Shown: positions 1 through 64,000 of the stretch, one piece after another
How the letters are laid out: each line of letters begins with the position of its first letter
Numbering within the stretch: position 1 is the stretch's first letter
Assembly: GCF_007828725.1 (NCBI RefSeq)
Contig: NZ_VIUW01000005.1
Coordinates: forward strand, 124,001-188,000
Direction: 5' to 3'
Length of the DNA stretch: 64,000 nucleotides
Source of the DNA: Marihabitans asiaticum
GTDB lineage: Bacteria > Actinomycetota > Actinomycetes > Actinomycetales > Dermatophilaceae
The notes under the pieces: model-generated
Database searches by the model: none
Seen by the model: the letters and a program-made list of their open reading frames with translations, nothing else
What the model was told of the DNA's origin: nothing
Made by a program: the position numbers and the translations under genes

Positions 1-243
1 GCCTGGTTCCTCGAGCACGGGCGCCTGAGCGCCTCGCAGGCGAAGGGGGTGACCGCCTCGGTCGACGAGCTGTGCGACGCCTTGCGGCCGCACGCCCAGA
101 CTCTCATCGACGCGTTCGCGATCCCGATGGCCTGGCGCGAGACCGAGCTGCTGGAGTTCCTCGGTGAGACGAGCGAGGACGACGGGCAGGGTGTGGCGCG
201 CCGCTCCGCAACGCAGGACGAGGCCGTCAGCGCAGAGCGCTGA
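1..243 (+). CDS. Acyl-CoA oxidase, C-terminal end (partial, 5' end outside window)
   Basis: The reading frame is open from base 1 and ends at the TGA at 241-243, giving the last 80 residues of a longer protein. The stretch LRPHAQTLIDAFAIP, followed by a short tail, resembles the C-terminal helical domain of peroxisomal-type acyl-CoA oxidases, which many actinobacteria use for the FAD-dependent first step of fatty-acid beta-oxidation. The catalytic domains lie outside the window, so the family call rests on the tail only. The last 17 bases overlap the convergent panE gene. A long-chain acyl-CoA dehydrogenase is the main alternative. Confidence 0.6.
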   Translation, partial: AWFLEHGRLSASQAKGVTASVDELCDALRPHAQTLIDAFAIPMAWRETELLEFLGETSEDDGQGVARRSATQDEAVSAER

Positions 244-1156
244 GCACCCAGAGCATGCTCTGGTTGTAGGGCGTGGCGATGCCGTGGCGGCGCCCGAGCT
301 CGACCACGCGACCGGCGAAGATGTCGACCTCGGTCGGGCGACCGGCGAGGACGTCCTGGAGCATCGAGGTCCTGCCGTCAGCCGGTTGCCCCTCGAGGAC
401 GTCGTACCACCGCTGCACGTCGGTCGCGGTGAGGCGCACCCCTTCGGCGGCGGCGACGGCGACCACCTCGTCCTGCAGCGCCACCATGAGGGAGCGCGCC
501 GGCTCCTGCCGCAGCCGTCCATAGGTGGTCCGGGTGGCGGCGGATGCCTGGTTGCCGCCGACGTTGACGAGGAACTTCCACCACATCCGGTGGGTCATGT
601 CGTCGTGGACGGTGCAGGCGATCCCCGCTCGGTCGAGCAGCTCCGCCACCGCCTCCGTCCGCTCGCTCCCCCCTTCGCCCGGGGTGACGGTCGCAGGACT
701 GTCGCCGATCTCGAGCCGGCCGGGCGCGGTGTACCGGACCGCGCTCCCTTCGCGCTCGGCGTCCATGGCCAGGGCGATGCACAGCAGTACCTGCTCCGGG
801 CTGAAGCGCTCCCCGATCACCCGCTCGCTGTCCAGCCCGTTGAGCACGGAGACGAAGGTCGTGTCCGGCCCGACCAGCGGGGCCACCAGGTCGAGCGAGT
901 CCTCGAGCTGGGCCGCCTTGACCGCCACGAGGACGAGATCGAAGGGGGCGTGCCCGTCCGTCGACGGGTCGAGGACGGGGATGTCCAGCGGTGCCCCGTT
1001 GACGGTCAGACCCTGAGTGCGTAGCCGCTCGGCTCGCTCACCGGCGGCGACGAGGACGACCTCGACCTCGGCAGCGGCCAGGTGGGCGGCGTACATCGCC
1101 CCGAGCGCGCCGGCGCCGACGACTGCCACGGACTCCAGGCGGGGAGCCTCGCTCAC
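227..1156 (-). CDS. panE: 2-dehydropantoate 2-reductase (ketopantoate reductase)
   Basis: This 309-residue protein reduces ketopantoate to pantoate with NADPH in pantothenate/CoA synthesis. The N-terminus has the Rossmann dinucleotide motif VAVVGAGALGAMYAAHL at about residues 9-25. KAAQLEDSL and VLNGLDSERVIGE follow as in the family, and the C-terminal helical domain carries WWKFLVNVGGNQASA, with the Lys and Asn expected for catalysis and substrate binding. The GTG start at 1156 overlaps the stop of the upstream small membrane protein (GTGA), which fixes this start over longer in-frame options and suggests translational coupling. The 3' end overlaps the acyl-CoA oxidase by 17 bases, tail to tail. 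Some actinobacterial paralogues act on other 2-keto acids, so the exact substrate is inferred. Confidence 0.85.
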   Translation of the reverse strand: MSEAPRLESVAVVGAGALGAMYAAHLAAAEVEVVLVAAGERAERLRTQGLTVNGAPLDIPVLDPSTDGHAPFDLVLVAVKAAQLEDSLDLVAPLVGPDTTFVSVLNGLDSERVIGERFSPEQVLLCIALAMDAEREGSAVRYTAPGRLEIGDSPATVTPGEGGSERTEAVAELLDRAGIACTVHDDMTHRMWWKFLVNVGGNQASAATRTTYGRLRQEPARSLMVALQDEVVAVAAAEGVRLTATDVQRWYDVLEGQPADGRTSMLQDVLAGRPTEVDIFAGRVVELGRRHGIATPYNQSMLWVLSALR

Positions 1157-1386
1157 CGGACGCCGATCACCTTGTGCTCTCGGATCGACATCACGAGGGC
1201 GACGATCCATCCGATGATGGTCCAGCCGAGCAGGAGGTTGATCCAGAAGACGCTCCAGGCGTTGCTGTTGCCGCGCAGCGCGGCGATCGCCCACGGCAGC
1301 ATGTAGCCGCCGGTGAGGATCGCGACGATGATCGCGACGGGCGCGCTGACGACGCGGTTCTTGCGGTCAGTGATGATGTCGGGCAT
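1153..1386 (-). CDS. Small membrane protein of the superinfection-immunity family
   Basis: This 77-residue protein has two hydrophobic segments, at about residues 13-36 and 47-66, separated by a short polar loop (RGNSNAWS). The pattern VFWINLLLGWTIIGWIVALV resembles the superinfection immunity family (phage T4 Imm-like), which is also common on bacterial chromosomes. In T4 the protein blocks DNA entry of superinfecting phage; the chromosomal role is not established. It starts at ATG 1386 and its stop overlaps the panE GTG, so the two are probably co-transcribed, although no functional link to pantothenate synthesis is evident. There are no phage genes nearby. Function is inferred from family resemblance only. 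Confidence 0.7.
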   Translation of the reverse strand: MPDIITDRKNRVVSAPVAIIVAILTGGYMLPWAIAALRGNSNAWSVFWINLLLGWTIIGWIVALVMSIREHKVIGVR

Positions 1387-1408
1387 GCCTCGACGGTACC
1401 GGTCGCGG

Positions 1409-2170
1409 TCAGCCGCGGGCGGGGATCGAGCGTGCGGGAGGCTGGTAGCCGAAGCGCTCTCCGGACTCGAAGGCGCTCCGATCGTTGCCGTAGGTCGGCA
1501 GCCCGCCGGCGCGGCGCAGCAGGTCCGCGGTGTGCATGACGTTCCACGCCATGATCGTGGTGTTGCGCCGGGTGAAGTCGCTGTCGAAGCCGGCTGGGTC
1601 GGAGCCCTCCTGCTCGTCGCCGAAGGAGGGGCCCGGGCCGATCTCGCCGATCCATCCGCAGTCGGCCTGCGGCGGGATGACGTAGCCGAGGTGCTGCATC
1701 GCGTAGAGCAGCGACATCGAGGTGTGCTTGACCCCGTCCTCGTTCCCGGTGACGACGGCACCACCGACCTTGCCGTAGTAGAGGGACTGGCCCTGCTCAT
1801 TGAGCTCGCCGGACATCGCGTACAGGCGCTCGATGATGCGGCGGCACACCGAGCTCTCCTCACCGAGCCAGATCGGGGTGCCGATGACGAGGATGTGCGC
1901 GCGCTCCACGCGCGGCCACAGCTCCGGCCACGCGTCGTCCGGCCAGTCCTCGCGCATGTCGGGCTGAACCCCGGGTGCGATGGGGTGCTCGACCGCGTGG
2001 AGGGTGTCGACCTCGACCCCCGCGCGGCTCATGATCCCGCCGACCGCGTCGAGGAGGAGCCCGGTGTGGGAGCGAAGGGGGTCCTTCGTCAGCGAGCAGT
2101 TGACGAGGAGGGCGCGGAGCCCGTCGTAGCTGGGTGGTTGCTGGTGGGCGGAGGCGCTGGCGTCGGTCAC
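1409..2170 (-). CDS. NAD(P)H-dependent FMN reductase / flavodoxin-fold oxidoreductase
   Basis: This 253-residue flavodoxin-fold protein has LLVNCSLTKDPLRSHTGLLL at about residues 18-37, a typical FMN phosphate-binding loop of the NADPH-dependent FMN reductase family. VIGTPIWLGEESSVCRRIIERL follows as the second flavin-contacting segment, and GKVGGAVVTGNEDGVKH as the third. The start chosen is GTG 2170 (VTDASA); upstream in-frame sequence runs into a repeat region. It is probably cytosolic and lies 22 bases upstream of the small membrane protein and panE, so it may head that operon. Its physiological electron acceptor cannot be read from the sequence. An imperfect inverted repeat begins 28 bases upstream of the start and could be a regulatory site. 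Confidence 0.75.
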   Translation of the reverse strand: MTDASASAHQQPPSYDGLRALLVNCSLTKDPLRSHTGLLLDAVGGIMSRAGVEVDTLHAVEHPIAPGVQPDMREDWPDDAWPELWPRVERAHILVIGTPIWLGEESSVCRRIIERLYAMSGELNEQGQSLYYGKVGGAVVTGNEDGVKHTSMSLLYAMQHLGYVIPPQADCGWIGEIGPGPSFGDEQEGSDPAGFDSDFTRRNTTIMAWNVMHTADLLRRAGGLPTYGNDRSAFESGERFGYQPPARSIPARG

Positions 2171-2197
2171 CGGCCCACCGTAGGCCGCCTGGTCGAG

Positions 2198-2309
2198 GTG
2201 ACTCGCGGGTACGACGGCACGAGTCACCCGGGTCGGCGCTGAGCGCCGCCAGATCTCGGGGACGAGCGCGAAGGGGGACACGACTGGTGTCGTCGTACCC
2301 GCGGGTCAC
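2198..2309. repeat. Inverted repeat pair upstream of the FMN reductase gene
   Basis: Two 18-base arms, at 2198-2215 and 2292-2309, are reverse complements with one mismatch (core CGCGGGTACGAC). With mismatches allowed, the similarity runs on to about 28 bases. The left unit also carries an internal inverted repeat, GTGACTC and GAGTCAC, around the core. The 76 bases between the arms contain the CGAAGGGGG motif at 2269. The pair occupies most of the 215-base gap between the FMN reductase start and tRNA-Val. It could be a double operator or an extragenic palindromic element; nothing in the sequence decides between them. Confidence 0.6.
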
Positions 2310-2385
2310 GAGCCGGGACGCGCAAAGGGCCGCGCCCTCACCAAGCGGACGCGACCCGTGCAGATGTCGTGCGACATCACAGCGG

Positions 2386-2459
2386 TGGACGTAAAGGGAC
2401 TCGAACCCCTGACCTTTCGCGTGTGAAGCGAACGCTCTAACCAGCTGAGCTATACGTCC
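2386..2459 (-). tRNA. tRNA-Val (anticodon CAC)
   Basis: The cloverleaf folds on the minus strand. The 7-bp acceptor stem GGACGTA pairs with TACGTCC, discriminator A. The D arm contains AGCTCAGCTGGTTAGAGC. The anticodon stem TTCGC/GCGAA closes the loop TTCACAC, giving anticodon CAC. The T arm contains GGTTCGAGTCC. No CCA is encoded. Total length is 74 nt. It stands alone, 156 bases upstream of the divergent membrane protease gene. Confidence 0.95.
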
Positions 2460-2615
2460 AGGTCTCGGCGGCCGTCGCGGGCCGGCGAGCGAGAGCAGAG
2501 TACCTGGCCGGGTCGCGCTTCGTCACATCGCGGCCGTGCGGGCGATCCGCGCCGATTCCCCGGCTCGCGCACAGGTGCGGCGCCTACCGTGGTGGCGATC
2601 AACGGGAGGTGGGCG

Positions 2616-3788
2616 ATGGAGACGAGCACGGTGATCGACGTCGTCGTCGTGGCGACGGTCCTGCTCGCGATCCTCGGTGGCGCGGCGCGGGGCTTCGGTC
2701 GGATGGTCGGCACCCTCGCCGGTGCGGCTGGTGGGCTGCTCCTCGTGCTGGCGGTGCTGCCCGACCAGCTCGACCGCCTCGAGGACCCGTCTACCCGCGG
2801 GGTCGTCCTCGTCCTCGCCACGACGCTCGTCGTCGCGACGGGTGCGGCCATCGGAGGCGTGCTCGGCGGTCTGGTCCGCCGCGGGCTGGAGGCGCTGCGC
2901 CTGGGCTGGCTGGACAGCATCGCCGGGGCGGTCGCCGGCTTCGTGACCGCTGCTCTGATCTGGGTCCTGCTCGCGAGCAATGCGGCCGCGCTGGCGCGAC
3001 CGGAGCTGACGGAGGGGGTGCGCGCGTCCCGCTCGCTCCCTCCGCTCGTCGCCGCGGCACCCGACGCGATCCGTGACCTGCCTCCCCTCTCCCAGGCGCT
3101 CGCACAGACCCGCCCCGTCCTCGCCGAGGTCATCGGGGCGCCGGCGAGCCCCCCTTCGCTGCCCGCGGAGGTCTCCGACTCACCCGAGGTGAGCACCGCA
3201 CTGAGCTCGGTCGTGCGCATCCACGGCAGCGCGAAGGGGTGCGAGGGGCAGGTCAACGGCAGCGGCTTCGTCGTGGCCCCAGGTCGGGTGGTGACGAACG
3301 CCCACGTCGTCGCCGGGGTCGACCAGCCCGCCGTGCAGGCCCGCGGCCAGCTGCCCGTCACCGGACGGGTGGTCTACCTCGACCCGCGCAACGACCTCGC
3401 CGTGGTGGCCGCCGACGGACTGGACGCCGCGCCGCTGGCGCTGAGCGAGGACGTCTCGGCCGGATCCGAAGGGGTCGTCGCCGGCTACCCCGGGGCGGGC
3501 AGCCTGACCGTCGGCGCGGCGACAGTGATGAAGGAGCAGCGCAGCCGGGTCACGATCGACGGGTCGGCCTCCACCCGGCGCGTCCTCCCGGTGGGCGCCG
3601 TCGTCGATCGCGGCAGCTCCGGTGGCCCGGTGCTGGAGATCGACGGCGAGGTCGCCGGGGTGATCTTCGCCAAGGCGGTCGGGGTCGAGCGGCTGGCCTA
3701 CGCCGTCCCGCTGTCGGTCCTGCGGCCGGTCGTCGACGACGCCGGCGCGCTGGTCGACCCGGTCGACACCGGCCGGTGCACCCGCTGA
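2616..3788 (+). CDS. MarP-like membrane serine protease (CvpA domain plus trypsin-like domain)
   Basis: The first ~130 residues of this 390-residue protein form four hydrophobic segments with the CvpA/colicin-V-production pattern. A linker follows, then a chymotrypsin-fold protease from about residue 195. The catalytic triad is visible: His in TNAHVVAG, Asp in DPRNDLAVV and Ser in DRGSSGGPV. This is the architecture of mycobacterial MarP, a periplasmic protease needed for acid and oxidative-stress survival. The start is ATG 2616, preceded by the strong ribosome site GGGAGGTGGG; the upstream in-frame ATG-like codons lack one. A possible -10 box TACCGT lies at 2585-2590. The flanking genes show no obvious functional link. 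The protease call is firm; the stress role is by analogy. Confidence 0.88.
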   Translation: METSTVIDVVVVATVLLAILGGAARGFGRMVGTLAGAAGGLLLVLAVLPDQLDRLEDPSTRGVVLVLATTLVVATGAAIGGVLGGLVRRGLEALRLGWLDSIAGAVAGFVTAALIWVLLASNAAALARPELTEGVRASRSLPPLVAAAPDAIRDLPPLSQALAQTRPVLAEVIGAPASPPSLPAEVSDSPEVSTALSSVVRIHGSAKGCEGQVNGSGFVVAPGRVVTNAHVVAGVDQPAVQARGQLPVTGRVVYLDPRNDLAVVAADGLDAAPLALSEDVSAGSEGVVAGYPGAGSLTVGAATVMKEQRSRVTIDGSASTRRVLPVGAVVDRGSSGGPVLEIDGEVAGVIFAKAVGVERLAYAVPLSVLRPVVDDAGALVDPVDTGRCTR

Positions 3789-3813
3789 GCGGCGGGCACG
3801 CAGCGCGCGCTCA

Positions 3814-4398
3814 TCAGGCGGCGAGCCCGGGCAGCATCCGCAGGTACTCCTCGACCGCGTCCGGGGTCCATCCGGGCACGCCGGTGAGCAGCAGCACGAG
3901 GTAGCCGCACAGCCAGCAGAAGGCGAGGGTGAGCAGCACCATCGGGATCTTGAGCTTCCACGGCAGGTGCCGCGCCCACTGGTCGAAGGCCTTGACCTCG
4001 GCCTTGACGAACTGGGTCACCTTGCGCGCCCACCTGAACTCCGTGGACCACAGGAAGAGCCCGATGAAGATCACCACCCAGCCGGGGCCGACGAGCGGCA
4101 CCATCGGGATGCCGACGATGATCAGGGCCAGCCCGACGACGAAGACCCCACCGCGGTAGAAGGGCGCGAGCGCCGGGTTGCACCGGATCGCACGCCGCCA
4201 CGCGATCGGGTCCTCCTCGGGGTCGATCCGCTGGTCCTCGCCGAAGCGCTCGATCAGCTCCTCGCGGACCATCGCGTGCTGCTCGCCGCGGATCGCGCGG
4301 TACGGGCGGCGGTGGCCCTGCGCGTCCAGGCCGTGCCCGCGCGAGCCCGCGCCCTCCTCGTGCTCGCGGCCCTCTGCGGCCTCGGCGGTGGTGCTCAC
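3814..4398 (-). CDS. Conserved membrane protein with PGPGW-type motif (TIGR02611 family)
   Basis: This is a 194-residue protein. A charged N-terminal region of about 80 residues precedes hydrophobic segments at roughly 84-100, 102-116 and 152-172. The signature PLVGPGWVVIFIGLF between the first two segments matches the TIGR02611/PGPGW family of actinobacterial membrane proteins, whose function is unknown. The start at 4398 overlaps the stop of pabC (ATGA), so it is the last gene of a pabB-pabC operon and is probably translationally coupled. Nothing else in the sequence indicates a folate role. Confidence 0.8.
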   Translation of the reverse strand: MSTTAEAAEGREHEEGAGSRGHGLDAQGHRRPYRAIRGEQHAMVREELIERFGEDQRIDPEEDPIAWRRAIRCNPALAPFYRGGVFVVGLALIIVGIPMVPLVGPGWVVIFIGLFLWSTEFRWARKVTQFVKAEVKAFDQWARHLPWKLKIPMVLLTLAFCWLCGYLVLLLTGVPGWTPDAVEEYLRMLPGLAA

Positions 4399-5243
4399 GG
4401 ATCCATCCCCTCCTCCACCTTCGCCGCGAAGACCTGCGCGGCTCGGTCGGTCACCGGCGTCGCAGTACCGAGCTCGCGGCCGTCGACGCTGCCGACCGGC
4501 TGGACGTCACGCATCGTGTTGGTGAGGAAGACCTCGTCGCTGTCGGTCAACGCCGTCATCGGCAGGGCCTCCTCCCGGACCTCCATCCCCGCCTCGCGGC
4601 ACCGGGCGATCGTCAGGTCGCGGGTCACGCCAGCGAGGCACCCAGAGTCCAGCGGCGGAGTGAGGATCACCCCGTCCCGGACGACGAAGACGTTGGACCC
4701 GGTCCCCTCGCACAGCTCGCCCCGGGTGTTCGCGAAGATCGCCTCGTCGGCCCCGTGAGCGCGCGCCCGGGCCAGGGCGATGACGTTGTCGGCGTACGAG
4801 GTGGTCTTCAGGCCAGCGGTCGCGGCCCGCTCGTTGCGGGTCCACGGGACGGTCGCGAGGTGGCCGTGGCTCGGCAGCGGCTGGGCCGGCACCAGGCCGA
4901 CGACGTAGGTGAGCGGACCCTCGCCGCGGTCGGAGCCGAACGGCCCCGGTCCCCCGGTGACGGTCCAGCGAGTCCTCCCGAGCGGCATCGGTCCCGCCGC
5001 CTCCAGCACCGCGTCCACCCCGGCCATCAGCCGCTCGGCGTCGAACCCGTCCAGCCCGAGACCGTCGAGCGTGCGCTCGAGCCGACGCAGGTGGCGGCTC
5101 GGGGCGAAGACCCGCCCGTCGATGATCTTGCACGACTCGAAGGCGCCGTCGCCGACGGTGATCCCGTGGTCGACCGCCGCGATCGACGGACGCGCGCCGT
5201 CCACGAGCTGACCGTTCACCCATGTCGTCACCGCCGAGCTCAT
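4395..5243 (-). CDS. pabC: 4-amino-4-deoxychorismate lyase
   Basis: This 282-residue PLP enzyme of fold-type IV releases pyruvate from aminodeoxychorismate to give 4-aminobenzoate for folate. DHGITVGDGAFESCKIIDG at about residues 25-43 is the conserved entry motif of the class-IV aminotransferase family. The PLP lysine lies in GLKTTSYADNV, and ELCEGTGSNVF and SGCLAGVTRD form the cofactor phosphate and substrate pocket. The start ATG 5243 overlaps the pabB stop, so the two products of the pathway are coupled. Branched-chain or D-amino-acid transaminases share the fold; adjacency to pabB decides for PabC. Confidence 0.88.
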   Translation of the reverse strand: MSSAVTTWVNGQLVDGARPSIAAVDHGITVGDGAFESCKIIDGRVFAPSRHLRRLERTLDGLGLDGFDAERLMAGVDAVLEAAGPMPLGRTRWTVTGGPGPFGSDRGEGPLTYVVGLVPAQPLPSHGHLATVPWTRNERAATAGLKTTSYADNVIALARARAHGADEAIFANTRGELCEGTGSNVFVVRDGVILTPPLDSGCLAGVTRDLTIARCREAGMEVREEALPMTALTDSDEVFLTNTMRDVQPVGSVDGRELGTATPVTDRAAQVFAAKVEEGMDP

Positions 5244-6343
5244 GGGGTCACTCTTGCAGAAGCCTGCGAGCGGGGCATCAGACCTCGGGATGAAGCCGCG
5301 CCCGACTGCGGGAGGACGCTCACCCCTTCGCCGTCGCCCGCCGCCAGCGCGAGGAGACGCTCCGCCTTCAGCTCGGTCTCCGACCACTCCGCTCGCGCGT
5401 CCGAACCCCAGGTGATCCCCGCGCCGGTCCCGAAGCGCAGCACCCGCCCTTCGCCGCTCTCCTCGACCCAGAACGTGCGGATCCCGACCGCCAGCGCCGC
5501 CGAGCCGGCATAGGCGTCGACCCAGCCGATCGCCCCGCAGTACGGGCCCCGCGGCACCGGCTCGAGGTCGCCGATGATCCGCAGCGCCGAGGACTTCGGG
5601 GCCCCGCTGACCGATCCGGGTGGGAAGGTCGCGGCGAGGATCTCGCCCCACCCCGCTCCCGGCCGGACCCGTCCGCAGACCTCGCTCGTGAGATGCAGCA
5701 GGCCGGGATGCTCCTCCACCGCGCACAGCGACGCGGTCTCGACGGTCCCAGGCACCGCGACCTGGCCGAGGTCGTTGCGCACGAGGTCGGTGATCATGAC
5801 GTTCTCCGCGTGGTCCTTGGCGCCGAGGTCCGCCCGCTCCCGCCCGGTTCCCTTGATCGGGCGAGAGACGAGCCGATCGCCGTCGCGGAGGAGATAGGCC
5901 TCGGGCGAGGCGCAGACGACGTCGAGACCGGCTTCGGGCACGTGGATAGTCCCGGCGAAGGGGGCGGGGTTGCCGGCGTCGAGCAGCGGCGCCAGCGCGG
6001 GGAGGTGGCTCGTCCGGGGCAGCGGGGTGGAAAGCACGCGGCAGAGGTTGACCTGGTAGACGGTGCCGTCGGCGACGTGGCGCCGGATCGTCTCGACCCC
6101 GGCGATGTAGGCGTCCCGGTCGAGCGAGGAGTGCCAGGGCTCGGCCGGTGGCTGCCAGGTCGGCGAAGGGGGCGGCCCCCCTTCGCCCATCCGGTCGAAT
6201 CGGACCGCGGTGAGCCGCCCCTCGAAGGTGACGACGACGGCCCATCGCCCGCCGGCATCGAGGTCACCGACGTCGTGGGTCACCGCGCTCGGCTCGGTGA
6301 GGACCGTGGTCCCGAATCGCGCGAACTCCACGGGCGCGAGCAT
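5240..6343 (-). CDS. pabB: Aminodeoxychorismate synthase component I
   Basis: This 367-residue chorismate-binding enzyme adds ammonia from a glutamine amidotransferase to chorismate to make aminodeoxychorismate. The conserved blocks are in order: GTVYQVNLCRVLS, SRPIKGTGRERADL (the PIKGT lysine separates PabB from the anthranilate synthase PIAGT), ITDLVRNDLGQVA, FPPGSVSGAPK, and FGTGAGITWGSDA. The protein is shorter than E. coli PabB and lacks much of the N-terminal tryptophan-binding domain, which is common for actinobacterial forms. No PabA amidotransferase is present in the window. It is coupled to pabC by an ATGA overlap. The coding strand contains an inverted pair of the CGAAGGGGG motif at 6164-6185. 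Confidence 0.9.
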   Translation of the reverse strand: MLAPVEFARFGTTVLTEPSAVTHDVGDLDAGGRWAVVVTFEGRLTAVRFDRMGEGGPPPSPTWQPPAEPWHSSLDRDAYIAGVETIRRHVADGTVYQVNLCRVLSTPLPRTSHLPALAPLLDAGNPAPFAGTIHVPEAGLDVVCASPEAYLLRDGDRLVSRPIKGTGRERADLGAKDHAENVMITDLVRNDLGQVAVPGTVETASLCAVEEHPGLLHLTSEVCGRVRPGAGWGEILAATFPPGSVSGAPKSSALRIIGDLEPVPRGPYCGAIGWVDAYAGSAALAVGIRTFWVEESGEGRVLRFGTGAGITWGSDARAEWSETELKAERLLALAAGDGEGVSVLPQSGAASSRGLMPRSQASARVTP

Positions 6344-6367
6344 GTCAGACGGCCGCTGCGGCGGTGC

Positions 6368-6676
6368 TCAGGCCAGGTGGCTCGGTGCCCACATCCGCAG
6401 GGTGGCGTCGACGACGACGTTGGGTCCCTCCCCGTCGAACGCGCGGCGGACCGCCGGGCCGACCTCCTCGAGGCTGACCCGTTCGGCGGGGACGCCGAAG
6501 GACTCGGCGAGGGCGACGAAGTCCGGCCGGGCCAGCTCGGTCGCGTACGCGCTGCCGAAGGTGTCGGTCATGTACTCGCGCAGGATCCCGTAACCGCCGT
6601 CGTCGACGATCAGCCAGGTCACCTCGGCCCAGTGCTGACGGGCCGTCGCCAGCTCGGCGATCGAGTATCGGGTCAA
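6368..6676 (-). pseudogene. Remnant of a thiamine-diphosphate enzyme (acetolactate-synthase-like C-terminal part)
   Basis: The frame encodes about 100 residues containing VTWLIVDDGGYGILREY and VALAESFGVPAERVSL. These match the C-terminal pyrophosphate-binding domain of acetolactate synthase/benzoylformate decarboxylase-type enzymes, normally about 550 residues long. The N-terminal ~80% is absent. The frame stays open upstream only to the tRNA operon terminator at 6699-6730, and the sole start codons are weak (TTG at 6676). It therefore looks like a 3' fragment left after a deletion or insertion whose junction lies beside the tRNA genes. A functional short protein cannot be excluded but is unlikely, because the active site needs the missing domains. 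Confidence 0.7.
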
Positions 6677-6698
6677 GTGGAACGGGCAGGAGACGACA

Positions 6699-6730
6699 AG
6701 GCCCCGGTCCGCGTCAGCGGACCGGGGCCT
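6699..6730 (-). terminator. Intrinsic terminator of the tRNA-Gly/Cys/Val operon
   Basis: A perfect 14-bp stem (AGGCCCCGGTCCGC paired with GCGGACCGGGGCCT) with the 4-base loop GTCA lies 10 bases downstream of the tRNA-Val end in the direction of transcription. No long T run follows, which is usual in high-GC actinobacteria. Confidence 0.85.
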
Positions 6731-6740
6731 CTCGTGCTGG

Positions 6741-6812
6741 TGGGCGATACTGGGTTTGAACCAGTGACCTCTTCCGTGTCAAGGAAGCGCGCTACCACTG
6801 CGCCAATCGCCC
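6741..6812 (-). tRNA. tRNA-Val (anticodon GAC)
   Basis: The minus-strand cloverleaf has acceptor stem GGGCGAT/ATCGCCC and discriminator A. The anticodon stem CTTCC/GGAAG closes loop TTGACAC, giving anticodon GAC, and the T loop is GGTTCAAACC. Length is 72 nt with no encoded CCA. It is the last gene of the Gly-Cys-Val tRNA operon. Confidence 0.95.
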
Positions 6813-6837
6813 GAGACATGCAGGTTCTGCATGGTCG

Positions 6838-6908
6838 AGGTGGAGACGGGATTTGAACCCGTGTAGACGGCTTTGCAGGCCGTTGCCTCGCCTCTCGGCC
6901 ACTCCACC
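6838..6908 (-). tRNA. tRNA-Cys (anticodon GCA)
   Basis: The minus-strand cloverleaf has acceptor stem GGTGGAG/CTCCACC and discriminator T, the identity base expected for cysteine tRNA. The anticodon stem ACGGC/GCCGT closes loop CTGCAAA, giving anticodon GCA. Length is 71 nt. It lies 25 bases upstream of tRNA-Val. Confidence 0.95.
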
Positions 6909-6929
6909 ATGGAGGCGGTGAACCTTCCG

Positions 6930-7002
6930 AGCGGATGACCGGCCTCGAACCGGCGACCTCAACCTTGGCAAGGTTGCGCTCTACCAACTGAGCTACATCC
7001 GC
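6930..7002 (-). tRNA. tRNA-Gly (anticodon GCC)
   Basis: The minus-strand cloverleaf has acceptor stem GCGGATG/CATCCGC. The anticodon stem CAACC/GGTTG closes loop TTGCCAA, giving anticodon GCC, and the T loop is GGTTCGAGGCC. Length is 73 nt. It is the first gene of the three-tRNA operon; the Gly-Cys-Val order is common in actinobacteria. Confidence 0.95.
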
Positions 7003-7089
7003 ACTTCGCGCTCCCGGCGGGTTCCCCCGTCGTTCGCGTGCGGAGCGACACTAGCCCACGCTCGGCGTGATCACCAAACCGCGTGCGGC

Positions 7090-8007
7090 TCAGGTCTGGG
7101 AGATCGACCGGTCGGCGGCCGAGTGCGGCCACAGCGAGCGGACGGCGGCGTTGAGCGCGGCCCCGATGAGCACCGAGATCGCGATCGTGTAGAGCCCGAC
7201 GAGCAAGATGATCGGCGTCGTCAGCGGACCGTAGATCGAGCTGCCGCCGAGGGAGTCAGCGACGAGGGTGCGCATCAACCAGGACGAGAGCACCCACAGC
7301 ACGAGGGTGAGCGCGGCGCCGGGCAGGTCCCTGCGCCACGGGTCGCGCTGCGGGGTCGATACGTGGAAGAGGGTGGTCAGCCCGAGCAGCACAAGGACGG
7401 TCACCACCGGCCAGTAGAGGTGGATCAGCCAGTCCACCCGGTCGGGCAGCAGGGAGCCGATCGCGGAGGGGCCGACGAGGACCAGCGGCATCATGACGCA
7501 ACCGAAGAGCAGCCCCGCGGTGTAGATCGTCAGGCTCATCGCCCGGGTCCGCACGATCCCGCGCATGCCGCTCTGCCCGTACATGATCGAGATCGTGTCG
7601 ATGAAGACGTTGAGCACCCGCGAGCCGGACCACAGCGAGAGCAGGAAGCCGAGCGAGATCAGCTCGCTGCGGCCGTCACGGAAGACCTCGTCCACGGTCG
7701 GCAGGAGCAGGCTGTCGATGATGCCCTCGGTGAGCACCGTGCCCGCGTACTCGGTGAGGTGGCGGGTGAAGTCGTCGACCGTCCCCTGGCCGATGACGTT
7801 GCCGAGGTAGCCGACCCCGGCGAAGAGGCCGAGCACGAGCGGCGGCAGCGAGAGCAGCGCGAAGAAGCCGGCCTCGGCCGCCAGCCCGGTCACCCGGTAG
7901 CGCAGGCAGATCCGCACGGTCTCCCGGGTGAGCCGCACCAAGGGGATGCCGAAGGGGACCAGCTCGACCTGGTCGCGCACCCTCGCCTTCGTCGACACAC
8001 GAGGCAC
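7090..8007 (-). CDS. YihY/BrkB-family inner-membrane protein
   Basis: This 305-residue protein has six hydrophobic segments, at about residues 42-68, 108-125, 150-170, 178-205, 215-240 and 250-280. The N-terminal ALLSLPPLVLGLFAGVGYLG block matches the YihY/virulence factor BrkB family. These proteins were once labelled ribonuclease BN by mistake, and their transport or envelope function is unknown. Translation probably starts at GTG 8007. It is divergent from aidB, 73 bases away. No motif points to a substrate. Confidence 0.82.
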   Translation of the reverse strand: MPRVSTKARVRDQVELVPFGIPLVRLTRETVRICLRYRVTGLAAEAGFFALLSLPPLVLGLFAGVGYLGNVIGQGTVDDFTRHLTEYAGTVLTEGIIDSLLLPTVDEVFRDGRSELISLGFLLSLWSGSRVLNVFIDTISIMYGQSGMRGIVRTRAMSLTIYTAGLLFGCVMMPLVLVGPSAIGSLLPDRVDWLIHLYWPVVTVLVLLGLTTLFHVSTPQRDPWRRDLPGAALTLVLWVLSSWLMRTLVADSLGGSSIYGPLTTPIILLVGLYTIAISVLIGAALNAAVRSLWPHSAADRSISQT

Positions 8008-8068
8008 CGTAGGGGCGAAGGGAGGTCAGGTCGCCCCACCACGCGGCGGGGTGCCCAGATGCAGGCCA

Positions 8069-8074
8069 TATCCT
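8069..8074 (+). promoter_or_regulatory. Probable -10 box of a leaderless aidB transcript
   Basis: TATCCT fits the actinobacterial -10 pattern TANNNT and ends six bases before the aidB ATG at 8081, so transcription would begin at or next to the start codon. No convincing ribosome-binding site lies upstream of that ATG, consistent with leaderless translation. Confidence 0.5.
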
Positions 8075-8080
8075 CCCGCC

Positions 8081-9748
8081 ATGGCGACCCATGAGGTGAC
8101 CAACCAGCCGCCCCCCTTCGTCGGGCACGACGTCTACCGGATGGACCCGGTGCTCACCGAGGCGGTCGACCGCTGGGTCCCGCCGTCGGACCGCGACGAC
8201 GCTCACGCCGAGCTGAGCGACCTCGGCGCCCTGGCAGGCAGCGCCGATGTCGCCGAGATCGCCGACCGGGCCGAGCGCAACGCTCCCAGGCTGAGGACCC
8301 ACGACCGCTGGGGCAACCGGGTCGACGAGGTCGACTTCGACCCGGCCTGGCACGACCTCATGCGGGTCGCGACGAGCGCGGGGCTCACGGCGGAGACCTG
8401 GACCAAGGGCCGCGACACCGGCGCACATGTACGCCGCGCCGCCGGCTTCGTCATCTGGGCACAGGTCGACGCCGGGCACATCTGCCCGATCACGATGACC
8501 CACGCCGCCGTCCCGGCCCTGCGGCACTCCCCCGAGCTCGCTGAGCGCTACGAGCCGCTGCTCGCCTCGCGCAGCTACGAGCCCGGCCTGCGGACCCCCG
8601 GGTCGAAGTCCGGCCTCATCGCCGGCATGGGGATGACCGAGAAGCAGGGCGGGTCTGATGTGCGGGCCAACACCACCGTGGCCGAGCGGGTGGGCGAAGG
8701 GGGCGTGCCCGGCTCTGCGTACCGGCTCACCGGGCACAAGTGGTTCTGCTCGGCCCCGATGAGCGATCTCTTCCTCATGCTCGCCAAGACCAGCCCGGAC
8801 GCGCCGCCGAGCTGCTTCCTCGTCCCCAGGGTCCTCGATGACGGGGCCCGTAACCCCTTCGCCATCCAGCGGCTAAAGGACAAGCTGGGCGACCGGTCCA
8901 ACGCCTCCTCCGAGATCGAGCTCGACGGCACCTGGGGCTCGCTCGTCGGTGAGGAGGGGCATGGGGTGCGCACGATCATCGACATGGTCGCCGCGACCCG
9001 ACTGGACTGCGTCCTCGGATCAGCCGCGATCAGCCGGGCCGCACTGACCCGGGCGGTGCACCACGCCCGGCACCGCCGCGCCTTCGGGGCGGCGCTGATC
9101 GAGCAGCCGCTCATGCGCACCGTCCTGACCGACCTGGCGATCGAGAGCGAGGCCGCGACGCTGCTCGGGATGCGGCTCGCACAGGCGGTCGATGCCGGGG
9201 AGGTCGAGCTGGCTCGTCTCGGGGTCGCCGTCGGCAAGTACTGGGTGTGCAAGCGGACGCCCACCGTCGTCGCCGAGGCGCTGGAGTGCCTCGGCGGCGC
9301 CGGGTACGTCGAGGAGAACGGCATGGCCCGCCTCTACCGGCAGGCGCCGCTGAACTCGATCTGGGAGGGCTCGGGCAACGTGAACGCGCTCGACGTGCTG
9401 CGGGCGATCTCCCGGGAGCCGGCCAGTCTCAAGGCACTGTTCGAGGAGGCCGAGGCCGGCCGCGGGCAGCTCGCGACGCTCGACCGGGCGCTCGACGAGG
9501 TGTACGCCGAGGGCGCAGCCTTCGCCGGGGACCCGGCCATGGCGGCCGCCGGTGCCCGTCGTCTGGTGGAGAAGCTCGCCCTGACCCTGCAGGCCTCGCT
9601 CATGGCCCGCTACGCCCCGCCGACTCTTGCGGAAGCCTTCGTCGAGTCCCGGCTCGGCCCGGATGCACACCTCGGTCTCGGGGCGATCGACCCCGGCCTG
9701 GCGCAGGTCGCGGCCCCGGTCGCGCTCGAGCGATCCGGGGCCGCGTAG
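8081..9748 (+). CDS. aidB: AidB-like acyl-CoA dehydrogenase family protein
   Basis: This 555-residue flavoprotein is close in length to E. coli AidB (541). It carries the family pattern GMGMTEKQGGSDVRAN, the FAD-contacting LTGHKWFCSAPMSD, KDKLGDRSNASSEIEL, and the C-terminal LNSIWEGSGNVNALDVLRA typical of the AidB branch. In E. coli AidB is induced by alkylating agents and binds DNA, and its enzymatic substrate is unclear; an isovaleryl-CoA dehydrogenase-like activity has been reported. No Ada-type regulator is nearby. Start ATG 8081 is preceded at the right distance by a -10 box rather than a ribosome site. Confidence 0.85.
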   Translation: MATHEVTNQPPPFVGHDVYRMDPVLTEAVDRWVPPSDRDDAHAELSDLGALAGSADVAEIADRAERNAPRLRTHDRWGNRVDEVDFDPAWHDLMRVATSAGLTAETWTKGRDTGAHVRRAAGFVIWAQVDAGHICPITMTHAAVPALRHSPELAERYEPLLASRSYEPGLRTPGSKSGLIAGMGMTEKQGGSDVRANTTVAERVGEGGVPGSAYRLTGHKWFCSAPMSDLFLMLAKTSPDAPPSCFLVPRVLDDGARNPFAIQRLKDKLGDRSNASSEIELDGTWGSLVGEEGHGVRTIIDMVAATRLDCVLGSAAISRAALTRAVHHARHRRAFGAALIEQPLMRTVLTDLAIESEAATLLGMRLAQAVDAGEVELARLGVAVGKYWVCKRTPTVVAEALECLGGAGYVEENGMARLYRQAPLNSIWEGSGNVNALDVLRAISREPASLKALFEEAEAGRGQLATLDRALDEVYAEGAAFAGDPAMAAAGARRLVEKLALTLQASLMARYAPPTLAEAFVESRLGPDAHLGLGAIDPGLAQVAAPVALERSGAA

Positions 9749-9756
9749 GTTCGTGA

Positions 9757-10812
9757 TCAGCTGTCGGCGAGGCGCTGCTTCTGCTCCTCGATGTCGAAGT
9801 CGGCCTCGGGCCAGGTGAGGTCGAGCTTCTCCAGGTGCTCCTTGACGAGGTTCATCACTGCCAGGCGCGCGTACCACTTGCGGTCGGCCGGGACGACGAA
9901 CCACGGGGCGTCGTCGGTGCTGCAGCGGTCGATGACCGCCTGGTAGGCCTCGCGGTACTCGTCCCAGTGCTGGCGCTCGTCGACGTCCTGGGGATTGAAC
10001 TTCCAGTACTTGTCCTCCCGGTCCAGGCGCTCGGCGAGGCGCTCGCGCTGCTCGTCGGCGGACAGGTGGAGCATCACCTTGATGACGGTCGTGCCCTTCT
10101 CGACCAGGCCGCGCTCGAAGGTGTTGATCTGGTTGTAGCGGCGTGCCCACTGCGCGCGCGGGACGAGGTCGTGGACCCGCACGATGAGCACGTCCTCGTA
10201 GTGGCTGCGGTCGAAGACGCCGATCTCGCCCGGCTCGGGCAGCGCCTTGCGGATCCGCCACAGGAAGGGGTGGCTCTTCTCCTCGGCCGTGGGCGCTTTG
10301 AAGGCCGTCATCGCGACGCCCTGCGGGTCCATCGCGCCGATGACGTGACGCATGATTCCGCCCTTGCCCGCGGTGTCCATGCCCTGGATGACGAGCAGCA
10401 CCGACCGCTGCCCACCAGCAGTCGCCTCCGCGTACAGGCGCTCCTGGAGGTCGCTGACGTGATCGGCCAGCGCGGCGAGCTCGTCCTTGCCCTCGCTCTT
10501 GCTGTCCTCCCAGTTCGGCGTGCTGCGGGTGTCGATGCTGGCGAGGTCGGTGCCCGGCTTGGCCAGCAGCGCCTCGCTCCACCCTCCGGAGACGGACCGC
10601 TTCGTCGCGCCCTTGGCGCCCTTAACGGTCGACGCCTCCGCGGCACTAGAAGGCTTGGACTTCCCGGCGTCGCTCTTCGAGACCTTGGTCTTCGAGTCCT
10701 TGGTCTTCGCGTCCTTCGGCGCCTTCGAGGACTTCGCGTCCTTGGACTGCTTGGCGGCCTTGACCTCCGGCTTGTCCTGCGCGGTCTTGGTCTTCTTCGA
10801 CTTCTTCGCCAT
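9757..10812 (-). CDS. PPK2-family polyphosphate kinase with a lysine-rich N-terminal tail
   Basis: The first ~70 residues of this 351-residue protein are almost entirely Lys, Ala, Ser, Thr and Asp (for example KTKDSKTKVSKS), a disordered basic tail. The PPK2 domain follows, with Walker A VIQGMDTAGKGG at about residues 142-153 and Walker B/lid region VFDRSHYEDVLIVRVHDLV, then NTFERGL and KVMLHLSADEQRERL. PPK2 enzymes move phosphate between polyphosphate and nucleotides; the subclass (ADP or AMP acceptor) cannot be fixed by eye. The basic tail might bind polyphosphate or DNA. It is convergent with aidB, with a gap of eight bases. Confidence 0.87.
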   Translation of the reverse strand: MAKKSKKTKTAQDKPEVKAAKQSKDAKSSKAPKDAKTKDSKTKVSKSDAGKSKPSSAAEASTVKGAKGATKRSVSGGWSEALLAKPGTDLASIDTRSTPNWEDSKSEGKDELAALADHVSDLQERLYAEATAGGQRSVLLVIQGMDTAGKGGIMRHVIGAMDPQGVAMTAFKAPTAEEKSHPFLWRIRKALPEPGEIGVFDRSHYEDVLIVRVHDLVPRAQWARRYNQINTFERGLVEKGTTVIKVMLHLSADEQRERLAERLDREDKYWKFNPQDVDERQHWDEYREAYQAVIDRCSTDDAPWFVVPADRKWYARLAVMNLVKEHLEKLDLTWPEADFDIEEQKQRLADS

Positions 10813-10867
10813 CCGCCCATGATGGCACCCATCGGGATTGCGCGGACGGGGTCAGGGCGAACGCATG

Positions 10868-12037
10868 TCAGGGGGTGAGGTACCCGGTGACGACCCGCTC
10901 CCACCGGACGGGGTCGACGTTCCACTCCTTGCAGTGCCGCGCCAAGGACCACGGCTCGAAGGTGACGAGGTCCGGGCGGGCCCGGGCCAGCTCCTCGGAG
11001 GGGCCGACGGGGACGAACTCGTCATCGCGCGAGTGGATGATCAGCATCGGGTGATGCAGCTCGTGGGCTCGGCTCACCCAGTCCGTCTTGGCGACATCGA
11101 CCGACTCGTGCACCCCCACGAGACGCTTGGCCCACTGCGCACCCATGAGCACGTGACTGAGCTTGCCGACCGGGGCCGGGACGGAGTGCAGCCGGGCGTG
11201 ATGGCCGAGCACGTCTGCCCAGCTGACCACCGGCCCGTCGAGCACGGCCCGGCTCACGACGGGGGCCAGCTCGGAGCGGTCGAGCACCTGCAGAACGATG
11301 GCGCCGCCCATGGACCATCCGAGCAGGACAATCTCCTCGGCGCCGCGCTGAACCGCGAGGCGCATCGCGGCCTCGATGTCCCGCCACTCCGACAGCCCGA
11401 GGTTGTACCGCCCGTCCGGACCTCTCGGCGCCTCGGTGTCGTTGCGGTAGCTGGGGACGAGGCAGGTCAGGCCGGCGCGGTGCAGGGCGGGGATGGCCCG
11501 CAGCGTCTCGTACCGGCGGGCGCCACGCCCGTGGACGAGCACGGCCCAGCGGCGCCCCTCCCCTGTGGCCGCGGGCACCACCCAAGCCGGCATGGCCCCC
11601 AACGGCGAGGGGACCATGACGTCCTCGTGCTCCAGGCCGAGGTCGAGGCTCGGGTCGCGCGAGTAGTAGTAGCCGTTGAGCCGGGCCGGACCCGTTCGGA
11701 GCACACCGAAGTCGACGCCCAGCAGCCGTCGGCGCACCAGGGAGTGGACGTGGTCGATGTCGAGCACGTCTCCGAAGCGCGCGTGCCCACGGTCTCCGTC
11801 GAGCCAGAGGCCGTAGCGGCCGGGGACAACGGTCTCGGGGGTGGCCTCGAGGGTGATCGCGTCGGAGTGGATCGCCCGGATCACGACGTCGTCGGGTCGG
11901 TATGGGTCAGGGGTGAGCACCCGTCGGGCGAAGTAGCTGGCGGCACCGACCCAGACCGATCCGGCGCCTACGAGCCCCCCGCCGAGAGCAGCGCCGGAGT
12001 AGGCAGCCAGCTTGCGGGTCGTCGCGCTCGAGCTCAC
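10868..12037 (-). CDS. Membrane-anchored alpha/beta hydrolase
   Basis: This is a 389-residue protein. A hydrophobic N-terminal segment (about residues 12-34) is a likely signal anchor. The hydrolase domain begins near residue 145, with the oxyanion motif VLVHGRGARR, the nucleophile elbow LLGWSMGG (Ser at about residue 245), a later acid in IHSRDDEFVP, and a probable catalytic His in LARHCKEWN. The substrate is unknown; lipase, esterase and peptidase relatives share the pattern. The start GTG 12037 overlaps the divergently transcribed ligase region upstream, so the two genes share a very short promoter region. Confidence 0.8.
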   Translation of the reverse strand: MSSSATTRKLAAYSGAALGGGLVGAGSVWVGAASYFARRVLTPDPYRPDDVVIRAIHSDAITLEATPETVVPGRYGLWLDGDRGHARFGDVLDIDHVHSLVRRRLLGVDFGVLRTGPARLNGYYYSRDPSLDLGLEHEDVMVPSPLGAMPAWVVPAATGEGRRWAVLVHGRGARRYETLRAIPALHRAGLTCLVPSYRNDTEAPRGPDGRYNLGLSEWRDIEAAMRLAVQRGAEEIVLLGWSMGGAIVLQVLDRSELAPVVSRAVLDGPVVSWADVLGHHARLHSVPAPVGKLSHVLMGAQWAKRLVGVHESVDVAKTDWVSRAHELHHPMLIIHSRDDEFVPVGPSEELARARPDLVTFEPWSLARHCKEWNVDPVRWERVVTGYLTP

Positions 12038-12071
12038 CCTCTCATCGTGTCAGGTCCGCGCCGACGGGGGC

Positions 12072-13142
12072 ATGATGTCGACTGTGAGACAGCCCATCGA
12101 CCTGCCCGTCGACCCGATGCTCGCCAAGGCGGTCGCCGAGGTCCCTGATGCGGACGCCGTCACCGGCGGCTACCTCTACGAGCCCAAGTGGGACGGCTTC
12201 CGCTGTCTCGTGCTCAAGGACGGCGACGAGGTGGAGCTGGCCAGTCGGGGCAAGAAGCCGCTCACCCGCTACTTCCCCGAGGTCGTCCAGGCCTGTCGCG
12301 AGCACCTCCCGGCGAGGGTGGTGCTCGACGGCGAGATCGTCGTCCGCACCGGCGAGCCAGGCGCCCAGCGGCTCTCCTTCGAGGCGCTCGGTCAGCGGAT
12401 CCACCCGGCTGCGTCGCGGGTCGCCCGGCTCTCCGAGGAGACCCCCGCTGAGGTCGTCGCCTTCGACCTCCTGGCGCTCGGTGAGGACAGCCTGATGGAC
12501 TCCCCCTTCGCCCAGCGCCGCGAACGACTCGAGACGGTGCTGGCCGGTCTCGCCCCCGCCGCCCCGATCCACCTCACCCGGGTCACCCGGGACGCCGAGG
12601 AGGCGCGCCGGTGGTTCGAGCGCTTCGAGGGCGCGGGGCTGGACGGGGTCATCGCCAAGCCCCTCGACGGTGCGTACGCCCCGGGCAGGCGGGCGATGCT
12701 CAAGGTGAAGCACAAGCGCACCGCCGAGGCGGTGGTCACCGGGTACCGCGTCCACAAGTCGGGCGAAGGGGTCGGCTCGCTCCTCCTCGGGTTGTACCAG
12801 GACGGGCAGCTGTACAACGTCGGCGGGATCTCCGCCTTCACCATGGCGCGGCGTCGCGAGCTGGTCGAGGAGCTCGCGTCGTTGGTCCAGCGCGACGAGG
12901 ACGGCCAGGTGGCGCACGCCGAGACCGACCGGTCCCGCTTCTCCTCGAGCAAGGACGTCTCCTACGTCCCGCTACGACCCGAGAGGGTCGTCGAGGTCGC
13001 CTTCGACCAGCTTGAGGGGTGGCGCTTCCGCCACACCGTCCAGCTGCTGCGCTGGCGGCCCGACCGCGACCCGGAGTCGTGCACGCTCGACCAGATCGAC
13101 CGCGCACCGGCCTACGACCTCGGCGACGTCCTGGACCGCTGA
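12072..13142 (+). CDS. ligC: ATP-dependent DNA ligase, LigC type
   Basis: This is a 356-residue ligase. The nucleotidyltransferase motif I is EPKWDGFRC (catalytic Lys at about residue 42), motif III is LDGEIVVR, motif IV is LDGVIAKPLDG, and motif V is MLKVKHKRTAEAVV. An OB-fold domain follows from about residue 235. The compact two-domain form without the clamp or polymerase domain is the LigC type of actinobacteria, a back-up ligase in end joining or base-excision repair. Either ATG 12072 or ATG 12075 could start it, with GGGGG immediately upstream. The nearby LigD-type polymerase gene suggests a DNA break-repair set, but no Ku gene is present. Confidence 0.88.
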   Translation: MMSTVRQPIDLPVDPMLAKAVAEVPDADAVTGGYLYEPKWDGFRCLVLKDGDEVELASRGKKPLTRYFPEVVQACREHLPARVVLDGEIVVRTGEPGAQRLSFEALGQRIHPAASRVARLSEETPAEVVAFDLLALGEDSLMDSPFAQRRERLETVLAGLAPAAPIHLTRVTRDAEEARRWFERFEGAGLDGVIAKPLDGAYAPGRRAMLKVKHKRTAEAVVTGYRVHKSGEGVGSLLLGLYQDGQLYNVGGISAFTMARRRELVEELASLVQRDEDGQVAHAETDRSRFSSSKDVSYVPLRPERVVEVAFDQLEGWRFRHTVQLLRWRPDRDPESCTLDQIDRAPAYDLGDVLDR

Positions 13143-13582
13143 TCGCCTGCTTCGACGCCTCGACCAACGGTTGGTGGCGCTCGGCGGAAGCGGCTGACGA
13201 CCTCGCAGGAGTCGTCGTAGTCAACCTCCGCGTGCGCGGTCGCGGGCAGGCGGCGTCCGGCTCGGTCGGTGAGGAGCAGCTCGGTCACGCCCCACCGATC
13301 TGCGGTGACCTCCCTCGCGTCCTCGTCGATCACGGCCAGCCAACACCCGACCTCCCCCAGCACCTGCGCCCACTCCTCCAACCGGACGCCACCCGGGGAA
13401 CTCTCGAGTCGGGCAACCGCGGACTTGGTCCGGCCGAGTCGACGCGCAAGGTCGCGCTGAGACTCACCGCGGGCGCGCCGTCCTTGGCGTAGGACGGTGG
13501 CCGCGACCTCCGCCACGGTGAGCGCAGCGCGGCGCTGCGCCAGCTCCTCCGACCGGCTCGGCAGCGAACGCCCACTCTTCAC
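13112..13582 (-). CDS. XRE-family helix-turn-helix protein
   Basis: About 156 residues from GTG 13582. The helix-turn-helix lies at about residues 30-62: RARGESQRDLARRLGRTKSAVARLES, the classic Xre/Cro pattern. The rest (VGCWLAVIDEDAREVTAD and beyond) has no motif I recognise. The 3' end overlaps ligC by 31 bases in the opposite direction. The gene sits between two DNA-repair genes, so a regulatory link is possible but unsupported. The start is uncertain: there is no clear ribosome site, and longer in-frame options exist up to the palindrome at 13711. Confidence 0.65.
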   Translation of the reverse strand: MKSGRSLPSRSEELAQRRAALTVAEVAATVLRQGRRARGESQRDLARRLGRTKSAVARLESSPGGVRLEEWAQVLGEVGCWLAVIDEDAREVTADRWGVTELLLTDRAGRRLPATAHAEVDYDDSCEVVSRFRRAPPTVGRGVEAGDQRSRTSPRS

Positions 13583-13710
13583 CGGGCGAGGCGGCGACGG
13601 CCTGCCCGGGCTCGCGCAGAGGTCCACGCCTACTTCGAGGCAATCGAGGCAGTCCTCGCAGTCACCGACGGCAGGAGCCGCACCCGGCCGGCCTGCAGGC
13701 CCCTCGGTGA

Positions 13711-13753
13711 CGACTTGGGCGTTGCCCCAGATGCTGGGGGAACGCCCAAGTCG
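13711..13753. terminator. Long hairpin between the LigD-type polymerase gene and the HTH gene
   Basis: Two 19-base arms (13711-13729 and 13735-13753) pair with a single mismatch around the loop GATGC; the outer part reads CGACTTGGGCGTT. It lies 48 bases beyond the stop of the polymerase gene in its direction of transcription, so a terminator is the simplest reading. It also lies upstream of the HTH gene and could be an operator or palindromic repeat. No second copy is in the window. Confidence 0.55.
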
Positions 13754-13800
13754 CCGAACAGGCCCCGTGCCTCCGCCCCGACAAAGCCGACGAGGCGGGA

Positions 13801-14868
13801 TCAGTCGGACACGCGGTTGCCGTCGGCGTCCCAGTGCTCGGCGACGCGCCGGCTGGGCTGGACCCGCGGCGGCTCCCCAGGCATCTTCGGATGGTCCGGC
13901 GGGAAGTTCAGCTCGCCCAGACCCCGCTCCTCGACGTCCTTGTCCCACAACGCGATCGCGGCGCCGACGTCTCCCTTCGCCTGGTCCATCCCGGCCCAGG
14001 GATTCTCCCCCTTCGCCCGCTCCGGGACGGTCCGGATGGTCAGCTCACCCGGGTCGACCGCGCCCAGCTCGTCCCAGCTGATCGGGGTGGAGACGGGCGC
14101 GCCGGGCAGCGGGCGCGGGCTCCACGCCGAGGCGATCGTGCGGTCGCGGCAGGCCTGGTTGTAGTCGACGAAGATCCGCTCCCCCCGCTCTTCCTTCCAC
14201 CATGCCGTGGTGACCAGGTCGGGCATCCGGCGCTCGAGCTCTCGGGCGATCCCGATCACTCCGTGCCGGACGTCGAGGAACTCGTGCCGCGGCTCGATCC
14301 GCGCATAGACGTGGACTCCGCGGTTGCCCGAGGTCTTGACGAAGGGGGTGAGCCCGATCTCGGTCATAACCTCACGCAGTCCGGTTGCCGCCTCGACGAC
14401 GTCGGAGAACGAGCGGCCCGGCTGCGGGTCGAGGTCGATCCGCAGCTCGTCCGGGTTGTCATTGTCGCCCGTGCGCACCGGCCACGGGTGCCAGGTGATC
14501 GTCGACATTTGCACGCACCACACGGCCGTGGCCGTCTCGTCGACGACGAGCTGGTCATGGGTCCGGCCGCTGGGATAGGTGCACTCGGTGACTCGCGCCC
14601 AGTCCGGGACCCCCTTCGGCGGGTTCTTGCTGTAGAACTCCCCACCGGTGATGCCATCGCGGAAGCGTTGCAGCGTGACCGGGCGGTCACCCAGCGAGTC
14701 CCCGACGAGCCGCTCGCCCACGGCGACCACATAGTCGGCGAGGTCACGCTTGGTGATCTTCGGGCCGTGCTCGCTCGCCGGCCACATCACCTTGTCGGGG
14801 CTGGACAGGCGGACCCGCCGGACCTCACCCTGCGGACCCTCGATCTCCAGCGCCTGCGCATCGGCCAC
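13801..14868 (-). CDS. LigD-type polymerase/primase domain protein (non-homologous end joining)
   Basis: This is a 355-residue stand-alone archaeo-eukaryotic primase-like polymerase. Motifs seen are SSPDKVMWP and KRDLADYVVAVGERL near the N-terminus, FYSKNPPKGVPDW, and the metal-binding pair in LRIDLDPQPG. FVKTSGNRGVHVYARI carries the nucleotide-binding Ser/His, and VDYNQACRDRTIASAWSPR resembles the Arg-rich 5'-phosphate pocket. This domain adds nucleotides during end joining in bacteria with Ku and LigD. Here the ligase and nuclease domains are absent, while a separate LigC lies 0.7 kb away. The gene's 5' end abuts a truncated phosphatase gene, suggesting a rearrangement at about 14870. Confidence 0.87.
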   Translation of the reverse strand: MADAQALEIEGPQGEVRRVRLSSPDKVMWPASEHGPKITKRDLADYVVAVGERLVGDSLGDRPVTLQRFRDGITGGEFYSKNPPKGVPDWARVTECTYPSGRTHDQLVVDETATAVWCVQMSTITWHPWPVRTGDNDNPDELRIDLDPQPGRSFSDVVEAATGLREVMTEIGLTPFVKTSGNRGVHVYARIEPRHEFLDVRHGVIGIARELERRMPDLVTTAWWKEERGERIFVDYNQACRDRTIASAWSPRPLPGAPVSTPISWDELGAVDPGELTIRTVPERAKGENPWAGMDQAKGDVGAAIALWDKDVEERGLGELNFPPDHPKMPGEPPRVQPSRRVAEHWDADGNRVSD

Positions 14869-14879
14869 CCTCGGAGCCT

Positions 14880-15191
14880 AGCGACCACCCGGACACGCTC
14901 GTCGACACCCTGGAGGGCGACGGGCGGACCGCGCTGACCGACCTGTCCCGGACCCTCCCCGAGAGCGAGCGCTGGACCTATGTCTACGACGGCAACAGCC
15001 AGGTGCTCGACCACATCCTCATCAGCCGCAGCCTGGCCACCTTCGGGTTGCTCGAGGGGCCGTGGCGGGAGTGGAAGAGTCGGTGGCTGCCGCCGGCCTT
15101 CCGCTACGACATCGTCCACATCAACGCCGCCTTCCACGACCAGGACAGCGATCACGACCCTCAGGTGGTGCGCCTCAAGCTCTGGTACTGA
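14880..15191 (+). pseudogene. 3' remnant of an endonuclease/exonuclease/phosphatase-family gene
   Basis: An open frame of about 103 codons without a credible start ends at TGA 15189-15191. LVDTLEGDGRTALTDLSRTL, TYVYDGNSQVLDHILIS and AFHDQDSDHDPQVVRL correspond to the C-terminal third of secreted EEP-superfamily proteins. The final SDHDP motif contains the catalytic His and Asp. The N-terminal metal-binding and signal regions are missing, and the frame begins within about 12 bases of the start of the divergent polymerase gene. This is a truncated pseudogene, probably cut by the event that placed its neighbour there. Confidence 0.75.
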
Positions 15192-15264
15192 CCTGGCGTA
15201 GCCCGGGAAGGCTCGCGAGCGCCGTGGTGTTGCACGATGGACACCCCACCTGCGAGGAGCATCG

Positions 15265-15687
15265 ATGGAATCCACCGGTAGCCAGTACGACGTGACGAAG
15301 ACCGACGAGCAGTGGCGCTCTGAGCTGAGCCCCGACGAGTACTCGGTGCTGCGCCAGGCGGGCACGGAGCGCCCCTTCACCGGGGAGTACACCGACACCG
15401 AGACCGAAGGGGTGTACGCCTGCCGTGCCTGCGGCGTCGAGCTCTTCACCTCTCAGACGAAGTTCGCCAGTCACTGCGGATGGCCGAGCTTCTACTCCCC
15501 GCTGGCCGGTGACAGCGTCGAGTACATCCAGGACGACTCCCTGCCCGGCCGTCCCCGGGTCGAGGTCCGCTGCGCGTCCTGCGGCAGCCACCTCGGGCAC
15601 GTCTTCGAGGGCGAGGGATATGACACCCCGACCGATCAGCGCTACTGCATCAACTCGATCGCGATGACCCTGCGCCCGACCACCTGA
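15265..15687 (+). CDS. msrB: Peptide-methionine (R)-S-oxide reductase
   Basis: This 140-residue enzyme repairs the R-form of oxidised methionine, using thioredoxin. Two zinc-binding pairs are visible (CRACG near residue 53 and CASCGSHLGHVF near residue 102). The catalytic cysteine lies in RYCINSIAM close to the C-terminus, and HCGWPSFY carries the conserved Trp and His. The start ATG 15265 is preceded by GAGGAGC. Length is typical. The stop codon shares its final base with the first base of the adjoining 61-bp repeat. Confidence 0.93.
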   Translation: MESTGSQYDVTKTDEQWRSELSPDEYSVLRQAGTERPFTGEYTDTETEGVYACRACGVELFTSQTKFASHCGWPSFYSPLAGDSVEYIQDDSLPGRPRVEVRCASCGSHLGHVFEGEGYDTPTDQRYCINSIAMTLRPTT

Positions 15688-15747
15688 TTATCGGGTTGAG
15701 GGACTTGTTGCACCTTCACCCGACTACCAACCTCGGGTGAAGGTGCA
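15687..15747 (+). repeat. Palindromic repeat family 1, copy A
   Basis: The unit begins ATTATCGGGTTGAGGGAC (outer arm). An inner inverted repeat follows (TTGCACCTTCACCCGA and its complement TCGGGTGAAGGTGCA) around a nine-base loop CTACCAACC. It matches copy B (16796-16856, opposite strand) in 59 of 61 positions. Copy A lacks the second outer arm on the side facing the nuclease gene. The inner arms would form a strong hairpin just after msrB and could also act as its terminator. Confidence 0.85.
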
Positions 15748-15766
15748 CGTTATCGGGTGAAGGCGC

Positions 15767-16678
15767 TCAGGCCGCGGTCGCGATCGCGATCGCGTCGCGA
15801 ACGGCCGCGATGAGCTGGGCCGGGCGGTAGAGGTCTGCCCAGACCACCCGCACCACGACGTAGCCCAGTCGCCGCAGTTTGTCCTCGCGCTTCTTCTCGC
15901 GGAAGAGGGCGTCGGCGCCGCCGTCGGTGTACTTGACCTTGCCGTCGACCTCGATGATCACCTTCGCCCCGTCGACGACCAGGTCGGCCCGCGCCACCGC
16001 GCGTCCCGAGGGATCCTTGATGACAACCTGCGGGGTCGTGCGGATACCAACAGCGCGAAGGTGGGCCCGCGTCAGGGTCTCGCCGGGAGACTCCGAGCGG
16101 CCGTCGGCCCACGCCAACGCGCAGGTGACCCGCGACGAGCGTGGCCAGCCGCGCACCTGGGCCGCGGCCTCGTCGAGCTGGCCCGCGGTGGTCAGCTCGC
16201 GGTGCAGGGCAGCGTCGATCGGGGGCATCGCCCGGAGGATGCCCACATCCATCGCCATCTGGATCAGCGCCGCTGGCAGCGGGTCGCTGGGCCCCGCGGG
16301 TGAGTCGGCCCGCTCGTGCCGGATCGGCCGGATCCGGAAGTCGGTGGTGAGCACCTCTTGTCGTACCGGACGAGCGAGGTCCAGCCGTGCGACCGGGACG
16401 TCGACCACCGGCAGCCCCCATGCCGCGACCGTCGCGCTGCTGCTCAGCTGAGCGTCTGGGTAGAGCCGCAGAGCGGCGATGCTGAGGAGCGCACGATGGT
16501 CCTCGGCGCGTTCGGGGATGCGTGCGCAGCTGGCGCCGCGGGTCAGGCTCGAGAGCATGCCTCGGCGGCGCGCTTCGCGCATCGCCTGGTCGCTCACCCC
16601 CGCCGCGCGGCTCTCTCGCCGAAGGATGACCCCGTTGCCGTCGCGCAGCAGGAGCTCGATGGTGCTCGTCTCGTCCAT
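15767..16678 (-). CDS. DUF559/Vsr-like endonuclease-domain protein with AbiEi-type N-terminus
   Basis: This is a 303-residue protein starting at ATG 16678. The N-terminal ~60 residues (LLLRDGNGVILRRESRAAGV, then QAMREARRRGMLSSLTRG) look like the winged-helix seen in AbiEi-type antitoxin proteins. The C-terminal third has a restriction-endonuclease-like core: ADLVVDGAKVIIEVDGKVKY supplies the D...E-x-D-G-K acidic and lysine positions, followed by REKKREDKLRRLGYVVVRVVW as in DUF559 and Vsr proteins. These are widespread in actinobacteria with unknown function. No partner AbiEii toxin gene is adjacent. It is bracketed by near-identical inverted repeats, 19 bases beyond its stop and 117 bases before its start. 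Confidence 0.75.
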   Translation of the reverse strand: MDETSTIELLLRDGNGVILRRESRAAGVSDQAMREARRRGMLSSLTRGASCARIPERAEDHRALLSIAALRLYPDAQLSSSATVAAWGLPVVDVPVARLDLARPVRQEVLTTDFRIRPIRHERADSPAGPSDPLPAALIQMAMDVGILRAMPPIDAALHRELTTAGQLDEAAAQVRGWPRSSRVTCALAWADGRSESPGETLTRAHLRAVGIRTTPQVVIKDPSGRAVARADLVVDGAKVIIEVDGKVKYTDGGADALFREKKREDKLRRLGYVVVRVVWADLYRPAQLIAAVRDAIAIATAA

Positions 16679-16795
16679 GCGGCGAGCCTTCCCTGGGCGA
16701 ACCACGGGGTCGGGCCGCACGCCGGGCCTGTGGGTAGCCGGTCGGCTCCTGAGCAACCTGTGGACGACTCCCCCTTCGCGCTGGACCCGAGAAGT

Positions 16796-16856
16796 TGCAC
16801 CTTCACCCGAGGTCGGTAGTCGGGTGAAGGTGCAACACGTCCCTCAACCCGATAAT
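16796..16856 (-). repeat. Palindromic repeat family 1, copy B (inverted relative to copy A)
   Basis: Read on the minus strand it starts ATTATCGGGTTGAGGGAC and continues with the inner hairpin arms and the loop CTACCGACC. It differs from copy A at two positions. The second outer arm, on the side facing the nuclease gene, is missing as in copy A, so the two copies are mirror images around the gene. The hemQ stop lies 25 bases beyond, with a CGAAGGGGG motif in between. Confidence 0.85.
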
Positions 16857-16881
16857 TGGGGGACGGGGAGGCGAAGGGGGG

Positions 16882-17601
16882 TCAGCGCAGGCGGTCGACG
16901 AGGTCGGCGACCTCGACCCGAGGGCCGGTGTAGAACGGGATCTCCTCGCGCACGTGCAGGCGCGCCTGCGAGGCACGCAGCTCGCGCATGAGGTCGACGA
17001 TGCGGTGCAGCTCGTCGGCCTCGAAGGCGAGCACCCACTCGTAGTCCCCGAGGGCGAAGGCGCTGATCGTGTTGGCACGCACGTCCGGGTAGTCCCGGGC
17101 CATCGCGCCGTGCTCGGCGAGCATCGCGCGCCGCTCCTTCTCGTCCATGACGTACCAGTCGTAGGACCGCACGAAGGGGTAGACGCACAGGTAGTCGCGC
17201 TGCTCCTCGCCGGCCATGAAGGCCGGGATGTGGCTGCGGTTGAACTCGGCCTGACGGTGGATCGCGGCGACCGACCACACCGGCTCCAGATGAGCGCCGA
17301 GCTCGGTGCGCAGGAAGCGGTGGTAGGCGTCCTGGAGTTGTTCGATGGTGTCGGCGTGCCACCAGATCATGAGGTCGGCGTCCGCACGCAGGCCGGCGAC
17401 GTCGTAGACCCCGCGGATCGTCACCCCACCCTCGGTGAGCTCGCCGAAAAGCCCCTCGACCTCGGCGGCGAGCTGCTCGCGCGGGCCCTCGCCGAGCGGC
17501 GTGGTCACCGCGAAGACCGAGAACATCGCATAGTGGATCGAGCTGTTGATCGCCTCGAGCTGATCGCGGCTGGGCTTCTTCGGGACCGGGCGGGTACTCA
17601 C
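16882..17601 (-). CDS. hemQ: Coproheme decarboxylase (hydrogen-peroxide-dependent haem synthase)
   Basis: This 239-residue protein of the chlorite-dismutase fold makes the last step of the coproporphyrin-dependent haem pathway, removing two carboxyl groups from coprohaem. SSIHYAMFSVFAV opens the fold. YPFVRSYDWYVMDEKERRAMLAEHGAMARDY carries the conserved catalytic Tyr region and the His haem ligand of actinobacterial ChdC. FALGDYEWVLAFEADEL closes the second half. The start overlaps the hemY stop (ATGA), so translation of the pathway enzymes is coupled. Confidence 0.93.
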   Translation of the reverse strand: MSTRPVPKKPSRDQLEAINSSIHYAMFSVFAVTTPLGEGPREQLAAEVEGLFGELTEGGVTIRGVYDVAGLRADADLMIWWHADTIEQLQDAYHRFLRTELGAHLEPVWSVAAIHRQAEFNRSHIPAFMAGEEQRDYLCVYPFVRSYDWYVMDEKERRAMLAEHGAMARDYPDVRANTISAFALGDYEWVLAFEADELHRIVDLMRELRASQARLHVREEIPFYTGPRVEVADLVDRLR

Positions 17602-19082
17602 TGTCTCTCCTTGCTGTTGTCGCGGCTGTCGTCGCGTGCGTCGTGGGGCTCCCCGGCAAGCGCGTCGAGGAGGGTCCGGGCGGCGGTGCGGGCGCTGTCG
17701 AGCACGCCGGCGATGCCGACGCCGTCATAGCTCGCGCCCGCGACGGCCAGGCCGGGCACGTCCGCGAGCCCCTCGCGGATGCGCCGCACCCGCCCCTGGT
17801 GACCGACGGTGTACTGAGGCAGTCCCCCGCCCCAGCGCTGCACGTGCGCGTCGGCGAGCTCGGGGACCGGACGGCCCAGCGCAGCGGCGACGTCACCCAG
17901 CGCCAGGGCGACGAGCTCGTCGTCGTCACGCTGCAGGGAGGTGGCGTCACCGGCTCGCCCGACCGACGCGCGCAGCAGGAGGACGCCCTCCTCGTCGGCG
18001 CGCTGAGCGGCCCACCCCCACTTCGTGCTGACGAAGGTGCTGGCCTTGATCACCTGCCCGTCGACCGCCGGCACGAGGAAGCCCGACCCGGGCAGGTCGG
18101 TCCACTGCCCGCCGCGTGGGACGGCGAGGGTCACCACGGCCATGGACGCGGTCTCGATCTCCTCGAGGCCAGCGGCGGCGAAGGGGGCGTGCGGGCGGAT
18201 CAGCCGAGCGGCGGCGGGCGCGCCGGTGGCGACGAGCACGGCATCGGCGTCGACCCACGTGGGGTCGGTGGTGGGGCCGGTGAGGACCCGCCACCCGTCG
18301 GCGGTGCGCTCGACACCGCGGCTGAGGGTGCGAAGGCGGATCTCGCCTCCCCGATGACGCACCCGCTCGGCAAGGGCGAGGGGCAGCTGCCAGATGCCGC
18401 CCTCCAGCCCGAGGAGCATCGGGCCACGGCGTCCGGTGGCGGCGCCGGCGCCCACCGCGGGACGGTTCCCAGGGGTCGAAGGGGGAAGCACGGCCCGGAC
18501 ACCGGCGCGCACCGAGCCGTGCTGGCGGGACGCGTCGAAGAGCCGGCCCATCGTCGCCGCGAAGGAGAGGTCGTCGACCCGCCCGGCATAGACCCCGCCG
18601 AGCAGGGGCTCGACGAGGCGGTCGACCACGGCTCGGCCGTACTCGGCCGAGATCGCCTCGGCCACCGAGACCTCGCGATCGCTGCCGTCACCAAGGTGAG
18701 GGGTTCCCCCTTCGCCCGCCCGCTCGACCTCCTCGGCAGTAAGGACCTCGGCTGTGCTCGAGGCGTCGGAGGGGACGCCCATGAAGGTGCGCGCCGGGAG
18801 GGCGACGAGGGCGCCGCGGTTCCACAGCTGGGCGGGCACCGGCTCCGGGGAGACGACGCGGTCGGTGAGCCCGGCGGCGGCGAGCACCTCGTCGGCCGAG
18901 TCACCGGCCCGGATCGACTCGGCGCCGACGTCCAGGCGCACCCCGGCGACCTCGGTCGCGGCGATCACCCCGCCGACGCGGTCTCGGCCCTCGAGCACCG
19001 TGACGTGGTGCCCGGCGCGGGAGAGGGACTCGGCTGCGGTCAGTCCGGCGATCCCGGCACCGATGACGACGACTTCAGCCAT
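17598..19082 (-). CDS. hemY: Coproporphyrinogen III / protoporphyrinogen oxidase (HemY/CgoX)
   Basis: This 494-residue FAD enzyme oxidises coproporphyrinogen III to coproporphyrin III in monoderm actinobacteria. The N-terminal FAD site is VVVIGAGIAGLTAAESLSRAG followed by VTVLEGRDRVGGVI and GVRLDVGAESI. The C-terminus has QYTVGHQGRVRRIREGL and the second FAD contact GLAVAGASYDGVGIAGVLDS. Name usage varies (hemG/hemY/cgoX). The gene lies between hemE and hemQ, as expected for the pathway. The nearest ribosome-site-like sequence agrees with ATG 19082. Membrane association is likely peripheral; no transmembrane helix is evident. Confidence 0.92.
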   Translation of the reverse strand: MAEVVVIGAGIAGLTAAESLSRAGHHVTVLEGRDRVGGVIAATEVAGVRLDVGAESIRAGDSADEVLAAAGLTDRVVSPEPVPAQLWNRGALVALPARTFMGVPSDASSTAEVLTAEEVERAGEGGTPHLGDGSDREVSVAEAISAEYGRAVVDRLVEPLLGGVYAGRVDDLSFAATMGRLFDASRQHGSVRAGVRAVLPPSTPGNRPAVGAGAATGRRGPMLLGLEGGIWQLPLALAERVRHRGGEIRLRTLSRGVERTADGWRVLTGPTTDPTWVDADAVLVATGAPAAARLIRPHAPFAAAGLEEIETASMAVVTLAVPRGGQWTDLPGSGFLVPAVDGQVIKASTFVSTKWGWAAQRADEEGVLLLRASVGRAGDATSLQRDDDELVALALGDVAAALGRPVPELADAHVQRWGGGLPQYTVGHQGRVRRIREGLADVPGLAVAGASYDGVGIAGVLDSARTAARTLLDALAGEPHDARDDSRDNSKERQ

Positions 19083-19112
19083 GGCTCAACTCTGCCACTG
19101 CGGGTCTGCGGG

Positions 19113-20192
19113 TCAGCGCTGGCCCCGGACCGGCTGGGCGTGCACGTGCTCGACGACCCGGGTGATGACGTCGGGGTCGGTGGTGGGCAGCACGCCGTGA
19201 CCGAGGTTGAAGATGTGCCCTGGCGCGGCATGGCCCTCGGCGGCGATGCGTTCCACCGCGTCCGCGAGCGGCTCCCACGGCGCGAAGAGGAGCGCCGGGT
19301 CGAGGTTGCCCTGCACCGGGTAGCGGGCACCGAGACGGTCGATCGCGTCGGTCAGCGACACCCGGTAGTCGACACCGACGACGTCTGCGCCGGCGTCGGC
19401 CATGTCGAGCAGCAGCTCCCCGGTCCCCACCCCGAAGTGGATCCGTGGCACGTTCAGGTCGGCCACCGCCGCCAGGGCGGCCGCCGAGTGCGGCTTGACG
19501 TGCCGGACGTAGTCGGCTCGGCTGAGGAAGCCGGCCCAGCTGTCGAAGAGCTGGACCATGCTCGCGCCGGCCTCGACCTGCACCCGCAGGAACGCCCCAG
19601 CGATCTGGGCCAGCCGGGCGCACAGGTCGTGCCACAGCTGCGGGTCGCCGTGCATGAGCGCCTTGGTGCGCTCGTGGTTCTTGCTCGGGCCGCCCTCGAC
19701 GAGGTAGCTCGCGAGGGTGAAGGGCGCCCCGGCGAAGCCGATGAGCGGGGTCGCCCCGAGCTCGCTGACGAGCTGGCGCACCGACTCGGTGATGTCGGGC
19801 ACGACGTCGGGAGTCAGCTCGGGCAGCCGGTCGAGGTCGGCCCGGGTGCGGAACGGCTCGGCGACGACCGGCCCCTTGCCCGGGACGATGTCGAGATCCA
19901 CACCGACCGCCTGCACGGGGACGACGATGTCGGAGAAGAAGATCGCCCCGTCGACTCCGTGGCGGCGCACCGGCTGCAGCGTGATCTCGGTGACGAGGTC
20001 GGGGGTGCGGCAGGCCTGGAGCATCGCGGTGCCCTCACGGACCTTGCGGTACTCCGGCAGGGACCTGCCGGCCTGGCGCATGAACCAGACCGGGGTCCGG
20101 CGCACCGGCACTCCGCGGGCAGCACGGACGAGGTCGCTGTCGGCAGGGCTGTCGGCAGGGGCGTCGGGCAGGTCAGGCGCGTCGGGGGTCAC
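19113..20192 (-). CDS. hemE: Uroporphyrinogen decarboxylase
   Basis: This 359-residue cytosolic enzyme converts uroporphyrinogen III to coproporphyrinogen III, the substrate of the next gene's product. [20 protein letters not shown] at about residues 33-52 is the substrate-binding arginine motif. [17 protein letters not shown] contains the catalytic Asp, and [17 protein letters not shown] and [12 protein letters not shown] are family signatures; [13 protein letters not shown] lies near the C-terminus. A Pro/Asp-rich N-terminal extension of about 25 residues is unusual but harmless. It leads the hemE-hemY-hemQ block, 30 bases before hemY. GTG 20192 is the assumed start. Confidence 0.95.
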
Positions 20193-20216
20193 GGGGACGA
20201 TCCTCCCACTCCCCGC

Positions 20217-21080
20217 TCACGACGCGATGAGCGCGATACCGACGAGGGCCAGAGCCACCCCGGCCCACTGCACGGGTCGCAGCCGCTCGTGCAACACCAC
20301 CCAGGCGAGCGCGATCGTCGCGACGGGGTAGAGCGAGCCGAGGACGCTGACTACCGAGAGCGGGCCGCCCTGGGCGGCCAGGCCGTACAACGCGTTGGCG
20401 CAGAGGTCGCCGGTGCCGAGGACGACCAGGCCGGGCAGCATTCCCCGCTCGACGGTGAGCGAAGGGGTGGAGAGGCGGCCCAGCCGGACCGAGAGGGTCA
20501 GGACGAGGAGCAGGAGCAGCAGGCCGACGAGCTTGAGCACCCACAGCGTGTGCAGCACCGAGACGTGCGCACCGCGCTCGACAAAGACGAGCGAGGAGCC
20601 CAGGCCGAGTGCCGCCACGACGGCGAGGACGACCGGCAGGGACCCGCCCGGCTCGTCCGGGCGGGTCTCCCCCTTCGCCTCCGGTCCGCTGGCCAGCACA
20701 CCCCCGGTGACCGCGCAGAGGATCCCGGCCCCGATCACGGGGGTCATCGGGTCGCCGCCGACCAGGCCGACGGTCACCGGCACGAGGACTCCCGTCGCGG
20801 CGATCGGGGCGACGACCCCCATGCGTCCCGCCGCCAGGCCCGCGTAGAGGGCCCCGAGCCCGGTGGTCCCGCACACCGCCGCGAGCCCGCCCCACAGCGC
20901 CCAGCGCTCGTCCGGCAGCGGGAGGCCGGTGGCCAGGACCGCGGTGCTCGCGACGACCGTCGCGACGACCGAGGCCCAGGCGAGGACGACGACGGCGGGG
21001 CGCCGACGCGAGAGCAGGCCACCGACGAAGTCGGCGCTCCCCCAGGCAGCGGCGGCGAGCAACGCCAGGAGGACGGTCAT
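20217..21080 (-). CDS. EamA/DMT-superfamily transporter
   Basis: This 287-residue protein has about ten hydrophobic segments in two homologous halves of five, each with the EamA signature: N-terminal LAAAAWGSADFVGGLLSRR and the C-terminal half beginning VVLAVVAALGLGSS. The end GPLSVVSVLGSLYPVATIALAWVVLHERL is the typical last-helices motif. Members export amino acids or other metabolites; the substrate is unknown here. It lies 24 bases upstream of hemE on the same strand, so it may share a transcript with the haem genes. It is divergent from DUF3000. Confidence 0.85.
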   Translation of the reverse strand: MTVLLALLAAAAWGSADFVGGLLSRRRPAVVVLAWASVVATVVASTAVLATGLPLPDERWALWGGLAAVCGTTGLGALYAGLAAGRMGVVAPIAATGVLVPVTVGLVGGDPMTPVIGAGILCAVTGGVLASGPEAKGETRPDEPGGSLPVVLAVVAALGLGSSLVFVERGAHVSVLHTLWVLKLVGLLLLLLVLTLSVRLGRLSTPSLTVERGMLPGLVVLGTGDLCANALYGLAAQGGPLSVVSVLGSLYPVATIALAWVVLHERLRPVQWAGVALALVGIALIAS

Positions 21081-21140
21081 CGCGGCAGGCTATCCGCCAC
21101 CTCGCGGCGCGCCCTCCCTCGGCTGACGAGATCCGGCGCC

Positions 21141-21146
21141 TAGCCT
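21141..21146 (+). promoter_or_regulatory. Probable -10 box of a leaderless DUF3000-rnd transcript
   Basis: TAGCCT fits TANNNT and ends seven bases before the GTG start at 21154. No Shine-Dalgarno sequence precedes that GTG. The 73-base gap must also hold the promoter of the divergent EamA gene. Confidence 0.5.
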
Positions 21147-21153
21147 GCGGGAC

Positions 21154-21744
21154 GTGGTCACTCGCACCCTCCCCGGCACCGAGCGCACCGAGCCGGCCGA
21201 CTTCACCGCCGCCCTGCGCTCCCTGCACGCCGCCCGCGTACGGCCCGAGGTCCGCCTGACCGAGGTGCCCGCCCCGACCCGGGTCGCGCCGCACGCCGTC
21301 GCGATGACCGGAGACGTGCTGGCCGACGACGGCGAGACCGAGCTGTCCAGCGGGCGCTTCGTCCTCCTGCACGACCCCTCCGAGCCGGACCCCTGGGGTG
21401 GCCCGTGGCGGGTGGTCACCTATGCCCGAGCCGAGATGGAGTCCGAGGTCGCCGGCGACCCGGTCCTCGGCGAGGTGGGCTGGTCCTGGCTCGAGGACGC
21501 TCTCGCCGAGCGTGGCCTGCAGCCTCATGCCGCCGCGGGGACGGTCACCTCGGTGGTCTCGGAGTCCTTCGGCGACCTCGCCGACCGGCCCGGCAGCGTC
21601 GAGCTCGAGATCCGTGCCTCGTGGAGCCCGAGCGACCCCGAGGCCGGCCTGCACCTCGAGGCGTGGGTGGACCTGCTGTGCACGATCGGTGGGCTCCCGC
21701 CGCTGCCCGAGGGGGTTGTCGCCCTGCCCGGACGACACCGATGA
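21154..21744 (+). CDS. DUF3000 family protein
   Basis: This is a 196-residue soluble protein of an actinobacteria-restricted family of unknown function. Conserved-looking blocks are ALRSLHAARVRPEVRLTEVP, RFVLLHDPSEPDPWGGPWRV and VGWSWLEDALAERG. There is no transmembrane segment or catalytic motif. Its stop overlaps the ATG of the ribonuclease D gene, and this pairing is common in actinobacterial genomes, which suggests a link to RNA processing but does not prove one. Confidence 0.82.
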   Translation: MVTRTLPGTERTEPADFTAALRSLHAARVRPEVRLTEVPAPTRVAPHAVAMTGDVLADDGETELSSGRFVLLHDPSEPDPWGGPWRVVTYARAEMESEVAGDPVLGEVGWSWLEDALAERGLQPHAAAGTVTSVVSESFGDLADRPGSVELEIRASWSPSDPEAGLHLEAWVDLLCTIGGLPPLPEGVVALPGRHR

Positions 21745-22952
21745 GCGAGTCACCCGCACCCGAGCCGGTGCTGGAGCGGCTCACCGAGCCCGAGGACGGG
21801 GTACCCCACGTCATCACCACCGAGCGCGAGCTGCTCGAGTGCGCCCGTGCTGTCGCCGCCGGGACCGGCCCGGTGGCCCTCGACGCCGAGCGAGCCAGCG
21901 GCTACCGGTACGGCCAGCGTGCCTATCTGGTCCAGGTGCGCCGTGACGACGCCGGGACCTGGCTCATCGATCCGATCGCCCTGCCCGACCTGAGCCCCCT
22001 CGACGAGGCCATCGGCACCGCCGAGTGGCTGCTGCACGCCGCCACCCAGGACCTCCCCTGCCTCGCCGAGGTCGGTCTGCGACCGCGTCAGCTCTTCGAC
22101 ACCGAGCTCGGCGCCCGCCTGCTCGGCCTGCCCCGGGTCGGCCTGGCCGCGGTCGTCGAGCACTACCTCGGGGTGTCCCTGGCCAAGGAGCACTCCGCCG
22201 TCGACTGGTCCACCCGCCCGCTCCCCACCCCGTGGCTGCGCTACGCCGCGCTCGACGTCGAGGTGCTGGCCGAGGTCCGCAACCTCATGGGCGTCGACCT
22301 CGCCGCGCAGGACAAGTCCGAGTGGGCTCGCCAGGAGTTCGACGCGCTGCTCTCCTGGGCTCCCGCGGTGCGCGAGGAGCCGTGGCGGCGGATCTCGGGC
22401 CTGCACAAGGTGCGCGGCGCCCGTGCGCTCGGCATCGCCCGAGAGCTCTGGTACGCCCGCGACGCCATCGCCCGCGACCGCGACATCTCACCCGGTCGGG
22501 TCGTGCCCGACGCCGCCCTCGTCGCGATCACCCAGGCCGCCCCGTCCAGCACGGCCGACCTGCCGACCGGCCACCGCGGCATCGCCCGCTACGGCCGCGA
22601 CTGGGTGGCGGCGGTCGCCCGCGCCCGCGCGCTGTCGGACGCCGAGCTGCCCGAGCCGACGGTCCGCAGCGACGCCCCACCCCCGCCCCGCGCCTGGGCC
22701 GACCGCGACCCGCTCGCCGCCGCCCGGCTGACGCACGTCCGCGAGCAGCTCGCCACCTTCGCCGAGGACCGCAGCATCCCGGTCGAGAACGTCCTCACGC
22801 CCGACTCGCTCCGCCGGGTGCTCTGGTCCCCGCCCGAGCCGGCCACTCCCGAGGCCTTCGACGACGCCCTCGCCGCGCTCGACGCCCGCCCCTGGCAGCG
22901 CGAGGTGGTCGTGCCGATGATCGCTGCCGCCGTCGCCGAGCACCCCGGCTGA
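21741..22952 (+). CDS. rnd: Ribonuclease D-like 3'-5' exonuclease with HRDC domain
   Basis: This is a 403-residue protein. The DnaQ/RNase D exonuclease domain spans about residues 25-200. Exo I is VALDAERASGYRYGQ (Asp and Glu metal ligands), exo II surrounds LHAATQDLPCLAEVGL, and exo III is YAALDVEVLAEV. An HRDC domain (helical, RNA-binding) follows at about 215-300, and the C-terminal ~90 residues form a second helical region. In E. coli the enzyme trims tRNA precursors. The start ATG 21741 overlaps the DUF3000 stop, so translation is probably coupled. Confidence 0.9.
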   Translation: MSESPAPEPVLERLTEPEDGVPHVITTERELLECARAVAAGTGPVALDAERASGYRYGQRAYLVQVRRDDAGTWLIDPIALPDLSPLDEAIGTAEWLLHAATQDLPCLAEVGLRPRQLFDTELGARLLGLPRVGLAAVVEHYLGVSLAKEHSAVDWSTRPLPTPWLRYAALDVEVLAEVRNLMGVDLAAQDKSEWARQEFDALLSWAPAVREEPWRRISGLHKVRGARALGIARELWYARDAIARDRDISPGRVVPDAALVAITQAAPSSTADLPTGHRGIARYGRDWVAAVARARALSDAELPEPTVRSDAPPPPRAWADRDPLAAARLTHVREQLATFAEDRSIPVENVLTPDSLRRVLWSPPEPATPEAFDDALAALDARPWQREVVVPMIAAAVAEHPG

Positions 22953-22989
22953 CCCCCTTCGCTCACCGTCCCCGCTCGCTGAGCACCCC

Positions 22990-23054
22990 GATCCGTGAGG
23001 CGGATCACCACCCCCGCCGTGGTGAGGTGAGCGCTTGCTTAGTAGCGTCGCTCA
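22990..23054 (+). promoter_or_regulatory. Stacked inverted repeats in the fadA-fadB promoter region
   Basis: Three short inverted repeats lie one after another: GATCCG/CGGATC (22990-23006), CACCAC/GTGGTG (23006-23024) and TGAGCG/CGCTCA (23028-23054). They fill the 158-base gap between rnd and fadA. TetR-type repressors of beta-oxidation often bind such palindromes, so an operator is plausible; no regulator gene is nearby to support a name. TAGCGT at 23043-23048 could be a -10 box. Confidence 0.35.
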
Positions 23055-23110
23055 TGAGCGCGGGCACACGTCTGCGCGAACCCGTACCCGAGCGAAAGTG
23101 AGGGCCAGCC

Positions 23111-24358
23111 GTGCCCCGCACCATGCGTGAGGTCGTCTTCGTCGACGGGGTCCGTACCCCCTTCGGCCGCGCCGGGGAGAAGGGCATGTACGCCCAGACC
23201 CGCGCCGACGACCTGGTCGTCCGTTGTATCCGTGAGCTGCTCGAGCGCAACCCCGAGCTCCCGCCCGAGAAGGTCGAGGAGGTCGCGATCGCCGCGACCA
23301 CCCAGATCGGCGACCAGGGGCTCACCCTCGGCCGGATGGCCGCCCTGCTCTCCGGGCTGCCGAACACCACCCCCGGCTACAGCATCGACCGGATGTGCGC
23401 CGGCGCGATGACCGCGGTCACCTCGGTGGCCGGCTCGATCTCCTTCGGGGCGATCGACGTCGCCGTCGCCGGCGGGGTCGAGCACATGGGGCGGCACCCG
23501 ATGGGCGAAGGGGTGGACCCGAACCCGCGGGTGGTCGCCGAGAAGCTCGTCGACCCCAGCGCCCTCGTCATGGGCAAGACCGCGGAGAACCTGCACGACC
23601 GCTACCCCACCCTGACCAAGGAGCGCAGCGACGTCTTCGCCCTCGGCAGCCAGCGCAAGCTCAAGGAGGCCTACGAGGCCAACCAGATCCAGCCCGACCT
23701 CGTCCCGGTGGCCACCCGCCACGACGAGCGGGGCTGGGGGCTGGCGACAACCGACGAGCCGCCGCGGCCCAACGTCACCATGGAGGACCTGGCCGGACTG
23801 AAGACCCCCTTCCGCCCGCACGGCAAGGTCACCGCCGGTAACGCCGCCGGGCTGAACGACGGCGCCACCGCCTGCGTGCTCGCCTCCGAGGAGGCCGCCA
23901 CCGAGCTCGGCCTGCCGATCAAGATGCGGCTGGTCGAGTTCTCCTTCGTCGGTGTCGAGCCCGAGGTCATGGGCTACGGCCCGGTCCCCGCCGCCGAGAA
24001 GGCGCTCGCCAAGGCCGGCCTCACGATCGAGGACATCGGACTCTTCGAGCTCAACGAGGCCTTCGCCGTGCAGGTGCTCGCCTTCCTCGAGCACTTCGGC
24101 CTCCCCGACGACTCCGAGAAGGTCAACCGCTACGGCGGGGCGATCGCCACCGGTCACCCGCTGGCCTCCTCCGGCGTGCGCCTCATGACCCAGCTGGCCC
24201 GCCAGTTCGAGGAGGACCCGAGCGTGCGCTTCGGCATGACCGCGATGTGCATCGGCATCGGCATGGGCGGCGCCGTCATCTGGGAGAACCCGCACCACCG
24301 CGACTACGGCACGCCGATCACGACCAGCACCGAGACCACGAGCGAGGCCCGAGCATGA
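23111..24358 (+). CDS. fadA: Acetyl-CoA acyltransferase (3-ketoacyl-CoA thiolase)
   Basis: This 415-residue thiolase catalyses the last step of fatty-acid beta-oxidation, cleaving 3-ketoacyl-CoA with CoA. The nucleophilic Cys is in SIDRMCAGAMTAV (about residue 97), the base His in GGAIATGHPLASSGVR, and the second Cys in MTAMCIGIGMGGAV; NEAFAVQVLAF and KVTAGNAAGLNDGA are further family motifs. The start GTG 23111 lies six bases after a GAGGG-type ribosome site. It is coupled to the downstream fadB gene by an ATGA overlap, forming the two-gene trifunctional system. Confidence 0.93.
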   Translation: MPRTMREVVFVDGVRTPFGRAGEKGMYAQTRADDLVVRCIRELLERNPELPPEKVEEVAIAATTQIGDQGLTLGRMAALLSGLPNTTPGYSIDRMCAGAMTAVTSVAGSISFGAIDVAVAGGVEHMGRHPMGEGVDPNPRVVAEKLVDPSALVMGKTAENLHDRYPTLTKERSDVFALGSQRKLKEAYEANQIQPDLVPVATRHDERGWGLATTDEPPRPNVTMEDLAGLKTPFRPHGKVTAGNAAGLNDGATACVLASEEAATELGLPIKMRLVEFSFVGVEPEVMGYGPVPAAEKALAKAGLTIEDIGLFELNEAFAVQVLAFLEHFGLPDDSEKVNRYGGAIATGHPLASSGVRLMTQLARQFEEDPSVRFGMTAMCIGIGMGGAVIWENPHHRDYGTPITTSTETTSEARA

Positions 24359-26424
24359 GCGAGTACACCGAGGTCGTCACCCGCACCCCCGTCCAGGACG
24401 TCCAGCTGCCCGACGGCGCTGGCACGCTGGCCCTGGTCACCCTCGACAACGGGCACGACCACACCAAGCCGAACACCTTCGGCCCGCAGAGCATCGCCGG
24501 CGTCGCCGAGACCGTGGCGACCCTGCGCCAGCGCGCCGAGGCCGGCGAGATCCAGGCCGTGGCGATCACCGGCAAGCCCTTCGTCTTCGCCGTCGGCGCC
24601 GATCTCACCGGCGTCGCCGGGGTAACGCGGCGCGAGCAGGGGCTGGCGACCGCCCAGGCCGGGCACGCCGCCTTCGCCGCGATCATGGACCTGCCCGTCC
24701 CCACCTTCGCGTTCGTGAACGGCGCCGCGATGGGCGGCGGGGTCGAGATCGCGCTCGCCTGCGACTACCGGACGATGTCGGCCGGCGTTCCGGCCGTCGC
24801 GCTGCCGGAGACCTTCCTCGGTCTTGTGCCGGGCTGGGGCGGCTGCTACCTCCTGCCGCGTCTCATCGGCCCGCAGAACGCGCTCAAGGTCATCGTCGAG
24901 AACCCGCTCAGCCAGAACCGGATGTTCTCCGGCCTCCAGGCCGCGGGGCTCGGGATGGCCGACACGGTCATCGCCCCGGTCGACTTCCTCGAGGGGTCGA
25001 TCCGGTGGGCCGCCGGCGTCATCAAGGGTGAGATCACCGTCGAGCGCGCCCCGGTCACCGACGACGAGAGCGTGTGGCGCGAGGCCTGCGACGCCGCCCG
25101 TGACCTCGCCGACGTCAAGACCGCCGGCAAGGCGCCCGCGCCCTACCGGGCGATCGAGCTGGTCGAGGCCGCCCGCACCGCGGAGCGGGAGTCCGCCTTC
25201 GCCGCCGAGGACGAGGCGCTGGGCGACCTGCTCATGACCGACGAGCTGCGAGCCGGGCTGTACGCCTTCGACCTCGTCCAGCGGCGGGCCAAGCGCCCGG
25301 CCGGCGCCCCGGACAAGGCGCTCGCCCGCCCCGTCGGCAAGGTCGGGATCGTCGGCGCCGGGCTCATGGCCAGCCAGCTCGCGATGCTCTTCATCCGCGC
25401 GCTCAAGGTCCCGGTCGTCATGACCGACCTCGACCAGGCCCGAGTGGACAAGGGGGTCGCCTACGTCCACGCCGAGATCGAGAAGTCGCTGGAGAAGGGC
25501 AAGATCAGCCAGGACAAGGCCAACCAGCTTCGGGGTCTGGTCACCGGGTCGACGAGCAAGGACGGCTTCGCCGACGCCGACTTCGTCATCGAGGCGGTCT
25601 TCGAGGAGATGTCGGTCAAGAAGACGGTGTGGGCCGAGGTGGAGGCGATCGTCTCCCCCGAGTGCGTCCTGGCCTCGAACACCTCCTCGCTCTCGATCAC
25701 CGAGATGGCCTCGGAGCTGGAGCACCCCGAGCGGGTCGTTGGCTTCCACTTCTTCAACCCGGTCGCCGTCATGCCGCTGCTCGAGATCATCCCGGGCGAG
25801 CAGACCGACGACGCGATCCTGGCCACCGCCTTCGCCACCGGCAAGGCGCTGAAGAAGACGTGCATCCGGGTCGGGGACTCACCGTCCTTCATCGTCAACC
25901 GGCTGCTCGGCCGCTTCATGGGTGAGTTCAGCAAGATCGTCGACGAGGGCACCCCGGTCGAGGTCGCCAACGAGGGCATCGCCGGGCTCGCCCCGATGCC
26001 GCCGCAGGTCCTCGTCGGTCTCGTCGGCCCGGCGATCGCGCTGCACAACAGCCAGACCCTGCGCCGGGAGCTCGGCGAGCGCTTCTACGTCTCGCCGAAC
26101 CTCGAGCGCCTCGTCGAGGCCGGCAAGACCGGCTACGACGACGAGGGCGTGGCCGAGCTCGTCGAGCAGCCCGTCTCCGCCGAGCAGCTCACCGCCGCTC
26201 AGGTGCGGGAGCAGATCCTCGGCGTCCTCGCCGAGGAGATCGCGATGATGCTGCGCGACGGCGTCGCCCAGGCCCCGATGGACATCGACCTCGCGATGAT
26301 CACCGGAGCCGGCTTCCAGTTCTGGAACGGTGGCCTCACGCCGCTCCTGGACCGTGAGGGCGTCTCGGAGAAGGTCACCGGGCAGCGCTTCCTGCCCCCC
26401 GGTGCCGCCTCCGTCCCCGCCTGA
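24355..26424 (+). CDS. fadB: Fatty-acid oxidation complex alpha subunit (enoyl-CoA hydratase / 3-hydroxyacyl-CoA dehydrogenase)
   Basis: This is a 689-residue bifunctional enzyme. The N-terminal crotonase domain (about residues 20-230) has GADLTGVAGV for the oxyanion hole and GAAMGGGVEIALACDYR, with the hydratase Glu in LPETFLGLVPGWGG. The dehydrogenase half begins near residue 320 with VGIVGAGLMASQLA (NAD site), carries FHFFNPVAVMPLLEI with the catalytic His, and ends with two helical domains (SFIVNRLLGRF). It partners the FadA thiolase encoded just upstream. Start ATG 24355 overlaps the fadA stop. A perfect 56-bp palindrome begins two bases after its stop. Confidence 0.93.
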   Translation: MSEYTEVVTRTPVQDVQLPDGAGTLALVTLDNGHDHTKPNTFGPQSIAGVAETVATLRQRAEAGEIQAVAITGKPFVFAVGADLTGVAGVTRREQGLATAQAGHAAFAAIMDLPVPTFAFVNGAAMGGGVEIALACDYRTMSAGVPAVALPETFLGLVPGWGGCYLLPRLIGPQNALKVIVENPLSQNRMFSGLQAAGLGMADTVIAPVDFLEGSIRWAAGVIKGEITVERAPVTDDESVWREACDAARDLADVKTAGKAPAPYRAIELVEAARTAERESAFAAEDEALGDLLMTDELRAGLYAFDLVQRRAKRPAGAPDKALARPVGKVGIVGAGLMASQLAMLFIRALKVPVVMTDLDQARVDKGVAYVHAEIEKSLEKGKISQDKANQLRGLVTGSTSKDGFADADFVIEAVFEEMSVKKTVWAEVEAIVSPECVLASNTSSLSITEMASELEHPERVVGFHFFNPVAVMPLLEIIPGEQTDDAILATAFATGKALKKTCIRVGDSPSFIVNRLLGRFMGEFSKIVDEGTPVEVANEGIAGLAPMPPQVLVGLVGPAIALHNSQTLRRELGERFYVSPNLERLVEAGKTGYDDEGVAELVEQPVSAEQLTAAQVREQILGVLAEEIAMMLRDGVAQAPMDIDLAMITGAGFQFWNGGLTPLLDREGVSEKVTGQRFLPPGAASVPA

Positions 26425-26425
26425 C

Positions 26426-26481
26426 GCCCCCTACCACGCAGTACTGGTCGTGATCACGACCAGTACTGCGTGGTAGGGGGC
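26426..26481. repeat. 56-bp perfect palindrome (repeat family 2, copy 1)
   Basis: Every base from 26426 to 26481 pairs with its mirror position around the central TGATCA, with no loop. The arm reads GCCCCCTACCACGCAGTACT and continues GGTCGTGA to the centre. It starts directly after the fadB stop and ends 77 bases before the antiporter start. A diverged second copy lies at 29391-29440. Perfect palindromes of this length without a spacer are usually unstable, so its retention is notable. As RNA it would be a strong terminator hairpin. Confidence 0.9.
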
Positions 26482-26546
26482 TCGTCGGGGGCTGGGGGGG
26501 GACGGCGAGAGCGAAGGGGGTGAGCCGCGCCGTCGTCGTCCTGGAC

Positions 26547-26552
26547 TACGCT
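26547..26552 (+). promoter_or_regulatory. Probable -10 box of a leaderless antiporter transcript
   Basis: TACGCT matches TANNNT and ends six bases before GTG 26559. This supports GTG 26559 over the in-frame GTG at 26520 as the start of the antiporter. Confidence 0.45.
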
Positions 26553-26558
26553 GCGCCG

Positions 26559-28421
26559 GTGGAGATCGCGGCCGTCCTGCTCGCCCTGGCCGTCACGGTG
26601 CTCGTCGGTGCCTCGCTGAGCACGCGCATCGGCGTCCCGGCCCCGCTCCTCCTCGTCCTCATCGGGGTGCTCGGCTCCTACCTGCCGCACGTCCCGGCGA
26701 TCGAGCTCAGCCCCGAGATCGTGCTCGTCGGGCTTCTCCCACCGCTGCTCTACACCGCGGCGATCCAGACCTCACTGGTCGAGTTCACCGCCAACCGGGG
26801 CGCGATCCTCGCCCTGTCCATCGGGCTCGTGGTCGCGACCACGGTGGTCGTCGCGATCGTCACGCACGCCCTCATCCCGGGCCTCGGCTGGCCCGCAGCC
26901 TTCGCCATCGGCGCCGTCGTCGCGCCACCGGACGCCGTTGCCGCGACCGCCGTCGGGCGCCGGATCGGTCTGCCTCGGCGCGTGGTGACGATCCTCGAGG
27001 GCGAGTCGCTCTTCAACGACGCCACCGCGCTCGTCGCCCTGCGCACCGCGGTCGCCGCGATCGGGGGCGGGGTGGCCGCCGGGCACGTCGCCCTCGACTT
27101 CGCCATCGCCGCAGGCGGTGGCGTGCTCGCCGGCCTGCTCGTCTTCGTCGTCGTGGCCCGGGTCCGGCGGCTCATCACTGACCCGGTCCTCGACACCGCG
27201 GTCTCGCTGCTCACCCCCTTCGCCGCCTACCTGCTCGCCGAGACCATCGAGGCCTCCGGGGTGATCTCGGTCGTCGTCGCCGGGCTGCTCCTCGGCCACA
27301 AGGCACCGATCATCCAGACCGCTCGCTCCCGGGTGACCGAGCGCACCACCTGGGCCACGATCGCCTTCCTCCTGGAGAACGCGGTCTTCCTGCTCATCGG
27401 CCTGCAGGCCCAGCAGGTCCTCGCCGCGGTGGGCAGCAGCGAACTCGGGATCACCCGGGTCCTGCTCGTCTGCCTGGCGACCCTCGCCACCGTCGTGATC
27501 GTGCGCCTCGCCTGGATCTTCGGCTCACGGCCCTTCCTCGGGCAACGGCGGCGCAACCGCGCACTGCCACCACGCCAGGCGCTGCTCGTCGGCTGGGCCG
27601 GGATGAGAGGCGTGGTGACCCTCGCCGCGGCGTACATCATCCCGACGAGCACCCCGCACCGCGAGGTCCTGCTCGTCATCGCCTTCACCGTCGTGGCGGG
27701 CACCCTCTTCGTCCAGGGCCTCACCCTCCCCTGGCTGACCAGGACCCTGCGCGTCCCGGCGCCCGATCCGCGCAGCGACGCGCTGGCTCGGGCGACCCTG
27801 CTGCACCAGGCCGAGCAGGCGGGGCTGCGACGCCTCGACGAGGTCGAGGACGCGGGCGGCCACGACCCCGATGACGAGGGGATCGGCACGATGATCCGCA
27901 CCCGGGTCGAGCAGCGCACCTTCGCCGCGTGGGAACAGCTCGGCACCCGCTCCGGCGCGGAGAGCCCCTCCGAGCGATACACCCGCCTGCGCCAGGAGAT
28001 GATCGGCGCGGAGCGGGCCGAGGTGCTGCGCCGGCGCACCGAGGGCGACCTGCCCTCGGAGGTCGTCCAGGAGGTGCTCGGCATGCTCGATGTCGAGGAG
28101 ACCATGCTGGAGTCCGCCTGGACCGCCCATAACCCACCCGGCGACCACGCCGCGCCCGTCGGTACCGGCGGGTGCAGCGACCTCGACGCCCACGCCAGGG
28201 TCGAGATGCCTCCTGGGGAGTCGTGCGAAGCCTGCCTGCGCGAGGGCACCCGGTGGGTCGCCCTTCGCCGCTGCCTGACCTGCGGCGAGGTCGCCTGCTG
28301 CGACTCCTCCGTCGCGCGGCACGCGAGCGCCCATTACCGCACCACCGCGCACCCCGTCGTGCAGTCAGCAGAACCCGGCGAGCTCTGGCGCTGGTGCTTC
28401 GTCCACGAGCAGACAGGATGA
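26559..28421 (+). CDS. NhaP-type Na+/H+ antiporter with C-terminal UBP-type zinc finger
   Basis: This is a CPA1-type cation/proton antiporter of about 620 residues. Twelve or so hydrophobic segments fill residues 1-410. [18 protein letters not shown] and [14 protein letters not shown] carry the transport-site aspartates, and [15 protein letters not shown] is the conserved late-helix motif. A cytosolic helical region follows. The last ~75 residues form a UBP-type zinc finger: C in [34 protein letters not shown], then H in [16 protein letters not shown]. Such fingers bind ubiquitin C-termini in eukaryotes; their bacterial ligand is unknown. The start GTG 26559 is preferred because it begins [11 protein letters not shown] and follows a -10 box; GTG 26520 is the alternative. 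A thioredoxin-reductase-like pseudogene follows at once. Confidence 0.87.
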
Positions 28422-28425
28422 CCTC

Positions 28426-29355
28426 ATGCCCGAGCCGGTGATCTCCTGGGCACGAACGGGCAGCCCGATCCACGTCGAGTCCGTGCGCCAGGCGGCCGCG
28501 ATGTTCTACGGGCGACCCGGCGACATCGAGGTCGACGAGGTTGCCGACATGGTCGTCGTCGGGGCCGGTCCCGCAGGTTTGGCCGCGTACGTGTACGCCG
28601 CGAGCGAGGGCCTGTCGACGGTCGCCATCGAGAGCGAAGCCATCGGAGGGCAAGCCGGGACGAGCTCGATGATCCGCAACTACCTCGGCTTCCCCCGCGG
28701 CATCTCCGGGATGCGGCTTGCCCTAGCGAGCCCGCTCGCAGGCGATCCGCTTCGGCACCCGCTTCTTCACCGGGTGGCCGGTCCAGGGCATCGAGATCGG
28801 CGAGGGCGGTGAGCCGCACCGGGTGCTCACGGAGGGCGGCACGGTCCGCGCCCGCACCATCCTCATCTCCAGCGGCGTGGACTACCGCCGGCTCGGGGTC
28901 GCCTCCGTCGAGGCGCTCGTCGGCCGAGGCGTGCACTACGGCGCGGCGATGGCGGCCGCCCGCGAGATGGAGGGCGGAGACGTCTACGTGGTCGGCGGCG
29001 GCAACTCGGCCGGGCAGGCAGCGGTGCACCTTGCCCGGTATCTGGAGTCGGTGACGATCCTGGTCCGACGCGCCGACCTGTCGGCGACGATGTCCTCCTA
29101 CCTCGGCGCCGCTGTCGACTGCTCCTGGGTGCCGGAGGAGGTCTCCCGGGACGACCGCGGCTACATCTGTACCGGTCGGGACGTGCCCCGCGCGGCGTGG
29201 CGCGACGGCCTGCCACCGGCAGACCTCGCAACGACCGTCCCGGGCGTCTTTGCCGCCGGGGACGTGCGCTCGGGCTCGATGAAGCGAGTCGCGACAGCGA
29301 CCGGCGAAGGGCGAGCGTCGTCCCCCCCGTCCATGCTCACCTCGGCGAGCTCTGA
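28426..29355 (+). pseudogene. Broken thioredoxin-reductase-like FAD oxidoreductase
   Basis: The N-terminal part in one frame has the FAD motif [21 protein letters not shown] and [20 protein letters not shown]. At about 28724 an extra T turns the expected CAG CGA into CTAGCGA and shifts the frame. Homology resumes as [16 protein letters not shown] and runs through the NADP motif VYVVGGGNSAGQAAVHLARYL. About 60-70 residues appear missing between SATMSSYL and CSWVPEE. A second shift in the C run near 29322 returns to the first frame, where VHAHLGEL ends at TGA 29353-29355. The active-site CxxC of true thioredoxin reductases is not visible. Multiple lesions make it a pseudogene; a sequencing error could explain one of them but not all. 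Confidence 0.8.
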
Positions 29356-29390
29356 CCCCTTCGCCCCGCTCCCCGTCCCCGCCCGACGCC

Positions 29391-29440
29391 CGCTACCACG
29401 CAGTACAGGTCGGGATCACGACCAGTACTGCGTGGTAGCC
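29391..29440. repeat. Diverged palindrome (repeat family 2, copy 2)
   Basis: The arms CTACCACGCAGTAC (29393-29406) and GTACTGCGTGGTAG (29425-29438) are identical to those of the palindrome at 26426-26481, with substitutions near the centre (ACAGGTCGGGATCACGACC). Sequence to its left also resembles a flank of copy 1, including a CCCCTTCGC motif, so the repeated unit is longer than the palindrome. It lies in the 139-base gap between the pseudogene and murA, 20 bases before the murA -35 box. Confidence 0.8.
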
Positions 29441-29460
29441 GGGTGGTCGGCGCGTCATGC

Positions 29461-29488
29461 TTGACCTAACTCATATATGAGTTATCGT
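29461..29488 (+). promoter_or_regulatory. murA promoter with an 18-bp palindromic operator in its spacer
   Basis: A -35 box TTGACC (29461-29466) and a -10 box TATCGT (29483-29488) are separated by 16 bases. The -10 ends six bases before ATG 29495, predicting a leaderless mRNA. The perfect palindrome TAACTCATATATGAGTTA (29467-29484) fills the spacer and is far more A+T-rich than its surroundings. A protein bound there would block RNA polymerase; the HTH domain at the start of the encoded protein is the obvious candidate for autoregulation, by inference. Confidence 0.75.
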
Positions 29489-29494
29489 CGTGGG

Positions 29495-31033
29495 ATGAGT
29501 GATGACTACCTGCAGCGCATCGGTGCCCTGATCCGTGACGCACGGGTTCGCCAGGGCATGTCCCAGTGCGAGCTGGCCGAGGTGCTCGAGACCAGCCAAG
29601 GGGCGGTGACCCGAGTCGAGTCGGGCAAGCAGAACCTCACCCTGGACTCCCTCGCGAAGATCAGCGAGGCACTGGACACTGAGTTCCTCTCCATCGGCCA
29701 CTCCGGGGTCGACGGCGCGGTCCACCTGCGCATCGACGGCGGCCGCCAGCTCTCCGGGGCGATCGACGTCAAGACGAGCAAGAACGCCGCGGTCGCCCTC
29801 CTGTGCGCCGCGCTGCTCAACAAGGGCACGACGACCCTGCGCAGCCTGGCCCGGATCGAGGAGGTCAACCGGATCCTCGAGGTGCTCAACTCCATCGGCG
29901 TGCAGACCGAGTGGCTGCCCGACAGCAGCGACCTCAAGATCACCCCGCCCGAGCGCCTGGACCTCGAGGGGATGGACCAGGCGGCCGCGCGCCGCACCCG
30001 GACCGTCATCATGTTCCTCGGCCCGCTGCTCCACGACGAGAAGGAGTTCCGCCTCCCCTACGCCGGCGGGTGCAACCTCGGCACCCGCACCGTCGAGCCG
30101 CACTTGAACTCGCTGAAGCACTTCGGCCTCGATGTCGAGGCCACGCACGGCTTCTACGAGGCCAGCGTGGTCGACGCCCTGGGCACCGACAAGACGATCG
30201 TGCTCACCGAGCGCGGCGACACCGTGACCGAGAACGCGCTCATGGCCGCGGCCCGCGACACTGGCACGACGACGATCCGCAACGCGAGCTCGAACTACAT
30301 GGTCCAGGACCTGTGCTTCTTCCTCGAGGAGCTCGGGGTCCGCGTCGAGGGCATCGGCACGACGACGCTGAAGATCACCGGTGTCGCCGAGATCGACGTC
30401 GATGTCGAGTACAGCCCGAGCGAGGACCCGATCGAGGCGATGAGCCTCATCGCGGCCGCCGTGGTCACCGGCAGCGAGATCACGGTCCGGCGCTCCCCCA
30501 TCGAGTTCCTCGAGATCGAGCTGGCGACCCTGGACCAGATGGGCATGCGGTACACCCTCTCCGAGGAGTACACCGCCGCCAATGGCCGCACCCGCCTGGT
30601 CGACATCACCACCCACCCCGGGCCGCTCAAGGCGCCGATCGACAAGATCCACCCGATGCCCTTCCCGGGGCTGAACATCGACAACCTGCCGTTCTTCGCG
30701 CTCATCGGGGCCTGCGCCGAGGGCACGACGACGATCCACGACTGGGTCTACGAGAACCGCGCGATCTACCTCACCGAGCTCTCCAAGGTCGGCGCGACGG
30801 TCAACCTGCTCGATCCTCACCGGGTGCAGATCACCGGCCCCACCGGGTGGCGGGCCAACGAGGTCACCTGCCCGCCGGCGCTGCGGCCCGGCGTGGTGAT
30901 CCTGCTCGCGATGCTCGCCGCGCCGGGCGTGAGCTTCCTACGCAACGTCTACGTCATCAACCGCGGTTACGAGGACCTCGCCGAGCGGCTCAACGCCCTC
31001 GGCGCCGACGTCCGTCCCTTCCGGGACATCTGA
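29495..31033 (+). CDS. murA: UDP-N-acetylglucosamine 1-carboxyvinyltransferase with N-terminal XRE helix-turn-helix domain
   Basis: This is a 512-residue fusion. Residues ~8-60 form an Xre-type HTH (ARVRQGMSQCELAEVLETSQ, then GAVTRVESGKQNLTLDSLAKI). Residues ~72-512 are a MurA/EPSP-synthase fold, which adds enolpyruvate to UDP-GlcNAc in the first committed step of peptidoglycan synthesis. DVKTSKNAAVALL carries the conserved Lys-Asn pair, and PYAGGCNLGTRTVEP the active-site Cys (fosfomycin target), so the enzyme looks catalytically complete. Usual MurA proteins are about 420 residues; I believe similar HTH fusions occur as a second MurA in other actinomycetes. Start ATG 29495 is set by the promoter; an upstream in-frame ATG at 29477 falls inside the operator. 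A 16-bp terminator hairpin follows. Confidence 0.88.
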   Translation: MSDDYLQRIGALIRDARVRQGMSQCELAEVLETSQGAVTRVESGKQNLTLDSLAKISEALDTEFLSIGHSGVDGAVHLRIDGGRQLSGAIDVKTSKNAAVALLCAALLNKGTTTLRSLARIEEVNRILEVLNSIGVQTEWLPDSSDLKITPPERLDLEGMDQAAARRTRTVIMFLGPLLHDEKEFRLPYAGGCNLGTRTVEPHLNSLKHFGLDVEATHGFYEASVVDALGTDKTIVLTERGDTVTENALMAAARDTGTTTIRNASSNYMVQDLCFFLEELGVRVEGIGTTTLKITGVAEIDVDVEYSPSEDPIEAMSLIAAAVVTGSEITVRRSPIEFLEIELATLDQMGMRYTLSEEYTAANGRTRLVDITTHPGPLKAPIDKIHPMPFPGLNIDNLPFFALIGACAEGTTTIHDWVYENRAIYLTELSKVGATVNLLDPHRVQITGPTGWRANEVTCPPALRPGVVILLAMLAAPGVSFLRNVYVINRGYEDLAERLNALGADVRPFRDI

Positions 31034-31054
31034 GCCGCCACCCGACCGGAGACG

Positions 31055-31090
31055 AGAGCGAAGGGGGGCCACCCGGCCCCCCTTCGCTCT
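31055..31090. terminator. murA terminator built from an inverted pair of CGAAGGGGG motifs
   Basis: A perfect 16-bp stem, AGAGCGAAGGGGGGCC (31055-31070) and its complement (31075-31090), with loop ACCC, begins 21 bases after the murA stop. Each arm contains one copy of the dispersed 9-mer motif. It lies between murA (+) and dxs (-) and can serve both directions. Confidence 0.8.
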
Positions 31091-31096
31091 GCTCAG

Positions 31097-31180
31097 TTAT
31101 CCGGGTTGAGGGGGTTGTTGCACCTTCACCCGACTACCGACCTCGGGTGAAGGTGCAACTAGTCCCTCGACCCGATAATT
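31097..31180 (+). repeat. Palindromic repeat family 1, copy C (complete solo copy)
   Basis: This copy has both outer arms (TTATCCGGGTTGAGGG at the left, CCCTCGACCCGATAAT at the right), both inner arms (TTGCACCTTCACCCGA and TCGGGTGAAGGTGCAA) and the loop CTACCGACC, all in the orientation of copy A. It is a full nested palindrome of about 84 bases. Its right outer arm is inside the 3' end of dxs. Confidence 0.88.
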
Positions 31181-33036
31181 GCCCCGGTGACTCGCTCGAC
31201 GACGCCGTCCGGGGTGAGCCCGGCGGCGTCGAGCACCTGCCCGCGCGAGGCGTGGGCGATGAACTCCTTGGGCAGGCCCATCCGCAGGCAGCGGGCGCCC
31301 TGCCCCTGCTCGGCCATGGCCCGGGAGACCTCGGCGCCGATGCCGCCGGCGACGTTGTTGTCCTCGAGCACGGCCACCACGCCCGCCCGCGCGGTGAGCG
31401 CGAGCAGGTCCTGCGGGACCGGCAGCACCCAGCGCGGGTCGACGACGAGCACCCGGTGGCCCTCGGCGCTGAGCTTCTCGGCCGCGGCGATCGCGGTGGG
31501 GGCCATCGCGCCGACCGAGACGAGCAGCACGTCGGGGTCGCTCTCGGCGTCACCGGCGAGCACGTCGAGCGACCCGATCTGGCCCGTCGCGGTGAGCGGC
31601 TCGGCGACACTGCCCTTGGGGAAGCGCACGATCGTCGGCCCGTCACTGACCTGCGCGGCCTCACGCAGGCAGGCTCGGATCTGGGCACCATCGCGCGGCG
31701 CTGCCACCCGGACGCCAGGCACGATCGCGGCCAGCGACATGTCCCACATGCCGTGGTGGCTCGCGCCGTCAGGCCCGGTCACCCCGGATCGGTCCAGGAC
31801 GAAGGTGACCCCCGCCCGGTGCATCGCACAGTCCATGAGGAGCTGGTCGAAGGCCCGGTTGAGGAAGGTCGCATAGATCGCCACGACCGGGTGCATCCCG
31901 GCGAAGGCGAGCCCCGCAGCCATCGTCGTCGCGTGCTGCTCGGCGATGCCGACGTCGAAGATCCGCTCGGGGTAGGCGTCGGCGAACGGCTGCAGCCCGA
32001 CCGGCATCATCATCGCCGCGGTGATCGCGACGATGTCGTCGCGCTCCGCGCCGAGCGCGAGCATCTCGTCGCTGAACTCGTCAGTCCAGCTGCGACCGGC
32101 GATCTCCAACGGAAGACCGGTCTCGGGGTTGATCTTGCCGATGCCGTGGAACTGGTCAGCGACATCGTTGACCGCGTGGTCGTAGCCGCGGCCCTTCTGG
32201 GTGATGCAGTGCACCAGCACCGGACCCCCGAAGTCCCGGGCCCGGCGGAAGGCCTGCTCCAGCGCGCCGAGGTCGTGCCCGTCAACCGGCCCGAGGTACT
32301 TGATACCGAGGTCCTCGAACATGCCCTGCGGCGCCCAGAAGTCCTTCGCCCCCTTCTTCAGCGAGTGGAAGGCCTGGTAGGCGGTCCGGCCCACGAGCGG
32401 GGTGCGATGGAGGGTCTCCTTGCCCCAGTCGAGCACCTGCTCGTACTGACGGTTGGTCCGCAGCGTCGCGAGGTGGTCGGCGAGGCCACCGATCGTCGGG
32501 GCGTAGCTGCGCTCGTTGTCGTTGACCACGATGACGAGCGGGAGGTCCTTGTCCGCGGCGATGTTGTTCAGCGCCTCCCACGCCATCCCCCCGGTCAGCG
32601 CCCCGTCGCCGATCACCGAGACGACGTGCCGGTCCTCGCCGCGCAGCCGGTACCCCTTCGCGATCCCCTCGCCCCAGGACAGCGACGTCGAGGCATGGCT
32701 GTTCTCCACGACGTCGTGCGCGGACTCAGCCCGGCTGGGGTAGCCGGAGAGCCCGCCGCGGATGCGCAGGGCAGAGAAGTCGCTGCGCCCGGTGAGGATC
32801 TTGTGCACGTAGGACTGGTGGCCGGTGTCGAAGACGATCGTGTCGCGCGGGCTGTCGAAGACCCGGTGCAGGGCCATCGTCAGCTCGACGACGCCGAGGT
32901 TGGGCCCGAGGTGGCCCCCGGTGCGGGAGACCTCCGCGACGAGGAAGGCGCGGATTCTCTCCGCGAGATCGCTCAGCTCCTCCTCGGTCATCTCGTCGAG
33001 GTCGCGGGGACCGCTGATGCGCTCCAGGTCCGTCAC
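31159..33036 (-). CDS. dxs: 1-deoxy-D-xylulose-5-phosphate synthase
   Basis: This 625-residue thiamine-diphosphate enzyme condenses pyruvate and glyceraldehyde-3-phosphate in the first step of the MEP isoprenoid pathway. [19 protein letters not shown] and [14 protein letters not shown] lie near the N-terminus. [18 protein letters not shown] is the cofactor/Mg2+ motif, [10 protein letters not shown] follows, and the transketolase C-half contains [17 protein letters not shown] with the catalytic Glu. The last six codons (IIGSRD) and the TAG stop come from the outer arm of repeat copy C, so the natural C-terminus may have been replaced. Start GTG 33036 is assumed. Confidence 0.95.
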
Positions 33037-33132
33037 CGGGTGTCCTTCCAGGGGTGGGTACAGCCAGCGGTCCAGTCTAGGTGCTCGCCCCTGCGCGACC
33101 GCTGAGGATGGCCTGCCGAGGAGCGGCGGAGC

Positions 33133-33825
33133 TCAGACCGGACGGACCGTCAGCTCCTCGATCATCGCCTCCGGCGACGCGTCGACCGCGAGGCGCACCG
33201 TGGCGGCGACGGACTCGGGCCGCAGGTGCTCGCCGGCGTCGTAGTCGCGGCCCTGGGCGCGCTGCAGCTCGACCTGCATGTCGGTGTCGACCCGGCCGGG
33301 GTGGATCGAGACGACCCGCACCCGGCCCCGCTCCTCCTCACGCAGAGCGTCGGTGAGGGCGCGAAGGGCGAACTTCGACGCCGAGTACGAGCCGTTGCCC
33401 GGGTGCGAGCTGTGGCCGGATCCGGAGTTCAGCGCGACCACGGTTCCACCGGCGCTCCGAAGGGCGGGCAGCAGCCGGCGGGTGAGGTCGGCGACCGCCA
33501 CGACGTTGACCTCGAGCTGGGCCATCCAGTCCTCACGGGTCAGCTGCTCGACGCGGCCTCGTCGCGCGATCCCGGCGCTGTGGACGAGCACGTCGAGCCG
33601 GTCGATGTCTGCGCAGGCTCGCTGGACCGCGTCCTCGTCGAGGACATCGGCGACGAAGGGGGACGCGCTGGCCAGCTCCTCGACGGCGGCTCGGACGTCG
33701 GCCTCGTCGCGGCCGCCGACGAGGACGTGGTGGGTTCGCGCGAGCTCGGCGCAGATGGCCCGCCCGATGCCGCGGGTCCCCCCGGTGACGAGCGCGACGG
33801 GACGGTCTGCCGGTGAGGTCGTCAT
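33133..33825 (-). CDS. Short-chain dehydrogenase/reductase
   Basis: This is a 230-residue classical SDR. The NADP-binding TGGTRGIGRAI is at residues 14-24, LVHSAGIARRG follows strand 4 (a variant of NNAG), and the catalytic Ser-Tyr-Lys are in NSGSGHSSHPGNGSYSASKF. IHPGRVDTDM fits the cofactor-side loop. The substrate is unknown. Start ATG 33825 is chosen because the frame upstream has no family similarity. It lies 11 bases after the nitronate monooxygenase gene on the same strand, so the two probably form an operon. Confidence 0.85.
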   Translation of the reverse strand: MTTSPADRPVALVTGGTRGIGRAICAELARTHHVLVGGRDEADVRAAVEELASASPFVADVLDEDAVQRACADIDRLDVLVHSAGIARRGRVEQLTREDWMAQLEVNVVAVADLTRRLLPALRSAGGTVVALNSGSGHSSHPGNGSYSASKFALRALTDALREEERGRVRVVSIHPGRVDTDMQVELQRAQGRDYDAGEHLRPESVAATVRLAVDASPEAMIEELTVRPV

Positions 33826-33836
33826 GGTGGAACAGC

Positions 33837-34820
33837 CTAGGAGCCGAGCCGGTCCCCGGCACGGCGGAGGTGGTCGCGGTACGTGCCGAGCTCGGCGAGC
33901 AGCTCCGCGACCGAGCGCTCCTGCTCGAGGAGACCAGCGGCCTGCCCGGCGTACACCGGCGCCTCGGACGGGTCGTTGCGCTGGCGCGCCGCCGTCACCC
34001 GCTCGGTCACCCCGCTGGGGTCGCCGGCCTCGATGCTCGCGACGAGCTCGTCGATACGCCCGCCCCATTCCTCAGTGACCTCGTTGCGCAGCGCCCGGCC
34101 CCCGTGGTCGCTGGGCCACCCGAGGCGCAGCGCCCGGTCGAAGACGCTGGAGTAGATCGTCTCGTCGGCCCCGGCGGCGAGCACGGCCCTCTTCAGCTCG
34201 CCGGCGAAGGGGCTCTCGGTGCACACCGTGAAGGCCGTCCCGACCCAGGCACCGAGCGCCCCCGCCGCGATGACGGCGGCCAGACCCCGACCGGTGGCGA
34301 TACCGCCCGCAGCGAGCACCGGGGTCTCGCCGGCGACCTCGAGCACCTGCTGCAGCAGGGGCAAGGTGGCCACGACCCCCCGCCCGTGCCCACCCCCTTC
34401 GCTCCCCCGTGCGACGACCAGGTCGACCCCGCAGTCCAGCGCCCGCCGCGCCTCCTCGACGCTGCCGACCTGGACCGCGAGCGGCACGCTCGGGTCCGCC
34501 GCGCGCGCCCGGCGCACCGGCTCCTCGGGGTCGCCGAAGCTCAACGAGACCAGTTCCGGCCGCTGCGCCACGACAGCCTCGAGCACACCGGGCAGCTCGG
34601 GCTGCTGCCAGTTCATCAGCCCGACGCCGAACGGCCGCTCCCCCAGCTCCTCGCAGCTGCCTCGCACCGACTCCTCGGTTGCGCCGTACGCGACGCTGAT
34701 CATGCCCAGCCCCCCGGCGTCGCTCACCGCTGCGGCGAGCCGGACGTCGCTTGCCCCGGCCATCGGCGCCTGGACCACGGGCAGCGTGCGGCGCGCACGC
34801 AGGTCATCGAGCCAGCTCAT
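33837..34820 (-). CDS. Nitronate monooxygenase family protein
   Basis: This is a 327-residue FMN-dependent TIM-barrel enzyme. PVVQAPMAGASDVRLAAAVS opens the barrel. The catalytic His sits in ARGSEGGGHGRGV, and PVLAAGGIATGRGLAAVIAAGA with GAWVGTAF forms the FMN phosphate site. The family oxidises alkyl nitronates, although related 2-nitropropane dioxygenase-like proteins and trans-enoyl reductases share the fold. Start ATG 34820. The aconitase terminator lies just upstream. Confidence 0.85.
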   Translation of the reverse strand: MSWLDDLRARRTLPVVQAPMAGASDVRLAAAVSDAGGLGMISVAYGATEESVRGSCEELGERPFGVGLMNWQQPELPGVLEAVVAQRPELVSLSFGDPEEPVRRARAADPSVPLAVQVGSVEEARRALDCGVDLVVARGSEGGGHGRGVVATLPLLQQVLEVAGETPVLAAGGIATGRGLAAVIAAGALGAWVGTAFTVCTESPFAGELKRAVLAAGADETIYSSVFDRALRLGWPSDHGGRALRNEVTEEWGGRIDELVASIEAGDPSGVTERVTAARQRNDPSEAPVYAGQAAGLLEQERSVAELLAELGTYRDHLRRAGDRLGS

Positions 34821-34849
34821 GGCCGCGACGCTACCGCGAGGACCGACAG

Positions 34850-34889
34850 CGAAGGGGGGCCGGTCGCCTCGGCGACCGGCCCCCCTTCG
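34850..34889. terminator. Aconitase terminator built from an inverted pair of CGAAGGGGG motifs
   Basis: A perfect 19-bp stem (CGAAGGGGGGCCGGTCGCC at 34850-34868 and its complement at 34871-34889) with a two-base turn lies 13 bases after the acnA stop. Both arms end in the dispersed 9-mer, as in the murA terminator. Confidence 0.85.
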
Positions 34890-34902
34890 AGGTGCTGCGT
34901 GA

Positions 34903-37575
<2,673 letters not shown>

Positions 37576-37599
37576 AGCGACTCCTCAGATGTCTCGTAC

Positions 37600-37624
37600 T
37601 TATCTTGACGTCAAGATAATCATA
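37600..37624 (-). promoter_or_regulatory. acnA promoter with 20-bp palindromic operator
   Basis: TTATCTTGACGTCAAGATAA (37600-37619) is a perfect palindrome and is A+T-rich against the background. On the minus strand a -10 box TATGAT (37624-37619) precedes it, so the palindrome covers the predicted transcription start. Repression by a dimeric regulator of MarR or TetR type is a reasonable inference; aconitase genes are controlled this way in other actinobacteria (AcnR, TamR), but I do not claim the site matches either. Confidence 0.65.
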
Positions 37625-37721
37625 GCGCTGGCTCCGCCAGAGACGAAGCAAGCTCGTCCGAACACTCTCGCACGACCACCCCTGCCCGCAGCCAAGGCAA
37701 CCCTTGCTTCGTCCCCGGAGA

Positions 37722-39032
37722 TCAGCCGCGCTGGAAGGTCGCGACGCACTCCACGTGGTGCGTCATCGGGAAGGCGTCGAACGCTCGCAGAGCGTCCAAC
37801 CGGTAGCCGTGCTCGGCCAGGGGCGCGGTGTCGCGCGCCAGGGCCGCCGGGTCGCAGGCGACGTAGACGACCGTCCGCGGCCCCAGCTGCGCGATGGCCC
37901 TCACGACCGGGCCACCGGCTCCGGTCCGCGGCGGGTCGAGGACAACCACGTCGGCGCTGGGAGGGATCAGGGGTGAGCGGGCTGGAGCGGCACCCCTGCG
38001 ACCGCGCTGACGCCGGCCGCTGCGAGCCACCCCCAGGACGTCGTCCACCCGCCCCCGCAGAGCCACCGCCTGGTCCAGCCCGGCGAGGTTGGCCTCGAGG
38101 TGGCGCGTCGCGAGCGGGTCGGACTCCACCGCGACGACCTGACCTCGGGCCCCGACCGCGGCGGCCAGCGGCACCGTGAAGAGCCCCACCCCGCTGTACA
38201 GGTCGAGCACCCGGTCACCCGCGCCCGCTCCGGCGGCGTCGAGGACGGCTTCGACGAAGGCTCGCGGCGCATCCCGATGGACCTGCCAGAAGCCGCGCGC
38301 GTCGACGCTCAGCTCGTGGCTCTCCCCCGCCGCCTCGACCCGCTCGCGCACCGACACCCTCTCGGCGTCACCCGAGTCGTCGACCTCGAGCAGGAGCACA
38401 TCGCCCTCCCCGCTCGGGCCGACGACGTCGACGGCCACCGTGCCCGGGTCCAGCCCTCCGGCCCGGGCGTCCGCCGCCGCGGCGGCGATCCCCTCCCTCA
38501 CCGGGGCGTCGGCGATGGGGCAGTCCGAGATCGGGACGACGGCGTGGCTGCGGTGCCGACGCAACCCGACGAAGGGGGGAGCGTCTCCCCCTTCGCCTGT
38601 GGTCACCGCCAGCTCGACCCGGGTCCGGTAGCCCAGCCCGCCGGCGTCGTCGAGCGGCTCGACGACCACGTCACGGTCCAGCCCCGCCAGCCGCCGCAGC
38701 TGCTCCGCGACGACCCGGGCCTTCAGCTCGCGCTGGTGACCGATCTGCACGTGCTGGAAGTCGCAGCCGCCGCACCCCCCGGGGCCAGCGACCGGGCAGC
38801 TCGGCTCGACCCGACGGGCATCGGGGTGGAGCACCCGCACCGCGTCGGCCCGGACGAAGCGGTCACCGGGTGCGCCTTCGGTCACCCGCGCGAGCACTCG
38901 CTCACCCGGGATCGCGTGACGCACGAAGATCACCCGCCCGTCATGGCGGGCGACGCAGTGGCCCCCGTGGGCGACCGGCCCGACGTCGACGGCCACCTCG
39001 ACGCCGGGGACCAGCTGGTCAGCGCTCGTCAT
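37722..39032 (-). CDS. TrmA/RlmD-family RNA uracil-5-methyltransferase
   Basis: This is a 436-residue SAM enzyme that methylates uracil C5 in tRNA or 23S rRNA. A TRAM domain occupies about residues 8-70 (VAVDVGPVAHGGHCVARHDGRVIFV). Cysteines CPVAGPGGCGGC and a later ISDCPIA suggest the [4Fe-4S] cluster of the RlmD subgroup. The methyltransferase core has VLDLYSGVGLFTVPLA, VLDPPRTGAGG and the nucleophile in YVACDPAALARD. The target base cannot be named from sequence. The stop of the KimA-like gene overlaps... in fact this gene follows that permease's ATGA-type overlap at 39029-39032, lying downstream in the opposite reading order, so the permease stop and this start are shared. An inverted motif pair at 38570-38595 is inside the gene. 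Confidence 0.87.
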   Translation of the reverse strand: MTSADQLVPGVEVAVDVGPVAHGGHCVARHDGRVIFVRHAIPGERVLARVTEGAPGDRFVRADAVRVLHPDARRVEPSCPVAGPGGCGGCDFQHVQIGHQRELKARVVAEQLRRLAGLDRDVVVEPLDDAGGLGYRTRVELAVTTGEGGDAPPFVGLRRHRSHAVVPISDCPIADAPVREGIAAAAADARAGGLDPGTVAVDVVGPSGEGDVLLLEVDDSGDAERVSVRERVEAAGESHELSVDARGFWQVHRDAPRAFVEAVLDAAGAGAGDRVLDLYSGVGLFTVPLAAAVGARGQVVAVESDPLATRHLEANLAGLDQAVALRGRVDDVLGVARSGRRQRGRRGAAPARSPLIPPSADVVVLDPPRTGAGGPVVRAIAQLGPRTVVYVACDPAALARDTAPLAEHGYRLDALRAFDAFPMTHHVECVATFQRG

Positions 39033-41035
39033 CCCTCACCGCGCCGCACGTCGCCGGCGACCGGGCCGTCGAGCCGGTCCTCCATACCCTCGGAGCTGAC
39101 CAGCTGCCACGGCACGAGGCTGACCATGACACCCGGGGTGAAGAGCAGGCGGGTGCGCAGCCGCAGCGCGCTCTGGTTGTGCAAGATCTGCTCCCACCAG
39201 TGCCCCAGGACGTACTGCGGGATGTACACGACGACGAGGTCCCGCGGGTTGCCCGAGCGGATCGAGCGGACGTAGTCGACGACCGGCCTCGTCACCTCCC
39301 GGTACGGCGAGGCCAGGCTCTTGAGCTCGATCGGGATGCCCCGGCGTACCCACTCAGCCTGCAGCGCCGAGGTGTCGTCCTTCTCGACGTCGACGGTCAC
39401 CGCCTCGAGCCGGGCCGGGCGGGTCGCCGCTGCATAGGCGAGGGCCCGCAGCGTCGGCTTGTGGATCTTGCTCACGAGCACGATCGCGTGCACGCGAGAG
39501 GGCCGCAGCCGCATCGAGGTGTCGTCCTCGGCGACCGCCAGCTCTTCGGAGACCCGGTCGTAGTGGCGGCGGATCGCGCGCATGAGGAGGAAGACGAGGA
39601 CCATGGCGGCCAGGGCGAAGCCGGCGCCATGGGCGAACTTGGTGATCACGACGACGACGAGGACGGTGCCCGACATCAGCGCACCCAGGGCGTTGATCGC
39701 GCGGGAGCGGTACATGCGGCGCCGCACCTGGTTGTCCTTCGCGACGGCCAGGTGGCGGTTCCAGTGGCGCACCATGCCGGTCTGGCTCAGGGTGAAGGAG
39801 ATGAACACCCCGACGATGTAGAGCTGGATGAGCTTGGTCACCTCGGCGTCGTAGATGACGATCAGCACCACGGCCGCCGCGCCGAGGATGAGGATCCCGT
39901 TGGAGAAGGCGAGGCGGTCGCCTCGGGTGTGCAGCTGGCGCGGAAGGTAGCCGTCCTTGGCCAGGATCGAGCCGAGGACCGGGAAGCCGTTAAACGCCGT
40001 GTTGGCGGCGAGCACGAGGATGAGCGCGGTGACGACGGAGATGAGGATGACACCGGGGGTGAAGCCGGAGAAGACCGCCTTGGCGACCTGGCCCATCACC
40101 GTGTCCTGGACGTAGCCCTCGCCGACCGGCACGCCGTCCTTGAGCAGCTGGTTCGCCGGGTCGTCGACGAAGTGGACGCCGGTCCAGTTCGCCAGGGTCA
40201 CCATCGAGAGCAGCATCGTCACGGCGATGATCCCCATGAGGAGCAGCGTCGTCGCGGCATTGCGCGACTTCGGCTTCTGGAAGGCGGGAACGCCGTTGCT
40301 GATCGACTCGACCCCGGTCAGCGCGGCGGCGCCGGAGGAGAAGGCCCGCAGGAGGAGGAAGGCCATCGCGAAGGTGCCGAGCTGCTCGTACCCCTCCTGC
40401 GGCGCCAGGGACAGCTCGGCCGACTCGGCGGCGGGCAGGTCGCCCATCGAGCGCCGTATGCCCCCGACGATGGTCATACCCAGGACGGCCAGCATGAAGA
40501 GGTAGGTCGGGATCGCGAAGGAGCGTCCCGACTCACGCACCCCACGCAGGTTCATCGTCGTCAGGGCGAGGACGACCAGACCTGCGGCGAGGGCCTCGTG
40601 GCCGCGGAGGAACTCGAAGGCCGAGGCGGCGTTCTGCACCCCCGAGCTGACCGAGACCGCCACGGTGAGCACGTAGTCGACGACGAGAGCGCTCGCTACC
40701 GTCAGGCCGGCCCGCGGACCGAGGTTGACGCTGGCAACCTCGTAGTCACCACCGCCGGACGGGTAGGCGTGCACGTTCTGCCGGTAGCTGAGGACGACGA
40801 CGATCATCACCGTCGCGACCGCGAGCGCGATCTCCCACGAGTGGGTCAGCGCGATCGCGCCGCCGGCCAGACCGAGGGTCAGGAGGATCTCGTCGGGGGC
40901 GTAGGCGACCGACGAGAGGGCGTCGCTGGCGAAGACCGGAAGAGCGATCTTCTTCGGCAGGAGGGTCTCGTCGAGCTTGTCGCTGCTGATCCGGCGACCG
41001 ACGAGGACCCTCTTGAGGAGACGGCCGGATGACAC
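39029..41035 (-). CDS. KimA-like APC-superfamily potassium transporter
   Basis: This is a 668-residue protein. Residues ~30-500 contain 12 hydrophobic segments with the APC-type start IALPVFASDALSSVAYAPDEI and SYRQNVHAYPSGGGDYEVA. A cytosolic domain of about 160 residues follows, including HAIVLVSKIHKPTLRALAYA (universal-stress-like). The architecture and the SDALSSVAY motif match KimA, the c-di-AMP-regulated K+/H+ symporter of Bacillus subtilis. It is divergent, with a 44-base gap, from two trkA-type genes, which strongly supports a role in potassium homeostasis. No c-di-AMP riboswitch fits in the short leader. Its stop overlaps the start of the RNA methyltransferase gene. Confidence 0.83.
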   Translation of the reverse strand: MSSGRLLKRVLVGRRISSDKLDETLLPKKIALPVFASDALSSVAYAPDEILLTLGLAGGAIALTHSWEIALAVATVMIVVVLSYRQNVHAYPSGGGDYEVASVNLGPRAGLTVASALVVDYVLTVAVSVSSGVQNAASAFEFLRGHEALAAGLVVLALTTMNLRGVRESGRSFAIPTYLFMLAVLGMTIVGGIRRSMGDLPAAESAELSLAPQEGYEQLGTFAMAFLLLRAFSSGAAALTGVESISNGVPAFQKPKSRNAATTLLLMGIIAVTMLLSMVTLANWTGVHFVDDPANQLLKDGVPVGEGYVQDTVMGQVAKAVFSGFTPGVILISVVTALILVLAANTAFNGFPVLGSILAKDGYLPRQLHTRGDRLAFSNGILILGAAAVVLIVIYDAEVTKLIQLYIVGVFISFTLSQTGMVRHWNRHLAVAKDNQVRRRMYRSRAINALGALMSGTVLVVVVITKFAHGAGFALAAMVLVFLLMRAIRRHYDRVSEELAVAEDDTSMRLRPSRVHAIVLVSKIHKPTLRALAYAAATRPARLEAVTVDVEKDDTSALQAEWVRRGIPIELKSLASPYREVTRPVVDYVRSIRSGNPRDLVVVYIPQYVLGHWWEQILHNQSALRLRTRLLFTPGVMVSLVPWQLVSSEGMEDRLDGPVAGDVRRGEG

Positions 41036-41066
41036 GAGCAGTGAGTCTATGCCGGATCGGGGCGTG

Positions 41067-41072
41067 TACCGT
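41067..41072 (+). promoter_or_regulatory. Probable extended -10 box of a leaderless trkA transcript
   Basis: TACCGT, preceded by TG one base upstream in the run GTGTACCGT, ends seven bases before GTG 41080. It supports GTG 41080 as the start, since the longer in-frame start at 41029 would overlap the KimA-like gene. Confidence 0.5.
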
Positions 41073-41079
41073 CAGCGGA

Positions 41080-41745
41080 GTGCATTTCGTGATCATGGGG
41101 TGCGGGCGCGTGGGAGCCTCCCTGGCTCGTTCGCTCGAGCGGGGCGGGCACGACGTGGCCGTCGTGGATCAGAACCGCGACTCCTTCCGGCGCCTGGGGG
41201 CCGACTTCGCCGGGCGACGGGTGGCCGGCGTCGGCTTCGACCGGGACACCCTCATCGAGGCCGGCATCGAGGACGCCTACGCCTTCGCCGCGGTCTCCAG
41301 CGGGGACAACTCCAACATCCTCGCCGCGCGGGTCGCCCGCGAGACCTTCGGCGTCGAGCACGTCGTCGCCCGGATCTACGACCCGGACCGGGCCGAGATC
41401 TACCAGCGGCTCGGCATCCCCACCGTCGCGACGGTCCGGTGGACCGCCGACCAGGTAATCCGACGGCTGCTGCCGCAGGGGCACGCTCCCGAGCTGACCG
41501 ACGCCTCCGGCGCGCTCGTCGTGGCTGAGGTCGCGGTCAACCGCGCGTGGGTCGGGCGGCGCCTCACTCACCTGGAGGCGCAGACGGGGACCCGAGTGGC
41601 CTACGTCACCCGGCTCGGCGAAGGGATCATCCCGAGCCCGGACACCGTGTACCAGGACGGCGACCTGCTGCACCTGGTCATCCCTCGCCCGCGGGTCGGG
41701 GAGGTCGAGCGGCTGCTCGACCGCGAGCCCAGCGAGGAGAGCTGA
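41080..41745 (+). CDS. trkA: TrkA-family potassium uptake protein (first of pair)
   Basis: This is a 221-residue cytosolic gating protein. The RCK_N domain has the NAD motif VIMGCGRVGASLARSLERGG and the acidic end of strand 2 VAVVDQNRDSF; SSGDNSNILAARVARE follows. The RCK_C domain starts near residue 135 (LVVAEVAVNRAWVGRRLTHLE). It resembles CeoB of mycobacteria. It is followed after one base by the second trkA, and the two probably form a mixed complex that regulates a K+ transporter; the divergent KimA-like permease is the nearest candidate. Start GTG 41080. Confidence 0.9.
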   Translation: MHFVIMGCGRVGASLARSLERGGHDVAVVDQNRDSFRRLGADFAGRRVAGVGFDRDTLIEAGIEDAYAFAAVSSGDNSNILAARVARETFGVEHVVARIYDPDRAEIYQRLGIPTVATVRWTADQVIRRLLPQGHAPELTDASGALVVAEVAVNRAWVGRRLTHLEAQTGTRVAYVTRLGEGIIPSPDTVYQDGDLLHLVIPRPRVGEVERLLDREPSEES

Positions 41746-41746
41746 G

Positions 41747-42427
41747 ATGCGCGTCGTCATCGCCGGAGCCGGCTCGGTCGGTCGCTCCATCGGTCGTGAG
41801 CTCATCGGCAACGGACACCAGGTGCTCCTCGTCGACAAGGACGCGGACGAGGCGCGGATCGCCCGGCTGCCGGCAGCGAGCTGGTTGGCGGTCGACGCCT
41901 GCGAGATCTCCTCGCTGCAGGAGGCGGGGCTGGCCGACTGCGACGTCGTCGTGGCCGCCACCGGGGACGACAAGGTCAACCTCGTGGTCTCGCTGCTGGC
42001 CAAGACCGAGTTCGGGGTCCCGCGCACCGTGGCTCGGGTCAACAACCCGAAGAACGAGTGGATGTTCGACGAGTCCTGGGGCGTGGACGTCGCGGTCTCG
42101 ACACCGCGCCTGATGACGGCGTTGGTCGAGGAGGCCGTGAGCGTCGGCGACCTCGTGCGGATCTTCGAGTTCCAGCAGGGCAGCGCGACGATGGTCGAGC
42201 TCACCCTGCCGGCGGACAATCCGTACGTAGGGCGCCGCCTGGGCGACATCACTTTCCCTCCCGACACGGTGCTCACCGGCATCATCCGGGACGCGCGCCC
42301 GCTCACCCCCAGCGAGGACGACGCCCTTGAGGCGCTGGACGAGCTGCTCTTCCTCACCACCGAGGAGATGGAAGAAGCCCTGGCCCAGATGATGGGCGCC
42401 CGCCGGAGCGCGATCGACCAGGCCTGA
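41747..42427 (+). CDS. trkA: TrkA-family potassium uptake protein (second of pair)
   Basis: This is a 226-residue protein resembling CeoC. RCK_N starts MRVVIAGAGSVGRSIGRELIGNGH, with LLVDKDADEARIARL binding the nucleotide and VAATGDDKVNLVVSLLAKTEFG conserved. RCK_C lies at about residues 140-215 (VELTLPADNPYVGRRLGDI). RCK_C domains of this type can bind c-di-AMP, which would tie both transporters to one signal, by inference. It starts one base after the previous stop. Confidence 0.9.
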   Translation: MRVVIAGAGSVGRSIGRELIGNGHQVLLVDKDADEARIARLPAASWLAVDACEISSLQEAGLADCDVVVAATGDDKVNLVVSLLAKTEFGVPRTVARVNNPKNEWMFDESWGVDVAVSTPRLMTALVEEAVSVGDLVRIFEFQQGSATMVELTLPADNPYVGRRLGDITFPPDTVLTGIIRDARPLTPSEDDALEALDELLFLTTEEMEEALAQMMGARRSAIDQA

Positions 42428-42456
42428 GCCCGGTCAGGCCGTCGCCGCCCAGCCGG

Positions 42457-43164
42457 TCAGGAGGCTGCCGGCTCGCGCAGCAGCTCGTCGTCGGGGTCGA
42501 TCGGTGTCCGCCCGCGCAGGAGCATGGCGCCCATCACGGCTACCGCCCCGGCCCACAGCGGCCAGCCGAGCAGCACCTTGCTGATCGTCAGCCCGGCGAC
42601 GTTGTCGGCGAGGTAGAGCGGTCCCATCACCCCCACCCGGATGGCGTAGATCGCGACGAGCACGAGGGTGAGCCGGCTGCACACGCTGACGGCGGCGGGG
42701 TTGCGCCGCCACCGTAGGAAGTCGCCCTCACGCGCGGCCGGGTCCGCGGCGCCCACCATGAATCCCACGAGCGGGTACCGCGCCACGATCGAGATCACCG
42801 AGGCCACGCCGTAGGCGAGGCTGGTGAGGATCCCGGGCAGGAACGCGTCCTCGGCCCGCCCGGTGCGCAGGGCGAAGAAGGCCGCGATCGCGGTCGCAAC
42901 GACCCCCGAGAGGACGAACTGAACGGTCTGCCGCGCCGCGAGCCGGGCGAGGAGCAGCACGGCGAAGAGAGCCCCGGCCGCCCCGAGCGAGAGCACCCGA
43001 TCGGCCGTCACCGCCCAGACGACGACGAAGGCGAGCATCGGCCCGGTCGTCTCCAGCGAGCCGCGCAGCCCGCCGAGAGCGTCCGAGAGGCGGCGCAGGA
43101 TGAGCTCCTCGACGGTGGCCGGCGCCGGGGGCAGGCCCTCCTGCGGCTCGGGTGCCTCGCTCAC
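42457..43164 (-). CDS. DUF3159 membrane protein
   Basis: This is a 235-residue protein with five or six hydrophobic segments between residues 40 and 215 and the family-like stretch DAFLPGILTSLAYGVASVISIVARYPLVGF. DUF3159 is an actinobacterial family of unknown function. The start GTG 43164 overlaps the stop of the OB-fold gene (GTGA). It is the last gene of the DUF4193-dut operon. Confidence 0.82.
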   Translation of the reverse strand: MSEAPEPQEGLPPAPATVEELILRRLSDALGGLRGSLETTGPMLAFVVVWAVTADRVLSLGAAGALFAVLLLARLAARQTVQFVLSGVVATAIAAFFALRTGRAEDAFLPGILTSLAYGVASVISIVARYPLVGFMVGAADPAAREGDFLRWRRNPAAVSVCSRLTLVLVAIYAIRVGVMGPLYLADNVAGLTISKVLLGWPLWAGAVAVMGAMLLRGRTPIDPDDELLREPAAS

Positions 43165-43520
43165 GACGTCGGCAGGATCTCGTAGGCCGGGTTGTAGATC
43201 GTCGCGCCGCCTCGCCGGCGGCACAGGCGCCCCGTGGCGCGTAGGTGCCGGCCCGGCTCGACACCGGTGATCTCGCGGCGACCCAGCCACACCAGGTCGA
43301 CCGCCTCGGTGCCGTCGTAGAGCTCGGCGACGAGCGCGGGCACCTTCGTGCTCGGACGGTGGGTGACGCTGCGGACCGTGCCCCGCACCGTGATCACCTC
43401 GCGGTCGGCCCCCTCGGCGACCGGCTCGCACCCCGACCGGCTGGCCTCGCTCCGCAGCTCGTCGGCGACGAGGTCGTCCTCGGACCGGGTGAGGTCGCGC
43501 AGGCGTTGCAGCAGGGTCAT
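43161..43520 (-). CDS. OB-fold nucleic-acid-binding domain protein
   Basis: This is a 119-residue protein. After a short helical start (LLQRLRDLTRSEDDLVADEL), residues ~45-115 read as an OB-fold: VITVRGTVRSVTHRPSTKVPA, AELYDGTEAVDLVWLGRREI, PGRHLRATGRL and ATIYNPAYEIL. Such small OB proteins in this operon are conserved in actinobacteria, with unknown role. Start ATG 43520 overlaps the DUF3710 stop. Confidence 0.82.
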   Translation of the reverse strand: MTLLQRLRDLTRSEDDLVADELRSEASRSGCEPVAEGADREVITVRGTVRSVTHRPSTKVPALVAELYDGTEAVDLVWLGRREITGVEPGRHLRATGRLCRRRGGATIYNPAYEILPTS

Positions 43521-44170
43521 ACCGCGTCCTGGCGGGGCATCCGCAGGGGAAGCAGCTCGCGCGGAGCCATCGGCTCGGAGCCGCGGACCACGACGACCTG
43601 GGCGAGCACCTCGTCGAGGACGGCGCGAGCCGCGGGATCGACCGCCGCCTGGCCGGAGTAGACCGCGCGGAGCATCCACCGCGGTCCGTCCACGCCGACG
43701 AAGACGGCCGGCGCGAAGACGGTGCGGCCCTCGGGACCGGCCTGCGGGAGCCGGGCGTGCAGCTCGGTGCCGAACGGCCCGAGCTCCTCCTCCGCCGTCC
43801 CCTTGCCCGCCTCGATGGCGGCCGCCAGCTCCGAGCGGATCTCGTCCCAGATACCGCTTGAGCGGGGAGCAGCGAAAGCCTGCAGCTGCACGGTGGCCTG
43901 GTCCCGGGTGACCTGGACGGCGTTGACCGCGTCCTTGCTCTGGTCGACCTCGAGGCGCAGCTCCATCCCGGCGACCACCTGCAGCCGGAGGCCTCCGAGG
44001 TCGACCCGACCGTCGTCGGCCTCGACATCAGCAGCATCGAAGGGGCCGGTGGTCGGGCCTGAGCTGGGCTGCGGCTCGACGGCGCCGGACGACTCCTGCG
44101 TCTCAGGGGCGTCGGAGGCCTCAAGGGCCTCGGGAGCGGCCGTGCGTCCCTTGCTCTTACGTCCGAACAT
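43517..44170 (-). CDS. DUF3710 family protein
   Basis: This is a 217-residue soluble protein. The first ~45 residues are Ala/Glu/Pro-rich and probably disordered. The conserved part includes [20 protein letters not shown] and [22 protein letters not shown], then [16 protein letters not shown]. It belongs to an actinobacterial family of unknown function, always near dut. Its start lies within the last codons of dut, and its stop overlaps the OB-fold gene, so translation of the whole block looks coupled. Confidence 0.85.
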
Positions 44171-44639
44171 CGGTCTCGTCCACCTCCTGCGTCATGAACC
44201 CACCGCTGGACCCGTGCCCAGTGTCACCCCGCTGCGACGCGGGAAGCGAATCGACCTCGACGAGCTCGGCGTGGGCGACCTGCTGGATGACGAGCTGCGC
44301 GACCCGATCGCCGCGCCGGATGACGACCTCGTCCGTCAGGTCCAGGTTGATGAGGTTGACGAGCACCTCTCCCCGGTAGCCGGAGTCGACCGTGCCGGGA
44401 GCATTGACCACCGACACACCGTGCCGAGCGGCCAGCCCGGACCGGGGGTGCACCAGTCCCACCCAGCCCTCCGGCAGGGCGATCGCGATGCCGGTCGGGA
44501 CGAGGGCACGCTGCCCCGGCCTCAGGGTGACCGAGGCGACCGCGGTGAGGTCCGCGCCCGCGTCCCCGTCCTTGGCGTAGGCGGGAAGCACGGCGTCAGG
44601 GTGCAGCCGTCGGACCTGGACCTCGGGTCGGGTGGTCAT
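44157..44639 (-). CDS. dut: dUTP diphosphatase (dUTPase)
   Basis: This 160-residue homotrimeric enzyme hydrolyses dUTP to dUMP, protecting DNA from uracil and feeding thymidylate synthesis. The five motifs are visible: [55 protein letters not shown] and the C-terminal P-loop-like [12 protein letters not shown]. Start ATG 44639, two bases after the DUF4193 stop. The final codons overlap the DUF3710 start by 14 bases. Confidence 0.95.
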
Positions 44640-44641
44640 GC

Positions 44642-44941
44642 TCAGGCGGCGCACTCCCGGCACACCGGCCCAGAGGAGCCCTCGCCGGCCAGCTGGCTGC
44701 GGTGGTGGACGAGGAAGCACTGCGTGCAGGTGAACTCGTCGGCCTGCCGGGGCAGCACCCGCACCGACATCTCCTCGCCGGAGAGGTCCGCACCGGGCAG
44801 CTCGAAGCCCTCGGCGGCCTCGGTCTCGTCGACGTCGACGTTGCTTGACTGCTTGTCGGCCCGACGGGACTTCAGCTCCTCGATGGAGTCCTCGTTGATG
44901 TCGTCGTCGTTCTTGCGTGGGGCGTCGTAGTCAGTCGCCAT
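44642..44941 (-). CDS. DUF4193 family protein
   Basis: This is a 99-residue acidic protein of a family found only in actinobacteria, with a C-terminal zinc-ribbon-like pattern: [16 protein letters not shown] followed by PVCRECAA gives two CxxC pairs. The N-terminal half is rich in Asp and Glu ([15 protein letters not shown]). Function is unknown. It heads the five-gene operon DUF4193-dut-DUF3710-OB-DUF3159. Start ATG 44941 is preceded by GAAGGAC. In many relatives a DUF3093 gene lies between it and dut; here only two bases separate them. Confidence 0.87.
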
Positions 44942-45103
44942 GAGTCCTTCGTCTTTCCCCTTCTCGAAGCGTCGTGCCCTGGTCTGCTCGTCAACGCTCC
45001 GCAGCCCTGATTTGTGCCCGCGTAGATCACCCGGCGCGCGGATTCTGCCCCACATCGCCTCCCTGGCGCCACCCGGGTCCAGGCTCGGTCGGTGAGCGAC
45101 CGG

Positions 45104-45997
45104 TCAGGAGGGCTGCTCGACCCCGACCTGGGCGATGGCGCGCTGCAGCGCGGCCCGCAGCTCGCCCTGCACCGCCGGAGCTCCCGCGACGGTCATCTCG
45201 TCGCTCGGCGGGCCTCCGTCGAGGTCGCTCACCAGTGCTCCTGCCTCGGTCGCGACGAGCCACCCGGCGGCCTTGTCCCACGGGTTTAGTCCCCGCTCGA
45301 AGTAGACGTCGACCGTCCCGTCGGCGACCCGGCACAGGTCCAGCGCGGCGCTGCCGAGACGCCTGATGTCGCGCACCTGAGGCAGCAGCTCGGCGATCAC
45401 CCGCCCCTGCCAGCGCCTGCGCTGTGCCGCGTACCCGAAGCCGGTGGCGCAGAGCGCCATCGCCAACGACTCCGGCTCGGCGACCCGCAGCGGCCGCGGG
45501 GCACTCCCCCCTTCGCCTCCGCGGGTATGCCCCCACGCGCCCCGTCCCAGCGCGGCGCCGAACTCCTCACCCGACACCGGGTTGACCACCGCGGCGGCGA
45601 CCGGCCGCCACCCGCCCGGCGCGTCGACGTCACCGACGACCGCCGCGACCGACACTGCGTACGCGGCCAGTCCATAGAGGTAGTTGACCGTCCCGTCGAT
45701 CGGGTCGACCACCCAGGTGATCCCGGTGGTCCCCTCCGCTCCCCCGCGCTCCTCACCGGCGAAACCGTCGCCTGGACGCCGCCGCAGCAGCTCCGAGCGC
45801 AGCAGGTCCTGGCTCGCCTGATCCATCGCGGTCACGACATCGGTGCGGGAGGACTTCGTCTCGGTGACGACGATCTCCTCCGGGCGCTCACGGATGATCA
45901 GCTCTCCGGCGGCGACGGCGACCTCGCGGGCCGTCCGGGCGAGGTCGAGGACGTCGACGTCCTCGGGGATGGCGAAGGCGGTGAGCTCGGCGCTCAC
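45104..45997 (-). CDS. suhB: Inositol monophosphatase family protein
   Basis: This 297-residue enzyme hydrolyses inositol-1-phosphate or related sugar phosphates, using Mg2+. The metal-site motifs are DVVTAMDQASQDLL, FAGEERGG, WVVDPIDGTVNYLYGL and the C-terminal GLNPWDKAAGWLVATEAGA. Inositol monophosphate turnover serves phosphatidylinositol and mycothiol metabolism in actinobacteria; related members act on fructose-1,6-bisphosphate or histidinol phosphate, so specificity is inferred. The GTG start overlaps the ferrochelatase stop. Confidence 0.88.
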   Translation of the reverse strand: MSAELTAFAIPEDVDVLDLARTAREVAVAAGELIIRERPEEIVVTETKSSRTDVVTAMDQASQDLLRSELLRRRPGDGFAGEERGGAEGTTGITWVVDPIDGTVNYLYGLAAYAVSVAAVVGDVDAPGGWRPVAAAVVNPVSGEEFGAALGRGAWGHTRGGEGGSAPRPLRVAEPESLAMALCATGFGYAAQRRRWQGRVIAELLPQVRDIRRLGSAALDLCRVADGTVDVYFERGLNPWDKAAGWLVATEAGALVSDLDGGPPSDEMTVAGAPAVQGELRAALQRAIAQVGVEQPS

Positions 45998-47100
45998 CTG
46001 AGGTCACCGAGCGCCGGGCGGGCCTCACGCAGGTTGGGGCAGCACCCGGGTGCGCAGGGCGTGGGCGGGACCGTGAGGCCGGCCCACGATCGCGGGGGCG
46101 GGGACTCCCCGCGGGCCATCGCCGCCCGGTCCATGAGCAGGTCGGCGAGCCCGGAGACGAAGCGCGGGTCGGTCCCGACTGTCGGCACCCGCACGAGGCG
46201 GACACCGACGCGCTCAGCGGTGGCGGCCGCCTCGGTGTCGAGGTCGTAGATGACCTCCATGTGGTCCGAGACGAAGCCGATGGGTGCGACGACGACGCTC
46301 GTCGCGCCCTCCGCCGCGAGCTCCTCGATCCGGTCGCCCACGTCCGGCTCCAGCCAGGCCATGGTCGGCGGCCCCGAGCGGGAGCAGAAGGTCAGCTCGC
46401 CGGTGATCTCGCGCCCGAGACGGCGACTCGCCTCATCGCAGATCGCGGCGCCCAGCGCCGCGTGCGCCCGGGAGTAGTCCCGCTCCTCGTCCTCCCCGGG
46501 GCCGGAGGTGAGGTCCATCGCGTCCGGGATGGAGTGGGTGACGAAGAGCAGCCGCGCGTCAGGGTCTCGCTCGAGCGCCTCGGCCAGGGCGTCGATGACC
46601 AGCTCGGCGTTGGTCGCGGCGAAGCCCGGGCTCGCGTAGTAGGGGCTGACCTGATCGACCGCGAGACCGTCGAGGCGGGGGTCCTCGAGGGCGTCGGCGA
46701 GGTTCTCCCGGTAGGAGCGGCAGCCGGAGTACGAGCGCCAGGCGCTGGTCCGGAGCGCGACGACGTGGTCGGCTCCGCCCGCGACGAGCTCGGCCAGGGC
46801 GTCGGTGGTGAACGGCGGCGAGTGACGGTTGCCCAGCGTCACGGGCACCTCGGCACCCCGGTCGGCGAGCTCGGCTCGCAGGTGGCGGGCGAGCTCTCGG
46901 CCGAGCTCGTTGATCGGCGAGCGACCACCGAAGAGGTCGTAGTGCTGCCCGACCTCTCGCAGCCTCTCGTCGGGGATGCCCTTGCCGCCGGTCACGCGGC
47001 GGAGGAAGGGCAGCACCTCCTCCGGCCCCTCGGGCCCGCCGAAGGAGTGGAGGAGCACGGCGTCGAAGGGAGCGAGCGGGTGGTCGGCCATGGTCGCCAC
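45994..47100 (-). CDS. hemH: Coproporphyrin III ferrochelatase
   Basis: This 368-residue enzyme inserts Fe2+ into coproporphyrin III (also named CpfC), the step between HemY and HemQ. VLLHSFGGPEGPEEVLPFLRRV and the region GNRHSPPFTTDAL are the family start. The metal-binding His is in FVTHSIPDAM, and VAPIGFVSDHMEVIYDLD carries the second conserved His-Glu pair. CRSYREN in the middle and CAPGCCPN at the C-terminus supply the cysteines that bind a [2Fe-2S] cluster in actinobacterial enzymes. It is located 26 kb from the other haem genes and is coupled to suhB. Confidence 0.92.
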   Translation of the reverse strand: MATMADHPLAPFDAVLLHSFGGPEGPEEVLPFLRRVTGGKGIPDERLREVGQHYDLFGGRSPINELGRELARHLRAELADRGAEVPVTLGNRHSPPFTTDALAELVAGGADHVVALRTSAWRSYSGCRSYRENLADALEDPRLDGLAVDQVSPYYASPGFAATNAELVIDALAEALERDPDARLLFVTHSIPDAMDLTSGPGEDEERDYSRAHAALGAAICDEASRRLGREITGELTFCSRSGPPTMAWLEPDVGDRIEELAAEGATSVVVAPIGFVSDHMEVIYDLDTEAAATAERVGVRLVRVPTVGTDPRFVSGLADLLMDRAAMARGESPPPRSWAGLTVPPTPCAPGCCPNLREARPALGDLR

Positions 47101-47182
47101 GCTACGCGCGGCGTGGTGACCGCACCACGCAGCCTGCTGGTGGCAGGGTTGGTCATCGAGCTACTACCCCGAGAGGACGGTC

Positions 47183-48433
47183 ATGCGAGATCTTCGACTG
47201 GTCGGCGTGCACGACGACGGCGAGCACCTCGTCGCGACGGACGACGACGGGCAGGAGTACCGGATCCGCATCGACGACCAGCTGCGCGCCGCCGCTCGCC
47301 GGGACCGTCCGCGGCTGGGCCAGCTGCAGATCGAGATCGACGGCAACGTCCGGCCCCGCGACGTCCAGGCGATGATCCGCGCCGGCGCGAGCGCCGAGGA
47401 GGTCGCGGCGCGCACCGGGTGGGACCTGGACAAGATCGCCCGGTTCGAGGGGCCGGTGCTCGCCGAGCGGGAGCACATCGCGAGCGCGGCCCGGCGGGTG
47501 CGGATGCGTGGGCAGAGCGCGGGGGCGAACGAGACCCTCGGTGGCCGCGCCTCGGGCCGGCTGGCCCAGCGCGGAGTGGACCAGGACTCCGTGGACTGGG
47601 ACGCGGCGCGCGACGCGGATGGGCAGTGGACCGTGACCGCGCGCTTCACCGCCGGTGGCAAGGAGCGCGCCGCGTCGTGGTGGTTCGACGTGGCCGGCAT
47701 GTCGGTGGTGGCCAAGAACGACGAGGCCCGATGGCTCTCGGAGGCGGACACGCCTCAGGGTGCGGTGCCCACGGCTCATCGCCCGACGGCCGTCTTCGAC
47801 GTCGAGGCCGACGACGCCAAGGCCGCCCAGCGTGGCTCGGACGAGCTGACCGCGACGATGCGAGAGTCCGCCCGGGGGCGTCGGCGTGGACGCCGCAAGT
47901 CCCACTCCGAGCCGGTCCTGCCGATCGGCGAGGACGAGTCGGGATCTGACGCCGCCGGCGAGCCTGGCGGCGCCGAGGCCGATGGACGCAGCGCGCAGTC
48001 CGTGCCGCCGGCTGCCCGGGGCACCCATCCCGCCGACCTGCCGCAGCTCTCGAGCGACGACGCGGTCGCGGCCGCTGCCCCTGAGCAGGAGTCCGCCGCG
48101 AGCGGGCCTGAGGCCGGTCCGGCCACCGCCCCCTCCGACGACGAGGAGCGGACCGCAGGCGACCAGGCGGACACCCGCGACGAGCCGGCTCCGGAGGAGC
48201 CCACCAACGCGGACGGGACGCCGGGCGACGGATCGGACCAGCCCGCGACGGACCCGGACGAGGCGAGCGAGGACGGCGCGCTCGAGGGCGCGGCGGATAA
48301 CGACACCGCAGAAATGGACACCGCTGACGACGACGCGAAGCCGGAAAAGGACACCTCGAAGCGACGCAAGGGCCGCGCCAGCGTGCCCAGCTGGGACGAC
48401 GTGATGTTCGGCGGCCGCCGGGGCAAGGCCTAG
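47183..48433 (+). CDS. sepH: Cell division protein SepH (DUF3071)
   Basis: This is a 416-residue protein. The N-terminal DUF3071 domain spans about residues 1-160: MRDLRLVGVHDDGEHLVATD, then RPRDVQAMIRAGASAEEVAARTG (HTH-like) and WWFDVAGMSVVAKNDEARWL. A long acidic, Ala/Asp/Pro-rich linker of about 190 residues follows, and the short conserved C-terminal motif GRASVPSWDDVMFG ends it. SepH binds FtsZ and stimulates its assembly in Streptomyces and mycobacteria. Start ATG 47183 with GAGAGGA upstream. The domain pattern matches family members exactly, and the tdk neighbour is also usual. Confidence 0.93.
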   Translation: MRDLRLVGVHDDGEHLVATDDDGQEYRIRIDDQLRAAARRDRPRLGQLQIEIDGNVRPRDVQAMIRAGASAEEVAARTGWDLDKIARFEGPVLAEREHIASAARRVRMRGQSAGANETLGGRASGRLAQRGVDQDSVDWDAARDADGQWTVTARFTAGGKERAASWWFDVAGMSVVAKNDEARWLSEADTPQGAVPTAHRPTAVFDVEADDAKAAQRGSDELTATMRESARGRRRGRRKSHSEPVLPIGEDESGSDAAGEPGGAEADGRSAQSVPPAARGTHPADLPQLSSDDAVAAAAPEQESAASGPEAGPATAPSDDEERTAGDQADTRDEPAPEEPTNADGTPGDGSDQPATDPDEASEDGALEGAADNDTAEMDTADDDAKPEKDTSKRRKGRASVPSWDDVMFGGRRGKA

Positions 48434-48488
48434 CTCCGGCAGCGCGTGCTTGCTCGGCAGGACCACCCCCGGCGCGTCCGCCGGCTGG

Positions 48489-49196
48489 CTACGGGGCGGC
48501 GGGCAAGCCCACGGCCGGGGGTGGCACCGGACAGGCATCCAGATCGAAGGGCAGCACGTCGGCCGACAGCGCGGCCGCCTGCGCAGCCCGCGAGCTCATC
48601 CGGCGCATGTGGTGACGCCGACAGAGCACCTCGTACTCCACCTCGTCCTCGTCGTGGTCGGCGCTGGTCAAAGTGTCCCCGACGACGACCTGCTCGCCCT
48701 CGACGACCATGACTCCGCCGACGACCCGGGCGTTGTGCGTGGCCCGCGCCCCGCACCAGCACAGGGCGGCCACCTGCAGCACCTGGGTCCGGTCGGCCAG
48801 CTCCACGAGGCGCTGCGAGCCAGGGAAGAGCCGGGTGCGGAAGTCGGCCATGATCCCGAAGGCGAAGACCTCGATGTCGAGCTCGTCGACCAGGCGAGCG
48901 AGCTGCTCGACCTGGGCCGGGGTGTAGAACTGCGCCTCGTCGCAGATGACGTAGTCGACCGCGCCGCCGCCGGTGAGCTGGGCGACGACCACCCCCCAGA
49001 GGTCGAGATCCTCCTGGACCTCGACGGCGCCGGTGGACAGGCCGAGCCGGGAGGAGAGGACCGACGCCCCGGCCCGGTCCATCCGGGTGAAGATCAGCCC
49101 GCGGCGACCGCGTGCGCGGTGGTTGTGATCCATCTGCAAGGCCAGGGTGGACTTGCCGCAGTCCATCGTGCCGGAGAAGAAGACGAGCTCAGCCAC
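48489..49196 (-). CDS. tdk: Thymidine kinase
   Basis: This is a 235-residue type II thymidine kinase of the salvage pathway. Walker A is FFSGTMDCGKSTLAL, Walker B lies around DYVICDEAQFYTPAQVEQL, and the thymidine-binding lasso carries FGIMADFRTRLFPGS. The zinc site is CWCGARATHNAR with CRRHHMRRM. A Pro-rich C-terminal tail of about 30 residues exceeds E. coli Tdk (205). GTG 49196 is the start. It is convergent with sepH, with a 55-base gap that shows no clear terminator. Confidence 0.93.
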   Translation of the reverse strand: MAELVFFSGTMDCGKSTLALQMDHNHRARGRRGLIFTRMDRAGASVLSSRLGLSTGAVEVQEDLDLWGVVVAQLTGGGAVDYVICDEAQFYTPAQVEQLARLVDELDIEVFAFGIMADFRTRLFPGSQRLVELADRTQVLQVAALCWCGARATHNARVVGGVMVVEGEQVVVGDTLTSADHDEDEVEYEVLCRRHHMRRMSSRAAQAAALSADVLPFDLDACPVPPPAVGLPAAP

Positions 49197-49223
49197 AGCC
49201 AGCCACCCTATGCATCGCGCGCC

Positions 49224-50378
49224 TCACGCACCCTCGGCCTCCACCGTGAGCCACGGGACGGCGACCTCCTCGCGGGTCAGCGACCCGTGCAGGCCGATAA
49301 GCGCCAGCAGCTCCGGGCGGTGGTGCCGGGAGTCGACCACCGCGACCTCGCCCGTCATCGTGGCGATGACCTCCCCGACCCGAGGCCGGACCCGGTCCTC
49401 GACCGGCCCGAACCAGCCGGCGGTGATCGCCTCGTCCCTGGTGACCACGACCGCGTCGGCGCCCAGGCGCTCCTGCCAGGCAGCGAGCACCTCGGCTGCC
49501 GCCCCCGGCGCGCAGTGCAGCTGGAGCGACCGCGGCTCACCGGCGAGGTGCTCCACCCCTGCGTCGAGGTCGGGCTCGTGGGCGAGGTCCAGGCGCCGGT
49601 GCAGGGGCACGTCGACCATGCCGTGATCGGCGGTGATGTGCACCGCGGTCCCCGGCGGGCGGCCTGAGGCGAGGCGGGCCAGCTCAGCGTCGATGGACTC
49701 CAGCTCGTCCCCCCACTGCCACGACGAGCAGCCGTGCACGTGGCCCACCTTGTCCAGGTCCCCCCAGTAGAGATAGACCAGCGCCCGCGGCGAGGAGCGA
49801 AGGGCGGTCAGCGCGGCGTCCACGCGGGCCGCCAGGGAGTCTGCGGCGACGAAACGCCCCCCGCGCAGCGCCGCTCGGGTCAGCCCGGACCCGTCGAAGA
49901 AGGCCGGTCCGACCCGGACCACGTCGACCCCCTCCGCAGCGGCGGCCTCGAAGACCGTCCGGTGCGGCTGCCAAGTGCGAGGGTCCGGGCCATCCTCCCA
50001 GGACAGCTCGTTGAAGACCCGCCCCGTCGCAGGATCGAACGCCTCGTAACCCACGAGCCCGTGGCGTCCGGCCCGCAGGCCGCTGCCGAAGGTGGCCATG
50101 GAGGTGGCCGTGGTCGACGGGAAGCCGCTGCCGATCGTCACCGCCCGGCTGGGCTGGCCGGCCAGGCGTCGCAAGAAGGGGGCATGCCCACCCCGGCGGG
50201 CGAGCAGCTCGGCACCCAACCCGTCGACGAGGACGACCACCGCCCGGTCGGCATGGGCCAGCGTCCGGTCCCCCGCGGCGCACAGCCCAGTGACGCCCAG
50301 GCTGCTCGCCACCGCGGGCAGCAGCCGGTCGAGGCCGCCGTCGAGCTGCTCCGGGAGGCCGGGGACCGGCGAGCGCAC
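49224..50378 (-). CDS. Alkaline phosphatase/phosphodiesterase superfamily protein
   Basis: This is a 384-residue protein of the nucleotide pyrophosphatase branch. AVVVLVDGLGAELLARRG gives the first metal Asp, GSGFPSTTATSMATFGSG the Thr nucleophile, and YLYWGDLDKVGHVHGC and ITADHGMVDVP the remaining Asp and His metal ligands. There is no signal peptide, so it is probably cytosolic. The substrate is unknown. Start codon overlaps nothing; the DUF5998 stop lies two bases upstream of it, so they are likely co-transcribed. Confidence 0.87.
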   Translation of the reverse strand: MRSPVPGLPEQLDGGLDRLLPAVASSLGVTGLCAAGDRTLAHADRAVVVLVDGLGAELLARRGGHAPFLRRLAGQPSRAVTIGSGFPSTTATSMATFGSGLRAGRHGLVGYEAFDPATGRVFNELSWEDGPDPRTWQPHRTVFEAAAAEGVDVVRVGPAFFDGSGLTRAALRGGRFVAADSLAARVDAALTALRSSPRALVYLYWGDLDKVGHVHGCSSWQWGDELESIDAELARLASGRPPGTAVHITADHGMVDVPLHRRLDLAHEPDLDAGVEHLAGEPRSLQLHCAPGAAAEVLAAWQERLGADAVVVTRDEAITAGWFGPVEDRVRPRVGEVIATMTGEVAVVDSRHHRPELLALIGLHGSLTREEVAVPWLTVEAEGA

Positions 50379-50380
50379 GC

Positions 50381-50977
50381 TCAGCCGCCGACGCGGGCCG
50401 AGAGGTCCCGGGCGAAGCTGATCGCCTCGGACAGGGCCGCCGATCCCTCGGCCTCTGCGCTGATCCGCAGCGAGATGTCGTCAGCGGCGACGGTTCCTTC
50501 GTACCCGTGGTCGGCCTCGCAGGTCGAGTCCGAGCACGCGGCAGGGACGAGGTCGATCCGGCTCACCGTTCCCCACCCGACGGTCAGGGTGAGCTCCCGG
50601 CCCAGGGTCCCCGGCTGGTACTCGCTCGGCGAGGGGACGACGTGGGTGAGCATGACGCCACGGACGGTGCGAAGGGGGATGCACTCGGTCGTCGCGGTGG
50701 CGACGTCCGTGCGGTGCGCTGGGTCGTGCGGGAAGTCGTCGGCGTGCGCGATGACGAGTCGGGTCCCGGTGGTGACGAGGACGGTGAGGTGGCGACGGAT
50801 CGCCTCCTGGTCGAAGGTCGTCTCCTGGTGCACCAGGTGCGTCAGCACCCCTTCGTCCCCCACCGCGGCCCGCACGACGTCGGCGACGAGCTCGGGGTAG
50901 TACCCGGCCCGTTCGATCGCGTCGAGCAGCGGCTGGGGCAGCGTCACCTCGGTGATGTCGGCGGGGACCTTCGGCAT
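50381..50977 (-). CDS. DUF5998 family protein
   Basis: This is a 198-residue soluble protein of a conserved actinobacterial family of unknown function. Conserved-looking blocks are IERAGYYPELVADVVRAAVG, THLVHQETTFDQEAIRRHLTVLV and LRTVRGVMLTHVVPSP. Two cysteines in AACSDSTCEADHGYEG may bind metal. Start ATG 50977. The order sepH-tdk-phosphodiesterase-DUF5998-acetyltransferase fusion-topoisomerase is, from memory, a recurring actinobacterial block. Confidence 0.8.
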   Translation of the reverse strand: MPKVPADITEVTLPQPLLDAIERAGYYPELVADVVRAAVGDEGVLTHLVHQETTFDQEAIRRHLTVLVTTGTRLVIAHADDFPHDPAHRTDVATATTECIPLRTVRGVMLTHVVPSPSEYQPGTLGRELTLTVGWGTVSRIDLVPAACSDSTCEADHGYEGTVAADDISLRISAEAEGSAALSEAISFARDLSARVGG

Positions 50978-51038
50978 TCCGCCATTGTGCCTCAGCCTCG
51001 GCCGCCCGCCTCGTCGAGCGCTTGGCGCACGGGAGGTC

Positions 51039-53759
51039 TCAGCCCAGGGCACGGCGGCCGGGGTCGGAGCGCCGCTGCGCGGGTCGGATGAGGATCTCGG
51101 CACCGAGGACGGTGGCGCCGTCCTGGTGGGCCATCACCGGGTTCAGCTCGAGCGAGGAGAGCTCGAGGAGGTCGTCGCACATGAGCGAGAGCCGGCCGAT
51201 GATGTCCTCGAGGGCGCGCCGGTCGGTCGGCGGAGCACCGCGGTAGCCGTCGAGCAGGGGGGCGAGCTTGAGGTCGTCGAGGATCTCGCGGCAGTCGACG
51301 TCGGTCATCGGGGGGATCCGGTAGGCGATGTCGTCGAGCAGGTCCGTCGGCGCGCCGGCCAGACCGACCGAGACGACCGGGCCGAAGAGGGGGTCCTCCA
51401 CGGTGCCGAGCACGCAGGCGATGCCCGAGCGAGCCATCTTCTGCAGGACGAAGTAGTTGGCGTCCAGCGGCGCCAGGTGCTGGTCCATCGCGGTGAAGGC
51501 GGCGCGCACCGCGTCCGCATCGCGCAGGTCGACCCTGATGCCGTCGAGCAGCGACTGCCCACGGACCAGGGGGGAGAGTGACTTGACCACGACGGGGTAG
51601 CCCAGCTCTTCCGCGGCGTGCACGGCCTCGTCGGCGGTCTCGACCTCGACCCGCTGCCACAGGTCGATGCCGTAGGCCGTGAGCAGGCGGTGCGCCTCGT
51701 CGTCGGTGAGTGCCCGGCCGTCGGGGTCGTCGGCGAGCACGGCGTCGATGACCTCGCGGGCGTCGGCGATTCGGGTCCCCTCCCGCACGAGCGGGTCGCC
51801 CTTGTCCTTGGCCCGCCACATCCCGTAGCGCGTCGCCAGCGCGAGCGCGCGGACCGCTTCCTCCGGCATGCCGTAGAGAGGGACGGCCTGTCCCGGTCGC
51901 TCGGGCGCCTGCTGCGCTACGTCGTCCTGCGTCCCCTCCGCCGCGCCGTCGCTCGCCGGACCGTCCTCGTGGACCAGGCTGCCCGTGTCGACGCCGCGCA
52001 GACCGAGCAGGGTCGCGACGCACGGCTTCTCGGAGCGCCGCGCGGACTCCCTGACCGCCTCGACGACGTCCTGGTCGAGCGCTCCGACGGGTGGGATGAA
52101 GGCGACGACGACGCTGTCGACGTCCTCGGCGTCGAAGGCCGCCTGCAGTGCCGTCGTGAAGTCCGCGACGGAGGCCTCGGTCCCGACGGCGACCGGGCCG
52201 TGCACGACGTCGAGGTCCCACGCGAGCGCGTTGGCGGTGATGATCGAGCCGAGCTGGTGAGAGTTGGTGACGACCGCGACGCGGCGTCCGGCCGGTAGCG
52301 GCTGGTGGAGCAGCAGCTGCGCCGCGTCGAACATCTGGTGGACGTTCTCGACGTGGATGACGCCGGCCTGCTTGAGCATCGAGGTGAAGGCGTGCGGCTG
52401 CACCCGGGCCGAGCGGACCCGGTGCCCTGGAACGGGCGCGCCCGAGCTGATCACCGACTTCACGACGATGACCGGCTTGTTGGCCGCCAAGGCCCGCGCG
52501 ATCCGGGAGAACTTGCGCGGGTTGCCCATCGACTCGAGGTAGAGACCCACGGCGTGGGTGCGGTCGTCGTCGATCCAGTACTGCATGACGTCGTTGCCCG
52601 AGACGTCGGCACGGTTGCCCGCCGAGGCGAAGACGGAGACTCCGAGGTTGCGGCGGGCGGCAGAGTAGAGGTTGGCCACGGCCAGCGCGCCGCTCTGGGA
52701 GTAGAGCCCGAGGAAGCCCGCCGGGGGGACCTGGGGGCTCAGGGTCGCGTTGAGACGCAGCGCCGGGTCGAGGTTGAGCACGCCGAAGGAGTTCGGGCCG
52801 ATGAGGCGCATGCCGTTGTCCCGGGCGACCCGGAGCACCGAATCCTGCAGCGCGGCACCTCGCTCGTCGACCTCCGCGAAGCCCGAGGAGATGACCAGCG
52901 CGCCGTGCACCCCCTTCGCCGCGCACTCCCGAACCACCGCCGGAACCGACTCGGCGGGCACCGCCACCACCGCGAGGTCGACCTCGCCGGGCAGGTCCGA
53001 GACGGTGGCCACCGCGGGGAGGCCGAGCACCTCGTCGGCCTCGGGGTTGACCGGGTAGACGGCGCCGGTGAACCCGGTGTCGAGGACGTGAGCGAGCACC
53101 TGGTGCCCGATCGCCCGCTCGCGACGGCTGGCCCCGATCACCGCGACGCTGCGCGGGTGCAGCAGCGCGCGCACGCTCGCGGCCTCCGCGCGATGCTCCC
53201 GGGCGAAGCGCACGGAGAGCGACTGGGCCGTCGGCGCAATGTCGAAGTGGAGCATGACCACGCCGTCCTCGTAGCGCCGGCTGACCTCGTACCCGGCCTC
53301 GGAGAAGACGCCGAGCATCTTGCGGTTCTGCGGCAGCACCTCGGCCTCGAAGCGGGTGATGCCGCGCTCCTGCGCCAGCGCCGCGAGGTGCTCCAGGAGC
53401 ACCGAGCCGATGCCCTTGCCCTGGTAGCTGTCGCTGATGTTGAAGGCGACCTCGGCGCTGCTCTCGTCGACCCGGTCGTACCGGCCGATACCGATGATGT
53501 CGTCCCGGACGAGGGCCACCAGGGCCATCCGGTCGACGTAGTCGACCTGGGTGAAGCGGGCGACGTCCTTGTCGCTCAACCGGCGAATCGGGGCGAAGAA
53601 GCGCAGGTAGATGGACTCCTCGGACTGCCCCGAGTGGAAGCGGTGGATGCCCTCGGCGTCGGAGGGGAGGATCGGGCGCAGGCGAGCCACGCTGCCGTCG
53701 CGCAGCACGACGTCGGCCTCGGCCAGGTGCGGGTATCCGGCGGGCAGATCCTCGCTCAT
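51039..53759 (-). CDS. Protein lysine acetyltransferase (GNAT domain fused to NDP-forming acyl-CoA synthetase domain)
   Basis: This is a 906-residue fusion. The GNAT domain at residues ~20-170 has AEVAFNISDSYQGKGIGSVLLEHL with the acetyl-CoA loop Q/RxxGxG/A. Residues ~200-330 are a CoA-binding Rossmann domain (VAVIGASRRERAIGHQVL), ~340-610 a succinyl-CoA-synthetase-like ligase domain (GLYSQSGALAVANL), and ~690-895 an ATP-grasp domain (PVVVKSLSPLVRGQSLLDG). The active-site His of catalytic ADP-forming synthetases is usually lost in Pat/PatZ enzymes, where the domain senses acyl-CoA. Such proteins acetylate acetyl-CoA synthetase and other targets. A low-complexity insert at ~620-645 is not part of any domain. 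The GNAT-first order is one of two known arrangements. Confidence 0.87.
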   Translation of the reverse strand: MSEDLPAGYPHLAEADVVLRDGSVARLRPILPSDAEGIHRFHSGQSEESIYLRFFAPIRRLSDKDVARFTQVDYVDRMALVALVRDDIIGIGRYDRVDESSAEVAFNISDSYQGKGIGSVLLEHLAALAQERGITRFEAEVLPQNRKMLGVFSEAGYEVSRRYEDGVVMLHFDIAPTAQSLSVRFAREHRAEAASVRALLHPRSVAVIGASRRERAIGHQVLAHVLDTGFTGAVYPVNPEADEVLGLPAVATVSDLPGEVDLAVVAVPAESVPAVVRECAAKGVHGALVISSGFAEVDERGAALQDSVLRVARDNGMRLIGPNSFGVLNLDPALRLNATLSPQVPPAGFLGLYSQSGALAVANLYSAARRNLGVSVFASAGNRADVSGNDVMQYWIDDDRTHAVGLYLESMGNPRKFSRIARALAANKPVIVVKSVISSGAPVPGHRVRSARVQPHAFTSMLKQAGVIHVENVHQMFDAAQLLLHQPLPAGRRVAVVTNSHQLGSIITANALAWDLDVVHGPVAVGTEASVADFTTALQAAFDAEDVDSVVVAFIPPVGALDQDVVEAVRESARRSEKPCVATLLGLRGVDTGSLVHEDGPASDGAAEGTQDDVAQQAPERPGQAVPLYGMPEEAVRALALATRYGMWRAKDKGDPLVREGTRIADAREVIDAVLADDPDGRALTDDEAHRLLTAYGIDLWQRVEVETADEAVHAAEELGYPVVVKSLSPLVRGQSLLDGIRVDLRDADAVRAAFTAMDQHLAPLDANYFVLQKMARSGIACVLGTVEDPLFGPVVSVGLAGAPTDLLDDIAYRIPPMTDVDCREILDDLKLAPLLDGYRGAPPTDRRALEDIIGRLSLMCDDLLELSSLELNPVMAHQDGATVLGAEILIRPAQRRSDPGRRALG

Positions 53760-53916
53760 GGGAGCGATCCTGCCACGTCGCGCCGGTCGCCTCGGCGGAC
53801 GATGCCGGGGCGGCGAGATCCGCGCGCCGTCGGGGTGTCAGCCCTGGGCGGGCGGTCTCATCGGCGAAGATGGCCGGGCCGACCGTGTCCACCGACCGAG
53901 CAGGAGATCCACCCGC

Positions 53917-56358
53917 ATGGCCCGCCGCCGGAGCACCACCACCACGCCCGCAGCCGACGTGCCGGAGCGGATCGTCGACATCGACGTCGCCGACGAGATG
54001 CGCGGGGCCTTCCTCGAGTACGCGGTCTCGGTCATCCACGCGCGCGCCCTGCCCGACGCCCGCGATGGCCTCAAGCCGGTGCACCGACGGATCCTCTACG
54101 CGATGCACGGCATGGGCCTGCGCCCCGACCGCGGCCACGTGAAGTCCAGCCGCGTCGTCGGCGAGGTCATGGGCAAGTACCACCCGCACGGCGACTCCGC
54201 GATCTACGACGCCCTCGTGCGCATGGCCCAGCCCTTCGCCATGCGCCTGCCCCTCGTCGACGGCCACGGCAACTTCGGGTCTCTCGACGACGGTCCGGCC
54301 GCCTCGCGGTACACCGAGGCGCGGATGACCTCCGCGGCCCTGCTCATGGTCGGCGGGCTCGAGGAGGACACCGTCCCCTTCGTCCCCAACTACGACGACC
54401 AGCTGCTCCAGCCCGAGGTGCTGCCGGCCGCCTATCCCAACCTCCTCGTCAACGGAACGACGGGGATCGCGGTCGGCATGGCCACCCAGATGCCGCCGCA
54501 CAACCTCGGCGAGGTCATCGGCGCGGCCCGGCATCTGCTCACCCACCCGCAGTGCTCGCTGGACGACCTCATGCGATTCGTCCCGGGTCCGGACCTGCCC
54601 GGCGGCGGGCGCATCGTCGGGCTCGACGGCATCCGCGACGCCTACCTCACCGGGCGCGGCAGCTTTCGCACCCGGGCGACGACCCGGATCGAGAAGGTCT
54701 CCCCCCGACGCCAGGGAGTCATCGTCACCGAGCTGCCCTACCTCGTCGGCCCGGAGAAGGTGATCGAGAAGATCAAGGACGCGGTCCAGGGCAAGAAGCT
54801 CGAGGGCATCGCCGACGTCAAGGACCTCTCCGACCGGACGAAGGGGTTGGAGCTGGTCATCGAGATCAAGAACGGCTTCAACCCCGAGGCGGTCCTGGAG
54901 AAGCTCTACCGCCTCACGCCGATGGAGGAGTCCTTCGGGATCAACAACGTCGCCCTCGTCGACGGCACCCCGCGGACGATGGGCCTGAAGGAGCTGCTCA
55001 CCGTCTACGTCGACTTCCGCGTCGACGTCGTCCGGCGTCGGACCGAGCACCGGCTGGCCAAGCGTCGGGAGCGGCTCCACCTCGTCGACGGCCTGCTCGT
55101 CGCGATCCTCGACATCGACGAGGTCATCCAGCTGATCCGCAGCAGCGACGACGCGGCCACGGCCCGCCAGCGCCTCATCGACGTCTTCGACCTCTCCGAG
55201 GCCCAGGCGAGCTACATCCTCGAGCTCCAGCTGCGCCGGCTGACCAAGTTCTCCAGGATCGAGCTGGAGCAGGAGCAGGGCGAGCTGCGCCGGGCGATCG
55301 CCGAGCTCGAGGAGATCCTGAGCGATGAGTTGGTCCTCACCAAGCTCGTCTCCGGCGAGCTCGCCGAGGTGGGCAAGGCCCACGGCACGCCGCGGCGCAC
55401 GGTCCTGCTGGAGTCCGCCGGCTCCCCCGCGGCCTCCGCCACGCCGATGGAGGTCGCTGACGACCCGTGCTGGGTGCTGCTCTCCACGACCGGGCTGCTG
55501 GCCCGGACGACCACCGAGCACGAGCCGTCCCGCAGCGGTCCGCGGTCCAAGCACGACGCCGTCGTCGCCGCCGTGCGCACGACGGCCCGCGGCGAGGTCG
55601 GCGTGGTGACCAGCCGCGGGCGGGTGGCCCGGGTCAGCGCGCTCGAGCTGCCCACGCTGCCCGACACCAACGACGCCCCCTCCCTCTCCGGCGGCGCTCC
55701 GGTGGGCGCCTACCTCGACCTCGCGCCGGACGAGCGTGTCCTCACCCTGTCCTCGCTCGCCGAGGACTCCCCCGGGCTCGCCCTGGGCACCGCGCACGGC
55801 GTGGTCAAGCGGGTCACGACCGAGCAGCCGAAGGGGTCGCTCTTCGAGGTCATCGCGCTCAAGGACGGCGACGAGGTGGTCGGCGCGGTCGAGCTGCGCA
55901 CCGGCGAGGAAGAGCTGGTCTTCATCACCGCCGACGCGCGCCTGCTCCACTTCGCGGCGTCGGCGGTCCGCCCGCAGGGGCGCGCCGCCGCCGGTGTGGC
56001 GGGGATCAAGACCACCGCCGATGCCCCGGTCGTCCACTTCGGCGCGGTCGACCCAGGCGCCGACGGCATCGTCGTGACGGTCAGCGGCAGCGCCGACAGC
56101 CTGCCCGGCACCGATCCGGGAGCGATCAAGGTCACCCCCTTCGCCGAGTACCCCGGCAAGGGCCGCGGCACCTCGGGGGTCCGCGCGCACCGCTTCCTCA
56201 AGGGCGAGGACGCTCTGCTGCTGGCCTGGGCCGGCCGGGGCGACGCCCGCGCCAGCGCCGCCAACGGCGTCGCGGTCGAGCTGCCCGCCGCCGACGGGCG
56301 GCGCGACGGCTCCGGCACCCCGGCCCAGCGCCCGATCGGCGGCATCGGCGGCTGGTGA
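53917..56358 (+). CDS. parC: DNA topoisomerase IV subunit A (ParC/GyrA type)
   Basis: This is an 813-residue DNA-cleaving subunit. The winged-helix domain has [20 protein letters not shown], with Ser and Asp at the quinolone-contact positions. The catalytic tyrosine is in [16 protein letters not shown] (about residue 132). A coiled coil spans ~395-475 ([20 protein letters not shown]). The C-terminal six-blade propeller carries no clear GyrA box (QRRGGKG), favouring topoisomerase IV over gyrase. The parE gene lies 1.7 kb away on the other strand. Start ATG 53917 follows CAGGAGA. The antisense strand stays open across the whole gene, a high-GC artefact. Confidence 0.9.
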
Positions 56359-56367
56359 CGCCGCGCC

Positions 56368-56417
56368 GGTCGAGGTAGGTCTGGCGCGTCCAGCCGGGCG
56401 CGTCTACCTCTACCCGG
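56368..56417. terminator. Imperfect hairpin between convergent parC and permease genes
   Basis: GGTCGAGGTAG (from 56368) can pair with CTACCTCTACC (to 56416) across a partly paired G+C-rich middle. It is 10 bases after the parC stop, and the permease stop lies 23 bases beyond. A bidirectional terminator is the simplest reading. A CGAAGGGGG motif follows at 56418. Confidence 0.45.
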
Positions 56418-56439
56418 CGAAGGGGGGAGGAGTTTGGCG

Positions 56440-57897
56440 TCAGTTGTTGGCGCCGTCGCGCTCCAGGTGCTCCGGGTCGCGCATGAAGGTCTTCTTGCCG
56501 AAGACCGCGCGGTTGACCACCCAGGTCAGGGCCCACAGCACGACGCCGAGCAGGAGCAGGCCACCGGCGATCGGGTACTGACCCTGCTGCTCCTCGCTGC
56601 GCGCCCACGGGCCGGCGAGGAAGGCGCACAGCAGCGCACCGATCACCGGCAGCGCGGTCGGGGCGTGGAAGTGGCGGCGTCCGACGTCGTCGCGGCGCAG
56701 GACGAGGACCGCGATGTTGACGATGGTGAAGACGCACAGCAGCAGCAGCGACGTCGTGCCACCGAGGAGCGCGACGATGTCGCTGTCGCTGTCCAGGGTG
56801 ACGTAGGTGATGAGCGCGAAGGCGATCGCCGTGGTGAAGAGAATCGAGACCCACGGGGTGCGCCGCTTCGGGGCGACGTGCCCCAGCGGTCGCGGGAGGA
56901 CGTCCTGGCGGGCCATCCCGTAGAGCAGCCGGCTCGCCATGAGCATGTTGATCAGCGCCGAGTTGGCGACGGCGAACATGGCGATGAAGGGGAAGATCTT
57001 GTCGAAGGGCAGGTTCGGCGCCCCGGCGGCGACGACCTGGGTCAGCGCGGACGCCTCATCCGGGTCGGCGAGCTTGCCCACCGGCACCAGCGCGACGGCC
57101 GTGATGGAGACGAGGACGTAGATCAGGCCGGTGATCCCCAGCCCGGTGAGCATCACCTTCGGGAAGGTCCCCACCGGGTCCTTGGTCTCCTCGGCCATGT
57201 TGACCGAGTCCTCGAAGCCGACCATCGCGAAGAAGGCGAGCGAGGTTGCCATGGTGATCGAGAAGAAGACGCCCTTGTCCTCACCGCTGTCGAAGACGGT
57301 GACCTGGGAGAAGTCCGCCTTGCCCTGGGTCACGGCGTAGAGGCCGATGAAGATGATGAGCAGCAGGCCGGAGAGCTCGATGAGGGTCAGCACGACGTTG
57401 GCCTTGACCGACTCGCCGACACCGCGCAGGTTGATCAGCGCGACGAGCGTCATGAAACCCAGCGCCGCGAGCAGGATCGGGGCCGCCCCGGCCTCCCACC
57501 CGAGCCCGAAGCCGTCGCTGAGGAAGCCGGCGAAGGCATTGGCCGCGGTCGATGCCGAGGTGATGCCCGAGCACATCACCGCGAAGGCGACGATGAAGGT
57601 GAGGAAGTGGATGCCGAAGGCCTTGTGGATGAAGGTCGCGGCGCCACCGGCCTGCGGGTACTTCGTCACGAGCTCGAGGTAGCTGAAGGCGGTGACCGTC
57701 GCGACCGCGAAGGCGGCGAGGAAGGGCGCCCAGGCGGCGCCTCCGACCTCGGCTGCGACCTTGCCGGTCAGGGCGTAGACACCGGTTCCGAGGATATCTC
57801 CGACGATGAAGAGCAGCAGGAGCTTGGGCCCCATCACCCTCTTGAGATCGGTGGCGTCCTCCCCGTCGACTCGCTGCGTCGTCGCGCTCTCGGACAT
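56440..57897 (-). CDS. APC-family amino acid permease
   Basis: This is a 485-residue protein with 12 hydrophobic segments. LLLLFIVGDILGTGVYALTGKVA is the conserved first-helix motif with the unwound GTG, FAMVGFEDSVNMAEETKDP marks helix 6 and its loop, and YGMARQDVLPRPLGHV is the helix 8-9 loop of the cationic/basic amino-acid branch. The substrate is not defined. It lies between the two topoisomerase genes on the strand of parE. A GGAGGG ribosome site precedes ATG 57897. Confidence 0.88.
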   Translation of the reverse strand: MSESATTQRVDGEDATDLKRVMGPKLLLLFIVGDILGTGVYALTGKVAAEVGGAAWAPFLAAFAVATVTAFSYLELVTKYPQAGGAATFIHKAFGIHFLTFIVAFAVMCSGITSASTAANAFAGFLSDGFGLGWEAGAAPILLAALGFMTLVALINLRGVGESVKANVVLTLIELSGLLLIIFIGLYAVTQGKADFSQVTVFDSGEDKGVFFSITMATSLAFFAMVGFEDSVNMAEETKDPVGTFPKVMLTGLGITGLIYVLVSITAVALVPVGKLADPDEASALTQVVAAGAPNLPFDKIFPFIAMFAVANSALINMLMASRLLYGMARQDVLPRPLGHVAPKRRTPWVSILFTTAIAFALITYVTLDSDSDIVALLGGTTSLLLLCVFTIVNIAVLVLRRDDVGRRHFHAPTALPVIGALLCAFLAGPWARSEEQQGQYPIAGGLLLLGVVLWALTWVVNRAVFGKKTFMRDPEHLERDGANN

Positions 57898-58052
57898 GTG
57901 GCCCTCCCTGGTGGCGTTCTGCGCTCACGCGCAGAGACTTACGGTGGCGCAGATCACAGCCGCTGTCCAGAGCACCGCCGCAGGTGTCGCGCATCTGTGA
58001 TCCGCCGCCTCGAGAACTGCACGCGGGTCGGGGCGAAGGGGGTGTGGCCGGA

Positions 58053-60209
58053 TCAGGCGTCGATCCGCTCCCGGTCGAGCGCGTCGGCCGAGGCGACGAT
58101 GAACTCGCGGCGGGGTTCGACGTCCTTGCCCATGAGCAGCTCGAAGACCTCGGCGACGGCAGCGACGTCGTCGAGGGTGACCCGGCGAAGGGTGCGCTGA
58201 GCGGGGTCCATGGTCGTCTCGGCGAGCTGGTCGGCATCCATCTCGCCGAGGCCCTTGTACCGCTGGATGGGTGACTTCACCGTCTTGCCGCGCTTCTCCA
58301 GGCTCGCGAGGGTCTTGCGCAGCTCGGCCTCGGAGTAGGTGTAGATCAGCTCGTTCTTCTTCGAGCCGGCACCCACGACCTCGATCCGGTGCAGCGGCGG
58401 GACGGCCGCGTACACCCGGCCCGCCTCGACGAGCGGCCGCATGTGGGTGAAGAACAGGGTGAGCAGCAGGGTGCGGATGTGTGCGCCGTCGACGTCGGCG
58501 TCGGTCATGATGATGACCTTGCCGTAGCGGGCGGAGTCGAGGTCGAAGCCGCGTCCGGACCCGGCACCGATCACCTGGATGATCGAGGCGCACTCGGCGT
58601 TCTTGAGCATGTCGCCGACCGCGGCCTTCTGCACGTTGAGGATCTTCCCCCGGATCGGGAGCAACGCCTGAAACTCGCTGTTGCGCGCCTCCTTGGCGGT
58701 CCCCATCGCCGAGTCTCCCTCGACGATGAAGAGCTCGGTGCCCTCGGTGCCGTTGCTGCGGCAGTCGCGCAGCTTGGGCGGCAACGAGGAGCTCTCCAGC
58801 GCGTTCTTGCGGCGCTGGGTCTCCTTGTGCAGGCGCGCGCTGATCCGCGACTTCATTTCGGCGACGACCTTCTCCAGCAGTGCCGTGGCCTGCTGCTTCT
58901 CCCCCCGCCGAGGGCTGCTGATCCGCTCGGTGAGCTCCCGCTCGACGACCCTGCTCACGATCGAGCGGACCGCTACGGTGCCGAGGACCTCCTTGGTCTG
59001 CCCCTCGAACTGCGGCTCGGCCAGGCGCACGGTGACGACGGCGGTGAGCCCGGCGAGGACGTCGTCCTTGTCGACCTTGTCGCTGCCGACCTTGAGCTTG
59101 CGGGCGTTGGCCTCGAGCTGCTTGCGGAAGACCTTGAGCAGGGAGGCCTCGAAGCCGGCGAGGTGGGTCCCGCCCTTCGGCGTGCTGATGATGTTGACGA
59201 AGGACCGGACCGTCGTGTCGTACCCGGTGCCCCAGCGCAGCGCGATGTCGACCCCGCACTCGCGCTCGACCTCGGTGGGCGTCATGTGTCCGGACGCGTC
59301 GAGGACGGGGACGGTCTCGGTGAAGGTGCCGCTGCCCTGGAGCCGCCAGACGTCGGTCACCGACGGGTCGGGGGCGAGGAACTCGACGAACTCGGTGATC
59401 CCGCCGTCGTGCGAGAAGACCTCCTCGACCGGTCCGTCGGCGCCCGGTGTGCCCGGCACGCGCCGCTCGTCGCGGATCACCAAGGTCAGGCCGGGGACGA
59501 GGAAGGAGGTCTGTCGCGCCCGGGCGACGAGGGCGTCGTAGTCGAAGCCGGACTCGGTCGGGAAGATGTGCGGGTCTGCCCAGTAGCGGATCCGGGTGCC
59601 GGTCGCCCCGCGCCGGGCCTTGCCGACGACGGCCAGCTCGGAGCCCTTCTCGTAGGCGGTGAACTCGTGGTCGGGGTCCTTCTCACCTGCCGACCCGGCG
59701 ACGTCGCTGAAGACGCCGGGCTCCCCCCTTCGGAACGACATCGCATAGGTCTTGCCGGCCCGGTCGACCTCGACGTCCAGCCGCGAGGACAGGGCATTGA
59801 CCACCGAGGCACCAACCCCGTGCAGACCGCCGGAGGCCGTGTACGACCCGCCCCCGAACTTGCCCCCCGCGTGCAGCTTGGTGAAGACGACCTCGACACC
59901 GGTCAGGCCGGTGCGCGGCTCGATGTCGACCGGGATCCCGCGCGCCTGGTCGCGCACCTCCACCGAGCCATCTCGGTGCAGGATCACCTCGATCCGGTCG
60001 CCGTGCCCGCCGAGGGCCTCGTCCACGGCGTTGTCGATGATCTCCCACAGGCAGTGCATCAGCCCGCGGCTGTCGGTCGTGCCGATGTACATGCCCGGAC
60101 GCTTGCGGACCGCCTCGAGCCCCTCGAGCACCTGCAGGTGGTGGGCGGTGTAGTCCTGGGCGGTCTTGCTCGTCGCCTTCTTGGCGGCGGTCTTCGCTGC
60201 GGCTGGCAC
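58053..60209 (-). CDS. parE: DNA topoisomerase IV subunit B (ParE/GyrB type)
   Basis: This is a 718-residue ATPase subunit. After a Lys/Ala-rich start, the GHKL ATP site has EIIDNAVDEALGGHGD, RDQARGIPVD and SGGLHGVGASVVNALSS. The transducer loop contains the QTK-like lysine region. The Toprim domain has FIVEGDSAMGTAKEARN, LPIRGKILNV and IIMTDADVDGAHIRTLLLT, and IQRYKGLGEMDADQL closes the protein. It partners ParC encoded 1.7 kb away. Start GTG 60209. It is divergent from the small DUF7455 gene across 201 bases, in which I see no convincing promoter boxes. Confidence 0.92.
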   Translation of the reverse strand: MPAAAKTAAKKATSKTAQDYTAHHLQVLEGLEAVRKRPGMYIGTTDSRGLMHCLWEIIDNAVDEALGGHGDRIEVILHRDGSVEVRDQARGIPVDIEPRTGLTGVEVVFTKLHAGGKFGGGSYTASGGLHGVGASVVNALSSRLDVEVDRAGKTYAMSFRRGEPGVFSDVAGSAGEKDPDHEFTAYEKGSELAVVGKARRGATGTRIRYWADPHIFPTESGFDYDALVARARQTSFLVPGLTLVIRDERRVPGTPGADGPVEEVFSHDGGITEFVEFLAPDPSVTDVWRLQGSGTFTETVPVLDASGHMTPTEVERECGVDIALRWGTGYDTTVRSFVNIISTPKGGTHLAGFEASLLKVFRKQLEANARKLKVGSDKVDKDDVLAGLTAVVTVRLAEPQFEGQTKEVLGTVAVRSIVSRVVERELTERISSPRRGEKQQATALLEKVVAEMKSRISARLHKETQRRKNALESSSLPPKLRDCRSNGTEGTELFIVEGDSAMGTAKEARNSEFQALLPIRGKILNVQKAAVGDMLKNAECASIIQVIGAGSGRGFDLDSARYGKVIIMTDADVDGAHIRTLLLTLFFTHMRPLVEAGRVYAAVPPLHRIEVVGAGSKKNELIYTYSEAELRKTLASLEKRGKTVKSPIQRYKGLGEMDADQLAETTMDPAQRTLRRVTLDDVAAVAEVFELLMGKDVEPRREFIVASADALDRERIDA

Positions 60210-60410
60210 GGTGGCGCTCTCGTCCTCGCGGGGTGGGGGCTACGGTCTGCCCGCAGGGTAGAACGCACCCACCGACAACCCCGGCAGGCGCGCCACGCCC
60301 GGGCCCGAGCAGTGGGCTCCTGACGCACGGGAAGGATCCGGCGTGCTTCACTGTTGACCTGTCCGGACCCGAGACGGGTTCGCACGACGTGAGCACGAAA
60401 GAGAGATCAA

Positions 60411-60635
60411 GTGAACGCAACCCTGGTGTCCCCACTGACCGCGGCCGACCGCTGCGACCGCTGCGGTGCCCAGGCCTACGTCCGCGCCCGACTGCACGCC
60501 GGCGGCGAGCTCCTCTTCTGCGCCCACCACGGCCGTGAGCACCTGCCGAAGCTGCGCGACCAGGCCGAGATCGACGACCAGAGCGACCGCCTCCACGAGG
60601 ACAAGGCCGCCGACGAGGCGCTCGACGAGAGCTGA
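60411..60635 (+). CDS. DUF7455-type small zinc-ribbon protein
   Basis: This is a 74-residue protein. TAADRCDRCGAQAYVRARL and LLFCAHHGREHLPKL give a C-x2-C...C-x2-H zinc-ribbon pattern. The tail is charged (DDQSDRLHEDKAADEAL). It belongs to a small family conserved in actinobacteria, with unknown function. Start GTG 60411 follows GAGAG. It is followed after two bases by the DUF456 gene, so they are probably co-transcribed. Confidence 0.82.
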   Translation: MNATLVSPLTAADRCDRCGAQAYVRARLHAGGELLFCAHHGREHLPKLRDQAEIDDQSDRLHEDKAADEALDES

Positions 60636-60637
60636 CC

Positions 60638-61192
60638 ATGCCCGGCGCCGCGGCCCACGGCCTGCTCTGGGTCGCCGGGTCGGTCCCTACCGCGACCCCT
60701 GACCCGACCCCGGTGGCGATCTGGCCACTGCTGCTCGTCTTCGTCGTCGGGCTGCTCGGCATCGTCGTCCCGGTTCTTCCGGGCCTGATCATCTGCCTCG
60801 GCGCGGTCCTCGTCTGGGCCCTCGAGGTCGGTGGGACGCGGGCCTGGGTCACCTTCGCGGTCGCGGCGGCCGTCTTCCTCGTCGGGGTGGTGCTGCAGTA
60901 CGCCATCCCGGGGCGCCGGATGAAGGCCGAAGGGGTGGGGCGAGCCACGATCGCGGTCGGCCTGGTCGCTGCCGTCGTCGGCTTCTTCGTCGTCCCGGTC
61001 GTCGGCGCTCCGCTGTTCTTCGTCCTCGGGATCTACCTCCTCGAGCGGTTCCGCTACCGAGACCCCCGGCGCGCAGCGGCGGCGACACGCTCCGCGGTGA
61101 AGGGGGTCATCCGCAGCATCGGAGTGGAGCTCGCCACCGCGCTGAGCATCGCGGTGGTCTGGGCTCTGGGGGTCGCCTCGCACTCGCTCTGA
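60638..61192 (+). CDS. DUF456 membrane protein
   Basis: This is a 184-residue protein with four hydrophobic segments at about residues 28-65, 70-88, 106-130 and 155-175. The pattern VFVVGLLGIVVPVLPGLIICLGAVLVW and the glycine-rich VGLVAAVVGFFVVPVVGAPLFF match DUF456, a widespread family of unknown function with glycine-zipper-like helices. It is convergent with the DUF3040 gene; a small hairpin ACCCGA/TCGGGT lies at 61239-61251 in the 101-base gap. Confidence 0.82.
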   Translation: MPGAAAHGLLWVAGSVPTATPDPTPVAIWPLLLVFVVGLLGIVVPVLPGLIICLGAVLVWALEVGGTRAWVTFAVAAAVFLVGVVLQYAIPGRRMKAEGVGRATIAVGLVAAVVGFFVVPVVGAPLFFVLGIYLLERFRYRDPRRAAAATRSAVKGVIRSIGVELATALSIAVVWALGVASHSL

Positions 61193-61293
61193 GGAGTCGC
61201 TGCGGGGTGCGCGGTGAGGGGCCTACCGATGAGGTGTGACCCGAGTCGGGTGAGGGTCAGTACCCGCTCGAGGACCAGCCGATCAGGTCGTCG

Positions 61294-61758
61294 TCAGTAG
61301 CCGCGCTCGCGGCGCTCGTCCCACCGCTGCTCGAGCCGCTGCATGAAGGTGCCGCTGCGCTGGGGCCGCTTCGCGCCCCGCGACGGCACCGCGCTCGCCC
61401 CGCCCTTGGCCCGTCGGCGCCGTCGGGGCGGCCGGGCCGTGGTGATCGAGGTGATCGACCCGTCATCGCCCACGACCCCGAGCGTGGCCTGGTCCTCGTC
61501 CGAGCCGGAGGCGACCATGTACGCGATCGAGGCGACGATGACCGCGAACCCGGCGACCCCGACCCACATCGTCGTGATGACGCCGAGGAAGACCAGCCCA
61601 ACCCCGGCAAGGACGCCGACCAGGCCGAGCACCCTGCGCCTGCGCTGCTCAGGGGTAGGGCCGTCACCCTTCATGCTCGAGGCGAACCGCGGGTCCTCGG
61701 CGTAGAGCGCCTGCTCCATCTGATCGAGCATCTGCTGCTCGCGCTCCGACAGGGCCAC
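61294..61758 (-). CDS. DUF3040 membrane protein
   Basis: This is a 154-residue protein beginning VALSEREQQMLDQMEQALYAEDPRFA, the family signature. Two hydrophobic segments at about residues 45-62 and 66-86 follow, and a basic C-terminal tail. The start GTG 61758 is chosen because GGGAGG lies at ideal distance; a GTG 15 bases upstream would place the ribosome site inside the gene. Function is unknown. In actinobacteria it is usually next to dinB, as here. Confidence 0.88.
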   Translation of the reverse strand: MALSEREQQMLDQMEQALYAEDPRFASSMKGDGPTPEQRRRRVLGLVGVLAGVGLVFLGVITTMWVGVAGFAVIVASIAYMVASGSDEDQATLGVVGDDGSITSITTARPPRRRRRAKGGASAVPSRGAKRPQRSGTFMQRLEQRWDERRERGY

Positions 61759-61820
61759 GTCGACCTCCCTCACACCTGCTCATCCGGTACCCGGGGGCCA
61801 TCGCTCTCCTCGGGCGGTCC

Positions 61821-63080
61821 TCAGTCTAGGTCGCCCCGGTCCTCTTCGGTAGCCCGACCTCCCCCCTTCGTCAGCAAGCTGGCCGGTCGCACGCTGCCGG
61901 CGCCGAACCGCGACGCCGCCCGGTCGACCGCCCGGTCGGCATCACGCCAGCCGTGCTCGGGCTCGTCGAGGGTCACCTGGACCGGTGTCGAGTCCGACCC
62001 CGTCAGACCCTCTACCCGTACGCCGACGAGACGGATCCGGGCGCGCTGCATCCCGAGCGCCTCGTAGAGCTCACGCGCGGCGGCGTAGATGTCGCGGCTG
62101 ACATCGGTCGCGTCGCGCAGCGACCGGGAGCGCGTCACGGTGGAGAAGTCGGCGAAGCGCACCTTGATGCTCACCGTCCGCCCAACCAGCCGCTGCGCAC
62201 GCAGACGCGCCCCGACCTTCTCCGAGAGGTCGAGCAGGACCTGACGGATGACCACCGGGTCGCCGACGTCCGCGCCAAAGGTCCGTTCGTGACCGACGCT
62301 CTTCTCCCGGCGCACCGGGTCCACGCCTCGTGGGTCCCGCCCCCACGCGAGATCGTGCAGGTGGGTGCCGGTCGCCACGCCGAGAGACTGGGTCAGGGTG
62401 GCACGCGGAGTCCGGGCGATGTCGGCGACGGTGCGCAGGCCGAGCCGGGCCAGCGCCTCCTCGGTCTTCTCACCGACCCCCCACAGCGCGGCGACGGGCA
62501 GCTGCTGGACGAAGGCGACGACCTCGTCGGCGGGGACGACGAGCATCCCGTCCGGCTTGGCCAGGCCGGAGGCGATCTTGGCGACGAACTTCGTGCTCGA
62601 CACCCCGACCGAGCAGGTGATCCCCTGCTCGCGAACCACCTGGTCGCGGATCATCTGGGCGATGACCGCAGGAGAGCCCATCAGCCGGACTGCACCCCCG
62701 ACATCGAGGAAGGCCTCGTCGAGGCTGAGCGGCTCGACGAGGGGGGTGACGCCCTCGAAGACGCGCATCACCGCGCGGGAGATCTCGGCGTAGAGCGCGT
62801 GATCCGGCGGGATCACCGTCGCCTGGGGGCACAGGCGGCGGGCCCGCGTCATCGGCATCGCGGAGGTCACGCCGAAGGCGCGGGCCTCGTAGGTGGCCGA
62901 GAGGACGACGCTGCGACCTCCGCCGCCGATGATCACCGGGGTACCGACCAGCTCGGGACGGGTGCGCAGCGACGCGGACGCGTAGAAGGCATCCATGTCG
63001 ACGTGCAGGACGGTGCAGCCGGTGTCGTCGGGCGAGCCGTCGCCGATGCGGCGCGGGACCTGGAACTGGCGACGGCTCAC
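61821..63080 (-). CDS. dinB: DNA polymerase IV (Y-family)
   Basis: This is a 419-residue translesion polymerase. VLHVDMDAFYASASLRTRPEL gives the first catalytic Asp and steric-gate region, SATYEARAFGVTSAMPM the fingers, and EPLSLDEAFLDVGG the Asp-Glu pair. GVSSTKFVAKIASGLAKPDG and the HhH region LWGVGEKTEEALARLGL follow. The little-finger domain covers ~255-370. The C-terminus lacks a clear QLxLF-like clamp motif. No lexA-type SOS box is visible upstream, as the gene begins 18 bases after the methyltransferase stop and is probably co-transcribed with it. Confidence 0.93.
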   Translation of the reverse strand: MSRRQFQVPRRIGDGSPDDTGCTVLHVDMDAFYASASLRTRPELVGTPVIIGGGGRSVVLSATYEARAFGVTSAMPMTRARRLCPQATVIPPDHALYAEISRAVMRVFEGVTPLVEPLSLDEAFLDVGGAVRLMGSPAVIAQMIRDQVVREQGITCSVGVSSTKFVAKIASGLAKPDGMLVVPADEVVAFVQQLPVAALWGVGEKTEEALARLGLRTVADIARTPRATLTQSLGVATGTHLHDLAWGRDPRGVDPVRREKSVGHERTFGADVGDPVVIRQVLLDLSEKVGARLRAQRLVGRTVSIKVRFADFSTVTRSRSLRDATDVSRDIYAAARELYEALGMQRARIRLVGVRVEGLTGSDSTPVQVTLDEPEHGWRDADRAVDRAASRFGAGSVRPASLLTKGGGRATEEDRGDLD

Positions 63081-63098
63081 CGCACGGGCTCGGGGAGG

Positions 63099-63887
63099 TC
63101 AGTCCTTGCGGGCGAGGGCATGCAGCTGGGTCCCGAGACGGGAGAGCACGGAGCCGCCGTCGTCGGACACCGCGGCCTGCTCCAGGGCGAGCAGGTCGGA
63201 GCGGTCGGCGTCGGAGTCGAGCAGCGCCCCGGGCACGAGGTCGCTGAAGATGCGGACCCCGTGCAGGCCGGCCACGGTGAAGCCGGCGCGGTCGAGCCGG
63301 GCCTCGATGTCGTCCTGGTCGAAGCGCCGCGGCATCGGGTCGCTCTCGCCCCAGCGCCCCTCGGGCGTGGCCAGGGCGGCCCGGGCCTGGTCGAAGCGCC
63401 CGGCGAGGGCCCGGCCGAGCACGGCGGCCAGGCGCTGCGCGGCGACCAGGCTGAGGTACCCGCCGGGAGCGAGCACGTCGGCGATCCGCCGCAGGGTCTC
63501 GTCGGGGTCGTCGACCACCTCGAGGGTGCCATGGCAGCAGACGAGGTCGACGCTGCCCGGGGCAAGAAGGTCGGAGAGGGTGTCGGCGTCACCCTGCACC
63601 GCGCTGATCCGACCGGCCGCGCTGGACTCCTCCGCGCGGCGCCGCAGCGAGGCCAGCGCGTCGGGGCTGGGGTCGACGACGGTGACGGTGTGGCCACCCT
63701 CGGCAAGGGGGACGGCAAGCCCGCCTGTCCCGCCGCCGAGGTCGAGGACGCGCAGCGCCCGCCCGAGCTCGCGCTCACGCTCGGTGGTCAGCTCGGCGAC
63801 CTCGGCCCACACCGCCGCGGTGCGCAGGCTGCTCTCGACGCCGCGGCGTCGGGCGCCGCTGCCCGGTGTCGGACGGTCCTGGCTCAC
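63099..63887 (-). CDS. Class I SAM-dependent methyltransferase
   Basis: This is a 262-residue protein. Motif I is LRVLDLGGGTGGLAVPLAEGG at about residues 45-65, the acidic end of strand 2 is VTVVDPSPDALASL, and motif IV is DLVCCHGTLEVVDDPDETL, as in the UbiE/Methyltransf_11 group. A unique C-terminal part of about 90 residues (RFDQDDIEARLDRAGF) follows. The substrate is unknown. GTG 63887 follows GGGAGC. A TAGGCT -10 box may lie on the minus strand at 63939-63934. Confidence 0.87.
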   Translation of the reverse strand: MSQDRPTPGSGARRRGVESSLRTAAVWAEVAELTTERERELGRALRVLDLGGGTGGLAVPLAEGGHTVTVVDPSPDALASLRRRAEESSAAGRISAVQGDADTLSDLLAPGSVDLVCCHGTLEVVDDPDETLRRIADVLAPGGYLSLVAAQRLAAVLGRALAGRFDQARAALATPEGRWGESDPMPRRFDQDDIEARLDRAGFTVAGLHGVRIFSDLVPGALLDSDADRSDLLALEQAAVSDDGGSVLSRLGTQLHALARKD

Positions 63888-63946
63888 GATGCTCCCTTCG
63901 GCCCGCAGAGGCGGAGTCCTCGCTGGCTGATCCAGCCTAATGGGGC

Positions 63947-64000
63947 GTGCGAGCCGACCGGGTCGACCGCTCCTCGGTGGCTGTCCCGGCCGCCACGCCC
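63947..64000 (+). CDS. 5' end of an unidentified gene (partial, runs off window)
   Basis: From GTG 63947 the frame is open to the last base (VRADRVDRSSVAVPAATP). It is divergent from the methyltransferase gene. In several actinobacteria a SAV_6107-type HEPN-domain gene occupies this position, but 18 residues are too few to assign a family. The call rests on position and open frame only. Confidence 0.3.
   Translation, partial: MRADRVDRSSVAVPAATP

Follow-up and report, generated by a model that had tools for sequence, protein, structure and literature searches.

A nuclease gene between mirror-image repeats

The window analysed here is a 64,000-nucleotide stretch of the genome of Marihabitans asiaticum in which a gene encoding a 303-residue protein (P0001) lies between hemQ and msrB, flanked on both sides by a palindromic repeat (Table 1). 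The original prediction was of inverted 61-bp repeats around a single gene for a DUF559/Vsr-like protein. This was confirmed, no other gene being present between the two arms, which are 97% complementary over the 61-nt part and extend to 72 nt at 93%. Each arm is also palindromic by itself, its two sides pairing over 15-17 bp around a 9-nt interval. The copies are mirror images, as had been claimed, but their gene-facing side is not simply without an outer arm as was thought; a different, shorter arm, TTATCGGGTGAAGG or TTCTCGGGTCCAG, is found there. Since repeat A starts at the msrB stop codon and the outer end of repeat B lies approximately 25 nt past the hemQ stop codon, both outer ends face the 3' end of a gene.

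Table 1. Features of the nuclease locus and a further copy of its repeat, in window positions
Feature	Position	Strand	Remarks
msrB (SelR domain)	15265..15687	+	context
Repeat A (palindromic element)	15687..15758	+	outer end toward msrB, inner end toward nuclease stop
Nuclease gene, 303 aa (P0001)	15767..16678	-	ATG start
Residues 197-303, Vsr/EDxHD homing-endonuclease-type catalytic domain (predicted)	15770..16090	-	
Residues 1-192, AbiEi-antitoxin-type fold with winged helix (predicted)	16103..16678	-	presumed DNA-binding half
Repeat B (inverted copy)	16785..16856	-	inner end ~106 nt ahead of nuclease start
hemQ (chlorite dismutase family)	16882..17601	-	context
Solitary symmetric copy of the repeat	31097..31179 (C5:155097-155179)	.	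between two convergent genes

Flanking repeats were scored as the best local alignment of the upstream flank of a gene with the reverse complement of its downstream flank, with a threshold of 40. The window nuclease gene scored 121 whereas the best of 144 other genes, drawn from the window and 27 homologue loci, scored 37. A known RNA family was considered as the identity of the repeats and ruled out: Rfam gave no match at E<=1 in window 15500-17000 and, at nine loci, no family lying over the repeats. The msiK RNA of L073 lies far from the repeats, and a tRNA at L032 is some 20 nt beside the repeat without overlapping it.

The protein is predicted, with no biochemistry on cutting to draw upon, to consist of an AbiEi-type DNA-binding half fused to a nuclease of the Vsr/EDxHD homing-endonuclease type. 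This prediction rests on an AlphaFold2 model (mean pLDDT 96) in which residues 2-192 resemble AbiEi (6y8q; Z 10.7, rmsd 6.3, 178 aligned) and residues 197-302 the catalytic domain of I-Bth0305I (3r3p; Z 9.5, 2.7 A, 97 aligned). The match to Vsr itself (1vsr; Z 6.8, 2.8 A, 99 aligned) is less distinct, with unrelated rows giving similar Z values, and the list of structure matches was restricted to Foldseek's own candidates. An AbiEi profile matched the protein with an E value of 2.3e-8; Pfam returned only weak matches below the cut-off, to MTES_1575, DUF559 and AbiEi, and an NCBIfam search gave nothing useful. Residues E200, D232, E243, D245, G246 and R264 are the same in all 51 homologues of the alignment. 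Relatives of P0001 at E<=1e-5 were present in 31 of the 35 genomes searched, its own included. To our knowledge no role has been assigned to these relatives.

Bracketing of nuclease homologues by inverted repeats

A nuclease gene was found between hemQ and msrB in four of 29 hemQ loci from relatives (G002, G009, G013 and G022). Seven Janibacter loci, which had been chosen for encoding a relative of the nuclease, carry one there as well, one of them being the G002 locus again. Wherever both flanks could be read, in ten distinct relatives (L063, L064, L036, L068 and L092-L097), inverted palindromes bracket the nuclease; nine of these loci score 73-157 and L036 was judged by eye. L100, with only one readable flank, is outside this set. 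The palindromes are largely unlike the window repeat in sequence. According to the original prediction, orthologues at this locus without the repeats would have refuted it. The window 61-bp sequence itself has no match in the genomes of 57 relatives, but those read with the gene here carry other palindromes in its place. A conclusion that the finding was refuted, the repeat being scattered and absent from 57 relatives and the gene syntenic, was thus overturned by palindromes of different sequence bracketing the relatives' gene. The gap between hemQ and msrB without a nuclease measures approximately 20-135 bp in G001, G003, G014 and G019, and by eye no such repeat pair was seen in these four. 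One of them, G001 (L034), belongs to the same genus; hemQ and msrB are adjacent there without a nuclease or such repeats, providing a natural empty site. The nuclease is only about 45-50% identical to its Janibacter orthologues, compared with about 77-88% for hemQ and msrB, and so diverges faster than its neighbours.

The association of these genes with inverted flanking repeats was established against control genes. A score of 40 was reached by 13 of 17 nuclease genes, compared with none of 144 other genes, across the window plus 27 loci of homologues (L092-L118). These 28 loci yielded only 17 called nuclease genes with 300-bp flanks. The 17 include L095, whose gene call was too short (score 26), and several are Janibacter orthologues and therefore not independent.

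A class-wide comparison with one gene per genome gave scores of at least 40 for 20 of 40 genes, against 1/306 shifted controls from the same loci and 5/311 cross-locus pairs; at a threshold of 50 the figures were 14/40, 0/306 and 1/311. The 40 are solitary MTES_1575-type genes with open frames of 290-470 aa, picked by hand down the match list, and the selection has faults: an eligible gene (G112) was overlooked, a match at a contig end (G122) was swapped for another, and L187 is the same gene as L085. The geometry of this test was fixed relative to the stop codon, a design chosen after the result of an earlier version with codon-model gene starts had been seen. That version gave 7/34 nuclease genes at or above 40 and 1/107 other genes; six of its 40 loci were without a called gene and many starts were called too short. 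In a de-duplicated set 35 of 49 loci reached the threshold. These remained from 61 genes after 11 had been dropped as duplicates or fragments (including L036) and one more for a short flank; a first survey of 60 scored loci includes near-duplicates and some misplaced flanks. In the three sets, 4/17, 20/40 and 14/49 homologues fall below 40.

The arms have a tight geometry: in the 29 loci scoring at least 50, the upstream arm ends a median of 103 nt ahead of the start codon and the downstream arm begins 7 nt past the stop. In 28 of the 35 bracketed loci the inverted score exceeds the direct score, which equals or exceeds it in the other seven. Direct scores, for which there is no control of their own, reach 40 in 30/49 loci, mostly because the arms are palindromes. 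Three nuclease homologues (L078, L106 and L090) have direct rather than inverted flanking repeats, that of L078 being 226 nt long. The original prediction had proposed a repeat-coupled nuclease comparable to the REPINs that flank RAYT genes, and this is borne out to the extent that inverted repeats recur on both sides of DUF559-type genes well beyond the window locus.

Dispersed repeat families and their link to the enzymes

The window repeat was observed as a dispersed family in its own genome, with 19 matches at 13 sites and 82-100% identity. Two of these sites bracket the nuclease gene, one more lies in the window (at 31097) and ten are elsewhere. A symmetric outer arm, a form of CCCTCAACCCGATAA, is present in four other genome copies, the remaining copies being asymmetric. 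A separate sequence, CCCCCTTCGC / GCGAAGGGGG, recurs at 30 places in the window (for example at 6163-6186 and 31058-31087), twice as a hairpin, and also adjoins several copies of the repeat; it may be a common terminator of the genus.

Five such nuclease genes are present in this genome, the other four being 32-36% identical to the window gene, and every one of the five is flanked by inverted repeats of a sequence peculiar to it. Two of the pairs are strong (window 121, L030 130) and three weak (L031 58, L032 45, L029 40). The L030 repeat has approximately 28 further sites in the genome and that of L032 has seven; for L031 one further copy (C4:144031) was found among the matches listed, and for L029 none at E<0.001 among the best 40 of 123 candidates. 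The L030 repeat (1405-1490 and 2478-2563; own genome C2) is frequently arrayed in tandem, with some 45 bp from unit to unit, as at C4:326575-326823, and the unit shows weak folding only. As a control, 12 intergenic pieces of the window were searched in the same genome (best 40 of 379 candidates): nine matched only themselves, one had a single 29-nt match elsewhere and two proved to be dispersed repeats. These are two further palindromic families without a known partner gene. One, CCCCCTACCACGCAGTACTGG..CCAGTACTGCGTGGTAGGGGG (window 26425-26496 and ~29382-29450), has 24 genome sites among the matches listed (best 40 of 379 candidates); by eye, no nuclease was seen among the open reading frames between its two window copies and no partner gene was identified. 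The other (window 56359-56430) has eight further genome matches, three of which lie 64 bp apart at C4:336175-336359.

When 24 flanking repeats were searched in other genomes, that of L107 not being among them, at least 14 of 23 showed copies at sites other than the nuclease locus among the matches listed. The true number may be higher, as no more than 15 candidates per genome were scored; the count includes three Janibacter genomes matched through the repeat of a sister species, their own not being in the query. The remaining nine genomes showed no copy away from the nuclease among the matches listed. Nocardioides limicola (G065) has 15 sites including the flanking pair. The Janibacter-type repeat was found in 16 of 186 genomes of the family, namely G002 and 15 that belong to another genus, so that two of 53 genera are represented; in this search it was not found in G000 or G001.

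The Janibacter element is made up of GATTCTCGGGTSACCCGAGAA at the distal end and CTCTTGC on the gene side, with a long hairpin of about 24 bp in the middle. In 34 gapless copies 92.6% of the stem cells pair (shuffle maximum 84.2%), changes on both sides occur at 13 of 24 pairs, and double-change cells number 82 (shuffle maximum 43). Shuffles did reach the observed 23 extra pair types, and the small distal stem gave no covariation signal. One of 35 rows had been dropped for a gap and the relatedness of the copies was not corrected for.

Thirty solitary copies (11 of the window family, 12 from J. indicus and 7 from J. terrae, all best-scoring matches, with genes called by a codon model) fall between convergent genes in 21 cases and tandem genes in eight, with none between divergent genes and one unclear; a baseline of 50 spacers of at least 60 bp gave 10 convergent, 28 tandem and 12 divergent. 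The distal end points toward a 3' end in 25 of 29 copies, or 21 of 25 when the four symmetric copies, in which 'distal' is arbitrary, are left out. The original prediction would have been refuted by repeats scattered at many gene ends without association with DUF559 genes. Copies do scatter at gene 3' ends, yet each family remains linked to its nuclease. Presence and absence of solitary copies between species was observed by eye. The element at J. indicus site L199 is missing in J. terrae, where approximately 15 bp separate two stop codons, and that at site L189 is missing in J. hoylei; at site L196 both J. hoylei and J. terrae carry variants whose stems have changed. Also by eye, no clean target-site duplication was seen at the sites compared, the empty sites differing around the insertion.

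One account of the repeats is that they are ordinary intrinsic terminators or chance hairpins. Their position behind stop codons and their hairpin shape are what such an account would expect, but it is hardly credible given that the window repeat forms a 13-site family of 82-100% identity, that no pairs were found at the 144 control genes, that nine of 12 control intergenic pieces matched only themselves and a tenth had one 29-nt match (two being dispersed repeats; best 40 of 379 candidates), and that flanking repeats are dispersed in at least 14/23 genomes.

A tree of 51 proteins places the window gene in a clade with seven Janibacter/G002 genes at hemQ-msrB (support 100/99), within a wider clade of 17 rows (96/94). 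The motif TT[AC]TCGGGT/ACCCGA[GT]AA is present in both flanks of 11 of these 17 members and in the flanks of none of the 34 other proteins, the host's own four paralogues included, so that the motif demonstrably follows the clade. This association in part reflects relatedness within Janibacter, but L064, L065 and L070 come from other genomes, and L065 and L070 also from other loci. The 12 genes at hemQ-msrB do not form one clade and require five changes on the tree, at least three of them forced by supported branches. Across genera, therefore, this place has not been filled by simple vertical descent, and in the more distant ones it has been filled or vacated more than once.

The original prediction also allowed that the nuclease might be cargo, bracketed by chance by two palindromes that another enzyme moves, and the presence in the same genome of dispersed palindromic families without a known partner is compatible with this. 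This cargo reading finds little favour, since one type of enzyme is bracketed over and over by different repeats: in 20/40 genes class-wide against 1/306 controls, and at all five genes of this genome. In addition, the motif tracks the nuclease clade and other types of gene are bracketed in 0/144 cases. We regard the cargo explanation as very unlikely.

Possible mechanisms and comparison with known systems

Our preferred reading, held with moderate confidence, is that the AbiEi-Vsr/EDxHD nuclease and the short palindromes are partners in an arrangement resembling REPIN-RAYT in its working, though with an unrelated enzyme, which acts in trans; the binding, cutting and spread or maintenance of the palindromes are all inferred. 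Recognition of a palindrome by its nuclease is supported, although there are no binding data; mobilisation of the repeats by the nuclease is an inference, and mobility of the nuclease-palindrome unit as a whole has not been shown. Within Janibacter the nuclease gene would stay put, with its cognate palindrome on either side in mirror-image orientation. The AbiEi-type half would recognise that palindrome and the nuclease half would nick or cut at it, and repair or copying of the hairpin or cruciform may then give rise to new solitary copies. These would be tolerated mainly right behind stop codons, where they may do least harm.

Alternatively, the nuclease and its two repeats could be an ordinary autonomous IS-like transposon, with the palindromes as terminal inverted repeats and the solitary copies as MITE-like deletion products. 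A single gene in tight geometry between two inverted ends has that appearance, solitary copies are present or absent between species, and members of the window clade occur at other loci, the hemQ-msrB genes needing five changes on the tree. This explanation is nevertheless rather improbable. The own genome has no near-identical full copies, the other four genes being 32-36% identical (this genome only), the Janibacter genes sit at a single place and group with the window gene in a supported clade, and no clean target-site duplication was seen. Searches of 72,556 plasmid and 50,697 phage records likewise gave no relative of P0001 at 1e-5, and so no support for carriage on plasmids or phages. 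A resident enzyme acting in trans is favoured over a jumping unit because of the constant place in Janibacter, the diverged single copies in the own genome and the lack of plasmid and phage matches.

It is also possible that the repeats are regulatory binding sites of the AbiEi-type half, an operator upstream of the gene and terminator-like 3'-end structures elsewhere, with no spreading by the nuclease. AbiEi and the related protein Rv2827c bind inverted repeats located in the promoters of their own genes, and autoregulation is described for the AbiEi family (PMC7319586). Solitary copies do lie at gene 3' ends, and those of Janibacter form strong hairpins with covarying arms. The upstream copy of the repeat could indeed be an autoregulatory operator. 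As a full account, however, regulation alone seems unlikely. An operator leaves unexplained the mirror-image copy right behind the stop codon, the different dispersed families that accompany each nuclease of one genome, and the insertion-like presence and absence of copies.

If these nucleases do own palindromic repeats, a role would be provided for a common group of proteins and several repeat families would be explained at once. As one genome has five enzymes with five different repeats, the co-specificity of enzyme and repeat is directly testable.

The partnership preferred here shares features with several known systems. The EDxHD/Vsr-like homing endonucleases such as I-Bth0305I resemble the window protein in the predicted fold of the catalytic domain (Z 9.5, 2.7 A, 97 residues) and in conserved acidic residues; in contrast to these, the window nuclease is a free-standing gene, has an AbiEi-type half and is linked to dispersed palindromes. 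The AbiEi antitoxins of type IV toxin-antitoxin systems are similar in the N-terminal fold and profile match and are known to bind inverted repeats (PMC7319586), but lack the fused nuclease domain. Unlike in AbiE, no AbiEii nucleotidyltransferase toxin adjoins the window gene, its neighbours being hemQ and msrB. The window-type repeats are, like MITEs, short, non-autonomous, palindromic and present or absent between species, while differing in the lack of a multi-copy autonomous partner in the own genome; nor was a clean target-site duplication seen. In the open PubMed Central literature, as represented by titles and the starts of abstracts and leaving out preprints and most subscription journals, no description was found of these nucleases with palindromic repeats.

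The parallel drawn in the preferred reading is with REPIN-RAYT. A RAYT was ruled out as the owner of the repeats, no Y1_Tnp (PF01797) gene being found in the own genome at E<=0.001 by a search that was positive in five of 14 control genomes. RAYTs are single-copy and vertically inherited. In the REPIN-RAYT system (TnpA-REP, IS200/IS605-related HUH Y1 enzymes), the enzyme gene lies near inverted palindromes and short palindromes are dispersed extragenically in the same genome (PMC3116915), as is the case here. The window enzyme differs in having a predicted AbiEi and Vsr/EDxHD fold rather than HUH, and the elements, found here in actinobacteria, are approximately 70-80 nt long. With no RAYT-type enzyme, and yet appearing to work like one, the system may be a convergent analogue of REPIN-RAYT with an unrelated enzyme and, if so, an independent replicate of REPIN-RAYT evolution. 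Whether, across the class, the REPIN-RAYT way of life has arisen a second time we judge to be evenly balanced; fast-diverging AbiEi-Vsr/EDxHD nucleases, several per genome, would then each maintain private palindromes in trans, co-evolving with them as parallel systems that do not cross-react.
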